In this document: in pieces, positions 1 to 64,000 of the stretch
Layout: each line of letters begins with the position of its first letter
Numbering within the stretch: position 1 is the stretch's first letter
Origin: Betaproteobacteria bacterium
Lineage (GTDB): Bacteria > Pseudomonadota > Gammaproteobacteria > Burkholderiales > Methylophilaceae
DNA length: 64,000 bases
Direction: 5' to 3'
Assembly: GCA_016867975.1 (NCBI GenBank)
Contig: VGIC01000005.1
Location: 1 to 64,000 of the forward strand
The notes under the pieces: generated by a model
Told to the model about the DNA's origin: nothing
Database searches by the model: none
Seen by the model: the letters and a program-made list of their open reading frames with translations, nothing else
Made by a program: the position numbers and the translations under genes

Positions 1-102
1 CCTTAAGGTTATGCCGTAACCAAAAAACTGCACAATGCGGTGATTCATCCCATAAGAAGTGGTTTGGCAAAGGTATCTTTCAATATCAGCAAGGAGATTG
101 GC
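1..102. other. Window edge, no gene recognised
   Basis: The first 102 bases hold no coding region I can support. The only clear signal is the AAGGAG ribosome binding site at 91-96 that serves slmA. In-frame codons continue upstream of the slmA ATG, but they look like leader and not conserved protein. Confidence 0.5.
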
Positions 103-663
103 ATGGCAGGCGAACGTAAACAGCAAATTCTTGAAACGCTAGCAAAGATGCTGGAAGCCCCTAAGCGGGAAAAAATCACGACCGCAGCACTTGCGGCTAA
201 ACTGGAGGTATCAGAAGCTGCGCTCTATCGCCATTTTGCTAACAAGGCGCAGATGTTCGAAGGCTTGATCGTGTTCATCGAAGAAACCATCTTTGGCCTG
301 ATCAATAAAATTAGCGCAGAAGAGCCCGAAGGTTTAAGGCAGATACAACGGATCGTGACTATGTTGCTGGTATTTTCTGAAAAGAATCCCGGCATGACAC
401 GCGTGCTGATTGGAGATGCGTTAGTGAATGAGGATGAGCGGTTGCAAACTCGTATCAACCAACTCTATGATCGTATTGAGGTCACCATCAAACAAAGTCT
501 GCGCATCTCGGAAACGCAGACTGGGCACAAGTGCAATGCAGAAGCCCAAGCCAATTTGATTATCTGTTACGTAATCGGCCGTTGGAATCAATATGCCAAG
601 AGTGGTTTTAAACGAAAACCTGCTGAATTTGCACAACAGCAACTCAGCTTTTTACTGTCTTAA
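103..663 (+). CDS. slmA: Nucleoid occlusion factor SlmA (TetR family)
   Basis: TetR-family DNA-binding protein of about 186 aa. In its family SlmA binds chromosomal sites and antagonises FtsZ ring assembly over the nucleoid. The N-terminal third carries the helix-turn-helix (EKITTAALAAKLEVSEAALY, followed by RHFANKAQMFEGL), close to the family consensus, and the C-terminal part is the helical dimerisation and FtsZ-binding domain. The start at 103 is chosen because AAGGAG lies 6 bases upstream; the frame stays open to base 40, but those residues do not resemble the family. The gene is followed 28 bases later by a DUF2788 gene. The neighbouring cell-division cluster is on the opposite strand. 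Family assignment is firm; function is by homology. Confidence 0.93.
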   Translation: MAGERKQQILETLAKMLEAPKREKITTAALAAKLEVSEAALYRHFANKAQMFEGLIVFIEETIFGLINKISAEEPEGLRQIQRIVTMLLVFSEKNPGMTRVLIGDALVNEDERLQTRINQLYDRIEVTIKQSLRISETQTGHKCNAEAQANLIICYVIGRWNQYAKSGFKRKPAEFAQQQLSFLLS

Positions 664-691
664 TACCGTTAAGTTCATATAGGAGAGTCAT

Positions 692-913
692 GTGGAAGGC
701 ACAATATTTGGCCTAACTGAAGCGCAAATTACCGAGTTAGGTATGACTTACGGTGTCGGCGGTTTGATGTTGCTCATGGTGTTCATTGTCGCACACCTTG
801 CCTGGACATCTAAGGTTGGAAAGTTTGGTACATTTGTTCTATTTCTCGGTCTGACGTTTGGCTTGGTTGGATTTATTGCCAAATACTTCATTCAGCATTC
901 ACTCAAAATTTAG
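692..913 (+). CDS. DUF2788 small inner-membrane protein
   Basis: A 73-aa protein with two hydrophobic segments (about residues 21-38 and 46-64) separated by a short basic linker (TSKVGKFGTF), the pattern of DUF2788 proteins found widely in beta- and gammaproteobacteria. No function is established. It must start at the GTG at 692: an ATG at 690 overlaps it but is in another frame that ends after eight codons. AGGAGAG at 681-687 is well placed for the GTG. It is probably cotranscribed with slmA. The stop lies 3 bases from the convergent end of cca. Confidence 0.8.
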   Translation: MEGTIFGLTEAQITELGMTYGVGGLMLLMVFIVAHLAWTSKVGKFGTFVLFLGLTFGLVGFIAKYFIQHSLKI

Positions 914-916
914 TGG

Positions 917-2143
917 CTAGGCGAATAATTGCCTTACCTTTTCTAGTCGCGCCACATGGATCGCTCGTTTGATATGCTCTGCATTCTCGCACTGTTGTGC
1001 AATACCACCCGCGTCCACCTCCTGCACAGCGGCCAATGCTTTAAGCATTAAGTCAGCCACGGGCAGGGGACAAGTTTCCATCCCAGCTTGCCCTCGAGCG
1101 TCAGCCTCACATGCCTGTAAGAACTCCTTGAATCTCACTGGCTGACGAATCGCGTCCAGTTGGGTCAGAAAATGCACCAGTGTATCGGGGCACATTCGCA
1201 GCGCCTGAAAGAGCTTACCGTGAAACTTGGTCACCATCACTGCTAACTCTTTACATTCATTAGGCACGCGTAGACGTTTACAAACTTCTTGGACCAGATT
1301 TACGCCTCGCTCTTCATGACCAATATGGCGAGGAAGTATCGCTTGAGTGGTCGACTCCTTGCCAAGATTGTGCATCAACGCGGCAAAACGCACTGGCAAG
1401 CTAAAGTGTTTCGATGCTGCATAATCAATTACCAGCATCACATGCACCCCAGCATCGACTTCTGGATGATGTTGGGGTGGTTGCGGCATCCCCCAGAGCC
1501 TATCCAGCGTGGGCAAAATTTTCTGTAGTGCGCCGCATGCTCGTAGCGTCTCGAACATGCGCGATGGTTTTTCTTCCATCAGGCCTTTAGCTAACTCCTG
1601 CCAGACCCGCTCGGCAACCAAAGCATCCACCTCTCCAGCATCCACCATGCTACGCATCAGCGTCAATGTTTCAGGTGCTAGATTGAAGTCAGGAAGGCGT
1701 GCAGAGAAACGGGCTGCCCTTAAGATTCGAACGGGATCTTCGACAAAGGCAATGCTGACATGACGCAGCACTCTGGCTTGAATATCGACCTGACCATTGA
1801 ATGGGTCAATCAATCGCCCCTGACCATCTTTAGCGATTGCATTGATCGTAAAGTCGCGACGCGCCAGATCTTCCTCAAGCGTTACATCAGGTGAGGCATG
1901 TACGACAAAGCCTTTGTAACCTTTTGCTGTCTTTCGCTCGGTACGTGCCAGTGCGTACTCATCATGCGTCACTGGATGCAGAAATACAGGGAAGTCTTTG
2001 CCAACCGCTTTAAAGCCCGCGGCCAACATACTCTCTGGCGTGCTGCCTACCACCACGTAATCTTTGTCTTTAATGGGCAAGCCGAGCAACTCATCGCGCA
2101 CAGCCCCTCCCACGATATAGACACTTTCTGACGCAAACGTCAT
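917..2143 (-). CDS. cca: Multifunctional CCA-adding tRNA nucleotidyltransferase
   Basis: Adds or repairs the 3' CCA of tRNA from CTP and ATP. About 408 aa, matching the E. coli-type bacterial enzyme with a C-terminal HD domain. Visible features: the N-terminal motif YIVGGAVRDELLG, the catalytic DKDYVVVG region, the RRDFTINAIA motif and the neck region RFSARLPDF. The HD-domain motif reads MHNLGK where the family has HDLGK, so the metal-binding Asp is Asn here (reading strand of about 1360-1380). This probably affects the 2'-phosphatase/phosphodiesterase side activities but not CCA addition. The ATG at 2143 is preceded directly by a GTG at 2146; either could start. Last gene of the leftward dcw/slt array. 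Confidence 0.93.
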   Translation of the reverse strand: MTFASESVYIVGGAVRDELLGLPIKDKDYVVVGSTPESMLAAGFKAVGKDFPVFLHPVTHDEYALARTERKTAKGYKGFVVHASPDVTLEEDLARRDFTINAIAKDGQGRLIDPFNGQVDIQARVLRHVSIAFVEDPVRILRAARFSARLPDFNLAPETLTLMRSMVDAGEVDALVAERVWQELAKGLMEEKPSRMFETLRACGALQKILPTLDRLWGMPQPPQHHPEVDAGVHVMLVIDYAASKHFSLPVRFAALMHNLGKESTTQAILPRHIGHEERGVNLVQEVCKRLRVPNECKELAVMVTKFHGKLFQALRMCPDTLVHFLTQLDAIRQPVRFKEFLQACEADARGQAGMETCPLPVADLMLKALAAVQEVDAGGIAQQCENAEHIKRAIHVARLEKVRQLFA

Positions 2144-2233
2144 CACTGCAATGGTCCGTCCACGACACCTAAGTTCTTCAACTGCATGAGACCTTTACCT
2201 CTTACATAAGCACTGATATAAGTATCCATAAAG

Positions 2234-4276
2234 TTAGTCTGGACCTTTTTCACTTTCGTGAGGAATTGCCTCTGTTGCATCACGACCAGGCACTATGCCA
2301 ATCCTATCTTTTAAACTTCGCATCTGCGCTCCGAGTCTGGGGGCATAAATCTGGGCATTGGTCATTACCTTTTGCACATAGCCACGTGTTTCGAGGAATG
2401 GGATCGATTCAATGTAGATTGCGGCTTCTAGAGGCTCCGATGCCTTCCAGCGCTTGGCCCTGCTGGGCCCTGCATTGTAAGCAGCCGTTGCCATCACCAT
2501 TTGTCCATTCATTTGCTCCAAGGTATACCGCATATAATAACTGCCGATCCCAACATTGATAGGCAACTCATTGATTTTATCGCTACTATAGCCAGACATC
2601 CCCATGCGCTTAGCGGCCCACTTTGCGGTGGCCGGCATAACCTGCATCAAACCTGCCGCCCCCACGCCAGACTTTGCAAAATGCATGAATCGACTTTCCT
2701 GACGCACTAATCCATAGATCCAAGCCTCGTCAAGATCCTCGTTGTGCGCGGCTGCCCGGAACAAATCACGATATGGCACTGGATAGCGCAGGTTAAAATC
2801 ATGTAGCGATTTAGTATTGTCCGCAGTGCTAATGGCAATATCGTACCACTTCTGTCGCAGGGCGTATTCTGCCGCAGCCAGCAATTGTTTGTCATTGAAC
2901 CCTCGCGTTGCCCAAGCCCACTCAGCTTTGGCTTCCCAGCGCATCTCTAGATTCTGCAACTCATACGCACGTCTTATCGCGGGCATATTGGCCACTGCTG
3001 CTACCTCATTGTCTGTCACGCTATATTGTTCTTGCGTGCCACCTATGGCACTTTCCAGTTCTTCAGCTGCCAGCAGGCCATAATAGTGTCGCTCCTTTGA
3101 TAAAGGCCCTAATATGGCATTAGCCTCCGCCATTTTCTGATGTGCTTTAAGGGCGCGCGCCTTCCAATAGCGCCATGCACTTTCTTCTGCCTGTGACTTT
3201 TGCATAGCGGTCGTCGTGCTCAACACCAAAGACCAATCACCTGCTCGCAGTGCTGCACGCACCTTCCACGCCATCTGTTCTTTATCCAGCACAGTGTCTT
3301 GCGACATAGCAAAATATTCAAGCGCATCCACATTGTGTTGTCTGGCTGCATGATAAGCAATGCGTGCCCAGCCAAATGCTTGATCTTCCGCAGAGAGTTT
3401 GGTAGCCAATTGCATCATCACACTCGCTGCAGATGTGCTGTCAATGCGTCCAAGTCGGTCGAGCGCATAAAGATTCACTTCAATTCCATAACGTGTATCG
3501 AGTGGTGCAGATGGCGTAAACGTTGTCTTTTTCTTATCGGTCTTGGTTGTGATGGGAGTCTTTTCCAGCAGTGCTTGTGGTGACTGTAGTGCCACATCCA
3601 GCAGTTTCAAGTCGTCAGCATCAACTTCTGGCAACCTGCTCGCAACGTCTTTTGCCAACTGTGGTCTTCCTTCATGCAGTGCCATTCTGAACCTTGTCCA
3701 AATGTCATCTTTGCTTAACATCCCTGATTTTTGCATCTCATCAAACAGGGTGTTACAGTTGCTTGGCAATTCAGTCGTCGTCAACCACAGGCGACGCCCA
3801 GTTACTGGGGCCTCCACATCGCCGATTTCAAGCTTACCTAGCTGCGCGTAACATTGCACGACCAAGTCGTCCCGTTTAAAAATGGGATACTCTTCAAAGA
3901 ATGGCACCCAATCCTTCTGCTTGGCCAACTTCTTCAGCCACTCTCCACGTACCCTTTCAGCAAATGGAAAGTCTGCATACTGCGCCAGAAAGTTCTGAAT
4001 CTCTTCATCACGCGCTTGCTCCAATTTCAGCAACATCAGCCAATATTCGGCGTAAGGTGCCAGCACATACTGCCTTGAACTCAGCTTGGCTGCGTCCTCC
4101 GTTAACCCCGAAACATTTCTGGTGGAATAAGCATCGCGTGCGTGCTGAAACAGTGCTTCATCTGAGGCAGCACCTGCCACGACCGGTAGAAAAAGAGTCA
4201 TGATCGCTACACCGCGCTGGGTCAGAACAACAAGGTTGCGGCAGTAGTTTTTAAGGATGGGGATTAGACTAAACAT
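2234..4276 (-). CDS. slt: Soluble lytic murein transglycosylase
   Basis: Periplasmic enzyme that cleaves the MurNAc-GlcNAc bond with 1,6-anhydro product formation during cell-wall turnover. About 680 aa. It begins with a signal-like segment (hydrophobic stretch VAIMTLFLPVVAGAAS around residues 22-40), then a long alpha-superhelical U domain, and a C-terminal SLT catalytic domain. The catalytic Glu is visible in LVRQESRF, followed by the family motif GAAGLMQVMPATAKW and TAAYNAGPSRA. The ATG at 4276 overlaps the stop of the upstream 60-aa gene by 8 bases, suggesting coupled translation; a later ATG closer to the hydrophobic core is an alternative start. Its place after lpxC links it to the wall and envelope operon. 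Confidence 0.92.
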   Translation of the reverse strand: MFSLIPILKNYCRNLVVLTQRGVAIMTLFLPVVAGAASDEALFQHARDAYSTRNVSGLTEDAAKLSSRQYVLAPYAEYWLMLLKLEQARDEEIQNFLAQYADFPFAERVRGEWLKKLAKQKDWVPFFEEYPIFKRDDLVVQCYAQLGKLEIGDVEAPVTGRRLWLTTTELPSNCNTLFDEMQKSGMLSKDDIWTRFRMALHEGRPQLAKDVASRLPEVDADDLKLLDVALQSPQALLEKTPITTKTDKKKTTFTPSAPLDTRYGIEVNLYALDRLGRIDSTSAASVMMQLATKLSAEDQAFGWARIAYHAARQHNVDALEYFAMSQDTVLDKEQMAWKVRAALRAGDWSLVLSTTTAMQKSQAEESAWRYWKARALKAHQKMAEANAILGPLSKERHYYGLLAAEELESAIGGTQEQYSVTDNEVAAVANMPAIRRAYELQNLEMRWEAKAEWAWATRGFNDKQLLAAAEYALRQKWYDIAISTADNTKSLHDFNLRYPVPYRDLFRAAAHNEDLDEAWIYGLVRQESRFMHFAKSGVGAAGLMQVMPATAKWAAKRMGMSGYSSDKINELPINVGIGSYYMRYTLEQMNGQMVMATAAYNAGPSRAKRWKASEPLEAAIYIESIPFLETRGYVQKVMTNAQIYAPRLGAQMRSLKDRIGIVPGRDATEAIPHESEKGPD

Positions 4277-4451
4277 ACAAGATTCGACGTACCACAAACA
4301 TCAATCCCACCAGCATCAGGAAGGCAAGACCAAACTTGAGTGCCTTTTTGAGGAACACAAGATACTTTTTGTCTCCCTGTAGCAAGTACAAACCGAATGT
4401 CACCAGCACAGTAATGACCAAAAACACAAAAATCAGGCGAATTATCAACAT
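4269..4451 (-). CDS. Small hypothetical membrane protein
   Basis: A 60-aa protein I do not recognise by name. It has two hydrophobic segments (residues about 3-22 and 36-54) with a basic, charged linker (QGDKKYLVFLKKALKFG) and a C-terminal VVRRILYV. The ATG at 4451 has AAGAGG just upstream; an in-frame TTG six codons earlier is less likely. It sits between lpxC and slt on the same strand, overlapping slt by 8 bases. No function is proposed. Confidence 0.65.
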   Translation of the reverse strand: MLIIRLIFVFLVITVLVTFGLYLLQGDKKYLVFLKKALKFGLAFLMLVGLMFVVRRILYV

Positions 4452-4503
4452 CGCACGCCTCTTAAACAAACACCGGTTTTACCATTCACACAGACGTGTT
4501 CGG

Positions 4504-5433
4504 TCAGTAAATAGCTTCCGGCTTAAATTTCATTGATTGAGACAGGAAGGCCTCTGGGGCATCTTCCTGCTTTTCGAACGTCGTGTATTCCCACGCAGCG
4601 TTATCCTGCAACAAGACACGAAGCAGCTGGTTATTCAAGGCATGTCCCGACTTATAGGCATAAAAAGCCCCCAACACAGGATGCCCTGACATATAGAGGT
4701 CGCCGATCGCATCCAACACCTTATGTTTGGCAAATTCATCGTCGTAGCGCAAACCGTCGGTATTGAGTACGCGGTACTCATCCAGCACAATAGCATTATC
4801 AAGACTCCCTCCTCGCGCTAACCCATTGGATCGCAAGTATTCAACTTCTTGCATGAATCCGAATGTACGGGCCCGACTAATCTCTTTGACATAAGAGTCG
4901 ACGGCAAAATCCATTTGTACCTGTTTGCCAGAATGCTCAAACACAGGATGATTAAAATCAATGGTGAAATCAATCTTAAAGCCATGGTAGGGCTCGAACC
5001 GCGCCCATTTATCACCGTCTCGATACTCAACTGTTTTTTTGATGCGGATGAATTTTTTGGCAGCAGACTGCTCAACGACACCTGCCTGTTGAATCAAGAA
5101 CACGAATGGCCCCGAGCTTCCATCCATGATTGGAAGCTCTGACGCATCCACTTCAACATAAACATTGTCCACGCCCAAACCAGCCAGTGCAGACATCACA
5201 TGCTCCACTGTGGCAACACGTACACCATCCGCTTCTAGCGCCGTACATAGACGCGTGTCATGTACTGCATCTGGCGTTGCCCTAATTTCATTAGGTTGAG
5301 GCAGATCAACCCGTTTGAATATAATCCCAGTATCAGGTGCAGCAGGGCGCAGGGCAAGAGTAACCTTTTCGCCGTTGTGCAATCCGACGCCTGTGGCGCT
5401 AATCGCTTGTTTGAGTGTGCGTTGCTTCAGCAT
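4504..5433 (-). CDS. lpxC: UDP-3-O-acyl-N-acetylglucosamine deacetylase LpxC
   Basis: Zn-dependent deacetylase for the committed step of lipid A synthesis. 309 aa, the usual length. Visible: N-terminal [20 protein letters not shown], the zinc-ligand motif [15 protein letters not shown], the segment [12 protein letters not shown], and the C-terminal metal and catalytic region [19 protein letters not shown]. It lies 150 bases downstream of ftsZ, the standard proteobacterial position, with a possible promoter of its own in that gap. Identification is secure. Confidence 0.97.
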
Positions 5434-5534
5434 GCTGTTTTGATCTCATCATTTCTACATTCAGGACCTGACCCTACGTTCTTGCCAAGGGTGACTGGAT
5501 ATTTACCTTAATAATCAAGTAAATAATATCACAC

Positions 5535-5562
5535 ATTTTATCGCCGACCTTATCTTAGCCAA
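5535..5562 (-). promoter_or_regulatory. Candidate lpxC promoter
   Basis: On the minus strand TTGGCT (5562-5557) is separated by 16 bases from TAAAAT (5540-5535). It lies in the ftsZ-lpxC gap about 100 bases before lpxC. Both hexamers are imperfect, so this is a proposal only. The rest of the gap shows no convincing terminator. Confidence 0.35.
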
Positions 5563-5583
5563 GCACCTTCCGTAGAAAACTAT

Positions 5584-6765
5584 CTAGTCAGCTTGTTTGC
5601 GTAAAAAGGCAGGAATATCGTACTCCTCCACTCCGGACATCTTCATCGCTTCTACTTGCGCACGGCGACTATTCGGTGTGAACACTGCAGGCACATCATC
5701 TTCTGCTATCACACTACTTGAGTCTCCCACAAAGATCGGCTGGTTGGTTGTGCCATCACGCATCACTTGTACGGGCATTACACGAAGCTCAGGTTTTTGT
5801 TGACGGCGCTGTGTCCCTGTCAACCCTGTCGCCACCATCGTGACACGCAAACCATCTCCCATGCTCTCATCGAACACATTGCCGACAATCACGGTAGCGT
5901 CTTCCGCAGTGAAGGCTTTGATGGTGTTCATGACATCGTAGTACTCTTTCATTTTGAATGAGCTTGATGTGGTGATATTGACCAGAACGCCGCGTGCATT
6001 CGCCAAGTTGACATCTTCCAGCAATGGGCTGGCAACAGCCTGCTCAGCAGCAATGCGCGCACGCTCCGACCCAGTCGCCAATGCTGAGCCCATCATAGCC
6101 ATGCCCATCTCGCTCATGACTGTGCGCACATCGGCAAAGTCCACGTTCACCATACCGTGACAATTGATGATTTCTGCAATACCGGAAACAGCATTGTGCA
6201 ACACATCATTCGCCGCACGGAATGCTTCCAGGAATGGTACATCTTCACCCAGCACTTCCATCAACTTCTCATTTGGGATCACAATCAGCGAATCCACGTG
6301 CTTGGATAGCTCATCTAGACCATCTGATGCAACTTTAGTGCGTTTTCCTTCGAAAGCGAAAGGTTTGGTCACAACCGCAACGGTCAAAATCCCCATCTCC
6401 TTGGCGATTTCCGCAATCACTGGTGCTGCACCTGTTCCGGTACCCCCACCCATACCTGCGGTAATGAACAGCATGTCTGCACCATCGATCAGTTCTGCAA
6501 TCGCATTCCGATCTTCTAGCGCAGCTTCGCGACCGACCTCAGGTTTAGCTCCCGCACCCAAGCCACGTGTCATTTGCTCACCAATCTGCAAGATTGTTTT
6601 TGCCTGACTTTTCTTTAAAGCTTGCATATCTGTATTGGCGCAGATGAATTCTACGCCACCGACATTCTTGTCTATCATGTGTTCAACTGCGTTACCGCCA
6701 CAACCGCCTACACCGATCACCTTAATGACGGCCTCTTGTGAACTCTTTTCCATTATTTCAAACAT
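5584..6765 (-). CDS. ftsZ: Cell division GTPase FtsZ
   Basis: Tubulin-like GTPase that forms the cytokinetic ring. 393 aa. The nucleotide-binding motifs GVGGCGGNAV near the N terminus and the tubulin signature GGGTGTGAAPVIA are visible, as is the T7 synergy region around NVDFADVRTVM. A variable linker leads to the C-terminal FtsA/ZipA/SlmA-binding peptide EYDIPAFLRKQAD. AGGAGG lies about 7 bases before the ATG at 6765. It follows ftsA by 59 bases. SlmA, its predicted antagonist, is encoded at the left end of this window. Confidence 0.98.
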   Translation of the reverse strand: MFEIMEKSSQEAVIKVIGVGGCGGNAVEHMIDKNVGGVEFICANTDMQALKKSQAKTILQIGEQMTRGLGAGAKPEVGREAALEDRNAIAELIDGADMLFITAGMGGGTGTGAAPVIAEIAKEMGILTVAVVTKPFAFEGKRTKVASDGLDELSKHVDSLIVIPNEKLMEVLGEDVPFLEAFRAANDVLHNAVSGIAEIINCHGMVNVDFADVRTVMSEMGMAMMGSALATGSERARIAAEQAVASPLLEDVNLANARGVLVNITTSSSFKMKEYYDVMNTIKAFTAEDATVIVGNVFDESMGDGLRVTMVATGLTGTQRRQQKPELRVMPVQVMRDGTTNQPIFVGDSSSVIAEDDVPAVFTPNSRRAQVEAMKMSGVEEYDIPAFLRKQAD

Positions 6766-6824
6766 TTTCCTGCCTCCTCTTTTTATGATACTTCTGCCTT
6801 GTGTTACTGACTATTTGTGACCAC

Positions 6825-8069
6825 TTAAAAATTTCCTGCAAACCAACTCTTCATTCTTTCCAATATTCTGGCAAAGGAACTGGATTCCATCTGTCCTGAC
6901 AAATGACGCTCCAATTGCTGCTTACCCATCAGCACCAAACCCACCCCTGTCGCATAGCGTGGGTTGCTCACCACCTCAGACAAGCCTGCAACGTGGCGAG
7001 GCATCCCCAGCCTGACCGGCATATGAAAGATTTCCTCACCTAGCTCCACCATGCCGCGCATCATGGCTGCCCCGCCAGTGATAACAATGCCCGATGCAAT
7101 CATGTCTTCCATTCCACTACGACGTAATTCATTCAGCACCATTTCATACAACTCCACCACGCGAGGCTCCAGCACTTCAGCCAGGGTCTGAACTGATAAT
7201 TGGCGAGGATCACGCCCATCCACCCCGGGCACTTCAACTACATCACGTGGGTCTGCCAACTGGCGTAATGCGCAACCGTGCTTGACCTTAATCTCTTCTG
7301 CTGATTGTGTTGGAGTACGAAATGCCACTGCGATATCATTGGTCATTTGGTCCCCTGCAATCGGCACCACTGCGGTATGACGTATCGCTCCTTGCTTAAA
7401 TACGGCAATATCTGTTGTCCCGCCTCCGATATCCACTAGGCACACGCCGAGCTCTTTTTCGTCTTCCGTTAGCACTGCAAGACTAGAGGCCAGTGGTTGC
7501 AAAATAAGATCATTTACTTCGATGCCGCAACGCTTGATACACTTCACGATATTCTGTGCTGCGGCTACCGCACCTGTCACAATGTGAACCTTCACCTCCA
7601 GCTTCATACCACTCATACCCAGAGGCTCACGTACATCTTCCTGTCCATCGATGATAAATTCTTGCGTCAGGATATGCAGAATCTGCTGATCTGCTGGCAA
7701 CGCAATCGCACGCGCTGTTTCAACCACACGGTCCACATCCATCTGCAATACTTCAGCATCTTTAATCTTGACCATGCCATGTGAATTCAGACTTTTAATA
7801 TGGCTACCAGCAATCCCTGTATAAACATTATTGATCTTACAGTCCGCCATCAATTCAGCTTCCTCTAAGGCACGCTGAATGGACTGCATGGTTGACTCAA
7901 TATTGACCACTACACCTTTCTTCAGACCGCGTGAGACGTGTTGCCCCAAACCAATGACCTTAAGCGATCCTTCGGGCTGTAATTCCGCCACGATTGCTAC
8001 AATCTTTGAAGTGCCGATATCCAGTCCTACTATCAGATTTTTGTCTTCTTTAATTTTACTCATGCTCAT
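6825..8069 (-). CDS. ftsA: Cell division protein FtsA
   Basis: Actin-fold ATPase that tethers FtsZ to the membrane. 414 aa. Phosphate-binding loop GLDIGTSKIVAIVAE near residue 14, the second phosphate loop VDIGGGTTDIAVF, and GIVITGGAAMMRGM are visible. It ends with an amphipathic helix (FARILERMKSWFAGNF) expected to insert in the membrane. The start with AGAAGGA upstream is good. Located between ftsQ and ftsZ as usual. Confidence 0.97.
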   Translation of the reverse strand: MSMSKIKEDKNLIVGLDIGTSKIVAIVAELQPEGSLKVIGLGQHVSRGLKKGVVVNIESTMQSIQRALEEAELMADCKINNVYTGIAGSHIKSLNSHGMVKIKDAEVLQMDVDRVVETARAIALPADQQILHILTQEFIIDGQEDVREPLGMSGMKLEVKVHIVTGAVAAAQNIVKCIKRCGIEVNDLILQPLASSLAVLTEDEKELGVCLVDIGGGTTDIAVFKQGAIRHTAVVPIAGDQMTNDIAVAFRTPTQSAEEIKVKHGCALRQLADPRDVVEVPGVDGRDPRQLSVQTLAEVLEPRVVELYEMVLNELRRSGMEDMIASGIVITGGAAMMRGMVELGEEIFHMPVRLGMPRHVAGLSEVVSNPRYATGVGLVLMGKQQLERHLSGQMESSSFARILERMKSWFAGNF

Positions 8070-8083
8070 TTTCCTTCTGTGCC

Positions 8084-8881
8084 TTACATCACGGTTTTCT
8101 TATGGTTCATTTCTTTGTTAAGTCTTTTTTCATGATTTAAGGAGTTCGACCCCAATATGGTTGAATTCCCCTTCGCAACTGCCACATCCATCGGTTTGCG
8201 CACTGCAAAACCATTGGGATAACGCAAATCAGCATAAGTGATTTTTTTGTTCAACCCTGCCAAAGTCGTGCGATATACATTGATGAATCGTTCTAAACGC
8301 GTTTGCATCTCTAATCTCCCCAATTCGACCACCATGCCGTTCGCGGTAGTAATCTGCCATGCACGGCGCGGTGTCAGCGCAATCGACTCAATCTGCAAAC
8401 CTACAGACTTGACCACTTGATTAAATGAATCGTATTGTGACGTTACCTCAACCACACCACTATCCGGTCCATAAAAGATCGGTAAATTAGCGCTTGAAGC
8501 CGCATGGAATAACTCGCCATGGGTATTTACCAGCGCCACTGTGCCCCAACGCGCCATCTCCTGATGCTCTTCAATCATTACTTCCAATTTGTCTGGCCAA
8601 CGGCGACGGACACTCACCTGACGCGCCCATGGCAACTTCTCAAAAGCGTCTCGTGTTTTAACCAGATCCAACGTGAAAAAGTTTCCCTTTAAATGCTTCG
8701 CTACAATCAACTCCACCTGGTCGCGCGTCACATGTGACAACTGACCATCCACCCTAACCTCACGCAATGGGAAGATGGGCAGGCGCACAACCACAAACAG
8801 CACAGCATAGATCACTGCCACCACGCTAAGCGCGTAGAGCAAAGTCGCAATCCAATTCAGCAGTGCAGGCCTATCCCACAT
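8084..8881 (-). CDS. ftsQ: Cell division protein FtsQ
   Basis: Bitopic divisome protein that bridges FtsL/FtsB and later factors. 265 aa: short cytoplasmic N terminus, one membrane helix (about residues 9-31), then a POTRA domain ([19 protein letters not shown]) and the beta domain with the family-like [15 protein letters not shown] near the C terminus. The start overlaps the end of ddl by 11 bases, consistent with operon coupling. Confidence 0.93.
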
Positions 8882-9794
8882 GTGCCAACTCCAAAATACG
8901 CATCACAAGCTCATCGAAACTGATACCTGCCGCTTTCGCAGCCATGGGCACAAGGCTATGATCCGTCATTCCCGGGCTGGTATTCAACTCTAGGAAGTAA
9001 TGCTGGCCATGCTCATCCATCAGAAAATCCACTCGTCCCCAGCCACTGCACCCCACTACCTCAAACGCTTGCAACGCCTCTTGTTGAATCCGTGCTTCTT
9101 GCTCAGGACTCAAACCACTGGGGCAGCGGTATTCAGTGTCTTCGCGCAAATATTTAGCCTCGTAGTCATAAAACTCGTTCTTAGGTACGATGCGGATGAC
9201 AGGCAATGCCTGAAAGCCGTTATCCGGTTTTCCCAAGATACCAACCGTATACTCACCACCGCCTACATATTGCTCCGCAATCACCAAAGGATCTGACTGA
9301 GCTGCCAACTCATAAGCTGCTTTCAATCCTCCTGCATGCTTGACTTTACTGATACCGATACTTGAGCCTTCATTGGCGGGTTTCACAAACAAAGGAAGCC
9401 CTAATCTTTTCTCAATCGCATCGAAATCACTGTCCGAACTCACCAATTCAAATGCCGGTGTGGCAATCCCCGCCGCCGACCAAATCATCTTGGTACGCCA
9501 TTTATCCATAGCAATTGCAGAAGCCATCACGCCACTGCCGGTATAAGGGATCCCCAACAGCTCGAGGGCACCTTGCATCGCACCATCCTCACCAAAACGA
9601 CCGTGCAAAGAGATCACGCAGACATCAAAATGCTCTAAGTCGTGCAACGGGTGCTCTGCAGGGTCAAAAGCATGGGCATCTACTCCCTGCCTTTTCAAAG
9701 CCGCCAATACCGCTGAGCCACTTTTAAGCGACACTTCACGTTCACCTGACTTGCCCCCCAGCAACACTGCTACTTTGCCAAAATCTCGCTTCAT
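8871..9794 (-). CDS. ddlB: D-alanine--D-alanine ligase
   Basis: ATP-grasp ligase that makes the D-Ala-D-Ala dipeptide for the murein stem peptide. 307 aa. Visible: N-terminal [19 protein letters not shown], the [20 protein letters not shown] region, [18 protein letters not shown] (ATP-grasp) and the metal-binding [13 protein letters not shown]. It sits 3 bases after murB and before ftsQ, the typical ddlB position. Confidence 0.96.
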
Positions 9795-9797
9795 TTA

Positions 9798-10676
9798 TTA
9801 CCTTTCCCCCAACACTTTAACTTCCTGATGCAATGACACACCCTGCTTTTCCAACACAGTGTCTTGCATATGCCGAATCAACAATTCAATATCAAGCGCT
9901 GTCGCACCTCCAATATTCACAATAAAATTGGCGTGCTTCTCCGAAACCTGCGCTCCGCCAATCACAAATCCCTTCAATCCGCTGGCCTCGATCAACCTTG
10001 CGGCAAAATCTCCCTGAGGATTCCTGAATGTTGAACCAGCACTGGGTAAATTGAGTGGTTGAGAAGCGAGGCGTTTTGCCAGCAATTCTTTAATTCTAAG
10101 TGTGGAATCGTGTGCATCACCGTCCGCTAACGCCAACCACACAGCAACAAACCACTCATCGGTCACCGGTTTTTCAATATGGCGATAACTCGCTATGAAT
10201 TCTGTAGCGTCACGTATCGTCACCTCTCCCAACTTATTGATCATGCTGACACGCTTCACCACATTCCAAGTTTCACTGCCGTAACAGCCTGCATTCATGG
10301 CCAACGCTCCACCCACGGTGCCTGGGATCCCCGCAAAGAACTCTGCTCCCTGCTTGGCTTCCTTAGCGCAGAATTTAGCTAGCTTCGCACAGGTCACACC
10401 AGCCTCTGCGTAGACCAGATCGCCCTCCATCCGCAGTTCTGTCAGCACGTTATGCATCATTACCACTGCACCACGGATGCCTCCATCACGCACCAGCAGG
10501 TTTGATCCCAACCCTACAAAATAAACTGGGGTCGTTGCATCCAAGCCCTGCAGAAATTGCTGCAGGTCCTCCAGGTCGGATGGGGTATAGCACTGATCTG
10601 CGGCCCCGCCTACGCGCCAACTGGTGTAGCGCGCCATCGGCTCATTCAATAGCAACTTTCCCTTTAGCGAACTCAT
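9798..10676 (-). CDS. murB: UDP-N-acetylenolpyruvoylglucosamine reductase MurB
   Basis: FAD-dependent reductase forming UDP-MurNAc. 292 aa, the shorter type II form without the E. coli insert. FAD-site motifs [15 protein letters not shown], the [16 protein letters not shown] loop and [21 protein letters not shown] are visible, with the catalytic region [20 protein letters not shown]. Overlaps the end of murC by 4 bases. Confidence 0.96.
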
Positions 10677-12070
10677 GCTCTGGCTAAGCCTCTTGTTTTA
10701 GCGGCCACCTGACCAATTGAACCGGCCCCCATGACGATGACCACATCATTCGCCTGCACTACATTCAAGATTGCTTGCGGTAGTTCATCGGTAGTTTCTA
10801 CGAACAGAGGTTCGACCTTGCCCGCCACACGGATTGCACGAATGAGTGTGCGTGTATCCGCTGCCACGATTGGTGCTTCGCCGGCCGAGTAAACTTCAGT
10901 CAGCAACACGACATCCGCATCAGACAGCACTTTTACGAAGTCTTCAAAGCAATCGCGTGTACGCGTGTAACGATGAGGTTGGAACGCCATCACCAAGCGA
11001 CGGCCAGGAAAAGCTCCTCTTGCTGCCGCAATCACGGCCTGCATTTCCACTGGGTGATGCCCATAATCGTCCACCAAGGTAAATGTACCCCCTGTTTTAG
11101 CAGGGATCTCACCATAGCGCTCAAAGCGCCTGCCTACACCCTTGAATTCCTTGAGCGCTTTAGCCATTGCTGCTATGGGGACATCCAACTCACTCGCGAT
11201 CGCGATTGCGGCTAGCGCATTCAGTACATAGTGCTGACCTGGCAGGTTCAACGTCACCTCAAACTCAGTAGTAGTGCCATTGATAATTTGCACCGTGAAA
11301 TGCATTTTTCCGTCATCAGCGCGCACATTTTTGGCTCGTACGCGCGCATCTTCACTTAAACCATAGGTCATGACAGGTTTGGTCACGCGCGGCAAGATCT
11401 CGCGGATGTTCACGTCATCAATACACATGACCGCCATGCCCCAAAACGGTAACTGCTGTATAAACTCCACGAATGCACTTTTCAGCTTCTCGAAGCTGTG
11501 CTCGTAAGTGTCCATATGATCCTGATCGATGTTGGTCACCACCGCCATGACCGGGGTCAGATGCAGAAATGAAGCATCGGATTCATCTGCCTCTGCTACG
11601 ATATACTCACCTGTGCCCAGCTTGGCATTCGCATTGGCTGCTTCTAGCTTGCCACCGATCACAAAAGTAGGATCCATGCCAGCCTCCGCCAGAATGCTGG
11701 CAATCAAACTGGTCGTCGTTGTTTTTCCGTGTGTTCCCGCCACAGCAATGCCTTGCCTGAAGCGCATCAACTCTGCCAGCATGATGGCCCGCGGCACCAC
11801 CGGCACCTTCTTGGAGCGCGCTGCTTTGATTTCTGGATTTTCTTCATTGACTGCGGAAGACACAACCAACACATCGGCATCTCTGACATTTTCTTCCGCA
11901 TGCCCCTGGTAAATGGTCGCACCATATTCTTCAAGACGTTTGGTGGTTGTGTTGCTTGCTAGATCAGAGCCGCTGACATTAAAGCCTAGATTCACCAGCA
12001 CCTCGGCGATACCGCTCATGCCAGACCCGCCGATGCCGACAAAATGTACGTTGTTCACTTTATGTTTCAT
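10673..12070 (-). CDS. murC: UDP-N-acetylmuramate--L-alanine ligase MurC
   Basis: First of the four Mur ligases, adding L-Ala to UDP-MurNAc. 465 aa. N-terminal Rossmann motif [20 protein letters not shown] loop [15 protein letters not shown], central [12 protein letters not shown] and C-terminal DDYGHHPVE, all characteristic of MurC. Overlaps murG and murB by 4 bases each. Confidence 0.97.
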
Positions 12071-13131
12071 CTGGCGATCTCCATACAGACGGCCGCCACC
12101 TCAGCAGTAGCCTCTGGTTTTCCTAATTGTTTGGCCTTTTTTGCCATTTCTACGCAACGCTCCCGGCTAAGTCCCGCCAAGAATTCAGCTAACCTTTCCA
12201 CCTTCAATTCTTTTTGCTGCATCACCATGGCTGCTCCAGCCCCTGCCAAATATGCGGCATTGGTGGTTTGATGATCATCGACTGCAAATGGAAATGGCAC
12301 CATGAGCGAACCAATGCCCACTGCGGAGACTTCTGCGACTGTTAAAGCCCCGGAGCGGCAAATCACAAAATCCGCCCATGCATACATGGCGGCCATGTCG
12401 TCAATAAAGGCACGGGCGTCCACTTCCACATTCACCTTCGCATAATGATCTTTCAAGATCTCAATGTGTTTCACGCCTGCCTGATGAACGAGCTGGGGGC
12501 GTTGATCAACAGGGAGCATCGATATTGCTTGAGGGATGATCTCGTTCAAAGCTTGTGCCCCTAAACTGCCACCGACCACTAAGAGGCGCAAAACGCCCTC
12601 TCGCTCCGCAAAACGAGTCTCTGGCGCCTCTAGTTGTGTGATTTCCGCCCGCACCGGATTGCCTACCAGGGTCGCGCGCGTTTCGAATGCCGCAGGAAAG
12701 GCCGACAACACACGGGTTGCCACCTTGCTTAACACTCGATTGGTGAGCCCAGCCACTGAGTTTTGCTCATGAATCACCAGAGGCAGTCCCAGCACCCTCG
12801 CCATTAAGCCACCAGGAAATGCAGCAAAGCCCCCCATGCCTAACACCACATCTGGCTGAAATTGCTTTAAAGCCTGTAGGCTCTGAGTAAACGCTTTGAT
12901 CAGTTTGACAGGGAGCAATAGCCAGCCTAGTAGCCCTTTGCCATGTACACCTTGCATTGTGATCATCGCTTTGTCGTACCCCTTACCTTCGATAAGACGA
13001 TTCTCCATGCCTCCCTGTGTACATAGCCAAACAATGCGCCAGCCTTTTGCCAACAAGTAGTCGGCCACCGCCATTGCAGGATAAACATGCCCACCGGTAC
13101 CGCCTGCCATGATCATCAAGGTCTTACTCAT
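12067..13131 (-). CDS. murG: Undecaprenyldiphospho-muramoylpentapeptide GlcNAc transferase MurG
   Basis: Membrane-associated GT-B glycosyltransferase that converts lipid I to lipid II. About 354 aa from the ATG at 13131. N-terminal glycine-rich loop [14 protein letters not shown], second loop [13 protein letters not shown], and the UDP-GlcNAc site [17 protein letters not shown] with [13 protein letters not shown] are visible. The open frame runs 18 codons further upstream, but those codons lie in a dispersed repeat and are not family-like. A gap of 126 bases to ftsW, unusual for this tight operon, holds that repeat. Confidence 0.96.
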
Positions 13132-13157
13132 GCTGGCGACCTTTCTGCAATCTACGA

Positions 13158-13214
13158 TTTTGGCTACGGCCGCTGCGCTTAACATCGCTACGCGAGTTAG
13201 CCTTCGCCGAAACA
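13158..13214. repeat. Dispersed repeat in the murG-ftsW gap
   Basis: The stretch from TTTTGGCTA to CGCCGAAACA resembles 53659-53722 upstream of thrB. The 37-base core 13178-13214 matches 53686-53722 with one mismatch. It contains a weak stem (TTAAC paired with GTTAG) around ATCGCTACGCGA. It has no ORF of its own. It is the only substantial non-coding insertion between division genes here apart from the mraY-murD hairpin. Confidence 0.6.
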
Positions 13215-13257
13215 GACGCTATGCTTTTCAAAGTGATTTGGATGGAAATCAAGCGGT

Positions 13258-14421
13258 TCATACAGGCAAGCCTTTTTGTAAGCGTCTGTTTTCAAAATCA
13301 ATCCGCAGTAGAATGGCCATTGCGATGCAATTTGCCATAATGCCGCTACCACCGAACGACAGCAGAGGTAGTGTCAATCCTTTGGTTGGCAACACTCCCA
13401 TGTTTACTCCCATGTTGATGATGCCCTGCACCCCGATCCAAACGCCTAAACCTTGTGCCAACAGCGCACTGTAATAGCGTTCATTCTCGATCGCCTCTTT
13501 CGCCATGCCAAAAGCACGCATCACAATCCATATAAACAATCCGATCACTACCGCCACACCCAAAAAGCCCAGCTCCTCGGCAATCACTGCCAGCAAAAAG
13601 TCCGTATGTGCCTCAGGCAGGTACAGCAATTTCTCAACGCTGGCCCCCAAGCCGACGCCCAACCATTCCCCGCGGCCAAAGGCAATCAGCGCGTGGGACA
13701 GTTGATAGCCCTTGCCATAGGGGTCAGCCCAAGGGTTCATAAAGCCAATCACACGCTCCAAGCGATAGGGAGAACTCCAGATAAGGAATACGAATCCTAC
13801 GATCAGCAGCACGATCAAACCACCAAAGATGCGGGCGTTGATACCGCCCAACCATAGGATTGAAATCGAGATCGCTGCAATCACGGCGAAGGCGCCAAAA
13901 TCAGGCTCACGCAACAGAAGTCCGCCCACCAGCAACATCACGAACAGCATTGGCATAAAACCCTTGGTGAAGCTGTCCATCACCGCGGCCTTCCGCACGG
14001 TGTAATCGGCCACATACATGGCGGAAAATAATTTCATCAGCTCAGAAGGTTGCAGATTGATGATAAACAAAGACAACCAACGGCGACTGCCTCCAACCAC
14101 ACGCCCGATGCCAGGAATCAGCACCAATATTAGCAATGCCAGTCCAATCAGAAACAGATATGGTGACATTTTTTGCCACCACGTCAGAGGAATGTTGAAC
14201 GCCACGACGGCGGCACTCAGGCTGATGACAATGAAGATTGCCTGACGCACGAGGTAGTAGCTACTGTTGTGTCCGACGGCCTTGTCAGCCTCTGCAATCG
14301 CAATGGAGGCTGAGTACACCATTACGAGACCTATCCCCAAGAGGATGAGTGTTACCCACAACAAGCCCTGATCGTAAACTGGGGCATTAATACGTTCACG
14401 GTTGAAAATGTTAGTGATCAT
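13258..14421 (-). CDS. ftsW: SEDS peptidoglycan polymerase FtsW
   Basis: Polytopic SEDS-family glycosyltransferase working with FtsI at the septum. 387 aa with about ten hydrophobic segments. Family motifs visible: GLVMVYSAS in the first helix, [25 protein letters not shown] in the middle (quoted in part; the key residues are the RRW and the QPSE), EELGFLG and the C-terminal [14 protein letters not shown]. Overlaps murD by 4 bases. Confidence 0.95.
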
Positions 14422-15776
14422 ACTGCCCCCTGTATACGCTTCACAGCGTCAACAAACACTTCGGCACGATGCACATAGTTCTTAAACATATCCAAACTGG
14501 CGCACGCTGGCGATAACAAAACAGCATCGTCCTTTTGCGCCAACCTACTGGCGATACTCACTGCTTCAGGCAGGTCTAGCGCTTGATACAAAGGCACTTG
14601 TGTTGCAAGCAATGCGGCTTCTATCAGTGTCGCATCTCTGCCGATCAACACCACTGCACGTGCATTATCACGCACTGGCTGAGACAGAGGAGAGAAGTCC
14701 TGTCCCTTGCCATCCCCACCCGCAATCAGCACCACTTTTTGTGGCAACCCTGCAATGGCTGCACAGGTTGCGCCGACATTCGTGCCTTTGGAGTCATCGT
14801 AATAATCGACGTCGTCAATATTCGCAACCCACTCTACGCGATGCGGCAGCCCTTTAAACTGATATAAAGTTTGGATGATCGGCACATAGTCCAGGCCAAT
14901 GCCACGACACAAAGCCATGGCTGCCAGCGCATTCGTGGCATTGTGCAAGCCTTTGATCTTAAGATTCTGTATGTTTATCAGCGTATGCTCACCGCATGCA
15001 AGCCAAGTACCATCCTCGCTTGATCTCAACCCATAACTTTGCTGATCCTGTGGAGCATCTAAGCCAAACGTCACCTGTGTCAGTTTTGGACGCGCCATCA
15101 ACATGCTCCAAGCATCATCCCGATTCAATACTTGCAACTTTGCGTGATAAAAGATGCGGGCCTTTGCAATTGCATAATCTTGCATGCCAGCATATCGGTC
15201 CATATGATCTTCGGACAGGTTCAGCATTGTTGCAGCATCCACAATCAGACTGCTGGTAGTCTCCAGTTGAAAACTGGACAGTTCTAACACATAAACATCC
15301 GGTGTCTCCATACCCAACGCATCCAACACCGGCAAGCCGATATTGCCGGCCACAATGGTTTTCAGGCCAGCGACCTTACACATTTCGCCGACCAGTGTTG
15401 TCACTGTCGTTTTCCCGTTTGCGCCAGTGATGGCGATGACCTTGGCACTGCTTGGGCGATATTGCGCGAACAACTCGACATCCCCCACGATAGACACTCC
15501 ACGCCCGATTGCCGCCTGAATTTCTGGCTCACTCAACGCCACGCCTGGGCTAACCACCACTAGATCCACTCCGTTAAACATCTCCCGCGTGAAAGCTCCA
15601 GTATGCATGGTGACTTCGGGCAGCTCCGCCCTTAAGGCATCCATGCCTGGTGGCTTGGTGCGCGTGTCAGCCACTGACAAAACCGCCCCCTGACTTTGTA
15701 GCCAGCGTAGGGCTGATAGGCCGGTATCACCCAGACCTAACACCAACACTCTCTTGTTTTTTAACGCGATTTGCAT
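14418..15776 (-). CDS. murD: UDP-N-acetylmuramoylalanine--D-glutamate ligase MurD
   Basis: Mur ligase adding D-Glu to UDP-MurNAc-L-Ala. About 452 aa from ATG 15776. N-terminal [21 protein letters not shown] loop [28 protein letters not shown] and the C-terminal [20 protein letters not shown] support the call. A further in-frame ATG 12 codons upstream has its purine-rich stretch too close to act well, so 15776 is preferred. The gap before mraY is filled by a long hairpin. Confidence 0.95.
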
Positions 15777-15810
15777 GCCTGACTCACAGCGACCTGTAAA
15801 TATCCCGTCC

Positions 15811-15914
15811 ATTCCTTTTCAAAATCAGAAAGCACAAGGTCGGAGTGCCGCAGATGGTATGCACTTATACAGCAAGGCACGACAACGCTGTTGTTTCTGT
15901 TTTTCAAAAGGAAT
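15811..15914. repeat. Long imperfect hairpin in the mraY-murD gap
   Basis: Left arm 15811-15831 and right arm 15894-15914 are inverted copies with 19 of 21 positions matching (ATTCCTTTTCAAAATCAGAA on the left). The interior contains GCCGCAGATGGTAT and ATACAGCAAGGCACGACAAC, which resembles the core of the hairpins at 55533 and 60664. It fills the space between mraY and murD almost exactly. Possible roles are RNA processing, transcript stabilisation or partial termination. Confidence 0.6.
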
Positions 15915-15916
15915 CC

Positions 15917-17020
15917 CTATCTAATCTTCAAACTGGCCAAGCCCACTAGCACCAGCATCATGCTAATAATCCAGAATCGCACCACGACTTGCGTTTCTTT
16001 CCAACCTTTCTGCTCATAGTGATGATGCAGTGGTGCCATCAGGAATATTCGTTTACCGCTACCAGTTCTATATTTGGTGTATTTGAAGTACATCACTTGT
16101 ATTGCCACTGAGAACGTCTCAATCACAAACACTCCGCCCATGATGAACAGAATAATCTCTTGGCGCACGATAACTGCCACCACGCCCAAGGCAGCCCCCA
16201 GTGCAAGCGCCCCCACGTCCCCCATGAACACTTCGGCGGGATATGCGTTGAACCACAGAAAGCCCAGGCCAGCGCCTACCATGGCAGCACAAAACACCAT
16301 CAACTCACCTGAGCCGGGTACGTAGGGTATGCCTAGATATTTAGCGAAGTAGAAATGCCCTGTAACGTAAGCAAAAATAGCTAATGCGCCCGCAACCATC
16401 ACGGTTGGCATAATCGCCAAACCGTCCAGCCCATCTGTTAGATTCACAGCGTTGCTACTGCCCACCACCACCAGATAAGTCAGCACGATGAACGCCAATG
16501 CACTCAACGGAATCACCAGATGCTTAAAGAATGGGATCAACAACGTTGTTTCTGCAGGGACAACTGCTGTCTGTTGCAAAAATACCGCCACACCTAAGCC
16601 CACAACGGATTGCCAAAAATACTTTTCTTTTGCAGACAACCCCTTGGGATTGCGGTGAACGACCTTGCGCCAGTCATCGACCCAGCCAATGATGCCAAAA
16701 CCTAAAGTCGTCAGTAACACTACCCACACGAAGCGGTTGCTTAAGTCAGCCCAAAGTAAAGTTGAAATCGCGATCGCTACCAAGATCAGCGCCCCCCCCA
16801 TGGTCGGCGTCCCTGCCTTGACCAGATGGGTTTGCGGGCCGTCATCTCGCACGGCCTGACCCACTTTGTAGTAAGTCAACTTACGGATCAGCCCCGGCCC
16901 TACGACAAATGAAATGGTCAATGCGGTCAATGTTGCCAAGACGGCGCGCAACGTAATGTAATCGAATACATGGAATCCTCGAATGTCATGTGCTAACCAG
17001 CGGGTCAATTCAAGTAACAT
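15917..17020 (-). CDS. mraY: Phospho-N-acetylmuramoyl-pentapeptide transferase MraY
   Basis: Integral membrane enzyme that makes lipid I from undecaprenyl phosphate and UDP-MurNAc-pentapeptide. 367 aa with about ten membrane segments. Signature motifs visible: [12 protein letters not shown], the aspartate-rich [28 protein letters not shown] and the C-terminal [14 protein letters not shown]. Its start shares one base with the stop of murF. Confidence 0.97.
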
Positions 17021-18396
17021 TATCTTTTCTCCTCAGCGATTGCTTCAGTCTTAACTTCCAATAGTTTTACGACACGCTCCATCTGCATAAATCGCGATCC
17101 TTTCACCAGAACCGTAGTGCCTGGTACAAGCTGCGGAAGCACTACCTCAGCAATTGCTTCTGGTGTATCAAAATGAGTTGCGCCGACACCAAACGCACGC
17201 ACCATTTCGACACTCAGTTCACCTAGGCAATACAAGGTCGAAACGCCCGCAGCTTTGGCATAAATGCCAATATCTGCATGCATTGTTGCCGCATCAAGAC
17301 CCAACTCTCCCATGTCGCCCAGCACCAGCATGCGCTTGCCATCTTGTCTTGCCAGCACATCAATGGCCGCTCTCATTGAATCCGGATTGGCGTTATACGT
17401 ATCATCAATCAGCACCGCACCATTGCAGGCTGATTTACGTTGCAGACGACCATAGACACCCGCAAAGCACGCCAATCCCTTTGCGATATCAGTGTTGCTC
17501 ACACCCAGGGCGTAAGCAGCGGATGCTGCTGCCAACGCATTGCTGATATTGTGAGTCCCCTGTACGTTCAGCCTGAAATCAATCGTTCCGTTTGGTGTGG
17601 TGAGACTGACATGACTTACACCATCTCGCTCAACATATCGCGCGGTGACATCTGCCTTGCATCTCAGGGCAAATGTCACGACTTTCCTTTGCGGATTGAG
17701 TGATTTCCAGTAATCCGCAAACTCACCTTCCACATTGATAACGGCCACTCCCTGCTCAGTCAGCCCCGAAAAAATCTCACCTTTCGCTTTGGCGATGTTC
17801 TTACGTGAGCCCAGTTCACCGATGTGTGCTGTACCTGCGTTATTAATCACTGCAACATCTGGTCGAGCGATGCGCGTCAGATAGTCAATCTCTCCTAGAT
17901 GATTCATGCCCATTTCCAGCACCACGAACCGATGGTCAGCATGCATTTTGAGCAAGGTTAGCGGCATCCCGATGTCGTTATTCAAGTTGCCGTATGTTGC
18001 GTGTACTTTGCCTTGGCCCTGTTGCGTCGCGTTCAAGATTGCGGTCAGCATTTCTTTGGTGGTGGTTTTGCCATTGCTACCGGTAATGGCAACTACGGGA
18101 ACATCAAACTTACCTCGCCAATAATGTGCCAATACACCCAAGGCTAATCTTGTGTCTTGTACAACCAAGGCAGGACGAGCTTTGATGGCATCATCCGATA
18201 CCATCACGGCAACCGCACCTTTTTCCATGGCCTCGTTGGCATAAAGATTGCCGTCGAAGTTTGCTCCTTTTAGTGCCACGAAGAGCTGCCCCGCTGTGAT
18301 ATTGCGACTATCACTCCCCACACTTGCAAACTGAACATCTGCGCCTCGATGTTGTGCGTGCAATGCGCTTGCTGCTTCAGAGAGGGACATCATCAT
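17020..18396 (-). CDS. murF: UDP-N-acetylmuramoyl-tripeptide--D-Ala-D-Ala ligase MurF
   Basis: Adds the D-Ala-D-Ala dipeptide to complete the pentapeptide precursor. 458 aa. [17 protein letters not shown] near the N terminus, ATP loop [27 protein letters not shown] and [16 protein letters not shown] are characteristic. Overlaps murE by 4 bases. Confidence 0.96.
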
Positions 18397-19823
18397 TGCA
18401 CCTGCCCCCTCATCAGGGCTGTTTGCGCAACTGCTGCATCACTAAAGGGTAGCCGCACGCCAGCAGCCTCCTGGTAATGCTCATGCCCCTTACCTGCGAT
18501 CAGCACCACATCTCCTGCCTGTGCGGATTGCACCGCCAAATTGATGGCCTGCGCACGATCCATCTCTACTTGCGGGCGAACGGCCATCCCTCGCAACACT
18601 TGATCAATAATGTGGTTGGGATCCTCTCCGCGTGGATTATCAGAAGTTACAACCACGACATCAGCCAACTTCTCTGCCACGGCCCCCATTAACGACCGCT
18701 TGCCGGCATCGCGGTCACCTCCACAGCCAAAAACGCAGATCAGCTTACCTTGCACCTGCTCACGCAAAGTGCTTAACACGTTTTGCAATGCATCTGGGGT
18801 GTGTGCATAATCCACCACCACGAGTGGCTGCTGTCCGCCGCCGAGTTGCTGCATACGACCACTCACAGACCGAATGCTTTCGATCGCTCTCACCGCATCC
18901 TGCAAGCTGACCTCTAGCGTCAGTAGGGTGGCCAGCACTGCCAGCACGTTATATGCATTAAAACGGCCCAGTACTGGCGCATTGATTTCAGCAAGTCCCT
19001 GCGGCGTGCTAACGCGCATCGTCAACCCCTGTGAATGCAGCACCAATGACTCCGCTTTCAAATTTCCTTGCTGCAAACCATAGGTCAGGTAGGATCTGTT
19101 TTGCGCCTTGAACGTCGCTGCCAAGCTTTGACCAAATGCATCATCCGCATTCAATATGGCAGTGCGTAGCCCCTGCCACATAAATAATTTTTGTTTTGCG
19201 GTAGCGTAGTCTTCCATTGTCTCGTGATAATCCAGATGATCGCGGCTCAGATTGGTCAACACCACAATCTCAAACTCAACGCCGTTAACACGCCCTTGAT
19301 GCAGACCATGAGAAGACACTTCCATCGCCACCGCTTTCGCACCCTGCTGCAAATAATCCGCCAGCATAGCCTGTAATAAAACTGCGTCTGGCGTGGTATT
19401 GACCGCCTCAGTTTGGGCCTCTACAAAACCATTGCCAATCGTACCGATTACTGCTGTTTTTTGCCCCAAAATACTCAATGCCTGCGCAATCCATTGGCTG
19501 ACCGATGTCTTGCCATTGGTGCCGGTCACACCTACCATGTTCAGTTTTCGTGATGGATAGCCATAGAACTCTGCCGCGAGTTGCCCAACCTGATCTTTTA
19601 GATTGGCTATAGCGACATTTGCTACCTGCCATGCAGCATTCCAGGCAAAACCATTGCTTTCCCAAGCTACTGCAACAGCTCCAGCCTGAATAGCATGGTC
19701 GATATAATTTCTGCCGTCACTCTTGGTGCCGGGATATGCCAAAAACAACACGCCCGGCTTTACCTGACGACTATCTGAGGTAATGCCTGTAAATTGCTGC
19801 CTAAACATTGCGTGCAAGGTCAT
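18393..19823 (-). CDS. murE: UDP-MurNAc-tripeptide synthetase MurE (meso-DAP type)
   Basis: Adds the third stem-peptide residue. 476 aa. SDSRQVKPGVLFLAYPG, ATP loop VTGTNGKTSVSQWIAQ and YAHTPDALQNVL are visible. The motif SDNPRGEDPN contains DNPR, the determinant for meso-diaminopimelate specificity, as expected for a Gram-negative. The N terminus is somewhat short compared with E. coli MurE but coincides with a 4-base overlap with ftsI. Confidence 0.96.
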   Translation of the reverse strand: MTLHAMFRQQFTGITSDSRQVKPGVLFLAYPGTKSDGRNYIDHAIQAGAVAVAWESNGFAWNAAWQVANVAIANLKDQVGQLAAEFYGYPSRKLNMVGVTGTNGKTSVSQWIAQALSILGQKTAVIGTIGNGFVEAQTEAVNTTPDAVLLQAMLADYLQQGAKAVAMEVSSHGLHQGRVNGVEFEIVVLTNLSRDHLDYHETMEDYATAKQKLFMWQGLRTAILNADDAFGQSLAATFKAQNRSYLTYGLQQGNLKAESLVLHSQGLTMRVSTPQGLAEINAPVLGRFNAYNVLAVLATLLTLEVSLQDAVRAIESIRSVSGRMQQLGGGQQPLVVVDYAHTPDALQNVLSTLREQVQGKLICVFGCGGDRDAGKRSLMGAVAEKLADVVVVTSDNPRGEDPNHIIDQVLRGMAVRPQVEMDRAQAINLAVQSAQAGDVVLIAGKGHEHYQEAAGVRLPFSDAAVAQTALMRGQVQ

Positions 19824-21544
19824 ATGCTCTCCTGCACTTCCAACACTGCACTCGGAATGACTACATTATTATTCGGTGCATCCTGAGGCACAGACAGTAT
19901 GCGCAGTGAGTCCGCCATTACCGCACTAAATACCGGAGCTGCTACCGTGCCACCGTAATACTCTCCCGTAGATGGATCATCAATCATCACCGCCATAATC
20001 AGACGCGGATTAGAGGCGGGCGCCATACCGATAAAAGAGCCCACGTACTTTCCTTTTTCATATCCACGCTCACCCAGCTTCACCGTTGTCCCCGTTTTTC
20101 CCGCCACGCGATACCCAAGCACCTGCGCTTTAAGCGCGGTACCCCCCGGCAAAACGACCAGTTCCAGCATATCTCTCATAGCATTGGCCGATTTAGCTGT
20201 AAATACCTGCGTACCTACAGGCGCCTCTTTCAACTTCAGTAAAGATACCGGCTTCAACTCTCCATCATTGGCAAATACGGTATAGGCGCGCGCCAACTGC
20301 AATAGCGTGACACTGATGCCGTGACCATAAGACATGGTCGCCTGCTCAATTGGGCGCCAGGTTTTGAAATTACGTAACTGACCAGACGCCTCACCAGGGA
20401 ATCCGACTCGGGTCTTAGCGCCGAAGCCTATCAGATTGAATATGCCCCACATATACTCTTTATCCAGGGTAAGCGCGATTTTGGCGGAACCCACATTGGA
20501 AGATTTCTGTATCACCTCTGACACGCTCATTAATCCATGTGGATGAGCATCGTGGATAGTTGCAGACCCTATGGTCATACGACCCGGCGCTGTCTCAACC
20601 ATCGTTTCTGGCTTAAATTCGCCCTTCTCCAAGGCTGCTGCGACCGTAATCGGTTTCATTGTTGAGCCTGGCTCAAACATATCGGTAATGGCGCGGTTAC
20701 GTGTTTTTCCTACGATATTTACCGGATTATTCGGGTTGTAGGTTGGCAGATTTACCATCGCCAACACCTCACCCGTTTGGGCGTCCAGCACTACCGCAGC
20801 GCCTGCCTTCGCCTTGAATTTTTCCACCGACTTACTCAACTCGCGATGTGCGAGATACTGAATCCTGCGATCAATCGAAAGCACCACATCATGACCATCC
20901 TGCGGCACCCTTACCGCCTCAAGGTCCTCAACAATTCGCCCCGCCCTATCTTTGATGACTCGGCGACTGCCATCTTTTCCTGACAGCACACTATTCATGG
21001 TCAGCTCAAACCCTTCCTGACCTTTATCATCGATCCCTGTAAAACCAACCAGATGCGCTGTCACATCACCGGCAGGATACTGACGCTTATATTCTCGCTG
21101 CAGATAAATCCCAGGCACATTCAACTTCATCACTTCTGCAGCCACTTCGGGCGCGACGCGACGCTTCAGATACACGAATTCCCGTTCGCTATGTACCAGT
21201 TTTTTCTCGACTGCAGCCACTTTTACATTTAACAGCTCTGCAATTTTCTTGATGCGAGCCGCATCAATCTGCACATCTGATGGATTGGCCCACACAGACT
21301 CTACCGGCGCACTGTCTGCCAACAACTCACCGTTCCGATCAAAGATCTTTCCGCGATGTGCATGCAATGTCAATGTTCGGTTGTAACGCTCATCTCCCCG
21401 TTCTTGCAAGAAGCGTTTATGAAATCCTTGCAAATACACAGCGCGTCCCAGTAGTGCAATAAACCCCAGCAATACCAGCACCAACAGCAAACGACGGCGC
21501 CACGACGGCAGCTTTACAGCAACCATGGGTTTATGCAGCGCCAT
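19820..21544 (-). CDS. ftsI: Septal transpeptidase FtsI (PBP3)
   Basis: Class B penicillin-binding protein cross-linking septal peptidoglycan with FtsW. 574 aa: basic N terminus, one membrane helix (about residues 18-36), pedestal domain, then the transpeptidase domain. The three active-site motifs are visible: SxxK in FEPGSTMKPIT, SxN in QKSSNVGSAK and KTG in VAGKTGTTVKLG. Shares one base with the end of ftsL. Confidence 0.96.
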   Translation of the reverse strand: MALHKPMVAVKLPSWRRRLLLVLVLLGFIALLGRAVYLQGFHKRFLQERGDERYNRTLTLHAHRGKIFDRNGELLADSAPVESVWANPSDVQIDAARIKKIAELLNVKVAAVEKKLVHSEREFVYLKRRVAPEVAAEVMKLNVPGIYLQREYKRQYPAGDVTAHLVGFTGIDDKGQEGFELTMNSVLSGKDGSRRVIKDRAGRIVEDLEAVRVPQDGHDVVLSIDRRIQYLAHRELSKSVEKFKAKAGAAVVLDAQTGEVLAMVNLPTYNPNNPVNIVGKTRNRAITDMFEPGSTMKPITVAAALEKGEFKPETMVETAPGRMTIGSATIHDAHPHGLMSVSEVIQKSSNVGSAKIALTLDKEYMWGIFNLIGFGAKTRVGFPGEASGQLRNFKTWRPIEQATMSYGHGISVTLLQLARAYTVFANDGELKPVSLLKLKEAPVGTQVFTAKSANAMRDMLELVVLPGGTALKAQVLGYRVAGKTGTTVKLGERGYEKGKYVGSFIGMAPASNPRLIMAVMIDDPSTGEYYGGTVAAPVFSAVMADSLRILSVPQDAPNNNVVIPSAVLEVQESI

Positions 21545-21867
21545 TATTCCGCCACCCCCGTTTTAGTCAATGACGTCACCGGCAAGGCACGCACAGCTCC
21601 ATCAGTCACAGTGCTCACCACTTGTATCTTTTTGGCATCAGGTACTTGCATCCGTAATTGTTCGGTCGCAATTTTCTCAATTCGAGCATTCATCGCCCAT
21701 GTGCTTTGCTCTAACTGCAACTGCCCGTACTCCTGGTCATATTGCTTTTGCGCCTGCACTAGCTGATCCAGTTCAATGTAAAGATTACGTGCCTTATGTT
21801 GAGCATTCACCAACCCCAGCGCAGACAAGATCAACGCAAAGAACAAAATAAAATTAAGACGCATCAT
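21544..21867 (-). CDS. ftsL: Cell division protein FtsL
   Basis: Small bitopic divisome protein, 107 aa. A membrane helix at residues 2-22 is followed by a coiled-coil-like stretch ([20 protein letters not shown]) that would pair with FtsB. Identification rests on position between rsmH and ftsI and on topology, since FtsL sequences diverge strongly. Overlaps rsmH by 4 bases. Confidence 0.88.
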
Positions 21868-22952
21868 ATGGATATCGTTCTTTCCGCCACCCGCAATACC
21901 GCACTGCGCGATCGCGGATTCTGCGCAACCTCGTCCCGACTAGGCTTAATGGACTTACCAACACCACGTAGTCTTGGCTGTGGCAAATCAGCTGCACGTA
22001 CTGGAAAATGGGCAGGCAAATCATCTCGATCTTCTTGCTCCCTGATGAACTGCTTCACCAGCCTATCTTCCAGGGAGTGAAAACTAATTACCGCCAATCT
22101 CCCTTGAGGATGCAGTAGGTCTACACATTGCGGCAGGGTTAACGACAACCCCTCAAGCTCCTGATTGATGAAAATCCGTAGAGCTTGAAATGTGCGCGTT
22201 GCAGGGTTCTGCCCTGGCTCGAAGCGCGTGACGACACTCGCCACGACCTGGGCAAGGCGCCCTGTAGTGGTGATGGGATGCCCGTCATCGCGCTCCTTAA
22301 TAATCGCCCTTGCAATCGACTTAGCAAACCGTTCTTCACCATAATTTTTTATAACCCCCATTAATTGTTGCTCTGATGCCCGACCAAGAAATTCAGCCGC
22401 CGTTTCCCCACTACTCTGATCCATCCTCATATCAAGTGGCGCATCAAATCTAAAGCTAAACCCACGATCCGCATCATCGATCTGCGGTGAGGAGATTCCC
22501 AAATCCAGCAAAATGCCATCCACGCGAGAAATGCCCACTTCTAAAAGCTTTTCCTGAATCGCCATGAATGGGCTATGAATGATGGTAAAGCGCGCATCCT
22601 TGATCTCATTGCCTGATGCAATCGCTGCAAGGTCTCGGTCAAACGCTATCAATCGCCCACTTTCACCAAGGCGCGACAAGATTCTTCTCGAATGCCCACC
22701 GCGACCGAATGTGCCATCCACATAGATACCGGTGGGCTTGATGGCTAATGCATCAACCGCCTCATGCAACAGTACCGCCACATGCGCACTCGTAGCTTGA
22801 TCAGACCGATCGTGATGGTTTGAACTTGAATTCGACACTGTTGTTTGGCTTCTTTTTGATTGACGGCCGTGCACCAAATCTGATGTCGGTTGAGACGCTT
22901 TTTCTGGAGACAATGAGGCTTTAGAGGGCGCGAAGTTCACGCCCTTAATCAC
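21864..22952 (-). CDS. rsmH: 16S rRNA m4C1402 methyltransferase RsmH
   Basis: SAM-dependent methyltransferase acting on 16S rRNA C1402. From the GTG at 22952 (overlapping the mraZ stop as GTGA) the protein is 362 aa. The SAM site [30 protein letters not shown] and [14 protein letters not shown] are clear. Family similarity starts only at about residue 56, after a Ser/Gln/Lys/His-rich low-complexity leader. A GTG at 22838 would leave a leader of 17 aa and give the usual length of about 324 aa. Which start is used cannot be decided from sequence alone. Confidence 0.93.
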
Positions 22953-23395
22953 AGCGAGAATCCCTCTAACTCTTCAGGCATGGCAAAACTATCGCTTTGC
23001 ATCACCTGTTCCAACTGAGCACGCCATGCTGGCATACTCCATAACTCAAAGTGGCTGCCCTGACCGACCAACATCACCTCTTTATCCAAGGCCGCAAATT
23101 CGCGCAACACTGGCGACACCAAGACACGTCCAACACTATCCAAGCTGACATCTTCAGCAAAACCCACGAGTAAGCGTTGCAACGCACTGGATTGCCGATC
23201 AAAAGAAGAGAGCGCCATCATCTTTGCCTGAATAGGCTCCCAGGCCTGCTGAGGATAAAGCAACAAGCAACGGTGAGGATGTGCAGTCAGCACCAAGCTA
23301 CCAGCACACTCGAGCTGCAAAGCCTCTCTGTGCTTGGTTGGCACGGCCAATCTGCCCTTAGCATCCAAACTTAATGATGTTGCACCGCGAAACAT
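22949..23395 (-). CDS. mraZ: Transcriptional regulator MraZ
   Basis: AbrB-like DNA-binding protein that in E. coli and other bacteria represses its own dcw operon. 148 aa, with the two tandem SpoVT/AbrB half-domains ([19 protein letters not shown] near residue 9 and [19 protein letters not shown] near residue 80). First gene of the dcw cluster. The upstream region carries the three repeated boxes it is expected to bind, supporting autoregulation. Confidence 0.96.
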
Positions 23396-23542
23396 TTGTT
23401 AGCTTCAACCTTCGAGACGTTGCCCATTTAAAAATTATCAACTACAAAAAAAGAATTGCCGCATTGCATAAAAACACTATTCGAGAGTCCTTGGTGGTTA
23501 TCGAGCATGCCTCGCAAATCAACCTATTGCAGTAGATTATTC

Positions 23543-23604
23543 TCCACAAAAACCCACTTATTCCCACTCGTTTGCAATATAGACAAAAAAACAGCGCTTT
23601 GCAA
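23543..23604 (-). promoter_or_regulatory. dcw operon promoter with three MraZ boxes
   Basis: Minus-strand promoter: TTGCAA (23604-23599), exactly 17 bases, TATATT (23581-23576). Just downstream, around the expected start point, are three direct repeats with a 10-base period: GTGGG (23567-23563), GTGGG (23557-23553) and GTGGA (23547-23543). Repeated GTGGG/TGGG boxes at this spacing are the known MraZ operator pattern. A palindrome AGCGCTTGCAAAGCGCT overlaps the -35 element. The 5' leader to mraZ would be about 170 bases. Confidence 0.85.
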
Positions 23605-23837
23605 GCGCTTTTTGCTATTTTTTCTTTACGGGTCAATGGCTTAGCAAATTTTCATGAAAAAATAAAATCCTTACAAATTAATAAGATATAAAAATATGTA
23701 AATGTAAAACATTAGAACAATTTCGGAACCGATTGAATCGTGGTTGGGTGGGGAATTCCAAAAATGAACAAACCAACGTCGGTCTGATTCTGCATCTCAA
23801 GCGAAAGGGGCTTGGGTATAAAGATCTGAAGAAGTGC

Positions 23838-23859
23838 TCACACATGTCATCATGTGTGA
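23838..23859 (-). terminator. Hairpin after rnpB, possible terminator
   Basis: Perfect 9-bp stem TCACACATG/CATGTGTGA with a 4-base loop, 4 bases beyond the mature 3' end of RNase P RNA. No T run follows, so it may terminate weakly or protect the precursor 3' end. The stretch 23605-23837 shows nothing else I can name. Confidence 0.5.
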
Positions 23860-23862
23860 AGT

Positions 23863-24260
23863 ATGTGAAGCTGGCCGATAAGCCGGGTTCTGTCGCGCAT
23901 TGCTGCGCGTGACAGTCATTCATCTAGGCGCATGATTGCTCATGCGCTCAAGCAACCTACCCGCTGACGGCGCGAGCCACGCCAATGCCAGCCTATTTGG
24001 TCTTGCTGCGAATGGAGGTTACCGCGTTTCACGTCCATTACGGCGAACCGCAACTTACTCGTCTCTGTGGCCCTATTCCTCGCTTTTGTCATTCGACTTT
24101 TCAGTCTAGCGACTTATGGCGGACGGCCGTTAACCGTCATCCCGCTCTATGCAGCCCGGACTTTCCTCCCTCACTTCAAGGTGACCACAAGGGTCTCCCC
24201 CAATTTGCTATGCCAGTAAACTGGCAAGCAAAGCGTGATGGCGACTGTCTGGCCAGCTTC
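23863..24260 (-). ncRNA. rnpB: RNase P RNA, bacterial type A
   Basis: Catalytic RNA of RNase P, maturing tRNA 5' ends. About 398 nt. The 5' end GAAGCTGGCCAGACAGTCGC pairs with the 3' end GGCCAGCTTC (helix P1). The universally conserved GAGGAAAGTCCGGGCT, GACGGTTAACGGCCGTCC, GGGCCACAGAGACGAGT, GAAACGCGGTAACCTCC and the 3' ACAGAACCCGGCTTAT are all present. The P3 region is enlarged: between GTCGCC and GGGAGGAAAG there is an extra hairpin (TTTGCT...AGCAAA) that also occurs in dispersed elements of this genome. rnpB upstream of mraZ is common in betaproteobacteria. Ends are approximate to a few bases. Confidence 0.97.
24198..24238 (-). repeat. Element-derived hairpin inside RNase P RNA P3
   Basis: These 41 bases match 28646-28686 of the dispersed element with 39 identities, and the inverted copy near 31804-31844. 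They fold as TTTGCT-at-GCCAG-taaa-CTGGC-a-AGCAAA. The match lies within the P3 arm of rnpB, outside the conserved catalytic core. Confidence 0.8.
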
Positions 24261-24267
24261 ATCTTGC

Positions 24268-24273
24268 ATTCTA
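24268..24273 (-). promoter_or_regulatory. rnpB -10 element
   Basis: TAGAAT on the minus strand ends 7 bases before the first base of RNase P RNA. No good -35 hexamer is seen at 16-18 bases. Confidence 0.5.
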
Positions 24274-24310
24274 GCATGTCATACCAACCAACTACATGAG
24301 TTTATGTGCC

Positions 24311-24349
24311 CAAAAATCTCGAGGTGATGCGTCCGCACCACCTCGAGAT
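24311..24349 (-). terminator. Intrinsic terminator after dut
   Basis: An 11-bp perfect stem (ATCTCGAGGTG at 24316-24326 with CACCTCGAGAT at 24339-24349) is followed on the minus strand by TTTTT. It lies about 120 bases past the dut stop. The stretch 24350-24469 shows nothing else recognisable. Confidence 0.8.
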
Positions 24350-24469
24350 CAAAGATTACCGCAGTCGCATACCGAATCTTTGCGTCGCGTGCGAAAAAAT
24401 TACCCCAAAAAAAGGATTAGGGATAAGTAAATCAAGAATTGATAGCTGTGCCCAGCACGTAGTAATTGG

Positions 24470-24922
24470 TTAATGTTTACCGGTACTGCCAAATCCGCCT
24501 TCACCACGTTGTGAGGCGTCAAAATCGTCCACCACATGGAATTCCGCCTGCACGACGGGCACAATCACCAGTTGGGCGATGCGCTCCATCGGGTTCAGCT
24601 CGAACGCTGTATTTCCGCGATTCCAGCATGACACCATGAGTTGCCCTTGATAATCCGAATCAATTAACCCCACCAGATTGCCGAGCACGATTCCGTGCTT
24701 ATGGCCCAGACCAGAGCGCGGGAGAATCAGTGCGGCATAATAGGTGTTGTCGATATGAATGGCCATACCAGTGGGAATCAGCGTGGTTTCCCCAGGTTGC
24801 AAGGTAATAGGCGCATCAATGCAGGCACGCAAGTCCAGCCCGGCAGAGCCCGGTGTGGCATAGGTGGGAAATTGAGCGCGTAAGCGGTCATCCAGAATTT
24901 TTAGGTCGATTAAGATAGACAT
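24470..24922 (-). CDS. dut: dUTP pyrophosphatase
   Basis: Homotrimeric dUTPase, converting dUTP to dUMP and keeping uracil out of DNA. 150 aa from ATG 24922, the usual length. The five motifs are visible: [47 protein letters not shown] and the C-terminal [12 protein letters not shown]. An in-frame ATG 15 codons upstream is not family-like. A uracil-DNA glycosylase gene occurs elsewhere in the window. Confidence 0.96.
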
Positions 24923-25045
24923 ATCACGTTTTTTATTAAATTGGCTGATTAAATCAGCATTAGACACTAAATAATCAAGAAAATCACTATGGTGGGCGCT
25001 TGCCGAAGTGGCTAAGATGGCTCCTTATTTGTTAAGGGGATAGTC

Positions 25046-27322
25046 ATGCCGGTGTTTAAGTTGAATAAAATAAGCCGTTTGTTGACCATGGCGGGGTTGT
25101 TAGGCTCATCAGGATTGGTCGTTGCAGAGGAAGTAGATACAGCAAGCGTTTTGAAAATGGCTCCGATTGTGGTCACTACTGGTACCAGGATGGAGCAAAA
25201 TAGCTTCGATTTGCCGATGTCGATCAATGCGACAAGCGCAGAGGAGATACAAGAAGGACAACTCAAGGTTAATTTGTCTGAATCCGCAGTGCGCGTGCCA
25301 GGCGTGGTGGTGAATAACCGCAATAATCCAGCGCAGGATTTGGCGATTCAGATTCGTGGCTTTGGTGCACGCTCTGCCTTTGGCGTGCGCGGTGTACGCT
25401 TGTATGCGGATGGCATCCCCATGACCATGCCAGATGGCCAAGGCCAAACGGGTACCTTTAACTTAGATACGGCAAACCGCGTGGAATATCTGCGTGGCCC
25501 ATTTTCTGCGCTTTACGGTAACTCATCCGGCGGCGTCGTGCAGATTTTCACGCAAGATGGCACTAAAGAGCCAACCATTTCAAGTGGTGCAACTTTTGGT
25601 AGCTATAACACCCAACGTTATAACTTAGGTTTCAGCGATAGCGGCGATGGCTTTGATTACATCGTGAATGCCAATACTTATCGCTCGGACGGTTATCGTG
25701 ACCAGTCTGATACCAGTCGTGATACGTTACATGGCAAAATCAACTTCAAATTGGGGGATGACACCAAGCTGACCATTGTGGCGACTGCGCTGGAACAACG
25801 CAACAACGAAGACCCGCAAGGCTTGGATGCGACACAGCTAAGAAACAATCCCAAGCAGGCAGGGACTAGCTCTGAGTTGTTTAATACGCGCGTGTCGCGT
25901 AATCACCAGCAGGCTGGCGCAACGCTGGAGCATTTGTTCACGCCAGATGATACATTGCGCTTGATGGCGTATTACGGTCAGCGTAGCAACGAACAGTTCC
26001 AATCTGTAACGGTTGGTGCTCAGCGTAACGATTTGCAAGGCGGTGGGGTTGCAACGATTGATCGTGACTTTGGGGGCGCAGACGTGCGTTGGGTGCACAA
26101 AGGTTTATTGGGCGAAATGCCTTACAACTTTACCGTAGGCATGAACTACGACCGCATGGAAGATGATCGCAAGGGTTATGAAAACTTCACCTCTAATCGA
26201 GCTTTGGGGGCGTTACCTGCAGGGGTGAATTGCGGCAATGTGGCAAATGCTGTGGTGTGTGGCGTCAAAGGTAACTTGCGACGCAATGAAACCAATACCG
26301 CCAAAAACTTTGACCAATATATCCAGGGCGCGATAGATCTGAGCAAGCGATTTACTTTAAGTGGCGGTCTTCGCCATAGCAAGGTACGCTTCGAGAATGA
26401 CGATAAATTCATGCTAAATACTGCTTATACAGGCGTGAATCCAGACGATAGCGGTCGGGTAACGTTCAGTGAAACTACCCCTGTCATCGGCGCGATATTT
26501 AAAGTAACGGATACGCTCAACCTGTATGCCAATGCAGGAGAAAGCTTTGAGACGCCGACATTTGTTGAGATGGCTTATCGAGCAACGGGTGACGGACTCA
26601 ACTTTGACTTAAAACCAGCCAAGAGCCGTCAATATGAAGTGGGTGCCAAAGCGATGTTGGGGGATTCCACCTTGGTCAATGCCTCGGTGTTCAAGATTGA
26701 TACCGATGATGAAATTGTATTGCAACAACAAGCGGGGGGGCGTTCGGTGTTTCAGAACATCAAGAGCAGTGAGCGTAAAGGCTTCGAGCTTTCTCTGGAC
26801 AGCAAGTTTGATAATAATTTGAGAGCATATCTGGCTTATACCTATTTGGATGCAGAATTTTCATCTGATTTTATGGCGTGCCGACCATTTGTTGGTGTAA
26901 ATACTGCATGTAACATCAACTTGCCGCCTGCCGCAGGGACACCTGGCAATTCCGGCGGTGAAGCAATTGCCTCTGGTACCGATATTCCAGGGACTTACAA
27001 GCATACGCTGTATGGTGAACTTTCCTGGAAATACGATCCAATGGGTTTTTCAACAGCATTGGAAGGTCGCGCTTTCAGCAAAACTTATGTCGCGTTCAAA
27101 CCAGAATACGGTAAGGCAGATGGCTATGCCATTGCCTCATGGCGTGGTGGTTTTACACAAAACGTGAACAACTGGAAATTCAATGAGTTTGTACGTATCG
27201 ACAATATGTTTGACAAGGAATACGTAGGCTCTGTGCGTATTGCTGATTTGAACGGGCGTTATTATGAGCCAGCACCGGGACGTACTTGGTTACTCGGCTT
27301 GAATGCCGCTTACAAGTTTTAA
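25046..27322 (+). CDS. TonB-dependent outer membrane receptor
   Basis: 22-strand outer-membrane beta-barrel transporter, 758 aa. A signal peptide (SRLLTMAGLLGSSGLVVAEE) is followed by a TonB-box-like KMAPIVVTTG, a plug domain with VNLSESAVRVPGVVVNNRNN, IQIRGFGARSAFGVRGVRLY and RVEYLRGPFSALYGNSSGGV, then the barrel, ending in a C-terminal Phe (AAYKF). AAGGGG lies upstream of ATG 25046. It resembles the siderophore/iron receptor group, but ligand identity cannot be read from sequence, and no Fur box was recognised upstream. It converges on coaBC with a 4-base overlap of stops. Confidence 0.92.
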   Translation: MPVFKLNKISRLLTMAGLLGSSGLVVAEEVDTASVLKMAPIVVTTGTRMEQNSFDLPMSINATSAEEIQEGQLKVNLSESAVRVPGVVVNNRNNPAQDLAIQIRGFGARSAFGVRGVRLYADGIPMTMPDGQGQTGTFNLDTANRVEYLRGPFSALYGNSSGGVVQIFTQDGTKEPTISSGATFGSYNTQRYNLGFSDSGDGFDYIVNANTYRSDGYRDQSDTSRDTLHGKINFKLGDDTKLTIVATALEQRNNEDPQGLDATQLRNNPKQAGTSSELFNTRVSRNHQQAGATLEHLFTPDDTLRLMAYYGQRSNEQFQSVTVGAQRNDLQGGGVATIDRDFGGADVRWVHKGLLGEMPYNFTVGMNYDRMEDDRKGYENFTSNRALGALPAGVNCGNVANAVVCGVKGNLRRNETNTAKNFDQYIQGAIDLSKRFTLSGGLRHSKVRFENDDKFMLNTAYTGVNPDDSGRVTFSETTPVIGAIFKVTDTLNLYANAGESFETPTFVEMAYRATGDGLNFDLKPAKSRQYEVGAKAMLGDSTLVNASVFKIDTDDEIVLQQQAGGRSVFQNIKSSERKGFELSLDSKFDNNLRAYLAYTYLDAEFSSDFMACRPFVGVNTACNINLPPAAGTPGNSGGEAIASGTDIPGTYKHTLYGELSWKYDPMGFSTALEGRAFSKTYVAFKPEYGKADGYAIASWRGGFTQNVNNWKFNEFVRIDNMFDKEYVGSVRIADLNGRYYEPAPGRTWLLGLNAAYKF

Positions 27323-28500
27323 TCGCTGGATGATAGTGCGACATGCCTGAGAATTTCTTGGGCAATCGCAAATTTCTGGGCGCGTTCTAAGGGATGCGCC
27401 CCGTTTTTATCTAGCAAGGTGACTTCGTTTTCGTCGCTCCCCATCGCCTCGGTTGCAGTATTGGCGACAATCAATGGGAGCTTTTTGGCGATACGTTTTT
27501 GCTCGGCATAAGTCAATAAATGGTCAGTTTCAGCAGCAAAGCCTACGCAGAATGGTGCATTAGGCAGGCTGGCAACATCTGCCAAAATATCCTTTGTTCT
27601 ATTGAGTTGTATTGAAAGTGCTTGCTCACTTTTTTTGATTTTATGCCCGCTTTTTTGTGCGGGCGTGTAATCTGCCACGGCGGCAACACCGATAAAAACA
27701 TCCTGATCTGCGACATTGCACATCACGGTTTCATACATGGCATCTGCGCTGGGGGCGGAAATATTGCGGGTGGATTTTGGTAGAGGGGCATCCACTTTGC
27801 CATGTATCAGAGTCACCTCTGCGCCCATTTCATATGCTGCCTGCGCGATGGCGATCCCCATTTTTCCAGAGCTTAAATTAGTGATGGCACGTACTGGGTC
27901 TATCATTTCTAGCGTGGCGCCAGCCGTGATCAGTACTTTTTTGCCTTGTAGCAGTTTGGGTTGAAAGTGCGCTTTAATCAGGGTGAGCAGGTCTTCGGCT
28001 TCTAGCATGCGGCCTAGGCCAATTTCACCGCAGGCTTGTTCGCCGCTATCGGGGCCGAGGATGGCAATGCTATCTGTTTTTAATTGTGCAATATTGCGCT
28101 GTGTGGCGGGGTTTTCCCACATCTGTTTATTCATGGCAGGGGCTACCAGCAAGGCGCAGTCGCGTGCTAAACATAAGGTGGATAGCAAATCATCGGCACG
28201 GCCGTGAACAAGTTTGGCGATGAAGTCTGCACTGGCCGGGGCGATGACGATGGCGTCTGCTAACCGACTTAGTTCGATATGCGGCATGCCATTGGGGATG
28301 GAGGCATCCCACATGCCGGTATAAACGGGCTTGCCTGACAGTGCCTGCATGGTGATGGGGGTGATAAACTGGCAGGCGGCCTCGGTCATCACCACTTGCA
28401 CGTCAATGTTGTTTTTGACGAGCAAGCGTACGAGCTCTGCCGCTTTGTATGCGGCAATGCCACCAGTGATGCCTAATACGATGGATTTGTTTTTTTGCAT
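27319..28500 (-). CDS. coaBC: Bifunctional coenzyme A biosynthesis protein CoaBC
   Basis: Phosphopantothenoylcysteine synthetase/decarboxylase. 393 aa. N-terminal flavoprotein CoaC domain (GITGGIAAYKAAELVR, PAMNKQMWENPATQRN, and the clamp ACGEIGLGRM) fused to the CoaB synthetase domain (TAGATLEMIDPVRAITNLSS, GVAAVADYTP, KTKDIL-like NRTKDILADV). In many bacteria it neighbours dut and radC, as here. Its upstream region is shared with radC and has been invaded by a repeat element. Confidence 0.95.
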   Translation of the reverse strand: MQKNKSIVLGITGGIAAYKAAELVRLLVKNNIDVQVVMTEAACQFITPITMQALSGKPVYTGMWDASIPNGMPHIELSRLADAIVIAPASADFIAKLVHGRADDLLSTLCLARDCALLVAPAMNKQMWENPATQRNIAQLKTDSIAILGPDSGEQACGEIGLGRMLEAEDLLTLIKAHFQPKLLQGKKVLITAGATLEMIDPVRAITNLSSGKMGIAIAQAAYEMGAEVTLIHGKVDAPLPKSTRNISAPSADAMYETVMCNVADQDVFIGVAAVADYTPAQKSGHKIKKSEQALSIQLNRTKDILADVASLPNAPFCVGFAAETDHLLTYAEQKRIAKKLPLIVANTATEAMGSDENEVTLLDKNGAHPLERAQKFAIAQEILRHVALSSSD

Positions 28501-28584
28501 AATATCTAGACTTTATGTAATGCTTTCATTTTAATATGAAAATCACGATAAAGCATGAAATAGTAGGTGCCTTACTTATGTTAA

Positions 28585-28873
28585 GGGTGCTTCTATAAAT
28601 GCAGAGTTTGAGATATAGCATTACCCGTAAGCCAGTACTTGGCTTCCCCAATTTGCTAAGCCAGTAAACTGGCAAGCAAAGTGTGAAAGGGCATGTCCGT
28701 GGAATATATGCGCTGAAGCGCATTATTCACACGCCAAAGGCGGGGCGTCCTCAACCTCGCTAGATGCTGAAGCATCAAGTCGGTTGTGACGGAACGCAGT
28801 AATGCGCTCAAGTGATTTAAGCAGGCAATCAGCGAAGCTGATGCTCGCAAAAAATGTATTTATAGAAGTGCCC
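28585..28873 (+). mobile_element. MITE-like element, copy A
   Basis: 289-bp non-coding element. Its ends are inverted repeats: GGGTGCTTCTATAAATGCA on the left and the complement of GGGCACTTCTATAAATACA on the right. The interior is a string of hairpins: AAGCCA/TGGCTT (28629-28645), TTTGCT..GCCAG/CTGGC.AGCAAA (28652-28680), ATGCGC/GCGCAT (28708-28723), CGCC/GGCG (28732-28742), GATGCT/AGCATC (28763-28776) and GCAATCAGC/GCTGATGC (28825-28844). Flanks TTAA and GTAA are only similar, so any target duplication is imperfect. It occupies the coaBC-radC divergent promoter region. It contains no transposase. Confidence 0.8.
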
Positions 28874-28900
28874 GTAATCGTAATTGAGCAGGAGGGCTAT

Positions 28901-29575
28901 ATGGCAATAACCGATTGGCCAGCGAGCGAGCGTCCTCGTGAGAAGCTGATAGAGCTTGGTGCGGCGGCTTTATCTGACGCCGAGTTGCTGGCGATATTTT
29001 TACGCGTAGGCGTGGTGGGCAAAAGCGCGGTTGATTTGGCGCGCGATCTTCTTAATCAATTTGGTAGCTTGAATGGCATATTTGCCGCCACAGAGTCGGA
29101 GTTGAGTGAGGTGCATGGCATAGGCAGTAGCAAATATGTGCAGTTGCAGGCTATCTTTGAGATGAGCCGACGAGCATTGAATGAGCAGTTGCGACAACGT
29201 GATCTACTCAGTTCGCCCCAGCAGGTGCGTGACTATCTGGTGTTGCGGTTAGGTGCGTTGCCACGAGAGGTGTTTTTGGTAATGTTCCTCGACGCGCAAA
29301 ACCGCTTGAGTGCTACTGAGGAGCTATTTAGTGGTACGCTTATGCAGACTAGCGTTTATCCACGTGAGGTAGTGAAGCGCGCGATGTATCATAATGCGGC
29401 GAGTGTCATTTTTGCACATAATCATCCTTCTGGCATTGCGCAGCAAAGTCAAGCGGATGAGTTGCTGACACAGCAATTGAAGCAGGCATTGATGCTTGTG
29501 GATGTAAGAGTGCTCGATCATTTTATCGTGGCCGGTAATCAGGCGCTTTCGTTTGCGGAGCGTGGATTACTATGA
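28901..29575 (+). CDS. radC: DNA repair-associated protein RadC (JAB domain)
   Basis: 224 aa from ATG 28901, which has GGAGGG just upstream. N-terminal helix-hairpin-helix region ([34 protein letters not shown]) and C-terminal JAB/MPN domain with the metalloprotease-type motif [14 protein letters not shown]. The biochemical role is unresolved despite the historical name. The open frame extends upstream into the right end of element A, so those codons are not genuine. Its usual promoter region is replaced by the element. Confidence 0.93.
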
Positions 29576-29602
29576 CAAATTTAGCACTCAGGGGAGTCTC
29601 TT

Positions 29603-30847
29603 ATGTTGATTGATCATTCAAATTGGTTAAACCTCGCAGTGGCACTGGGGGTTGGGCTACTGATTGGTGCAGAGCGAGAGCGTCGCAAAGAGGCTTTTGT
29701 TGAGTGTAAACAAAATACTAGTTCGGTCGCAGGGGTGCGCACTTTTACCATTGCGGCATTGCTTGGGGCGGTGAGCGTGGCCGTTGAGTTCTGGCTCTTA
29801 ATCATTTCAATCGTATGTGTCACCCTTTTTGTCGTGAGCGCTCCCAAGAACGAGGATCATAGTTTAACGACGCATGTTAGCTTGGTTTATACTATCATCT
29901 TGGGTGGTTTGGCCATGACGGAGCCTGCACTTTCAGCCAGTTTGGCGGTTGCTGTTGCGATTTTGTTGGCGGCAAAAGAGCCGATTCACTGGTTTGTGCG
30001 CGGTGCGGTCACCAAAGATGAAATGATGGATTTTTTGATCTTGGCTGCTGCGACGCTCATCGTATTGCCGCTGGTGCCTAATCGATATATAGGACCATTT
30101 GACGCCATCAATCCTTACAATATGTGGTTGATTGTGATTCTAGTGATGTTTATCGGCGCACTGGGACATCTCGCCTTGCGCTTGATGGGTGGCCGGCTAG
30201 GGCTTCCGTTGGTCGGACTGGTATCCGGTTTTATTTCCAGTATTGCAACTGTTGGCGCCATGGGTGAGCGTGCGCGTCATACTCCCCATTTGCTAAGGGT
30301 AGCGGTGGCGGGGGCGATTCTTTCTAGCTTGTCTACGATTCTGCAAATCGTCATGTTGCTGGCAGCTATTCATCCGCCCACACTCAGGGAACTGGCGATA
30401 CCATTGCTATTTGGAGGAGTGGTTATTACGATCTATGGTATCGTGGTCACTTTAAGCTCCTTACAACAACATAGTGTTGAAATGAGTAGCCCCAGCCGAT
30501 CTTTCAGCGTGAAGACCGCACTGATGTTTGCCATTGTGATTACCTTGGTACTTCTGGCATCGGCTACACTTAAGGCGTGGTTTGGTGATGCTGGGGTGGT
30601 GATCGCTTCTGCGGTTGCCGGTATGGCGGATGTGCATGCAGCGACCATTTCAGTGGCCTCATTATCTGCAGCTAATAAATTACTGCCTGTAAGCGCGGTA
30701 ATTCCGATATTGGTCGCTTTTACGGTCAATACAACGTCTAAAGTGATTACTGCGGCGGTCACTGGAGGGAGGGATTATTTCCGTCAGGTCACAGTTGGGC
30801 TGGTGTTGCAGGTGGTCGCTGTATGGCTCGGATGGGTTTTATTTTGA
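29603..30847 (+). CDS. MgtC/SapB family membrane protein with DUF4010 domain
   Basis: 414 aa, polytopic with about a dozen hydrophobic segments. The N-terminal part carries the MgtC-type motif AVALGVGLLIGAERERR and AGVRTFTIAALLGA; the rest matches the DUF4010 layout (PLVGLVSGFISSIATVGAMGERARH). Function is not established; MgtC relatives are linked to Mg2+ stress. Follows radC by 27 bases with a GGGGAG ribosome site, so likely cotranscribed. Confidence 0.82.
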   Translation: MLIDHSNWLNLAVALGVGLLIGAERERRKEAFVECKQNTSSVAGVRTFTIAALLGAVSVAVEFWLLIISIVCVTLFVVSAPKNEDHSLTTHVSLVYTIILGGLAMTEPALSASLAVAVAILLAAKEPIHWFVRGAVTKDEMMDFLILAAATLIVLPLVPNRYIGPFDAINPYNMWLIVILVMFIGALGHLALRLMGGRLGLPLVGLVSGFISSIATVGAMGERARHTPHLLRVAVAGAILSSLSTILQIVMLLAAIHPPTLRELAIPLLFGGVVITIYGIVVTLSSLQQHSVEMSSPSRSFSVKTALMFAIVITLVLLASATLKAWFGDAGVVIASAVAGMADVHAATISVASLSAANKLLPVSAVIPILVAFTVNTTSKVITAAVTGGRDYFRQVTVGLVLQVVAVWLGWVLF

Positions 30848-30867
30848 TTTAATTGAGTGAGCGATTG

Positions 30868-31602
30868 ATGTCTGAGCTTTATTTACTTGTGCTGCTGATT
30901 TTTATTTCTGCATTATTGTACTCATCTGTCGGACATGGTGGCGCATCTGCGTATCTTGCCTCAATGGCATTGCTGGGCGTTGCGCCTGAAACGATGCGTC
31001 CTGCTGCGCTGGTGCTCAATGTGGCAGTAGCCTTTATTGCGTTGTATAAGTTTTATCGTGTAGGCGCATTTTCTGCACGGTTGTTTTTTCCACTCGCTAT
31101 TGCGGCTATGCCCATGGCGTTTGTGGGTGGTTTGGCTACTTTACCTAGCCATATCTATAAACCGGTGATTGGTCTGGTGTTACTCTACGCGGCATGGGTG
31201 GTATTCAGGCGATCACGTCAGATATATCAAGTTAATCTATCCTTGCCTAACCCCCCAGTATTGCTGGCGATGGGGGGGGTGCTGGGTTTGCTTTCCGGAC
31301 TCACAGGTGTGGGAGGCGGGATTTTTTTAAGTCCTTTGCTACTGTTTTTTAGATGGGCAGAGGTGCGCGTGATCTCAGGTGTTTCAGCTGCCTTTATTTT
31401 AGTGAATTCACTTTCTGGTTTGGCGGGGGTGATGACGAAGAGTCCTGCACTGCCTTCGACCTTACCCTACTGGATACTTGCTGCGGTGATAGGCGGTTAT
31501 ATCGGTGCGGAGTATGGCAGCAAACGTCTGGCAACCCCTGCGATACGTAAGGCGTTGGCGGTGGTGCTGTTGATTGCGGGTGGTAAGATGCTACTAGCCT
31601 AA
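30868..31602 (+). CDS. Sulfite exporter TauE/SafE family transporter
   Basis: 244 aa from ATG 30868 with seven or eight hydrophobic segments and the family motif YSSVGHGGASAYLA near the N terminus, repeated as SGLTGVGGGIFLSPLLL in the second half. Proposed substrates in the family are sulfite or other small sulfur or organosulfonate anions; specificity is not deducible. Its TAA stop (31600-31602) is part of the TAAA apparently duplicated on insertion of element B. Confidence 0.85.
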   Translation: MSELYLLVLLIFISALLYSSVGHGGASAYLASMALLGVAPETMRPAALVLNVAVAFIALYKFYRVGAFSARLFFPLAIAAMPMAFVGGLATLPSHIYKPVIGLVLLYAAWVVFRRSRQIYQVNLSLPNPPVLLAMGGVLGLLSGLTGVGGGIFLSPLLLFFRWAEVRVISGVSAAFILVNSLSGLAGVMTKSPALPSTLPYWILAAVIGGYIGAEYGSKRLATPAIRKALAVVLLIAGGKMLLA

Positions 31603-31603
31603 A

Positions 31604-31904
31604 GGGCACTTCTTTAAATACATTTCTTGCGAGCATCAGCTTCGCTGATTGCCTGCTTAAATCACTTGAGCGCATTACTGCGTTCCGTCACAACCGACTT
31701 GATGCTTCAGCATCTAGCGAGGTTGGGGACGCCCCGTGCGGGTGTGCGCCTTTGGCGTATGAATAATGCGCTTCAGCGCATATATTCCACGGACATGCCC
31801 TTTCACACTTTGCTTGCCAGTTTACTGGCTTAGCAAATTGGGGAAGCCAAGTATTGGCTTACGGGTAATGCTGCATCTCAAACTCTGCATTTATAGAAGC
31901 GCCC
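31604..31904 (-). mobile_element. MITE-like element, copy B (inverted)
   Basis: 301-bp copy of the same element in opposite orientation to copy A, differing by a handful of substitutions and a roughly 12-base insertion (GTGCGGGTGTGC) near 31737. Ends: GGGCACTTCT at 31604 and GAAGCGCCC at 31904. It is flanked by TAAA on both sides (31600-31603 and 31905-31908), a clean 4-bp target duplication. It lies between the TauE-like stop codon and cstA. Confidence 0.85.
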
Positions 31905-31951
31905 TAAATTAAGCTTCATTGATGAAAATATTGAAAAGCGTTGGAAATAAA

Positions 31952-34021
31952 ATGAATCAATCAGTCAAAACTATTTTTTGGATTCTGCTCGCTGCGCTAG
32001 GTGCATTTGCAGTAGCAGGTATTGCGCTTAACCGTGGTGAGAGTATCAATGCGCTGTGGCTAATTACCGCCGCGGTGTGTATTTACGCCATCGCCTACCG
32101 TTTTTATGCGGTCTGGATCGCTGCGAAGGTTTTGACGGTGGATGAAACGCGCGCTACTCCAGCTGAGCGACTGGATAATGGCCGAGATTTTATTCCAACC
32201 AATAAGTGGATTGTGTTCGGGCATCACTTTGCCGCCATTGCAGGACCAGGGCCACTGATTGGACCTACTTTAGCGGCACAGTTCGGTTATTTGCCGGGGA
32301 CGCTATGGATCTTGATTGGTGCGGTGATGGGCGGTGCAGTGCAGGATATGGTTACGCTGTTTTTCTCAACCCGCCGCAATGGGCGCAGTCTGGGACAGAT
32401 GGCACGCGATGAGATTGGCGCAATCGGTGGTACGGCCGCGCTGGTGGGCACCTTCATGATAATGATTATTCTGATTGCGGTGCTGGGACTGGTGGTAGTG
32501 AATGCCATGAAGCATAGTCCGTGGGCGACTTCTACCGTGGCGGCGACGATACCGATTGCCATGTTTGTTGGTCTTTATATGCGAAATATCCGCCCTGGTC
32601 GCGTGCTGGAAGCCTCTGCCATCGGCGTGGCGCTACTGTTGTTCTCGGTATTTGCGGGAGGCTGGATAGATCAGCATGAAACTTTGCGCACATGGTTTGA
32701 TCACGACGGCTTGCCGTTGGCTTTTGCCATCATCATTTATGGTTTTGCAGCTGCGGTACTGCCGGTTTGGTTACTGCTTGCGCCGCGTGACTATCTGTCC
32801 ACTTTTATGAAATTGGGCACGATACTGTTGCTGGCAGTGGCTATCGTGATTTTGCGCCCCAACATTCATATGCCAGCAGTTACGCAGTTTGTGGATGGTA
32901 CGGGGCCGATTTTTGGGGGCAAGTTGTTTCCGTTCGTGTTTATTACCATTGCCTGCGGTGCGATTTCTGGTTTTCACGCCTTGATTTCATCGGGGACAAC
33001 GCCAAAATTGCTGAGTAATGAGCGTGACATTCGCATGATAGGCTATGGCGGGATGCTATTGGAAAGCTTTGTAGCAATCATGGCGATGATTGCTGCCACT
33101 GTGTTGGAGCCAGGCGTGTTTTTTGCGATTAACAGTCCTGCAGGTGTGGTGGGTAAAGAGGCGATTGATGCCGTAGCTAAAATTAATAGCTGGGGCTTTG
33201 CCGTCACAGTAGAGCAAATGCGGCAGCTTGCAACTGATATGGGGGAAAGCACTTTATTTGCCCGTACCGGTGGTGCGCCTAGCCTGGCTGTGGGTATGGC
33301 GAGCATATTCGGCAGTGCTTTTGGTCGGGAGATGCTGGCGCTGTGGTATCACTTCGCCATTATGTTTGAAGCGATATTTATTTTAACCACGCTGGATGCG
33401 GGTACGCGCGTTGGTCGCTTTATGTTGCAGGACTTATTGGGTAATTTTAATAAGAAGCTGGGTGAAACTTCTTATCCCCCATCGGTGATATTTACCAGCG
33501 GTATGGTGGTGGCGGGCTGGGGCTACTTTTTATATATCGGGGTGATAGACCCTAACGGTGGTGTAAATATCTTATGGCCATTGTTCGGCATTGCGAACCA
33601 AATGCTGGCGGCCATTGCCTTATGCGTAGGCACTGGCATTTTAGTGAAATCTGGCAAGTTACGATACGCATGGGTAACAGGGCTGCCACTGGCATGGTTG
33701 CTTGTCGTGACCACAACGGCGGCTTATGAAAAGATATTCAGTACGGATGTGCGCGTTGGTTTTTTTGCTGCGGCCAATGATCTGGCAGATAAATTGGCCG
33801 CAGGTGTATTGCCGTCTGAAAAAGCAGAAGTAGCGCCGCAGTTGATATTCAATCAACATCTGGATGCTTATCTGACTATGTTCTTTGTGGTGGTGTTATG
33901 GGTGGTAATCGTCGATATGTTGCGGCTGTGTATGCGTTATTTGAATGGCAAATCTGTGCCTAAGCTGTCTGAAGCACCGCATGAGCCTAGTCGGTTAGTT
34001 GAGAATTGGGTGAGAGACTGA
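31952..34021 (+). CDS. cstA: CstA/BtsT family pyruvate or peptide transporter
   Basis: Carbon starvation protein A family: polytopic inner-membrane permease, about 689 aa with 16 or more hydrophobic segments. Family motifs visible: the GHHFAAIAGPGPLIGPTLAA region, GAVQDMVTLFFSTRRNGRSL and ISGFHALISSGTTPKLL. E. coli members import pyruvate (BtsT) or peptides (CstA). The ATG at 31952 is preceded by a weak GGA; an ATG at 31922, only 17 bases past element B, is an alternative. The gene ends in TGATG, shared with the next small gene, as in other genomes. Confidence 0.92.
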   Translation: MNQSVKTIFWILLAALGAFAVAGIALNRGESINALWLITAAVCIYAIAYRFYAVWIAAKVLTVDETRATPAERLDNGRDFIPTNKWIVFGHHFAAIAGPGPLIGPTLAAQFGYLPGTLWILIGAVMGGAVQDMVTLFFSTRRNGRSLGQMARDEIGAIGGTAALVGTFMIMIILIAVLGLVVVNAMKHSPWATSTVAATIPIAMFVGLYMRNIRPGRVLEASAIGVALLLFSVFAGGWIDQHETLRTWFDHDGLPLAFAIIIYGFAAAVLPVWLLLAPRDYLSTFMKLGTILLLAVAIVILRPNIHMPAVTQFVDGTGPIFGGKLFPFVFITIACGAISGFHALISSGTTPKLLSNERDIRMIGYGGMLLESFVAIMAMIAATVLEPGVFFAINSPAGVVGKEAIDAVAKINSWGFAVTVEQMRQLATDMGESTLFARTGGAPSLAVGMASIFGSAFGREMLALWYHFAIMFEAIFILTTLDAGTRVGRFMLQDLLGNFNKKLGETSYPPSVIFTSGMVVAGWGYFLYIGVIDPNGGVNILWPLFGIANQMLAAIALCVGTGILVKSGKLRYAWVTGLPLAWLLVVTTTAAYEKIFSTDVRVGFFAAANDLADKLAAGVLPSEKAEVAPQLIFNQHLDAYLTMFFVVVLWVVIVDMLRLCMRYLNGKSVPKLSEAPHEPSRLVENWVRD

Positions 34022-34212
34022 TGTTTAAGAGAATATTGCACTGGTGGCACATCATCCGCCAACTTTCTGGTGACAATGCCTACGAGCAGTATTTGAAACA
34101 TCATGCCGAGTTCCATCGTGCGACGGTGGATGCCCCTCCACCCCTTTCCCGTAAGGATTTCTTTAAGTTATGGCAGGACAGCAAGTGGCAGGGCATCAAG
34201 CGCTGTTGTTAA
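34021..34212 (+). CDS. YbdD/YjiX family small protein
   Basis: 63 aa from the ATG that overlaps the cstA stop (TGATG). Resembles the YbdD/YjiX (DUF466) proteins that nearly always accompany cstA/btsT. Basic and aromatic N terminus (MFKRILHWWHIIRQLSG), the GDNAYEQYLKHH segment typical of the family, and a terminal Cys-Cys. Thought to assist the transporter; mechanism unknown. Confidence 0.85.
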   Translation: MFKRILHWWHIIRQLSGDNAYEQYLKHHAEFHRATVDAPPPLSRKDFFKLWQDSKWQGIKRCC

Positions 34213-34265
34213 GGAAGCACGGTGATTTGTATTATTCTCAACTGTTTTTTCTAGGTTTAATGAAG

Positions 34266-35048
34266 TCATTGTTGAGGTTTATGACAAATTCTAAACATCA
34301 TAATACCAATGATAATCATGGGTAAACTGAGCCATTGCCCCATACTGAGTCCCATCGACAATAAGCCTAGATAAGCATCTGGTTCACGCGTATATTCCGC
34401 TAAGAACCTAAAGCTACCATAACCCATCAAGAACAAAGCAGAGATTGTGCCAGTGGCGCGTGGTTGAGCAGAATACAGCCACAGTATGCAAAATAGCGCA
34501 ATGCCTTCAAGTCCAAATTCATAGAGCTGTGACGGATGGCGTAATGCAGTATCAACATTGGGAAATACCATGCCATAGTTGGCATGTGTCTCTCGCCCCC
34601 ATAGCTCTGCATTGATGAAATTCCCCATGCGGCCAGCTCCCAAGCCGATAGGCACAAGTGGTGCGATAAAGTCCATAATGGCCAGCCAGTTAAGGTGATA
34701 TTTCCGGCTAAAGAGCCACATGGCAATCAAGACCCCTAGAAAGCCACCATGAAAACTCATGCCGCCATGCCAAACCGCCAAGATTTCTAAAGGATGTTGT
34801 ATGAAGTAGCTTGGTTGATAAAAGAGCACATAGCCTAGGCGCCCCCCTAGGATTACGCCTAGTGCGCCATAAAATAATGCATCATCCAGCATGGAAGGCG
34901 TCCAGCCAAACCACTTTTTATGTTTGATCTGATATTGACCTAAAGCAATGAACGCTAGAAATCCGAGCAGATACATCAGCCCATACCAGTGGATGCCGAC
35001 TGGGCCAAGATGTAAAGCGATAGGGTCAAACTGCGGATGAACGAACAT
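34266..35048 (-). CDS. lgt: Phosphatidylglycerol--prolipoprotein diacylglyceryl transferase
   Basis: Inner-membrane enzyme that puts diacylglycerol on the lipobox Cys of prolipoproteins. 260 aa with seven hydrophobic segments. The Lgt signature [18 protein letters not shown], the essential His region [10 protein letters not shown] and the R-G-rich [14 protein letters not shown] are visible. Divergent from ilvD with 348 bases between the start codons. Confidence 0.96.
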
Positions 35049-35110
35049 GAGTTATTAACAAAAATCGATAAAGGCGAGATTCTACCTAAATTTAGGAGAG
35101 GTGTATTCAA

Positions 35111-35140
35111 TATCAATTGGATGTGAGCTTACAATGTCAA
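35111..35140 (-). promoter_or_regulatory. Candidate lgt promoter
   Basis: Minus strand TTGACA (35140-35135), 18 bases, TTGATA (35116-35111), about 60 bases before the lgt start. The -35 is consensus; the -10 is moderate. Confidence 0.5.
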
Positions 35141-35167
35141 TCTTGCGCTCCTATGAACTACTCATTT

Positions 35168-35324
35168 CCTTGTGACCGAGTGGTTTGTCATCGGGATGAT
35201 AACGCCATGATGTAGACCAGGTTCTGATTATACAATCCGTTGTATCCTGCCGATTCTGTCCATGGTCACAGGATGGCTTACCTCTGCATGGAAGAAGCGT
35301 ATACCTCAAAGTGTATTGCTTCCG
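35168..35324. other. Structured lgt-ilvD intergenic segment, possible ncRNA
   Basis: Between the two divergent candidate promoters lies a segment with several potential stems: TCCTTGTGACC with GGTCACAGGA closing an arm (about 35168-35276), ATACAA/TTGTAT with a 4-base loop inside it (35220-35236 area), and GGAAGAAGCGTATAC with GTGTATTGCTTCC (35289-35323). There is no convincing ORF. It could be an untranslated leader, a small RNA or an attenuation structure. I could not match it to a named RNA family. Confidence 0.35.
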
Positions 35325-35325
35325 C

Positions 35326-35355
35326 TTGGCACGTTAGCGCTAGGTGGTCTAAAAT
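35326..35355 (+). promoter_or_regulatory. Candidate ilvD promoter
   Basis: TTGGCA (35326-35331), 18 bases, TAAAAT (35350-35355); expected start point about 35 bases before the ilvD ATG. A short leader follows with no obvious leader peptide. Confidence 0.5.
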
Positions 35356-35396
35356 TACGCATTGACTTGTCGTTTAATTAATTACGGATTTTTATC

Positions 35397-37247
35397 ATGC
35401 CTGTTTATCGTTCTCATACCACTACTCACGGCCGGAATATGGCCGGCGCTCGTGCATTATGGCGCGCTACCGGAATGAAGGATGGCGACTTTGATAAGCC
35501 GATTATTGCCATTGCCAACTCGTTCACGCAGTTTGTGCCTGGACACGTGCACTTGAAGGACATGGGGCAGCTGGTGGCGCGCGAAATTGAAAAAGCTGGG
35601 GGTGTGGCCAAAGAGTTCAACACCATTGCGGTAGATGATGGTATTGCTATGGGGCATGGGGGCATGCTGTACAGTTTGCCTAGCAGAGACTTGATTGCCG
35701 ATAGCGTGGAATATATGGTGAACGCACACTGTGCGGATGCACTGGTGTGTATCTCCAACTGTGACAAAATTACCCCAGGCATGCTGATGGCAGTGCTACG
35801 TTTAAATATCCCAGTGGTGTTTGTTTCCGGCGGGCCAATGGAGGCGGGCAAGGTTAACTGGCAAGGCGAGGTGCACAAGCTGGATTTGGTGGATGCGATG
35901 GTGGCAGCCGCCGACAGTAAAGTGAGTGATGCCGAGACAGAGGCGATTGAGCGATCCGCATGCCCCACCTGCGGATCCTGCTCCGGCATGTTTACCGCAA
36001 ACTCCATGAACTGTTTGACCGAGGCATTGGGGTTGAGCTTGCCAGGGAATGGTTCTACCTTGGCGACACATGCTGCACGTAAAGAATTGTTCTTGAAGGC
36101 CGGTCGTTTGATTGTGGCGCTGACCAAGCGCCATTACGAGCAGGATGACTACACGGTGCTGCCGCGCAGTATTGCCAGCATGAAGGCGTTTGAAAATGCC
36201 ATGAGTCTGGATGTGGCGATGGGCGGTTCGACCAATACGGTGTTGCACCTGCTCGCAGCCGCACATGAGGCTGGCGTCGATTTCACCATGAGTGATATCG
36301 ATCGTATCTCGCGCAAAGTGCCATGTGTGAGTAAGGTGGCGCCTGCTACTGCCAAATACCACATGGAAGATGTACACCGTGCGGGTGGTGTAATGGGTAT
36401 TTTGGGTGAGTTGGACCGTGCGGGTGTGATTCACCGTGATGCGCTGACCGTGCACAGTGCCACTTTGGGGGATGCACTGGACCAATGGGATATCAAAGTC
36501 ACGCAGGATGAGAGTGTAAAGAAATTCTACCGTGCGGCGCCAGGGGGCATTGCAACGACCATTGCCTTTAGCCAGTCTATGCTTTGGCCTGATTTAGATG
36601 ATGACCGCGCAGAAGGTTGTATCCGCGATAGGGCGCATGCCTACTCGCAAGATGGTGGTCTGGCTGTGCTGTACGGCAATATTGCACTGGATGGCTGTAT
36701 CGTGAAAACTGCAGGGGTGGATGATAGTATCCTCAAGTTTACTGGACGGGCGCGCATCTTTGAAAGTCAGGACTCTGCGGTTGAGGCTATTTTGGCAGAC
36801 AAGATAGTAGCGGGCGATGTCGTGGTGATTCGCTACGAGGGTCCGCGCGGTGGCCCAGGCATGCAAGAGATGTTGTATCCGACTTCTTATCTGAAATCCA
36901 AGGGCTTAGGTAAGGCCTGCGCCTTGCTGACTGACGGACGTTTCTCTGGGGGAACCTCTGGTTTGAGTATCGGGCATGCTTCTCCTGAAGCGGCCGAAGG
37001 TGGTGCGATCGGCTTGGTGGAAGAAGGCGACACCATTGAGATTGATATTCCTAATCGCACGATTTATTTGGCTATTAGCGATGCGGAATTGTCTCACCGC
37101 CACACCCAGATGATTGAAAAAGGTAAAGAGGCTTGGAAGCCACTTAATCGTGAGCGTGCGGTTTCTCCAGCATTGCGTGCTTATGCCGCCATGAGCACCA
37201 GTGCAGCACGAGGTGCGGTGCGTGACGTGGCTCAGATTGAGAAGTAG
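35397..37247 (+). CDS. ilvD: Dihydroxy-acid dehydratase
   Basis: Iron-sulfur dehydratase of valine/isoleucine/leucine and pantothenate precursor synthesis. 616 aa. Cluster-ligand regions [12 protein letters not shown] and [17 protein letters not shown] are visible, with the conserved C-terminal [17 protein letters not shown]. Transcribed alone or with the mutarotase gene 44 bases downstream. Confidence 0.97.
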
Positions 37248-37291
37248 GCTAGGCGCGCGCCATCGGATTTTAGAGAGATTAAAGGTTTTTT

Positions 37292-38233
37292 ATGACACTA
37301 GATTCAATTGAAGACCACATATTTAGAAAAAAGGCGGAGTATGAGCGCTCAACGCTGCATCCGCACTTGACGATTACGCAAGATGATCAAGGGTTGCAGT
37401 ATTTGGAGATTAACAATTCTTTGGCAACGGCCAAGATTGCCTTGCAAGGGGCGCATGTGATGCATTGGCAACCCAAGACTGAGAAGAAGCCTGTACTTTG
37501 GCTTTCCGACAATGCGCGTTACGTGAAAGATCGTTCGATCCGTGGCGGTGTGCCTCTCTGCTGGCCATGGTTCGGAGCGCATCCGACAGAAAGCACGCTT
37601 TGTCCTCATGGTTTTGCTCGCGTGATTCCATGGAGGTTGATCGATGTGGATGCTACAGGTACGGATGCGACGCGTATAGTGTTGCAGATGGAGGAGACGG
37701 CTGAGGCGAAGCGGCAGCTTTCCTATGCCTATGTGTTGACGATCATGATTACCATCGGTAAGCGTCTTAAAATTGATTTGGCGACGACTAATAAAGCCGA
37801 TCATCCATTCTTGATTGGTGAGGCTTTTCATACCTATCTGCATGTGAGCGATGTGGGCAATATCCGTATTGCCGGTCTGCAGGATTGTATTTTCGCGGAT
37901 AAATTACGTCAGTATCAACGTTATGTTGAACATCACATTTTGAAGTTTGACGGTGAGTTTGACCGAGTTTATTTGAATCACAATTCTGATTGTTTGGTAC
38001 ATGACCCAGTTTACAACCGCGTGATTCGTGTGGGTAAGTCTGGTAGTGATACTACGGTGGTGTGGTCGCCCGGTGCGGAAAAAGCCAAAACTATGGGTGA
38101 TATGGGTGTCGCTGAAGATGCATGGCGTAAAACCATCTGTGTTGAAACAGCGAATGCGTTAGAGAACTCCGTGGTGATCTCGCCCAATAGAACACATACC
38201 ATGTCAGTGGAATACAGCGTCGAGGCGCTGTAG
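37292..38233 (+). CDS. D-hexose-6-phosphate mutarotase
   Basis: Aldose 1-epimerase-like protein of the YeaD/Ymr099c group, interconverting anomers of glucose-6-phosphate. 313 aa. Beta-sandwich protein with family motifs RGGVPLCWPWFGAHP, the His in CPHGFARVIPW, and EAFHTYLHVSDVGNIRI; the C-terminal Glu region VETANALENSV is also typical. Physiological substrate inferred from family. Confidence 0.9.
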   Translation: MTLDSIEDHIFRKKAEYERSTLHPHLTITQDDQGLQYLEINNSLATAKIALQGAHVMHWQPKTEKKPVLWLSDNARYVKDRSIRGGVPLCWPWFGAHPTESTLCPHGFARVIPWRLIDVDATGTDATRIVLQMEETAEAKRQLSYAYVLTIMITIGKRLKIDLATTNKADHPFLIGEAFHTYLHVSDVGNIRIAGLQDCIFADKLRQYQRYVEHHILKFDGEFDRVYLNHNSDCLVHDPVYNRVIRVGKSGSDTTVVWSPGAEKAKTMGDMGVAEDAWRKTICVETANALENSVVISPNRTHTMSVEYSVEAL

Positions 38234-38400
38234 TTTAGGGGGCTCCTTAGAGCACTCTGAAAAATTAAAAATCCCGTCTTGATCTGCGTATTGCCGGCCA
38301 CCCTGCAAAGAGATTTGACTCAGAATGTCAACGCATGGGTATGTCAGGGCGCTACCTGCTTACAGGGTATAGATGAAATAGCCAGCCTTTTGCAACAGAT

Positions 38401-38506
38401 TTAGCCCAGACTTTCCATTAGGACTTGCCAGTCACTGATAAGCAACACTAAGCCAACAAGCTGACGTTCAAGTAGATGAGTATCACCTATGGAGAGTCTG
38501 GGTTAA
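38401..38506. mobile_element. 106-bp mini-element with inverted ends
   Basis: Left end TTAGCCCAGACTTTCCATTA-GG (38401-38422) and right end complement TTAACCCAGACTCTCCATAGG (38486-38506) are inverted repeats matching at all but about three positions. The 63-base interior has no ORF. It may be a mini transposable element, the remnant of an insertion sequence, or simply a long hairpin. No target duplication is evident. The surrounding gap 38234-38400 shows nothing recognisable. Confidence 0.5.
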
Positions 38507-38537
38507 TGGCATCTCTCGTTTTTTTAGACTGATTGGC

Positions 38538-38565
38538 TTGTTAAAATTCAAATTATGGGTATCAT
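38538..38565 (+). promoter_or_regulatory. Candidate promoter of the cytochrome c gene
   Basis: TTGTTA (38538-38543), 16 bases, TATCAT (38560-38565), about 60 bases before the start codon. Moderate match. Confidence 0.4.
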
Positions 38566-38623
38566 ATCTAAGGCGTAGTTAAAGGGTAACGATATTATTT
38601 TAAGTATTAGTCAAGGAGATAAC

Positions 38624-38947
38624 ATGAAGGCTTTATTATTAACAATCGCGGCGGCTGGTTCTATGTTGCTTGCTTCACAATCTTATGCAGCTGATGCTGC
38701 TGCGGCTAAGGCCTTGGCACAAAAGAGCGGTTGCTTGGCTTGCCATAGCGTAGATCAAAAAGTATTAGGTCCAGCTTACAAAGATGTGGCGGCAAAATAC
38801 AAGGGTGACAAATCAGCTGAAGCTAAGCTGGTAGAGAAAGTGAAAAAAGGTAGTAGCGGTACTTGGGGTAATGTACCTATGCCAGCTCATGCACATGTTA
38901 AAGATGCTGATATCACAACAATCGTTCAGTGGGTACTTTCACTGTAA
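38624..38947 (+). CDS. Periplasmic monohaem cytochrome c (c551/c552-like)
   Basis: 107 aa with a cleavable signal peptide ending ...SQSYA-ADA. Haem-binding CLACH near residue 37 and the distal Met ligand in NVPMPAH; C-terminal helix ADITTIVQWVLSL. Class I cytochrome c, a soluble electron carrier to a terminal oxidase or another periplasmic partner. The ribosome site AAGGAGAT precedes the ATG, and the codons look suited to high expression. A strong terminator follows. Confidence 0.93.
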   Translation: MKALLLTIAAAGSMLLASQSYAADAAAAKALAQKSGCLACHSVDQKVLGPAYKDVAAKYKGDKSAEAKLVEKVKKGSSGTWGNVPMPAHAHVKDADITTIVQWVLSL

Positions 38948-38966
38948 GATTGGGTGGTAGGAGTTT

Positions 38967-38992
38967 AAAAGCCAGCGTGAGCTGGCTTTTTT
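38967..38992. terminator. Bidirectional intrinsic terminator
   Basis: Ten-bp stem AAAAGCCAGC/GCTGGCTTTT with loop GTGA, with T runs on both strands. It separates the convergent cytochrome c and amino-acid permease genes. Confidence 0.9.
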
Positions 38993-39017
38993 ATTGCCTG
39001 TTTCACTTTGCCTGAGG

Positions 39018-40415
39018 TTACTTCCTGAGTTTGCTGTGCTGCAGCGAGTAAGCAAAATAGAACACCACGCCCAATAGCAACCATATGCCAAAGCGTTGCC
39101 AAGTCAGCGCGGGCAAGAACGCCATCAATGCGCCGCAGGACAGCATGCCCAATACCGGGAGCAGTGGGCTGTAGGGCGTTTTATATGGGCGATGCAGGTG
39201 CGGTTGTGTTTTGCGCAACATGATGACCCCACCGCACACCAGCACAAATGCGGCCAATGTGCCGATGTTCACCAGTTCAGCCAAATCACCTAATGGAATA
39301 AAGCCAGCGATAGTGGCAGTGATCAGGCCGCAGATCACGATGACGCGTATGGGGGTATGCGTTTTTGCATTCACCTGACTAAAGAAGGGAGGGATAAGGC
39401 CGTCTCTGCTCATGGCGAAGATGATGCGGGTCAGGCCATAGTACAGCACCAGCATGACGGTGGTCAGGCCGGCAATCACGCCGGTAGAAACCAAGGCGGA
39501 TGCCCAGTGATAGCCCATTAATTGAAGTGCATGGGCAACTGGCGATGAAACGCCAAGTTCGGTGTAAGGCACTACGCCAGTCAGCAAGCCAGAGACGATG
39601 ATATAGATTACCGTGCAAAACGAGAGTGAATAAATAATGCCTTTAGGTACGTCATGCTGGGGGTCCTTGGCCTCTTCTACGGCGGTTGAAACAGCATCAA
39701 AGCCGACATAGGCAAAGAAGACTAAAGAGGCACCAGCAAGTACGCCGACTGTCTTACCGTCTGGTAAGGTATCAAACCAACCGAATGGCATGAAAGGATG
39801 CCAATTTTCTGGATGCACGTTGAAACTGGCGATGGCCACAAAGATGGTAATAGTCAGTACTTTGATGAATACCATTGCGGCATTCAGTTTTGCGCTTTGT
39901 TTGACCCCAATGATGAGCATGATCATCAAGGCAAGAATAATGAGCAGCGCAGGTAAATTGACCATGCCGCCAAGCGAGGGGGCTTTAGTAAGCTGTTCCG
40001 GCAGACCCAGACCCACTGCGGTGAGGGCGTTATTGAAGTAACCCGCCCAACCGTTGGCGACTGCGGCCACGCTCATCCCATATTCCATCAGCAGAATCCA
40101 GCCGATGATCCAAGCCACCACTTCACCAAACGCAGCATAGCTGTAGCCGTACGCACTACCACAGCCACCTACCGTTGCGGCCATTTCCGCATAAGCAAAC
40201 GCGGCAAAACCACAGGCAAGCCCTGAAACGACAAACGACAAGACCACTGCTGGACCAGATTGATGCGCCGCAGCTAGGCCGGTCAGTACGAATATGCCCG
40301 TACCGATAATGGCACCTATGCCCAACAATGTCAGGTCGAATGCCGATAAGCATCTTTTTAAACCAGTTTCGGAATGAGCGGTGACGGGTTTAGTGCGCAG
40401 AACGCGTTTTATCAT
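39018..40415 (-). CDS. APC-superfamily amino acid permease
   Basis: 465 aa, about 12 membrane segments. The N-terminal motif DLTLLGIGAIIGTGIFVLTG and the YAEMAATVGGCGSAYGYSY region are characteristic of YfnA/CAT-type amino-acid transporters of the APC superfamily. The long conserved LVFFAYVGFDAVSTAVEEAK segment follows. Substrate is not deducible; cationic amino acids are common in relatives. Confidence 0.88.
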   Translation of the reverse strand: MIKRVLRTKPVTAHSETGLKRCLSAFDLTLLGIGAIIGTGIFVLTGLAAAHQSGPAVVLSFVVSGLACGFAAFAYAEMAATVGGCGSAYGYSYAAFGEVVAWIIGWILLMEYGMSVAAVANGWAGYFNNALTAVGLGLPEQLTKAPSLGGMVNLPALLIILALMIMLIIGVKQSAKLNAAMVFIKVLTITIFVAIASFNVHPENWHPFMPFGWFDTLPDGKTVGVLAGASLVFFAYVGFDAVSTAVEEAKDPQHDVPKGIIYSLSFCTVIYIIVSGLLTGVVPYTELGVSSPVAHALQLMGYHWASALVSTGVIAGLTTVMLVLYYGLTRIIFAMSRDGLIPPFFSQVNAKTHTPIRVIVICGLITATIAGFIPLGDLAELVNIGTLAAFVLVCGGVIMLRKTQPHLHRPYKTPYSPLLPVLGMLSCGALMAFLPALTWQRFGIWLLLGVVFYFAYSLQHSKLRK

Positions 40416-40486
40416 GATAGCTCTCTAATGTTTTTTCTGATTCTATACTAAAGCATTGTTTGCATGGTAAACAATGTGGATTGGCT

Positions 40487-41785
40487 TTAGAAGTGCGCTT
40501 TAAGTGCGGCAATCATGTAGTGCTGATCGAGTACGCCTGCACTTTCTCTGATGCTATGCATGGCCCACATAGGTGAGCCTACATCCACGCTGGCGATGCC
40601 TAGATTTGATGCCACGATAGGACCAATTGTGCTGCCACAACCCAAATCAGTGCGGTGTACATATTGCTGATAGGGCACTTTGGCCTGTTCACACAGCTGG
40701 ATAAATCGCGCAGCAGTTTCTGCGTTGGTTGAATAGCGCTGATTGGCATTGGTTTTAATGACAGGACCATGATTTACCTTGATATGATGGCATGGCTCAT
40801 AGGCGCTTGCATGGTTGGGATGGTACGCATGTGCCATGTCAGCGCTGATGAAGAAACTTTTCGACAGCGTGCGGAGTTTGGCTTCTTCGTTTAGGTCGGT
40901 GCTGATGGCAATGCGGTTGATGACATCAGCTAAAAAGCTGCCATTAGCGCCAATAGCACTTTCGCTGCCGATTTCTTCATGGTCGAACAGTGCGACGATT
41001 TTTGTTGTCTGCGCATCATCAGCTTCCAGCAAGGCCGTGATAGCGGCGTGGCATGAGGCTAGATTGTCCAGCTGACCATTCGCAATAAATTCCTCATTAG
41101 GCCCCCAGAAAGCGCCAGGCTGTGTATCAAACACATTCAGTTCAAAGCTGAGGATTTCCGTCACATCCACGTGAAGCGCTTGTGCGAGATGAGTCAGGAA
41201 TTGCTGGTTGGCCGCGATGCCTTCCTCACTCTCGGCAAACAGTAGGGGTAGCTGCGTTTGTTTGTTTAACACCAGCCCCTTGTCATTGACCTCTCGGTTC
41301 ATGTGAATGGCCAAGTTAGGTAAGCGCATCAAGGCACGATTAAATTTGATCAGATGTGTCTCGAAACCTTGGTTAGAGCGCACATTCACGCGCCCAGCGA
41401 TGCTCAAGTCGCGGTCAGTGAATGTGGCAAGAATGGGGCCACCATAGACTTCTACACCGATTCTAATCAAGCCCTCTCCACCAAAGGCAGCCTGAGGTTT
41501 GAGGCGCAGTCCGGGGGAGTCTGTATGTGCGCCGATGATGCGAAAGCCGCTGTCGACCAAAGGCTGCGTGCCTAGACGGAAGGCTATGATTGAGGCGCCT
41601 CCCCGAATCACATAATAGGATCTTCCTGCTTCAAGCTGCCATGGTTGATCTTCCCTGAGCTTAGTGTAGCTTTGGGAGCATAACCGCGTTTCGACGCTAT
41701 TGACGGCATGCCATGGACTAGGGCTGGCATCGATAAAATCGAGCAGGTCTTGTGCTTGGATACGGGCTTCAGCGGGAATTCTCAT
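40487..41785 (-). CDS. apeB: M18 family aminopeptidase
   Basis: Metal-dependent cytosolic aminopeptidase, 432 aa. Metal-ligand motifs GAHTDSPGLRLKP, FDHEEIGSESAIGANGSF and the C-terminal MWAMHSIRESAG are visible, as is the substrate-site LASCHAAITALLE. It begins 5 bases after hemF, so probably at the end of the purH-purD-hemF transcript. Confidence 0.93.
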   Translation of the reverse strand: MRIPAEARIQAQDLLDFIDASPSPWHAVNSVETRLCSQSYTKLREDQPWQLEAGRSYYVIRGGASIIAFRLGTQPLVDSGFRIIGAHTDSPGLRLKPQAAFGGEGLIRIGVEVYGGPILATFTDRDLSIAGRVNVRSNQGFETHLIKFNRALMRLPNLAIHMNREVNDKGLVLNKQTQLPLLFAESEEGIAANQQFLTHLAQALHVDVTEILSFELNVFDTQPGAFWGPNEEFIANGQLDNLASCHAAITALLEADDAQTTKIVALFDHEEIGSESAIGANGSFLADVINRIAISTDLNEEAKLRTLSKSFFISADMAHAYHPNHASAYEPCHHIKVNHGPVIKTNANQRYSTNAETAARFIQLCEQAKVPYQQYVHRTDLGCGSTIGPIVASNLGIASVDVGSPMWAMHSIRESAGVLDQHYMIAALKAHF

Positions 41786-41790
41786 CAGTG

Positions 41791-42750
41791 CTATGCCGGC
41801 GGATTGAGCAAGAGCCAGTCTTTCTCAATCAAAAAGTCTGTATAAAGTCTAGACTCTGGCGTGCCAGCCTCTGGCTTCCAGTCATAACGCCATTTAACGA
41901 TGGGAGGCATGGAGAGCAAAATAGACTCAGTGCGACCGTTCGATTGCAAGCCGAAGATTGTACCGCGGTCATAAATGAGATTGAACTCGACGTAGCGACC
42001 ACGGTGATAGGCTTGGAAATCACGCTCCCGCTCACCGTAGGGCATATCCTTACGACGCTGCACGATAGGCAGATAGGCATTGAGAAATGCATCGCCGACT
42101 GCACGATGGAAATCAAAGCAGCGCTCAAAACCTAGCGCGTTGAAGTCGTCATAAAAGATGCCGCCGATTCCACGAGGCTCTTTGCGATGCTTGAGATAAA
42201 AATACTCATCACATTCTTTTTTGAATTTTGGGTAGTAGCTGGGATCAAAAGCATCCAGTGCGGCTTTATTGACGCGGTGAAAATGTTCTGCATCTTCTTT
42301 GAAGCCGTAGTAAGGGGTTAAATCCATCCCGCCGCCAAACCACCAAATGTCTTCATCTGGATTTTCGGCTGCGGCCAAATGCTGTGAGGCTATTGTGTTT
42401 TTATTCGGTGCTTTAGCCACAAAAAAGCGCACATTCATGTGGACGGTTGGAATATATGGGTTACGTGGATGGAATACTAAAGAGACGCCCATGGCCTCCC
42501 ATTCTCGCCCCGCGGCTTCTGGATGCGCAACGCTGGCAGCAGGGGGTAGTTTGGTCCCCTTGACGTGAGAAAAGCCAATGCCTGCCCGCTCAAATACGTT
42601 GCCTTCTTCTAGCAAGCAGGAGTTGCCGCCACCGCCTTCAGGGCGTTGCCAGCTATCCTGCAGGAAGTGTTTGCCATCTACCAATTCAATGGCTTCTACA
42701 ATTCTTGCTTGTAGGTTTTGTAGGTAGTTAAAAACGTCTTGGGGGTTCAT
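41791..42750 (-). CDS. hemF: Oxygen-dependent coproporphyrinogen III oxidase
   Basis: Converts coproporphyrinogen III to protoporphyrinogen IX with O2 in haem synthesis. 319 aa. Signature regions [35 protein letters not shown] and [17 protein letters not shown] are present. Starts 2 bases after purD. Confidence 0.97.
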
Positions 42751-42752
42751 AC

Positions 42753-44021
42753 CTAGCCTTTAATCGCGCGGTAACCAATATCAGTGCGATATTGCGCACC
42801 GTTAAATTTAATTTCATCGACAACTCTATACGCTTGTTGTTGCGCAAACTTTACGGTTTCACCTAGCGCCGTCACGCACAAAACGCGACCGCCACTGGTG
42901 ATAACTTTGCTATCTTTTAATGTCGTACCTGCATGGAAAACGTGCGCGTCTTCTAACCGCTTAGGTAAGCCAGTAATTTCATCACCCAGTTTGGGTGTGT
43001 CTGGATAATTGGCTGATGCCATGACCACTCCTAATGCAAATCGCCTATCCCATTCTGTTTCAGCCTGGTTTAACGTGCCATTGACAGCGTGCTCCATCAG
43101 TCCGACGAGGTCACTTTTGAGGCGCATCATAATTGGCTGCGTTTCAGGATCGCCCATGCGGCAATTAAACTCTAGCGTTTTAACATCGCCATTCGGTGAG
43201 ATCATCAGACCTGCATAGAGAAATCCCGTGTAAGGAATACCGTCTTTCGCCATTCCTTCAACTGTGGGTTGAATAATTTCACGCATCACTTTTGCGTGAA
43301 TGTCTGGCGTGACGACAGGGGCGGGCGAGTATGCTCCCATGCCGCCAGTGTTAGGGCCTAAATCTTGATCGAGTAAACGCTTATGGTCTTGGCTGGTAGC
43401 CAGCGCCAAGATGTTTTTGCCATCGACCATGACCATAAAACTGGCTTCTTCTCCGACTAGGAACTCTTCAATTACAACCCGTGCACCGGCTGCGCCCAGT
43501 TTGTTGTCCTCCAGCATGGCGTCAATGGCTGCATGCGCTTCATCCTCGCTCATTGCAACAACAACTCCTTTGCCTGCGGCTAAACCATCGGCCTTAATCA
43601 CAATGGGCGCCCCTTGCTGCGTGATGTAATCGTGAGCAAGTTTTGCATCGGTAAATGTCGCGTAGGCCGCAGTTGGGATATTGTGACGCATCATAAATGC
43701 TTTAGCGAAATCTTTGGATGACTCAAGTTGCGCAGCCGCTTTGGTGGGCCCAAAGATTTTAAGACCCGCAGCACGGAATGCATCGACCACACCTTGCGAA
43801 AGTGGCGCTTCTGGCCCGACGATCGTGAGATGAATTTGCTCATCCTGTGCAAATTTGACCAAATCAGCAACGGCGGTCAAAGGCACATTCTTCATATCGG
43901 GATCCAATGCCGTGCCCGCATTGCCAGGTGCAACATACACGCGGCTCACTTCTTTATTTTGAGCTGTTTTCCATGCGAGTGCATGCTCGCGTCCGCCACT
44001 ACCAATCACTAAAATTTTCAT
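42753..44021 (-). CDS. purD: Phosphoribosylamine--glycine ligase
   Basis: GAR synthetase, ATP-grasp enzyme of de novo purine synthesis. About 422 aa from ATG 44021 ([18 protein letters not shown]). The ATP-grasp region [32 protein letters not shown] and [11 protein letters not shown] are visible. Separated from purH by 188 bases that contain a long hairpin. Confidence 0.97.
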
Positions 44022-44088
44022 AAATCTATTGATGAGCAAATCACGTTGTTACTCATCCCTTGTTTAAGTTGATTAAATTACTTCATGC

Positions 44089-44207
44089 AAACCGTAGCGA
44101 ATATCGCTAGAGCAAGGCGCACGGGAGCACAATAACCGAAGCGTACATGTAAGTACGTGGGGTTGTGAGTGCCGTGCAACATAGGTATTGCGATGAGCAG
44201 TAGGTTT
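44089..44207. repeat. Imperfect hairpin in the purH-purD gap
   Basis: Long imperfect palindrome with outer arms AAACCGTAGCGAATATCGC and GCGATGAGCAGTAGGTTT and an inner stem AACCGAAGCGTAC/GTACGTGGGGTT around TGTAA. It looks related in layout to the hairpins at 55533 and 60664 (GTAC..GTAC centre, GGCGCA flank) but is more diverged. It ends 2 bases before the purH stop. Confidence 0.5.
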
Positions 44208-44209
44208 GG

Positions 44210-45817
44210 TTAGTGTCTGAAGTGGCGAACCCCTGTCACCACCATCACCAAGCCATGCTCGTCTGCCGCCGCGATTACTTCTTCATCACGCATGCTGCCA
44301 CCTGGATGAATCACGCATGCAGCACCGGCTTCAGCCAACACATCAATGCCATCACGGAACGGAAAGAACGCATCGGAAGCGACTACTGAGTTTTTCAGCG
44401 TCAGCCCTGCATTTTGTGCTTTGATTGCGGCAATTTTTGTGCTGTCCACACGGCTCATTTGGCCAGCGCCAACGCCCAGCGTCATGCGGTTGCCACAGAA
44501 GACGATGGCATTTGATTTCACATATTTAGCCACACGCCAAGCAAATAACATATCTTGTAGCTGTTCTGCAGTGGGTTGTTTCTTGGTAACGACTTTCAAG
44601 TCGGCAACGCTCATTTCATGATTGTCGGCTGTTTGAATCAATAAGCCAGAGCCTATGCGTTTTGTGTCGTGTGAGTTACGACCTTTTTCCCAATCGCTGA
44701 TGCCATCTTGAGGCAAGGAAATTTTCAGTACACGCACGTTGGCTTTTGTGCTAAAAATAGCCAAAGCCTCTTCTGTATAGTCTGGTGCGATCAGCACTTC
44801 TACGAATTGCTTACTCACGGCTTCAGCCGCTGCTCTATCCAGGGGGGTGTTGAATGCGATGATGCCACCGAAGGCTGAGGTGGGGTCGGTCTGGAACGCT
44901 TTGCTGTAGGCTTCGAGCGCATCTTTGCCCAATGCTACACCACAAGGGTTGGCGTGTTTTACGATCACGCAGGCTGTAGAGTCAAAACTCTTGACCGCTT
45001 CCCATGCGGCATCTGCATCAGCGATGTTGTTGTATGAAAGCTCTTTGCCTTGCAATTGCTGGGCAGTCACCAAACTGCCTGGTGCTGGACAAAGGTCGCG
45101 ATAGAACGCTGCGCTTTGGTGTGGATTTTCACCATAGCGTAAGTCTTGCACCTTGATGAAATTGCTATTGCTTTGTGCAGGGAAAGCGTTGAGTACAGGC
45201 TGCTTGCTGACTATGCTGGCCTTGTAATCAACGGCAGAAAGATAGTTGCTGATGGCTGCATCGTATTGAGCGACACGATTGAACGCCGCTACGGAGAGCG
45301 AGAACGTGGTAGCCTCCGCTAGGGCGCCGCCTGTGCTTTGCATTTCGCGCACGACGTCTGCATATTGGCTAGCGTCGGTCAACACCGCAACGTCTTTCCA
45401 ATTTTTAGCGGCTGAGCGCACCATGGCAGGACCACCGATGTCGATATTCTCGATGGCATCTTCCAATGTGCAGTCTGGCTTCGCGACAGTCGCTTCGAAT
45501 GGATAGAGGTTGACTACCACCATGTCGATATTGGGAATCTCTTGTGCTTGCATGGCAGATACGTGCTCAGGCAAGTCGCGGCGACCTAAGATGCCGCCAT
45601 GTACTTTCGGATGCAAAGTTTTGACTCGCCCGTCCAACATTTCTGGGAAGCCAGTGTAGTCGCTGACCTCGATGACGGGAATGGCATTGTCGCGAAATAA
45701 TTTGGCGGTGCCTCCAGTAGAGAGGACCTCAACGCCGAGTGAATGGAGTTGCTGTGCTAGTGCGATGATGCCGGTTTTGTCGGAAACGCTGATGAGCGCA
45801 CGTTTGATAGTTGCCAT
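44210..45817 (-). CDS. purH: Bifunctional AICAR transformylase/IMP cyclohydrolase
   Basis: Last two steps of IMP synthesis. 535 aa. The N-terminal MGS-like IMP cyclohydrolase domain shows [13 protein letters not shown]-like [16 protein letters not shown] and [19 protein letters not shown]; the transformylase domain shows [32 protein letters not shown] and [12 protein letters not shown], with [13 protein letters not shown] near the end. Follows fis by 35 bases. Confidence 0.98.
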
Positions 45818-45852
45818 GTAAAAACTCTAACGAATGGATTAAAGAAAAAGGG

Positions 45853-46089
45853 TTATTCGATTTTGTGTTGCTGTAACTTCTTACGCAAGGTGTTGCGGTT
45901 GATATCCAGTATCTCAGCTGCTTTGCTCTGGTTGCCCGCCACCTTTTTCATGACGTATCTAAGCAACGGCTCTTCTACACAGTGCATGACCATGTCGTAA
46001 ACGGCGTGAGGCTGTTCACCATCTAGATGTGAGAAGTAGTCCTCTAGTGACTCAGTGACAGCGTGGCTCAATTTGCAGTTTCTAGACAT
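45853..46089 (-). CDS. fis: DNA-binding protein Fis
   Basis: Nucleoid-associated regulator, 78 aa, the length usual in betaproteobacteria (shorter than E. coli Fis). The C-terminal helix-turn-helix GNQSKAAEILDINRNTLRKKL is nearly the family consensus. Located 11 bases after dusB, the conserved dusB-fis pairing. Confidence 0.95.
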   Translation of the reverse strand: MSRNCKLSHAVTESLEDYFSHLDGEQPHAVYDMVMHCVEEPLLRYVMKKVAGNQSKAAEILDINRNTLRKKLQQHKIE

Positions 46090-46100
46090 ATGGGGCGACC

Positions 46101-47135
46101 TTATGCGGCAAGGGCTTCAGATGAGTCTTCGCTGGCTTCGGGGCTGATGTACACTAAGCGCTCATTTCTTGTTTTAAGTTCGATGAAAAAGTCATTGATG
46201 GCCTGTAATTGCAAATCGATGGTCTGCAAGGTGTTCATGTGGTGACGGAAATGCGCCGAACCGGCCAAGCCTTTGGTGTACCATGAGATGTGCTTACGCG
46301 CCATGCGCATGCCAGTTAGCTCGCCATAAAAGGCATATAAATCATGCAGATGTTCCAGCATGACAGCGTGGATCTCATCTACCGTTGGCGCCAGCAGATG
46401 TGTGCCTGTGGTGAGGTAATGGTCGATTTCACGGAATATCCATGGGCGACCTTGTGCGGCTCGCCCAATCATGATGGCATCAGCGCCGGTGTAATCCAGC
46501 ACAAACTTAGCCTTTTCTGGTGAGGTGATGTCACCATTGGCAATGAGAGGAATACGGATAGCCTGTTTAACGGCGGCAATGGTGTCGTACTCGGCCTCTC
46601 CTAGATAGGCACAAGCACGGGTGCGACCGTGCATGGCCAGCGCCTGCACACCGATATCTTCTGCCATCTTGGCAATTTGGACTGCATTACGACTCTGTTT
46701 ATCCCAGCCCGTGCGGATTTTTAAGGTGACGGGTACATTAACTGCGCCCACCACAGCTTTTAAGATTTGTGCTACCAGGGGTTCGTCTTTCAATAAGGCA
46801 GATCCCGCCATCACATTGCAAATCTTTTTGGCTGGACAGCCCATGTTGATGTCGATGATCTGGGCGCCATTATCTACATTATGCTTGGCGGCTTCCGCCA
46901 TCATCTTAGGATCGGCGCCCGCGATCTGCACTGAAATAGGGGCAACCTCGCCTTCATGGTTGGCGCGGCGCTTGGTCTTTTCACTGCCGTATAGCAGTGA
47001 GTTTGATGTCACCATCTCGGACACAGCCAAGCCTGCGCCCATCTTTTTGCAAAGCTGACGGAAAGGCCTATCGGTTACGCCAGCCATAGGCGCAACAACA
47101 AGATTGTTTTTAAGGGTGTGTGGACCGATTTGCAT
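46101..47135 (-). CDS. dusB: tRNA-dihydrouridine synthase DusB
   Basis: FMN-dependent enzyme reducing uridine in the tRNA D-loop. 344 aa TIM barrel. N-terminal VVAPMAGVTDRPFRQLC, catalytic Cys in IDINMGCPAKKICN, and AMHGRTRACAYLGEA and GADAIMIGRAAQGRPW for FMN binding are visible. First gene of the fis-purH block. A TATAAA-like -10 lies at 47210-47215 on the minus strand. Confidence 0.96.
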   Translation of the reverse strand: MQIGPHTLKNNLVVAPMAGVTDRPFRQLCKKMGAGLAVSEMVTSNSLLYGSEKTKRRANHEGEVAPISVQIAGADPKMMAEAAKHNVDNGAQIIDINMGCPAKKICNVMAGSALLKDEPLVAQILKAVVGAVNVPVTLKIRTGWDKQSRNAVQIAKMAEDIGVQALAMHGRTRACAYLGEAEYDTIAAVKQAIRIPLIANGDITSPEKAKFVLDYTGADAIMIGRAAQGRPWIFREIDHYLTTGTHLLAPTVDEIHAVMLEHLHDLYAFYGELTGMRMARKHISWYTKGLAGSAHFRHHMNTLQTIDLQLQAINDFFIELKTRNERLVYISPEASEDSSEALAA

Positions 47136-47296
47136 TTAAAACATTTTATCTTCTTGACCAGTGCTTCCCCAAACAAAGTTTAGCGTTCACACTGAGGAAA
47201 CTGCCTATTTTATACGCAATTTTGTCGTGAGAAAACCAAAAAATTCTTTTAATTTGCAATTACAATGGGGCATCATATGCTGACGAGGCCTGATCA

Positions 47297-48574
47297 ATGC
47301 AAAAAATATCCACCGTGCGCGTCGCCTTTGCCAGCTTTATTGGCACGGCTATTGAGTTTTACGATTTCTATATTTACGCCATGGCTTCGGCGCTGGTGAT
47401 TGGATCCGTGTTTTTCCCCGCAAGTGACCCCGACATACAGACATTGAATGCCTTCCTGACATTCGGTATCGCTTTTATCGCGCGACCTTTGGGGGCCATT
47501 GTTTTTGGCCATTTTGGTGACATTGTGGGTAGAAAAGCAACGCTTGCTGCGTCACTGTTGTTGATGGGCGTATCTACCTTGCTCATTGGTGTTCTGCCGG
47601 GGTATGACCAATTAGGAACCACAGCGGCAATTTTGCTCTGTATTTTGCGTTTCGGGCAGGGCTTGGGTTTGGGAGGAGAGTGGGGAGGTGCGGCTTTGCT
47701 AGCGACTGAATATGCGCCAGCAGGCAAGCGTGGCTGGTTTGGCATGTTTCCTCAGTTGGGACCGTCGATTGGATTTTTACTAGCGACTCTAAGTTTTCTG
47801 CTACTGAGTCTTTGCTTGTCAGATGAAGTGTTCAAGCTCTGGGGCTGGCGCTTACCGTTTATTGCTAGTGCGGTACTGGTTGTGGTGGGGTTATATGTGC
47901 GCTTTAAATTGACCGAAACCCCCGCATTTGCTGCGGCATTGGCTCAGCATCGCACCCACAAAGCGCCGATGAAACATCTTGTGTGCGGACACTTAAGCGC
48001 CGTAGTGCTGGGAGCACTGGCGATGACGGTCTGCTATAACCTGTTTTATACTGCGACCGTATTTTGCCTAAGTTACGGGACTAAAACATTGAACATTCCC
48101 CGCACTGATTTCTTGATGATGTTATGCGTGGCGGTGTTGTTTATGGCGCTGGCCACGCCGATTTCGGCAGCACTGAGTGATCGCTTTGGCCGCAGGCCGG
48201 TATTGTTAACGGCATGCTTGCTGGCTGTGTTGACAGGTTTTGCACTACATCCCCTGATGGCCAGTGGGAGTGTGGTACAGGTGACGGTGTTCCTATCCAT
48301 AGCCTTACTGCTGATGGGGGCGAGTTTTGCACCGATGGGCGCTTTTCTGCCAGAACAGTTTCCGGTTGCGGTGCGTTACACAGGGGCTGGCCTTTCATAC
48401 CAGTTGGGCGGCATCATGGGCGCCTCTACAGCCCCTTTTGTTTCTCAGTTGTTGGTGGATAAAGGTGGTTTGGTCTGGGTGGGTTATTACGTTTCGGCGA
48501 TGGCGGCATTGAGTTTTGCAGCAGTATTAGCGATGCGAGAAACCCATCAGAGTAACTTCAGTCAGGTTGCGTAA
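47297..48574 (+). CDS. MFS transporter, metabolite:H+ symporter type
   Basis: 425 aa, 12 membrane segments. The MHS subfamily motif [19 protein letters not shown] and the loop [17 protein letters not shown] place it with organic acid, shikimate or betaine symporters such as ShiA and YhjE. Substrate unknown. Its last 17 bases overlap the convergent YkgJ-like gene. Confidence 0.88.
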
Positions 48575-48815
48575 GCTGTTCCAATTTGGTCAGCCACGTC
48601 ATTGCCTGTTCGCGCGTTTCACCACACATCTCGAAACTTGGCTGTAGACCTACACAAAATTCTGGGCGTTCAGGCCGACCAAAAATCATACATTGATGGT
48701 TATTGGTTAATTGCACACAGCGCACACCGGCAGGTTTGCCATGGGGCATGCCGGGGATGGCGCTGTTAATGGAGGGAGCGGTGCAACAGGCGCCACAGTT
48801 TGAGCGGCACTCCAT
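48558..48815 (-). CDS. YkgJ family cysteine cluster protein
   Basis: About 85 aa from ATG 48815, one base after the stop of the CinA-like gene. Cysteine pattern CRSNCGACC followed by single cysteines at VRCVQL, HQCMIF, EFCVGL and EMCGET, typical of the zinc/iron-binding YkgJ (UPF0153) family. Biological role unknown. An upstream in-frame TTG would overlap the preceding gene and is not favoured. Confidence 0.82.
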
Positions 48816-48816
48816 A

Positions 48817-49569
48817 TTAGGATGGTGACCACGGAAATCCAAGCGCACTTACCGCCTCTTTAATCGTCTGTAATGCAGCCTCTACAGTCTTGGCTGGACC
48901 TTTTACCCCCAGTTCTGTCGTGCGCCTGCTGTCTAGCTTGGGTAGGCTGAACAGCTTAATATCCGGGTACTTGTGCAGTATAAGGTTCATCAGATCAATC
49001 AACTTGCTTTCACCCGCATCCATGACCAGAATCGAGGACTCGCTGTAATCCTGTTGGTGAAACAAGTGAAAATAATGGCGATCCAGCACCCATTCGACCA
49101 TTGGATGTGACATTTGCGGAAATCCGGGGACAAAGTGGTGGTGATTGATAGAACAGCCAGCGACGCGGTTGATCGGGTTCGGGATGAGACTGGCTCCCGC
49201 AGGAAAATCTGCCATCAATACACGCTTGGGGTAGGCGTCTACGCCGTACTGTGCTTCAATTTCAGCAACGGCACCAGCGTGTCGCACCAAAGGTACGCCG
49301 GCCGCGTCTGCTGCACATTGGCGAGTGAAGTCGTCCGGTGTAGCCCCAATGCCGCCAAAACTGAATACGATATCGCCGCGCTCCATGCTGGCTTTGAGCG
49401 AAGCGGTAATCTGCTCAGGAATATCGCCCAGAAAGTTTGCCCAGTCTAATTGCAGACCACGACTCTTTAAGGCCTCAATGACAAACTTTAAATGCGCATC
49501 CTGTCGCTTGCCGGAGAGGATTTCATCGCCGATGATGAATATGCCAATGGATTGTTGTCTAGTTTTCAT
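48817..49569 (-). CDS. CinA N-terminal/MoaB-Mog domain protein
   Basis: 250 aa protein of the competence/damage-inducible CinA-like molybdopterin-binding family, lacking the C-terminal amidase half of full Cin[20 protein letters not shown] and [20 protein letters not shown] are the recognisable motifs. Relatives are proposed nucleotide pyrophosphatases; the actual activity here is unknown. Forms a pair with the YkgJ-like gene. Confidence 0.83.
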
Positions 49570-49595
49570 GATTTTCGATCGGTTTTATTAGGTGC

Positions 49596-52361
49596 TTAGT
49601 GAGCACTTTCCCAACTACTTCCTACCCCAACTTCAGCCAGTAAGGGCACATCCAGTTTTGCTACGTTTTGCATGAGTAGCGGTAAATGTTGCGCGACTAG
49701 TTCCAATTCGGTTTCAGGCACTTCCAGTACCAGTTCATCATGCACCTGCATGATGAGTTTACTCTGCAATTTCTCTGTTCTCAGCCAGTTGTCCACCGCA
49801 ATCATAGCGAGTTTAATCAAATCAGCCGCAGTCCCTTGCATCGGCGCGTTGATCGCTGCACGTTCGGCACCAGCCCTTCTTTGACTGTTAGCGCTATTGA
49901 TTTCTGGCACCCACAGCCTGCGACCAAAGTAGGTTTCAACATAACCTTTTTGTTTGGCGGTCTCGCGGGTGTCATTCATGTACTGCCTGACGCTTGGGTA
50001 GCGTGCAAAGTAGCGTTCAATGTAGCTTTGCGCTGCACTGCGCTCAATGCTCAGGTTTTGTGCGAGTCCGAAAGCGCTCATGCCATAAATGAGGCCAAAG
50101 TTGATGACTTTGGCATAACGTCGCTGTTCGTTATCCACGGCATCGCAATCTACGCCAAAAATTTCCGCAGCCGTCGCGCGGTGAATGTCCTCATGATTGG
50201 CAAATGCGTTAAGCATGCCTGCATCCTGCGATAAATGCGCCATAATGCGTAACTCGATTTGTGAGTAGTCGGCGGAGACAATTTTACTGCCAGCTGGAGC
50301 GATGAATGCCTCGCGAATGCGGCGACCTTCTTGCGTTCTCACGGGGATGTTTTGCAGATTGGGGTCCGAACTTGCCAGTCTACCAGTGATGGCCACGGCT
50401 TGATTGTAGCTGGTGTGCACGCGCCCAGTTGCTGGGTTGATCATGCGCGGCAGTTTGTCGGTGTAGGTGGATTTTAATTTGGCGAGTCCACGGTACTCCA
50501 AAAGCACTTTAGGTAAGGGATAATCAAGCGCAAGTTCTTGCAGTACGTCTTCATCAGTAGAGGGGGTGCCGCTCGGTGTTTTTTTCAGGGGTTTAATGCC
50601 CAGTTTGCCGAATAGAATCTCCTGCAACTGTTTAGGCGAGGCTAGATTAAAAGGCTGCCCCGCAAGTGCGTAGGCCTGATTTTCCAGCGCAACTAACTTT
50701 AGGCCGATTTCATTACTTTGGGCGTTGAGCATGTTGGCATCTATCAATACGCCGTTGCGTTCTATCCTGAAGAGGATGCTGGAAGTTGGCATTTCAATTT
50801 GATGGTAGATGAACTCTAGTTTAGGGTCGCTAGATACCTGAGGATACATGGCTTGATGGAGTTGCAGTGTGATGTCGGCATCTTCTGCGGCATATTCAGC
50901 AGCGGACTCTACGGTGACTTGGTTAAACCCAACCTGTTTAGCCCCTTTGCCAGCGACGTCTTCATAGTGAATGGTTTCGATGCCCAAATGGCGTTCACTG
51001 AGTGCATCCATGCCATGGGTCTGATGTGATTCAAACACGTAGGATTGCAATAATGTATCGTGAGCGATGCCGTTTAATTGAATGCCGTGATTCGCCAGCA
51101 CATGCTGATCGTACTTGAGATTTTGTCCCACTTTCTTGATGGATGAACTTTCAAGAATGGGTTTTATTCTGGCCAAGGAGCCAGCAAGATCAAGCTGCAC
51201 AGGTGCGTCAAAGTAATCATGTTTTAGCGGCAAATAGGCTGCGCTACCTGCTTCTACGCTGAAAGACATACCGACAATCTTGGCCAGCATTGGGTCAAGT
51301 GAAGTGGTCTCAGTGTCAAAGCACAGCAGTTTTGCGGAACTGAGTTTAGTTAGCCAAGCATTGAGTTGTTCATTCGTAAGTATGGTTTCGTAATTGCGTG
51401 CCGTGTTGGGCGTGTATTGCGGTGCTGCAAACATGTCTGCGGTCTGGGCTGATTGAGGCGCTGCTTGTGAGCGTGATGAGGTCGCTACACCCTCTGGCAT
51501 GTTGTCCAATTCTCGACGCCAGCTTTTGAAATCAAAGCGCTCGAATAGCGCGGCCAGCTTGGCTTTGTCTGGGGGGGTGGCGGCCAGTTCGCTCAGACGC
51601 TCCCGTATGCCAATGTCGCAACGTATCGTAATCAACTCGCGTGCGGTGGGCAGCCAAGGCAGGGCTTTGCGCAAATTCTCGCCTACAACGCCTTTGATTT
51701 CATCGGCATGGGCGATGATGTTGTCTAATGAGCCATATTGTTGTAGCCATTTTACAGCCGTTTTTGGACCGACTTTTTCAACACCTGGAACATTGTCAGA
51801 AGTGTCACCGATTAAGATCAGATAGTCCACCATCAGGCTCGGAGGTATGCCAAATTTGTTTTCTACACCGGCGACATCCAGGATCTCATCCGTTCTTCTA
51901 AAGGCATCACGCATGGTGTTGACTACCGTGACATGCTGATTGACCAGTTGAGAGATGTCTTTATCGCCGGTTGAGATAATGACCTTAACGCCTTCACGTT
52001 CAGCTTGTTTGGCAAGCGCTCCGATCACATCGTCTGCCTCAACCCCTGGCTCTACAATCAGCGGCCAGCCCATGGCGCAAATTGCCTCATGTAAAGGTCC
52101 GATCTGTGCACGTAAATCATCAGGCATCGCAGAGCGGTTGGCCTTGTATTCCGGGTAGATGTCATCTCTAAAGGTTTTGCCTTTAGCATCGAACACACAA
52201 GCGCTATAATCAGCAGGGTAGTCTTTGTGCAATCGTCGTAACATGTTGAGAACACCTTGGATTGCTCCGGTGGGTTCGTTTAAGTGATTTCTTAAATCAG
52301 GCATGGCGTGAAACGCACGATAGAGGTAGGATGAGCCGTCTACTAATAACAATGTTTTCAT
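49596..52361 (-). CDS. polA: DNA polymerase I
   Basis: 921 aa with three modules in order: 5' nuclease (residues about 1-290, LLLVDGSSYLYRAFHAMP and GDTSDNVPGVEKVGPKTA), 3'-5' exonuclease with apparently intact catalytic residues (LLCFDTETTSLDP), and family A polymerase (motif A SADYSQIELRIMAHLS, motif B RRYAKVINFGLIYGMSAFG, motif C MQVHDELVLEVPE). Its start codon is only 20 bases from that of the divergent LOG gene. Confidence 0.97.
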   Translation of the reverse strand: MKTLLLVDGSSYLYRAFHAMPDLRNHLNEPTGAIQGVLNMLRRLHKDYPADYSACVFDAKGKTFRDDIYPEYKANRSAMPDDLRAQIGPLHEAICAMGWPLIVEPGVEADDVIGALAKQAEREGVKVIISTGDKDISQLVNQHVTVVNTMRDAFRRTDEILDVAGVENKFGIPPSLMVDYLILIGDTSDNVPGVEKVGPKTAVKWLQQYGSLDNIIAHADEIKGVVGENLRKALPWLPTARELITIRCDIGIRERLSELAATPPDKAKLAALFERFDFKSWRRELDNMPEGVATSSRSQAAPQSAQTADMFAAPQYTPNTARNYETILTNEQLNAWLTKLSSAKLLCFDTETTSLDPMLAKIVGMSFSVEAGSAAYLPLKHDYFDAPVQLDLAGSLARIKPILESSSIKKVGQNLKYDQHVLANHGIQLNGIAHDTLLQSYVFESHQTHGMDALSERHLGIETIHYEDVAGKGAKQVGFNQVTVESAAEYAAEDADITLQLHQAMYPQVSSDPKLEFIYHQIEMPTSSILFRIERNGVLIDANMLNAQSNEIGLKLVALENQAYALAGQPFNLASPKQLQEILFGKLGIKPLKKTPSGTPSTDEDVLQELALDYPLPKVLLEYRGLAKLKSTYTDKLPRMINPATGRVHTSYNQAVAITGRLASSDPNLQNIPVRTQEGRRIREAFIAPAGSKIVSADYSQIELRIMAHLSQDAGMLNAFANHEDIHRATAAEIFGVDCDAVDNEQRRYAKVINFGLIYGMSAFGLAQNLSIERSAAQSYIERYFARYPSVRQYMNDTRETAKQKGYVETYFGRRLWVPEINSANSQRRAGAERAAINAPMQGTAADLIKLAMIAVDNWLRTEKLQSKLIMQVHDELVLEVPETELELVAQHLPLLMQNVAKLDVPLLAEVGVGSSWESAH

Positions 52362-52381
52362 ATACTAGGGATGCCTAAATT

Positions 52382-53110
52382 ATGACTATCAACAGAAAAA
52401 GTCCGAGAATCGTCGATCCAGATGTACAAGTGGTACGCCATGTCAGTGATGAGGCCTGGCGTGCATTTGAGATTATGTCAGAATTTGTGGGGGCAACGGA
52501 GCGTTTGAAGGAAATTACGCCGGCTGTTTCTATTTTTGGTAGCGCACGGATTTCGCCGTCAAGTCCTTATTATCAACTGACGGTTGATATTGCACGACGT
52601 TTATCTGATGCTGGATTTTCGGTGATTTCTGGGGGAGGTCCTGGCATCATGGAGGCCGCCAATAAGGGGGCGTTTGAGGGAAAGTCGCCCAGCATCGGTT
52701 TAAATATCGAGCTTCCCCATGAGCAGGTCGCAAACTCGTATCAGGATGTGAGTCAGAATTTCAAACATTTCTTCATGCGTAAAGTGATGTTTGTCAAATA
52801 TGCGAATGCTTATGTGGTCATGCCTGGGGGCTTCGGTACATTGGACGAATTGATGGAGGCGGTGACCTTGGTGCAGACTGGCAAGACATTGAAGATTCCC
52901 ATTATCTTGGTGTGTGAACCATTTTGGCGCGGCTTGATGCAGTGGATCAAGACCACCTTGGTAGATGAACAGATGATTTCTCTGGAAGATATTGATCTGA
53001 TCCAAATGATTGATGAGCCTGCGCAGATTGTAGAGGCGATCTTCAAGCATTACGAAACACGCGGCTTCAAGCTTTCCCAAGACGAGCAGCGCGTACAGCT
53101 TTATTTGTAG
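52382..53110 (+). CDS. LOG family protein (TIGR00730)
   Basis: 242-aa Rossmann-type protein. The motifs VISGGGPGIMEAANKGAFEG and VMPGGFGTLDELMEA (PGGxGTxxE) define the LOG/lysine-decarboxylase-like family, whose characterised members are nucleotide 5'-monophosphate nucleosidases such as cytokinin-activating LOG or E. coli PpnN. Exact substrate unknown. Only 20 bases separate its ATG from that of polA, so the two promoters must overlap each other or the coding ends. Confidence 0.88.
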   Translation: MTINRKSPRIVDPDVQVVRHVSDEAWRAFEIMSEFVGATERLKEITPAVSIFGSARISPSSPYYQLTVDIARRLSDAGFSVISGGGPGIMEAANKGAFEGKSPSIGLNIELPHEQVANSYQDVSQNFKHFFMRKVMFVKYANAYVVMPGGFGTLDELMEAVTLVQTGKTLKIPIILVCEPFWRGLMQWIKTTLVDEQMISLEDIDLIQMIDEPAQIVEAIFKHYETRGFKLSQDEQRVQLYL

Positions 53111-53200
53111 TGATTTATGGTGCGAGTGGTATAGAGTGACTCGTATTTTGGTAGAATGACGCTGAAGTAATCACTTAATTGTAGAGGTGGGTGCAGGGTT

Positions 53201-53566
53201 ATGCAGATGAATCATAAGAAGGGCAGTTTGAAAGAGTGGGCGGTATTGTTGGCGATGCTGTCATTGCCTTTGATGACGGTTGCCGTAGAAAAATCGCCTC
53301 CAGCAGACCTACAGCCTTTAGAAGAAATTCCACCGCCGACCATCAGTAATGATGACAATCCGGATGAGCCACAAATTACGATTGTGAAGAAAAAAGGCGA
53401 GACGATTGAGGAGTATCGCATCAATGGTCAGCTCTATATGATGAAGATTACGCCGGATCATGGTGTGCCTTACTACTTGCACAAAGAAGACCAAGATGGC
53501 GGCTGGGTGAATAGTGGTCCTAATCCACCTTTGGGTATCCCTAAGTGGACCGTATTCACGTTTTGA
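53201..53566 (+). CDS. DUF2782 periplasmic protein
   Basis: 121 aa with an N-terminal signal-like helix (WAVLLAMLSLPLMTVAVE), a Pro/Asp-rich linker, and the DUF2782 core (ITIVKKKGETIEEYRINGQL, MMKITPDHGVPYYL). No function is known for the family, which often lies beside polA and thrB in betaproteobacteria as here. ATG 53201 has AGGG upstream. Confidence 0.8.
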   Translation: MQMNHKKGSLKEWAVLLAMLSLPLMTVAVEKSPPADLQPLEEIPPPTISNDDNPDEPQITIVKKKGETIEEYRINGQLYMMKITPDHGVPYYLHKEDQDGGWVNSGPNPPLGIPKWTVFTF

Positions 53567-53570
53567 TACA

Positions 53571-53655
53571 GGGCCCCTCTATCAATACATTTTTTGCGAG
53601 CAACCGCTTCGCTGATTGCCTGCTAAAGCCACTTGATCGCATGATTGCGTTGCGC
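53571..53655 (-). mobile_element. Degenerate end of the MITE-like element
   Basis: Starting 4 bases after the DUF2782 stop, GGGCCCCTCTATCAATACAT and the following 65 bases match the terminal 85 bases of copy B with scattered substitutions, including the TTTTTTGCGAGC and CGCTTCGCTGATTGCCTGC segments. Similarity fades near 53655 and no second terminus is found, so this is a truncated relic. Confidence 0.7.
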
Positions 53656-53658
53656 GGT

Positions 53659-53722
53659 TTTTTGGCTAAGGCCGCCGCTATGTGGCTTAACATCGCTACG
53701 CGAGTTAGCCTACGCCGAAACA
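53659..53722. repeat. Second dispersed repeat upstream of thrB
   Basis: Begins TTTTTTGGCTAAGGCCGCCG and ends CTACGCCGAAACA. The core 53686-53722 matches 13178-13214 between ftsW and murG with one mismatch. It abuts the element relic. The remaining bases to thrB at 53806 show nothing recognisable. Confidence 0.6.
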
Positions 53723-53805
53723 CTGCGTTGGTTTTCTCAGTTTTGCGTGTAGTGAAGTTTGCGCAACGTACCTAAGATTAAGTTTTTAAACTCGCAAGCC
53801 GATTT

Positions 53806-54765
53806 ATGTCCGTATTCACCACCGTTACCTCTCAACAGTTGCAAATTTGGTTGCAAGATTATGCCATCGGCGCGCTCATCGAATTAAAGGGCATTGCCTC
53901 AGGAATCACCAATACCAATTATTTTGTCACCACAGCATCGGGAAGATATGTACTCACGTTATTTGAGCACAATTCGATGGATGAATTACCCTATTTTATC
54001 GATTTGATGAGTCATCTCGCGGCGCACGGTGTGCCATGTCCTAAACCAATTGCAGACCGTTATGGTCAGAGTTTGCATATGTTGAATGGTAAGCCGGCCG
54101 TGCTGATTAGCTGTTTAAGCGGGCGAGATATTGAGACTCCCACGGAGTCTCAATGTGCGGAGGTGGGGGCGGTGCTTGCGCGGATGCATCTGGTCGGGCA
54201 GTCCTTCAAGCCTCAGACGCAGGGGATGGCTCAGCGTAACCCTAGAGACTCCCAATGGCGTAAGCAGACCGCACAAAAAGTGATGCCACATCTGGATGTT
54301 GAAGAGCATTGCATGTTGCAGGCTGCCCTGGAGTTTCAGGAGGGCTTGGATCTCAGCGCCTTGCCATGCGGTGTGATTCATGCGGATTTATTCCGTGATA
54401 ATGTGCTGTTTGATGGTGAGCAGGTCGGCGGGCTGATTGATTTTTATTACGCCTGTGAAGGTGCATTCGCTTATGATTTGGCTATCACAGTGAACGATTG
54501 GTGCATTGAGGCAGATGGCAGTTTTGATGAGGCCAGATTGCGTGCGTTGCTACAGGCTTATCAGGCGGTCAGACCCCTTGATCAGTCAGAGCGTGATGCC
54601 TGGAACAGTCTGTTGCGCATCGCGGCGCTCAGATTCTGGCTATCTCGTCTCTACGACAATATATTCCCGCAGGAAGGCGAGCTGACGCACGCAAAGGATC
54701 CGGATCATTTTAAGTGCATCCTGCAAAGACGCACTGAGCAACAAAGGAGCCTGACGGATGTCTAG
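53806..54765 (+). CDS. thrB: Homoserine kinase, APH-fold type
   Basis: Phosphorylates homoserine in threonine synthesis. 319 aa, of the type II (aminoglycoside phosphotransferase-like) family rather than the GHMP kinases. Motifs IASGITNTNYFVTT near residue 26, and the catalytic loop GVIHADLFRDNVLFDG with LIDFYYACEGAFAYDLA. Ends 8 bases inside the next gene. Confidence 0.94.
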   Translation: MSVFTTVTSQQLQIWLQDYAIGALIELKGIASGITNTNYFVTTASGRYVLTLFEHNSMDELPYFIDLMSHLAAHGVPCPKPIADRYGQSLHMLNGKPAVLISCLSGRDIETPTESQCAEVGAVLARMHLVGQSFKPQTQGMAQRNPRDSQWRKQTAQKVMPHLDVEEHCMLQAALEFQEGLDLSALPCGVIHADLFRDNVLFDGEQVGGLIDFYYACEGAFAYDLAITVNDWCIEADGSFDEARLRALLQAYQAVRPLDQSERDAWNSLLRIAALRFWLSRLYDNIFPQEGELTHAKDPDHFKCILQRRTEQQRSLTDV

Positions 54766-55522
54766 TTTTTCATCCAGCCTACAGTGGGGCACTAAGTGGA
54801 CGCGAGAGTGTCTGCGCCTGTTTAAATTAGCCCCAGGTCCTGCCATGCTGGTGGCACTGGCTTATGTCATGCTGTTCATCCTGTCGCCGGCAATGCCCAA
54901 TATGGCATGGCTTTCAGTGCTGACCGTGGTGGTTTGGCCAGTATTCATGGTCATGGCCGTTGGGTTTTATCGCAACCTGGATACAGGGCAGGTGCAGTCA
55001 GTGTCCGCCATGTTCAGAAGCTTGCAGCCTGTTGTGCCGAGTCTGTTCAGATTGGGTTTTTTGGTATTGCTCTATATCTGGATGATGCGCTTCTTGCTTA
55101 GTGCAGATATCGAGCGCTTGCCAATCATAGACCCAGCCGTGGGACTGACAGAGGCGCAAGCGCAACGGATGCTGGATACCATCATGCCGTTACTCATCAA
55201 GTCTAGTTTGTTGTTGCTTCCCGTGTTGATGGCGACTTGGTTCTCGCCGATGCTGTTGGCTTATCGACAATATAAGCTTTTTCCTGCTATTAAGCACAGC
55301 GTCTTGAGTGCTCTAAAGTACATGTTGCCGCTCAGTGTGACTTGGCTGTTGTTGACAGCGGGGATCGCGATGGCAACAGTGCTGGCGGGCGTGGTGATCG
55401 GTCTGCTTACGGGTAAATTAGCCGCGCTGCTGCTGCCCATGGTCGTGCTGTCTTTCTTTCTGCTGGCGACAACGCTCATGATGGCGTTTCAGTATATAAC
55501 TTATCGCGACATTTTCCGCTAG
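54758..55522 (+). CDS. BPSS1780-type membrane protein
   Basis: 254 aa with about six hydrophobic segments. Resembles the BPSS1780 family of betaproteobacterial membrane proteins (N-terminal GTKWTRECLRLFKLAPGPAM, LAYRQYKLFPAIKHSVLSAL). Function unknown. The start overlaps thrB by 8 bases, so translation may be coupled. Followed by a strong hairpin. Confidence 0.72.
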   Translation: MSSFSSSLQWGTKWTRECLRLFKLAPGPAMLVALAYVMLFILSPAMPNMAWLSVLTVVVWPVFMVMAVGFYRNLDTGQVQSVSAMFRSLQPVVPSLFRLGFLVLLYIWMMRFLLSADIERLPIIDPAVGLTEAQAQRMLDTIMPLLIKSSLLLLPVLMATWFSPMLLAYRQYKLFPAIKHSVLSALKYMLPLSVTWLLLTAGIAMATVLAGVVIGLLTGKLAALLLPMVVLSFFLLATTLMMAFQYITYRDIFR

Positions 55523-55532
55523 AGCTCTCATT

Positions 55533-55630
55533 CCAATACCAGAGAGAAACGAGAGCTAGGCGCACCGACGCAGACAGTACTGCAGTACGGCAAGGAGGGG
55601 CAACAACGTTTCGTTTCTCTCTGGTATTGG
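55533..55630. repeat. Hairpin repeat with perfect 20-bp stem
   Basis: Arms 55533-55552 (CCAATACCAGAGAGAAACGA) and 55611-55630 are exact inverted copies. The 58-base loop holds the family core CTAGGCGCA, GACGCAGACAGTAC, an inner palindrome (GTAC-TGCA-GTAC), GGCAAGGAG and CAACAACG, shared with 60664-60791. It lies between the convergent BPSS1780-type gene and uvrD, where it could act as a two-way transcription barrier or mRNA 3' end stabiliser. Confidence 0.8.
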
Positions 55631-55655
55631 ATCAGGCGTCAGGCTTGCGTAGCAG

Positions 55656-57878
55656 CTAGATTTTTTCTAATTTTGCAAATTCCAACGCCAGCCACTTTAG
55701 ACCTTCACGACTAAAGTTGACCTGTACTCGCATGTCGTTAGCATTGCCTTCATAGCTGACCACCACCCCGTTGCCAAATTTGGCATGAGCCACTTGCTGA
55801 CCAATTTTCCATGGCATGGCATTTTTATGAGCGCTACTTGGGGTGCCCATCACGGTGGGTAGGGCATGATAATCCCGGTCTGTGCCAGCCTTGAAGACTG
55901 GCTTGCTGTTCAAATGTTTGACCAGCTCATCTGGAATCTCATCCAGAAAACGTGAGGCGATGCCATAGCGCACCTGACCGTGCAACATACGGCTCTGGGC
56001 ATGGCTCAAATATAAGCGTTGTCTGGCACGGGTTACAGCAACATACATCAAGCGGCGTTCCTCTTCCAGACCATTGGCTTCATAGCCACTTTGCTCATGC
56101 GGGAACAACCCCTCTTCCAATCCGCTGATGAACACCGTCTTGAACTCAAGCCCTTTGGAAGCGTGTACCGTCATCAACTGCAAGGCTTCACGCCCGACAT
56201 CGGCTTGATGTTCGCCAGCTTCCAAGCTGGCATGACTTAAAAATTGCGTGAGCAGATCCTGCTCGGTATCACCGTCAACGTTATGGTGATTGCCAAAATC
56301 CTGCTGAGTGAATGCTACTGTAGCGGTGACTAGCTCATCTAAGTTGGCAATACGGTCCTCGCCTTCTTTTTCATTTTGATAGTGTGTTTTTAGACCTGAC
56401 AGTGTGGTGGCAAGCTCGGCCATCTCAGCCAAAGTAATGCCGTAGGCTTCATTCACCATTTGGCGGATGAGTGCAACAAAGCCTTCAATGCCCTTGCCGC
56501 CAATACGACCATTTCCCACTTTATTGATAGCGGCCTGCCACAGGCTGCAATTATGCTCACGTGCGGACTCTTGCAGTTGTTCCAGACTGCGTGCGCCGAT
56601 GCCGCGTGCGGGGAAGTTGATGACGCGTAGTAGCGCAGTGTCATCGTTGGCATTCGCGATCAGACGCATGTAGGCGAGCGCATGCTTGATTTCGGCACGT
56701 TCGAAGAAGCGCAGACCGCCATACACACGGTAAGGCAAATTCGCGGAAAATAAAGCATGCTCCAAAATACGCGATTGCGCATTCGAGCGATACAGCAGGG
56801 CAATCTCCCCTAGTTCCATGCCTTCGGCGTGCAGCATCTTAATCTCATCGACAATGAACTGTGCTTCGTCGTTGTCGTGGGGCGCATCGTATACACGTAC
56901 TGGCTCACCCGCGCCAGCCGATGTCCAGAGCTCTTTGCCTAGACGATTTTTATTATGCGAGATGATGGCATTGGCAGCGTTAAGGATATTGCTGTGCGAG
57001 CGGTAGTTTTCCTCCAGTTTGACGATATTTTTAACGTTGAAGTCTTTCTCGAAATCGCGCATGTTGCCTACCCGCGCGCCACGGAAGGCGTAAATCGACT
57101 GATCGTCATCCCCCACTGCAAACATACAGTTATCTTTTCCCGCCAATAACTTTAGCCATTGGTACTGTAAACGGTTGGTATCCTGAAACTCATCAACCAA
57201 GACGTATTTGAAGCGACTTTGATAATGGTGGCGAATGTGTGCATCGCGTTCCAGTAACTCATAGCAGCGCAATAGGAGTTCAGCAAAGTCAGCCACACCG
57301 TCACGCTGACACTGCTTATCGTATTCTTCGAATATCTCGCGTAACTTCTGTGAGTGCGGGTCATAGGCATCGACAGCATGGGCGCGCAAACCTTCATCCT
57401 TGCAACCGTTGATGAAGTTCTGCACTTGCTTAGGCGGAAACTTTTCATCATCTACATTGAGTTGTTTCATCAGCCGCTTAATCAGGGAGAGTTGATCGGC
57501 AATATCCAAAATCTGGAAACTGGCCGGCAAGCCCGCCTCGCGGTGATGGGCGCGCAGTAGGCGATTGCAAAGACCGTGGAACGTGCCTACCCACATGCCG
57601 CGCGTATTGATGGGCATGAGCGCAGTGATGCGCGCCAGCATTTCCTTAGCTGCTTTATTCGTGAAAGTGACCGCTAACAAACCAGTGGGAGAAGTCTGCT
57701 CAGTCTGGATCAGCCATGCGATGCGTGCCGTGAGTACGCGCGTTTTACCGCTACCAGCGCCCGCAAGGATCAGCGCTGACTGTTGAGGTAGCGTTACCGC
57801 TTCCAACTGTTTGTTGTTGAGTCCGGATAAAAGAGGCGCAAGAGATGAGGGGGCGTGGTGACTGTTCATGGATGGCAT
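55656..57878 (-). CDS. uvrD: UvrD/Rep-type superfamily 1 DNA helicase
   Basis: 740 aa. Walker A ILAGAGSGKTRVLTARIAWL at residue about 35, Walker B VDEFQDTNRLQY, motif III GDDDQSIYAFRGA, motif IV LEENYRSHSNIL, motif V MTVHASKGLEFKTVF and motif VI VAVTRARQRLYLSHA. The C-terminal segment WKIGQQVAHAKFGNGVVV is the UvrD/PcrA-type RNA polymerase-interacting fold, which favours UvrD over Rep. ATGs at 57878 and 57869 are both possible. Confidence 0.94.
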   Translation of the reverse strand: MPSMNSHHAPSSLAPLLSGLNNKQLEAVTLPQQSALILAGAGSGKTRVLTARIAWLIQTEQTSPTGLLAVTFTNKAAKEMLARITALMPINTRGMWVGTFHGLCNRLLRAHHREAGLPASFQILDIADQLSLIKRLMKQLNVDDEKFPPKQVQNFINGCKDEGLRAHAVDAYDPHSQKLREIFEEYDKQCQRDGVADFAELLLRCYELLERDAHIRHHYQSRFKYVLVDEFQDTNRLQYQWLKLLAGKDNCMFAVGDDDQSIYAFRGARVGNMRDFEKDFNVKNIVKLEENYRSHSNILNAANAIISHNKNRLGKELWTSAGAGEPVRVYDAPHDNDEAQFIVDEIKMLHAEGMELGEIALLYRSNAQSRILEHALFSANLPYRVYGGLRFFERAEIKHALAYMRLIANANDDTALLRVINFPARGIGARSLEQLQESAREHNCSLWQAAINKVGNGRIGGKGIEGFVALIRQMVNEAYGITLAEMAELATTLSGLKTHYQNEKEGEDRIANLDELVTATVAFTQQDFGNHHNVDGDTEQDLLTQFLSHASLEAGEHQADVGREALQLMTVHASKGLEFKTVFISGLEEGLFPHEQSGYEANGLEEERRLMYVAVTRARQRLYLSHAQSRMLHGQVRYGIASRFLDEIPDELVKHLNSKPVFKAGTDRDYHALPTVMGTPSSAHKNAMPWKIGQQVAHAKFGNGVVVSYEGNANDMRVQVNFSREGLKWLALEFAKLEKI

Positions 57879-57916
57879 TTTAGCATGTCTGTATGGGTGG
57901 GATCAGATACAAACTG

Positions 57917-57945
57917 TTACAAAAAAATGAGAACCAAAATTCAAT
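57917..57945 (+). promoter_or_regulatory. Candidate promoter of small RNA
   Basis: TTACAA (57917-57922), 17 bases, TTCAAT (57940-57945), with the expected start at about 57951. The -10 matches consensus at four of six positions. Confidence 0.45.
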
Positions 57946-57950
57946 AACAT

Positions 57951-58076
57951 CGGTCGGAAGTAGCATGATAGCCGGAATGACTTCTAGCTACCTTTCCGCT
58001 TCTTTCCTCCCTGAGCGGAAGCCTTACCAAATAAGGCACGTGCCCCGACTCTTATCCCCTTGGGTCGGGGCTTTTT
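57951..58076 (+). ncRNA. Probable trans-acting small RNA
   Basis: About 125 nt, plus strand, divergent from uvrD, with no ORF. Four predicted stems in order: GGAA-GTAGC with GCTAC-TTCC (57956-57997 area); TTCCGCT/AGCGGAA (57994-58000 with 58014-58020) whose 13-base loop TCTTTCCTCCCTG contains CCUCC; CCTTA/TAAGG (58023-58036); and a GC-rich terminator GCCCCGAC/GTCGGGGC (58042-58049 with 58064-58071) followed by TTTTT. The first two stems share the TTCC and would compete. Since no plus-strand gene lies upstream, the terminator implies a non-coding transcript. The loop is complementary to Shine-Dalgarno sequences. No named family assigned. Confidence 0.7.
58042..58076 (+). terminator. Intrinsic terminator of the small RNA
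   Basis: Eight-bp GC-rich stem GCCCCGAC/GTCGGGGC with a 14-base loop and a TTTTT tail, on the plus strand only; the complement has no T run. Confidence 0.88.
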
Positions 58077-58216
58077 CTAGATTGTAGCCATTTCCTCTGC
58101 GCATGAGCGGCTTGGGTTGTGAGCTGGGATCCAGCATCCAGTGAGGATTTTGATGCCAAGAAGAACAAGCAATACTTTGATTTTAATCAGCATGAAGACT
58201 CCGTTGCGTGTGAGAA

Positions 58217-58300
58217 CTCCCTACATCGATGGTGTAGGGAGCGCTCATTATGGAAGCTCTTGTGGCGCTAGGCAAGCCGGACTTTTTGGTGCAGCCACAA
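58217..58300. other. Two hairpins upstream of ung end, unexplained
   Basis: CTCCCTACA/TGTAGGGAG (58217-58225 with 58233-58241) is a perfect 9-bp stem with a 7-base loop; TTGTGGC/GCCACAA (58260-58266 with 58294-58300) encloses a 27-base loop. They lie between the small RNA and the ung stop. They may terminate or process the ung transcript, or belong to a second RNA. The rest of 58077-58342 shows no gene. Confidence 0.35.
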
Positions 58301-58342
58301 TCGCCCTGATGTCGTCAGCATAACGGAGGTGATGCGTCTGTA

Positions 58343-59047
58343 TTACAATGCCCAATTGATCGGCGTTTTTCCGTGTTGCGATAGGTAATGATTGATACTG
58401 GAAAACTGATGGTTCCCGAAAAATCCTCGGTGTGCAGACAGTGGTGACGGGTGCACAGATTTCAGCACTAGGTGACGTTGGATATCGATCATGCTGCCTT
58501 TTTTCTGGGCATAGCTTCCCCATAGCACAAATACCAGGCCATCATGGTGCTTGTTCAATGCGGAGATGGCTGCATCGGTAAATTGTTCCCAGCCCTTGTT
58601 CTGGTGTGAGCCCGCCTTGGCCTGCTCAACGGTCAGCGTGGCATTGAGCAACAAAATGCCTTGATCTGCCCACGGGGTTAGGTCGCCATTCCGGCTCATT
58701 TGAATGTTTAAATCTGCTGAGATCTCTTTGAAAATATTTTGTAATGATGGCGGTAAATCCACGCCTTGTGGCACGGAGAAGCTCAATCCATGCGCTTGAG
58801 GTTGCCCTTTTTCCTGTCCGTGGTAGGGGTCTTGACCAATAATCACTACCCGCACCTGATCAAAGGGGGTGTGGTTAAACGCATTAAAAATCAGTGGGCT
58901 AGGTGGATAAATCACTTTGCCGTCGGCTTTTTCCTGTTTCAAAAATCCCTTGAGATTTTGCATGTAAGGTTTTTTAAACTCATCACCAATCACAGCTTGC
59001 CAGGATGGGTGGAGTTGGCCGTTTTTTTGGGGAGATAGGTCAGGCAT
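58343..59047 (-). CDS. ung: Uracil-DNA glycosylase
   Basis: Family 1 UDG, removing uracil from DNA. 234 aa. The water-activating motif [12 protein letters not shown], the [11 protein letters not shown] loop, [12 protein letters not shown] and the Leu-intercalation motif [15 protein letters not shown] are all visible. Complements dut in keeping uracil out of the genome. Confidence 0.97.
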
Positions 59048-59079
59048 AATAATGCTTTCTTGGATTATCAGGCGGGATT

Positions 59080-59841
59080 TTACTCAATTGCCAAAAAATC
59101 ACCTACGAGCGCTATAAACGCTTGTGGTTGCTCGGCATGCACCCAGTGATGAGTGGCTAGGCTGACGAATTGCGCGTTGGTGAAGTGAGTTTTGATGTGA
59201 TCAATGTCTGTAGATCGCACGTAATCGCTACGCTCCCCGTGGATAAATAGGCTCGGTTTTTCATAAAGTACATTTTCACACACAGCTTGCAGTAGATGAG
59301 GGTAGTTGTGCTTGAGTGCGGCTAGGTTAATGCGCCAGGCGAGCTTGTTTTCCGCCTTAATTAAATTCATGAGTAGAAATTGACGCACCATTGTGTGGGG
59401 AATCTTGTCAGTCAACGCTTTATCGACGTCACTGCGGCTTTGCAAGGTATTAAGGTCAACTGCTATCATCGCATCCATCATATGCGTATAGGCATCGGGA
59501 TAAGCCCGCATCGCCATGTCCACCACAATCAATTTTTCAATGCGCTCAGGGTGATGGGTGGCGAACTGCATTGCTACTTTGCCGCCCAGTGAATGCCCCA
59601 GTAAATGAATGCGCCCCAAGCCGAGGTCTTCGCATAACTCAAGCAGGTCGTCGGCCATATCAGTATAGGTTTGTGACGCGCTATGTGGTGATTTCCCGTG
59701 ATTGCGTAAGTCCACACTAATCACTTGGTAATGTTGGGCAAAATGCTTGGCAACCGTGTTCCAGTTGTCGCTGGAGCCAAATAGCCCATGCAACAAAATT
59801 AGTGGCTGGTTTTGGCCTGTGATTTGGTAATGTAGTTGCAT
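59080..59841 (-). CDS. Alpha/beta hydrolase (YbfF-like esterase)
   Basis: About 253 aa from ATG 59841. Oxyanion region [14 protein letters not shown], nucleophile elbow [14 protein letters not shown], and the late catalytic His in [11 protein letters not shown]. Similar to E. coli YbfF esterase; substrate unknown. An upstream in-frame extension of 32 codons crosses a fragment of the MITE-like terminus and is not family-like, so it is left out. Confidence 0.88.
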
Positions 59842-59846
59842 ATTGG

Positions 59847-59862
59847 GATTATAGAAGTGCCC
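59847..59862. repeat. Solo terminus of the MITE-like element
   Basis: On the minus strand GGGCACTTCTATAA equals the first 14 bases of the element's terminal repeat. It lies 5 bases upstream of the hydrolase start codon. No other part of the element is seen nearby. Confidence 0.5.
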
Positions 59863-59954
59863 ATGAAAGGCTCTCTCGCATCGAGCGTAAGATACGCCGT
59901 TGATGATGGAGTTGGGAGTGATTGTTTTATCTATCACCCCCGAGCCTAGTAGGT

Positions 59955-60581
59955 TTACTCGATGGCTAATAATTCCACTTCAAAAATCAACGTGGCGTCT
60001 GGACCAATTGCGCCACCACTGCCGTTTGCACCATAGGCCAAGTTTGATGGAATGGTGAGTTCAAACTTACTGCCCACGCTCATTAACTGTAACCCTTCAA
60101 TCCAACCGGCAATTACACCGGTCACGGGGAAAACGATAGGCTCGCCACGGTCGTAAGAGCTGTCAAATACCGTCCCGTCAATCAGTGTGCCATGGTAGTG
60201 AACTTTTACGCGGTCGCCTCTGCTTGGTTTCTCGCCGTCACCCGTGACGAGTGATTTATATTGCAGGCCGCTTTCGGTGGTGGTGACGCCTTCTTTTTTA
60301 GCGTTTTCAGCCAAATAAGCCGCGCCCTCAGCCTGATTTCTTGAGGACTGCGCAGCATGCGCCGCCATTTGTCTTGCTTGGCTCTCTTTTTGCACTTGTT
60401 CAACGGTGCTTCTTCTTTCTGCATCGGTCAAGCGTGATGAGTTGCCTGCCATCACATCGCTCACTGCCAGCGCGACGGCGGCAGCATCAAGCTCCAGTGC
60501 ATCATTTTTAAGTTGATGCGCCATGTTTTCACCAACGATATAGCTTAAACGTTGGGTTAAGGTGTCTAATGAGGTTGTCAT
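59955..60581 (-). CDS. fklB: FKBP-type peptidyl-prolyl isomerase FklB
   Basis: 208 aa, the length of E. coli FklB. The N-terminal helical FKBP-N dimerisation domain (DTLTQRLSYIVGENMAHQL) is followed by a C-terminal FKBP domain (DRVKVHYHGTLIDGTVFDSS, GVIAGWIEGLQLMSVGSKFE, IPSNLAYGANGSGG). No signal peptide is visible, as in FklB. Separated from groEL by a terminator and a hairpin repeat. Confidence 0.93.
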   Translation of the reverse strand: MTTSLDTLTQRLSYIVGENMAHQLKNDALELDAAAVALAVSDVMAGNSSRLTDAERRSTVEQVQKESQARQMAAHAAQSSRNQAEGAAYLAENAKKEGVTTTESGLQYKSLVTGDGEKPSRGDRVKVHYHGTLIDGTVFDSSYDRGEPIVFPVTGVIAGWIEGLQLMSVGSKFELTIPSNLAYGANGSGGAIGPDATLIFEVELLAIE

Positions 60582-60611
60582 TGAATGATTTTCTTTCGTT
60601 GTGATAGAGGT

Positions 60612-60635
60612 AAAAAACCTCGCCGAAGCGAGGTT
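60612..60635 (-). terminator. Intrinsic terminator between groEL and fklB
   Basis: Eight-bp stem AACCTCGC/GCGAGGTT with TTCG tetraloop followed by a T run on the minus strand. Ends the groES-groEL transcript. Confidence 0.9.
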
Positions 60636-60663
60636 CTATTTTTAGGGCATTTCAGCAAAGTGC

Positions 60664-60790
60664 AATCTGACTTCAGTTCGAAGGTGATGCTAGGCGGTGA
60701 AATAATTTACGACGCAGACAGTACATTTAAGTACGGCAAGGAGTAAATGATGAAACCAACAACGCATCACCGATGAAATGAAGAGCAGAT

Positions 60791-60791
<1 letters not shown>
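60664..60791. repeat. Hairpin repeat downstream of groEL
   Basis: Outer AATCTG/CAGATT, CTTC/GAAG and GGTGATGC/GCATCACC stems enclose the family core CTAGGCG, GACGCAGACAGTAC, ATTTA, AGTACGGCAAGGAG and CCAACAACG, which matches the loop of 55533-55630. Its right arm reaches the groEL stop codon. Confidence 0.75.
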
Positions 60792-62464
<1,673 letters not shown>

Positions 62465-62634
62465 CTAAATTAAGGGGGTGCATCAACGCTTAAAAATCCT
62501 CATCTACTTTTTGTAAATGCCGATTTTTGCGCCTTGCTACGCCTACTTATTTATTCACTCGGATGCCTTGCTAAATTAAATTAAAACTAAAAACTCTAAA
62601 CTGTTAAATCATCGTACTTGGGGTAGCGAGAGGC

Positions 62635-62682
62635 GGCGATACTAGGCACGAGAAACGCAGTAGCGCAAACTCGCAGATCGCC
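62635..62682. other. Hairpin in the groES-groEL gap
   Basis: GGCGAT/ATCGCC closes an arm with an inner CGAG/CTCG stem around AAACGCAGTAGCGCAAA. It lies directly after the groES stop. It could attenuate or process the bicistronic mRNA. The rest of the gap (62432-62634) is AT-rich with nothing else recognised. Confidence 0.4.
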
Positions 62683-62685
62683 AAA

Positions 62686-62973
62686 TTACTCGACGATTGC
62701 CATAATGTCTTCTTCGCGCATGACCAATAATTCTTCGCCGTCCACCTTAACGGTTTGACCTGCGTATTTGCCGAACAAAACTTTGTCGCCAACTTTGACA
62801 TCCAGCGCAATCACTTTGCCGCTTTCATCGCGTTTGCCTGAACCAACGGCTTGAATCACGCCTTGATCTGGTTTTTCTGTGGCAGAATCTGGAATCACGA
62901 TGCCAGATGCGGTTGTACGCTCTTCAGCTGAGCGTTTAACAATCACGCGATCATGTAAAGGACGAATTTTCAT
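62686..62973 (-). CDS. groES: Co-chaperonin GroES
   Basis: 95 aa from ATG 62973 with AGGAG 7 bases upstream. [18 protein letters not shown], the mobile loop [14 protein letters not shown] and the C-terminal [12 protein letters not shown] are typical. First gene of the groESL operon, driven by a promoter with both CIRCE and a sigma-32-like element. Confidence 0.98.
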
Positions 62974-63040
62974 ACGGGTTCTCCTGATAAGTCTATAAAA
63001 TGTAATACAAAAAACTGGGTTGCATGGGCAATGCGGGATT

Positions 63041-63067
63041 TTAGCACTCACACGCCTTGATTGCTAA
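63041..63067 (-). promoter_or_regulatory. CIRCE element (HrcA operator)
   Basis: Minus strand TTAGCAATC, 9 bases, GAGTGCTAA. One mismatch to the CIRCE consensus TTAGCACTC-N9-GAGTGCTAA. Predicts repression of groESL by HrcA. Confidence 0.92.
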
Positions 63068-63093
63068 TTTGGGGCGGTAAATTCGATTTCAAG
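63067..63093 (-). promoter_or_regulatory. Sigma-32-like promoter of groESL
   Basis: Minus strand CTTGAA (63093-63088), 13 bases, CCCCAAAT (63074-63067), close to the heat-shock sigma consensus CTTGAA-N13-CCCCAT. It abuts CIRCE, so the operon seems to combine positive sigma-32 and negative HrcA control. Confidence 0.7.
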
Positions 63094-63129
63094 GGCTTGT
63101 TTGAAAAAATCAATCAATGAGGGATTGTC

Positions 63130-64000
63130 GTGGAATATGAACAGTTAGGTAATTCAGCACTGAATGTGTCTAAAATCTGCCTAGGCACCATGACCTATGG
63201 CGATCAGAATACCGAGCAGGAAGCGCATATGCAGCTGGACTATGCCATTGCCCATGGCGTCAATTTTATCGATACCGCGGAGATGTATCCTGTGCCACCC
63301 AAGGCCGAGACGTACACCCGTACCGAAAGCATAGTGGGTTCCTGGCTGAAAAAACAGCCTCGCGATAGCATCATCTTGGGGACAAAGGCGGCGGGACCTC
63401 GCCGCGCCATGCATTGGATACGCGGCGGACCGTCCTCTCTGGATCGCGCTAATATCCGTGCGGCGATTGAGGGATCATTGCAGAGGCTAAAAACCGACTA
63501 TATCGATTTGTATCAACTACACTGGCCGGAGCGTAACGTGCCGATGTTCGGCCAGTATCAGTTTGACCCAAGCCAGGAGCTGAACGATCAAGGTCAGCAG
63601 CGTGAATGGGTGAGTATTCACAATCAGCTTGAAACGCTGGCCGAGCTGATTGACGAAGGTAAGGTTCGCTATGTCGGTTTATCAAATGAGCAGCCGTGGG
63701 GCGTGATGGAGTTTGTGCGCATCGCCAGAGAATACAATCTACCGCATATCGCCAGCGTGCAAAACTGTTACAACCTGATCAACCGTGGCATGGAGTTTGG
63801 CATGACGGAAGTGCTGTGTCGCGAGAAGGTAGCTTTGCTGGCTTATTCGCCGCTGGCGTTCGGACATTTGACCGGAAAGTATATTGAGGATCCTGCAACA
63901 AAAGGGCGGGTGACCCTGTTTCTGGGGTATGCGCAGCGCTACAAAAAGCCGGGGGTTGTCCCCGCCGCAGCGGCCTATGCCAAGCTTGCCAGATCGTACG
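63130..64000 (+). CDS. tas: Aldo/keto reductase, Tas-like (truncated by window end)
   Basis: Open frame from GTG 63130 to the window end, 290 codons, no stop. NADP(H)-dependent aldo/keto reductase fold: LGTMTYGDQNTEQEAH near residue 19, catalytic FIDTAEMYP with Asp and Tyr, GTKAAGPRR, YIDLYQLHWPER and YVGLSNEQPWGV. The layout matches Tas (about 346 aa), so roughly 55 residues are missing. GAGGGA lies upstream of the GTG. Divergent from groES, sharing its regulatory region. Substrate unknown. Confidence 0.88.
   Translation, partial: MEYEQLGNSALNVSKICLGTMTYGDQNTEQEAHMQLDYAIAHGVNFIDTAEMYPVPPKAETYTRTESIVGSWLKKQPRDSIILGTKAAGPRRAMHWIRGGPSSLDRANIRAAIEGSLQRLKTDYIDLYQLHWPERNVPMFGQYQFDPSQELNDQGQQREWVSIHNQLETLAELIDEGKVRYVGLSNEQPWGVMEFVRIAREYNLPHIASVQNCYNLINRGMEFGMTEVLCREKVALLAYSPLAFGHLTGKYIEDPATKGRVTLFLGYAQRYKKPGVVPAAAAYAKLARSY

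Follow-up and report, generated by a model that had tools for sequence, protein, structure and literature searches.

Structured RNAs differ greatly among species in the length of their peripheral arms, the origins of which are mostly obscure. The gene for RNase P RNA (rnpB) in a 64,000-nucleotide stretch of a Methylophilaceae genome (the window) raises this question for a single arm: its helix P3 is extended by an extra arm, part of which recurs in a MITE-like repeat elsewhere in the window. What is this arm, and how did it come to lie in an essential ribozyme? Comparison with related genomes indicates that it is very probably a noncoding, dispersed two-hairpin mobile element of ~57 bp that inserted into P3; it may have been moved in trans. 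The origin of one essential-ribozyme arm would then be readable here as a mobile element, whose site is filled, empty, exchanged, or doubly filled from one relative to the next.

Sequence Shared by rnpB and a MITE-like Repeat

The features of the window are collected in Table 1. The rnpB match exceeds the gathering score over the full Rfam model, identifying the gene as a bacterial class A RNase P RNA. It is the one rnpB match in the window's genome assembly (G000, 92.7% complete) and alone in the window in reaching an Rfam gathering score. Positions 24198–24238, within the P3 arm, align without gaps to positions 28646–28686 of the MITE-like repeat with 39 of 41 identities, as the initial annotation had reported, and the adjoining base differs on both sides. 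The homologous unit extends beyond these 41 bases to a second hairpin, whose sequence has diverged. In the Rfam alignment of this gene, 54 bases in the P3 loop are unmatched.

Table 1. Positions of rnpB, the two-hairpin element, and MITE-like repeats in the window
Feature	Position	Strand	Evidence or detail
rnpB, RNase P RNA, bacterial class A	23863..24260	minus	RF00010, 220.7 bits (gathering cut-off 100), E 2.6e-70; model positions 1-367 covered
Two-hairpin element, ~57 nt, putative distal P3 arm	24183..24239	minus	R1 match 24176-24240, 62.3 bits; arm fold; boundaries by analogy with filled and empty sites
Hairpin 1 (TTTGCT-T-GCCAG-TTTA-CTGGC-AT-AGCAAA), the hairpin of the initial annotation	24204..24232	minus	
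Hairpin 2 (GACC-CTTGT-GGTC)	24183..24195	minus	
MITE-like repeat, filled, inverted ends GGGTGCTTCTATAAA / TTTATAGAAGTGCCC	28585..28873	no strand	
57-bp element in that MITE copy	28631..28687	minus	Site GCCC-T / TTAC-GGGT; R1 92.9 bits; empty sites in sister MITE copies
Second MITE copy, filled	31604..31904	no strand	93% identical
57-bp element in second MITE copy	31802..31858	plus	R1 89.6 bits, 31801-31865
Further member of the MITE-like family	53571..53654		

Searching with a hairpin pattern and a tolerance of up to 3 mismatches gives 3 hits in the window and none in any of 100 shuffles. A 40-base pattern is found at 4 places in the genome assembly, namely rnpB, the two MITE copies, and one contig end. 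That two palindromes came to be alike by chance or convergence is exceedingly improbable. P3 is peripheral and variable in length, and many hairpins might do at this position, but the shuffles gave no match, and a covariance model built without rnpB (R1, described below) recognizes the window arm with E 1.3e-16. We rejected a chance match on these two grounds.

The MITE-like family has ends GGGYRCTTCTATAAA and a mosaic interior, and 84 BLAST pieces of it occur in the 1.56-Mb genome. Among 19 stretches of this family, 8 have an empty site, which reads GCCC-TTCAC-GGG (L008), GCCC-TTTAC-GGG (L009, L011), GCCT-TTTAC-GGA (L010), or GCCC-TGTAC-GGG (L020, L022, L029, L030). Five are filled, with GCCC-T-[TTCACNC...]-TTAC-GGG or a near form: the two window copies, L007, L014 (filled with another stem), and L019 (in another repeat). 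In the other stretches, the site is partly deleted (L025), gone (L028, L033), or TTTAC with a different left side (a second L014 stretch), and in L015 and L024 no more than a hairpin-2-like piece is present, which the simple insertion scheme does not explain. Several MITE copies lack approximately query positions 71–127 in BLAST. Since filled and empty copies coexist, the MITE interior that had first been noticed is itself an invaded site, and the empty sites of other copies imply that the MITE and rnpB were invaded separately. We therefore rejected the MITE as donor. The initial annotation had offered two origins, an arm that is part of the MITE or a MITE that captured the arm from rnpB, and neither holds. 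Judged from these sequences, the shared unit is a separate, smaller two-hairpin element of ~57 bp that invaded both.

Genomes Sampled

The host genus comprises Methylotenera and GTDB's placements with Methylotenera within the Methylophilaceae; it is methanol-using. An rnpB match was found in 146 of 150 relatives, and the majority of the genomes are draft assemblies. We scored P3 in 84 rnpB rows, 47 from the genus (window included) and 37 from other genera of the family. The genus rows come from 46 of 52 genomes (G049 supplies two); G009 and G040 lack an rnpB match, and G023, G032, G034, and G048 have partial genes. In the rest of the family, 37 of 39 genomes were scored (G062 and G073 lack a match); the first 14 of these rows were chosen partly for long genes, and the remaining 23 were added later. 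The two rnpB genes of G049 (contigs C83 and C117) have different P3 arms within one assembly with 7% contamination and probably represent two species binned together. The apparent 480-nt length of the G022 gene (L085) stems from a run of N in P12, an assembly gap and not an insertion. Rfam finds no 6S RNA in any of the 52 genus genomes.

A Dispersed Two-Hairpin Element

The dispersed copies follow a common plan, 5'-TTCACNC, hairpin 1, TNGGGGAA, and a hairpin 2 ending in GGC or GGTC, and contain no gene. Two stem classes, TTTNCTTGCC and AGAATA, occur with these same feet. Searches for the exact feet return 74 matches from 28 of the 52 genus genomes, compared with 10 in 9 genomes for the pattern written backwards; a few of the 74 that lack a hairpin are probably chance matches. 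With up to 3 mismatches, the hairpin-1 pattern is found in 26 of 52 genus genomes (control 0), and in 7 of these 26 the rnpB arm is the only match. Across 35 non-rnpB copies, 97.3% of cells pair and 8 of 16 pairs are changed on both sides, with a covariation score of 0.318 versus 0.103 for shuffled alignments and at most 0.038 for slid controls.

R1 was built from these 35 copies and never trained on rnpB; its input was 34 of 56 non-rnpB copies, picked by eye for a clear hairpin 2 and few duplicates, plus the L014 copy. It matches 20 of 20 filled P3 arms, the weakest being that of G004 (23.6 bits), and 0 of 64 empty P3 helices. Other R1 matches in those rnpB loci lie downstream of rnpB, in the window MITE copies, or on the strand opposite these arms. 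The earlier proposal that a dispersed palindromic element makes the extra P3 arm is thus borne out. At E ≤0.01 and with rnpB arms included, whole-genome searches with R1 find matches in 49 of 52 genus genomes, in 12 of the 39 genomes of the family's other genera, and in 1 of 59 from other families of the order. In one genome each of 84,980 species, perhaps not including that of the window, an exact pattern occurs in 13 stretches: 6 in Methylotenera, 2 in Candidatus Methylopumilus, 1 in Methylophilaceae, and 4 in unclassified proteobacterial MAGs.

Two further attributions were considered and set aside. Viral contigs contained 0 exact matches of one element pattern, and phage carriage was rejected on this count. 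A known Rfam family was likewise rejected as a name for the element: searches of 4 element loci gave 9 weak matches, none at the cut-off and none sharing more than 4 bases with the element.

The P3 Arm Among Relatives

P3 is filled in 19 of 47 genus rows and in 1 of 37 rows from other genera (G087). An empty P3 is a short stem and loop, most commonly G-CTCAC-GTAA-GTGAG among the first 41. The view that the extra arm is an insertion and not ancestral P3 is upheld by the empty helices in 28 of 47 genus rows and 36 of 37 rows of the family's other genera. The filled arms fall into type A (TTTGCT stem; G000, G011, G087), type B (TTTAACT stem; 11 rows, of which three lack hairpin 2), and type C (TTTATC stem; 6 rows).

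The state of P3 appears to change often. A tree of the rnpB core (61 rows, P3 excluded) implies at least 10 filled/empty changes, although it is weakly resolved, with 24 of 58 inner branches open. An rpoB tree (30 of 41 genomes with rpoB; 28 scored) implies 5 and misses nine B- or C-arm genomes whose assemblies lack rpoB. More broadly, rpoB is absent from 11 of 52 genus genomes, 9 of which carry B or C arms. The window's genome groups by rnpB core with G016 and G018, both empty, and by rpoB lies on a long branch near G039 and G018. Two close pairs are informative. The rnpB genes of G043 and G020 are identical at 266/276 core, 94/101 downstream, and 43/105 upstream positions, and P3 is 72 nt long in G043 (arm C) versus 16 nt in G020 (empty). 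Those of G038 and G006 are identical at 95/100 upstream, 300/302 core, and 84/101 downstream positions and carry arm C and arm B, respectively. These differences indicate that the arm can change independently of the surrounding gene. In G011, a second copy is nested in the hairpin-2 loop of the first, giving a P3 of 129 nt versus 71–72 nt in other A arms; the nested copy resembles a dispersed copy in G087 (L277).

We weighed two alternative histories. In the first, the arm is an old part of rnpB, gained once in an ancestor, inherited and often lost, and the dispersed element escaped from rnpB. Arms A and C indeed have much of hairpin 2 and the following bases in common (GACCCTTGCGGTCTCCTT with variants) across distant rows, and the P3 arm persists as the only R1 match in the genomes of G006 and G046 (78% and 73% complete). 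This history is nevertheless improbable given the prevalence of empty P3 inside and outside the genus, the commonest form of which, an ordinary short stem ending in a GTAA loop, is not a scar. The recurrence of the element's ends in copies with unrelated AGAATA stems and the nested second copy in G011 likewise argue against it.

In the second, which we consider possible but doubtful, P3 arms spread mainly through exchange of rnpB segments between species after only two or three original insertions. C arms are near-identical in G038, G039, G042, and G043 (those of G038 and G043 fully so), and the cores of these genes lie apart in the tree; the C-for-B difference between the closely similar cores of G038 and G006 and the A arm of G087, a member of another genus, are also as exchange would predict. 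However, exchange leaves an insertion origin in place, and at least three insertions are suggested by the B arms, the A/C arms, and the copy nested in that of G011. Moreover, the A/C hairpin 2 occurs outside rnpB too. With up to 1 mismatch, GGGGAAGACCCTTGCGGTCTCC is found in 9 of 92 genomes, in the rnpB of the same four C-arm genomes and outside rnpB in 5 (G011, G012, G024, G033, G048), where it accompanies other hairpins 1 and lacks CTT. The A and C arms therefore need not descend from one another. Their likeness fits common descent with exchange as well as repeated insertion, and the insertion count is uncertain. Under our preferred reading of P3 as an invaded site, arms would be gained, lost, or exchanged repeatedly by insertion, by excision or deletion, or by recombination between rnpB alleles.

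A possible trace of loss was seen in G090 (L358), whose P3 reads GTCAC-GCTTTGCA-GTGAG. Its 5' side contains the first 11 bases of an A arm (TCACGCTTTGC) and nothing more; this P3 is perhaps the scar of a lost arm.

Insertion Sites and Target Choice

Among 43 distinct insertions, the length is 57 in 34 and 56–59 in 42; these figures cover script-parsed copies after dropping near-identical flanks, and the parsing limits the lengths that are visible. The right flank has T at +1 in 40 of the 43 and TNA in 32. The left end is TTCAC irrespective of the right flank, which goes together with the lack of an evident target duplication, and duplication was accordingly rejected.

When the two flanks are joined, a stem of at least 5 bp (G–U allowed) forms in 7 of 22 site families versus 5.6% of mismatched flanks, a result reached in 0 of 5000 permutations; two of the 22 families (L002 and L014) are really one, and the right end is possibly mis-set in L014, L083, L157, and L219. 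Counting Watson–Crick pairs only, the figures are 4 of 22 and 1.9%. Loops of hairpins already present are overrepresented among the insertion sites. Some insertions lie in a loop of another copy, be it that of hairpin 1 or of hairpin 2 (L276, L129), others in the loop of a GTAG-type repeat (L200, L282), and one in a GCGC-TTTA-GCGC hairpin loop (L286). Fifteen of the 22 site families show no stem of this kind, those that follow the rnpB 3' end among them.

That end (GGCCAGCTTCAC) is a second seat of the element. R1 matches just downstream of it in 19 of 60 loci, with 1 more among 23 loci with shorter flanks, and copies within 150 nt after rnpB include L074, L085, L087, L097, L358, and others. 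They may reflect one old, decaying insertion or a favored site. We also considered tmRNA as a target and rejected it: the 37 of 52 genomes with a tmRNA over the cut-off, which do not include that of the window, all have genes of 349–368 nt, none invaded.

Applied to rnpB, the insertion rule predicts the site C / TCAC-GTAA-GTGAG; that is, the element would enter P3 before T-N-A. The arms start with (T)TCAC or ATCAC, and their ends range from TCCTTCAA-GTGAG to TCACGTAA-GTGAG. The TTCAC end of the element (ATCAC in the window) would replace CTCAC of the target as the partner of GTGAG and so restore the basal P3 stem. Relative to the common empty P3 of 18 nt, a full-length filled P3 has gained 54–55 nt instead of 57, which requires the loss of 2–3 bases.

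A more far-reaching proposal, which we advance only tentatively and rate as somewhat less likely than its negation, is that the element picks its target by secondary structure, entering hairpin loops extruded in single-stranded DNA (or RNA). It would nest in its own hairpins, in REPs, and in rnpB P3, its TTCAC end would rebuild the stem of the host, and the P3 arm of this genus would be a domesticated, species-swapped mobile element. If targets are indeed chosen by structure, RNase P RNA would be a natural landing site for the element.

Folding of the Arm

In the minimum-energy fold of the whole rnpB, hairpin 1 forms, and hairpin 2 and the P3 stem do not. Folded alone, the arms of G000, G002, and the C type give P3 plus two hairpins, and the short B arm gives one hairpin. 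The G000 arm alone has a z of -2.28, with 1 of 200 shuffles as good. In the arm fold, hairpin 2 is lengthened by pairing of the G-rich linker with bases after the element; in the G002 B arm, it reaches 10 pairs using the linker.

We aligned 14 of the 20 arms (alignment A2), leaving out G004 (degenerate), G011 (nested), G026, G037, and G044 (short), and G043 (identical to G038). Overall, 94.7% of cells pair (hairpin 1, 99.4%; hairpin 2, 88.4%), and one of the hairpin-2 pairs is open in 8 of the 14 arms. Both sides are changed in 10 of 19 pairs, compared with a shuffled mean of 7.4 and with 12 of 500 shuffles reaching 10; further pair types are not above the shuffles (20 versus 21.5).

The arm would be tolerated in RNase P RNA because, with GTGAG paired to the element's end, neither the core nor the P3 base is disrupted. 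Pairing between the linker and the displaced target bases may in addition yield a stable arm able to outlive the dispersed copies. Such loci open the way to direct tests, both of cores that are almost alike but differ in having the arm and of the site choice of a tiny element that seemingly prefers hairpin loops.

Relation to Known Repeats

Palindromic repeats are tolerated inside genes in the case of the Rickettsia palindromic elements, which the initial annotation named as a precedent within rnpB. A literature search, mostly of papers available without subscription, returned nothing on this element, on rnpB P3, or on Rickettsia palindromic elements with RNase P. Mobile double hairpins and repeats in rnpB are known in kind; new, as far as we searched, are this bacterial family and the repeated use of P3.

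One precedent in rnpB comes from heterocyst-forming cyanobacteria, whose RNase P RNA gene likewise contains repeats, the STRR (Vioque 1997, as cited in PMC2858038). As the title of that work states, STRR are short tandem repeats, whereas the element here is a dispersed two-hairpin unit with constant ends, located in P3, and with empty alleles in sister species. In build, the element resembles the mitochondrial double-hairpin elements (Paquin 2000; PMC2800124), which are likewise dispersed hairpin doublets. It consists of two consecutive hairpins, is dispersed, and bears evidence of mobility, as does that class. The mitochondrial elements also occur in length-variable parts of rRNA genes and, according to the same account, are not removed from transcripts (PMC2800124). 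They are described from fungi and sponges, whereas the present element lies in a bacterial chromosome and in rnpB; the likeness is one of kind and not of homology.

REP/REPIN sequences and their RAYT proteins offer a further parallel as small noncoding palindromic units whose doublet has been proposed as the mobile unit (PMC2817692, PMC3116915). A REPIN, as characterized in PMC2817692, pairs one REP with itself and has GTAG- or GTGG-like feet. Here, the two hairpins are unlike in length and sequence in all 35 aligned copies, not an inverted pair of the same REP, and the feet are TTCACNC and TNGGGGAA, not GTAG- or GTGG-like. Nor does the element have the form of a MITE of a DDE transposon: its TTCAC and GGC/GGTC ends are not inverted repeats, and the left end does not change with the right flank.

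Candidate Transposase

The element has no gene and would therefore be moved in trans. The likeliest mover, in our guess, is a hairpin-recognizing Y1 (HUH) transposase of the IS200/RAYT kind, and it is put forward as a candidate only. Y1 transposases match in 30 of 52 genus genomes. In one of them (G020, locus L200), a 147-aa Y1 protein (PF01797, 29.8 bits) is encoded between two inverted element copies, each in the loop of a GTAG-type repeat. RAYT genes are likewise flanked by inverted copies (PMC2817692, PMC3116915), and L200 is one such case; the repeats flanking its RAYT gene are of GTAG type, and the element sits in their loops. R1 matches 4 of the 30 Y1 loci examined, 3 of these within ~500 bp of the gene, compared with 0 of 30 rpoB loci, a gene-dense and hence lenient control; the inverted flanking pair occurs only in L200. 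By pattern and by R1, no autonomous copy with its own transposase was found near the 30 Y1 loci. IS200/IS605 elements are described as having neither terminal inverted repeats nor larger target duplications (PMC2817692), and reads consistent with excision of a REP doublet have been reported (PMC3116915).

The mover might instead be a DDE, IS3-, or IS110-type enzyme that targets palindromes, which we regard as unlikely though not negligible. IS3- and IS110-family elements use REPs as targets, and IS1397, ISKpn1, IS621, and ISPsy8 enter REPs, ISPsy8 at the symmetry axis of a hairpin (PMC1525189). The sites here are enriched for hairpin loops. Those elements, however, are full insertion sequences with a transposase gene, whereas the present one is ~57 bp long without a gene. 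A 3-bp direct repeat is reported for such an IS (by context, ISPsy8; PMC1525189), and the lack of an apparent target duplication here is a better fit to Y1 enzymes as described in PMC2817692.

At two further loci, L195 (1850–2330) and L197 (1380–2250), Y1 genes lie inside layers of nested inverted repeats, with GTAGGAGCG repeats within CGGAGTGCCC arms. This layering looks as if hairpins had repeatedly entered hairpin loops.
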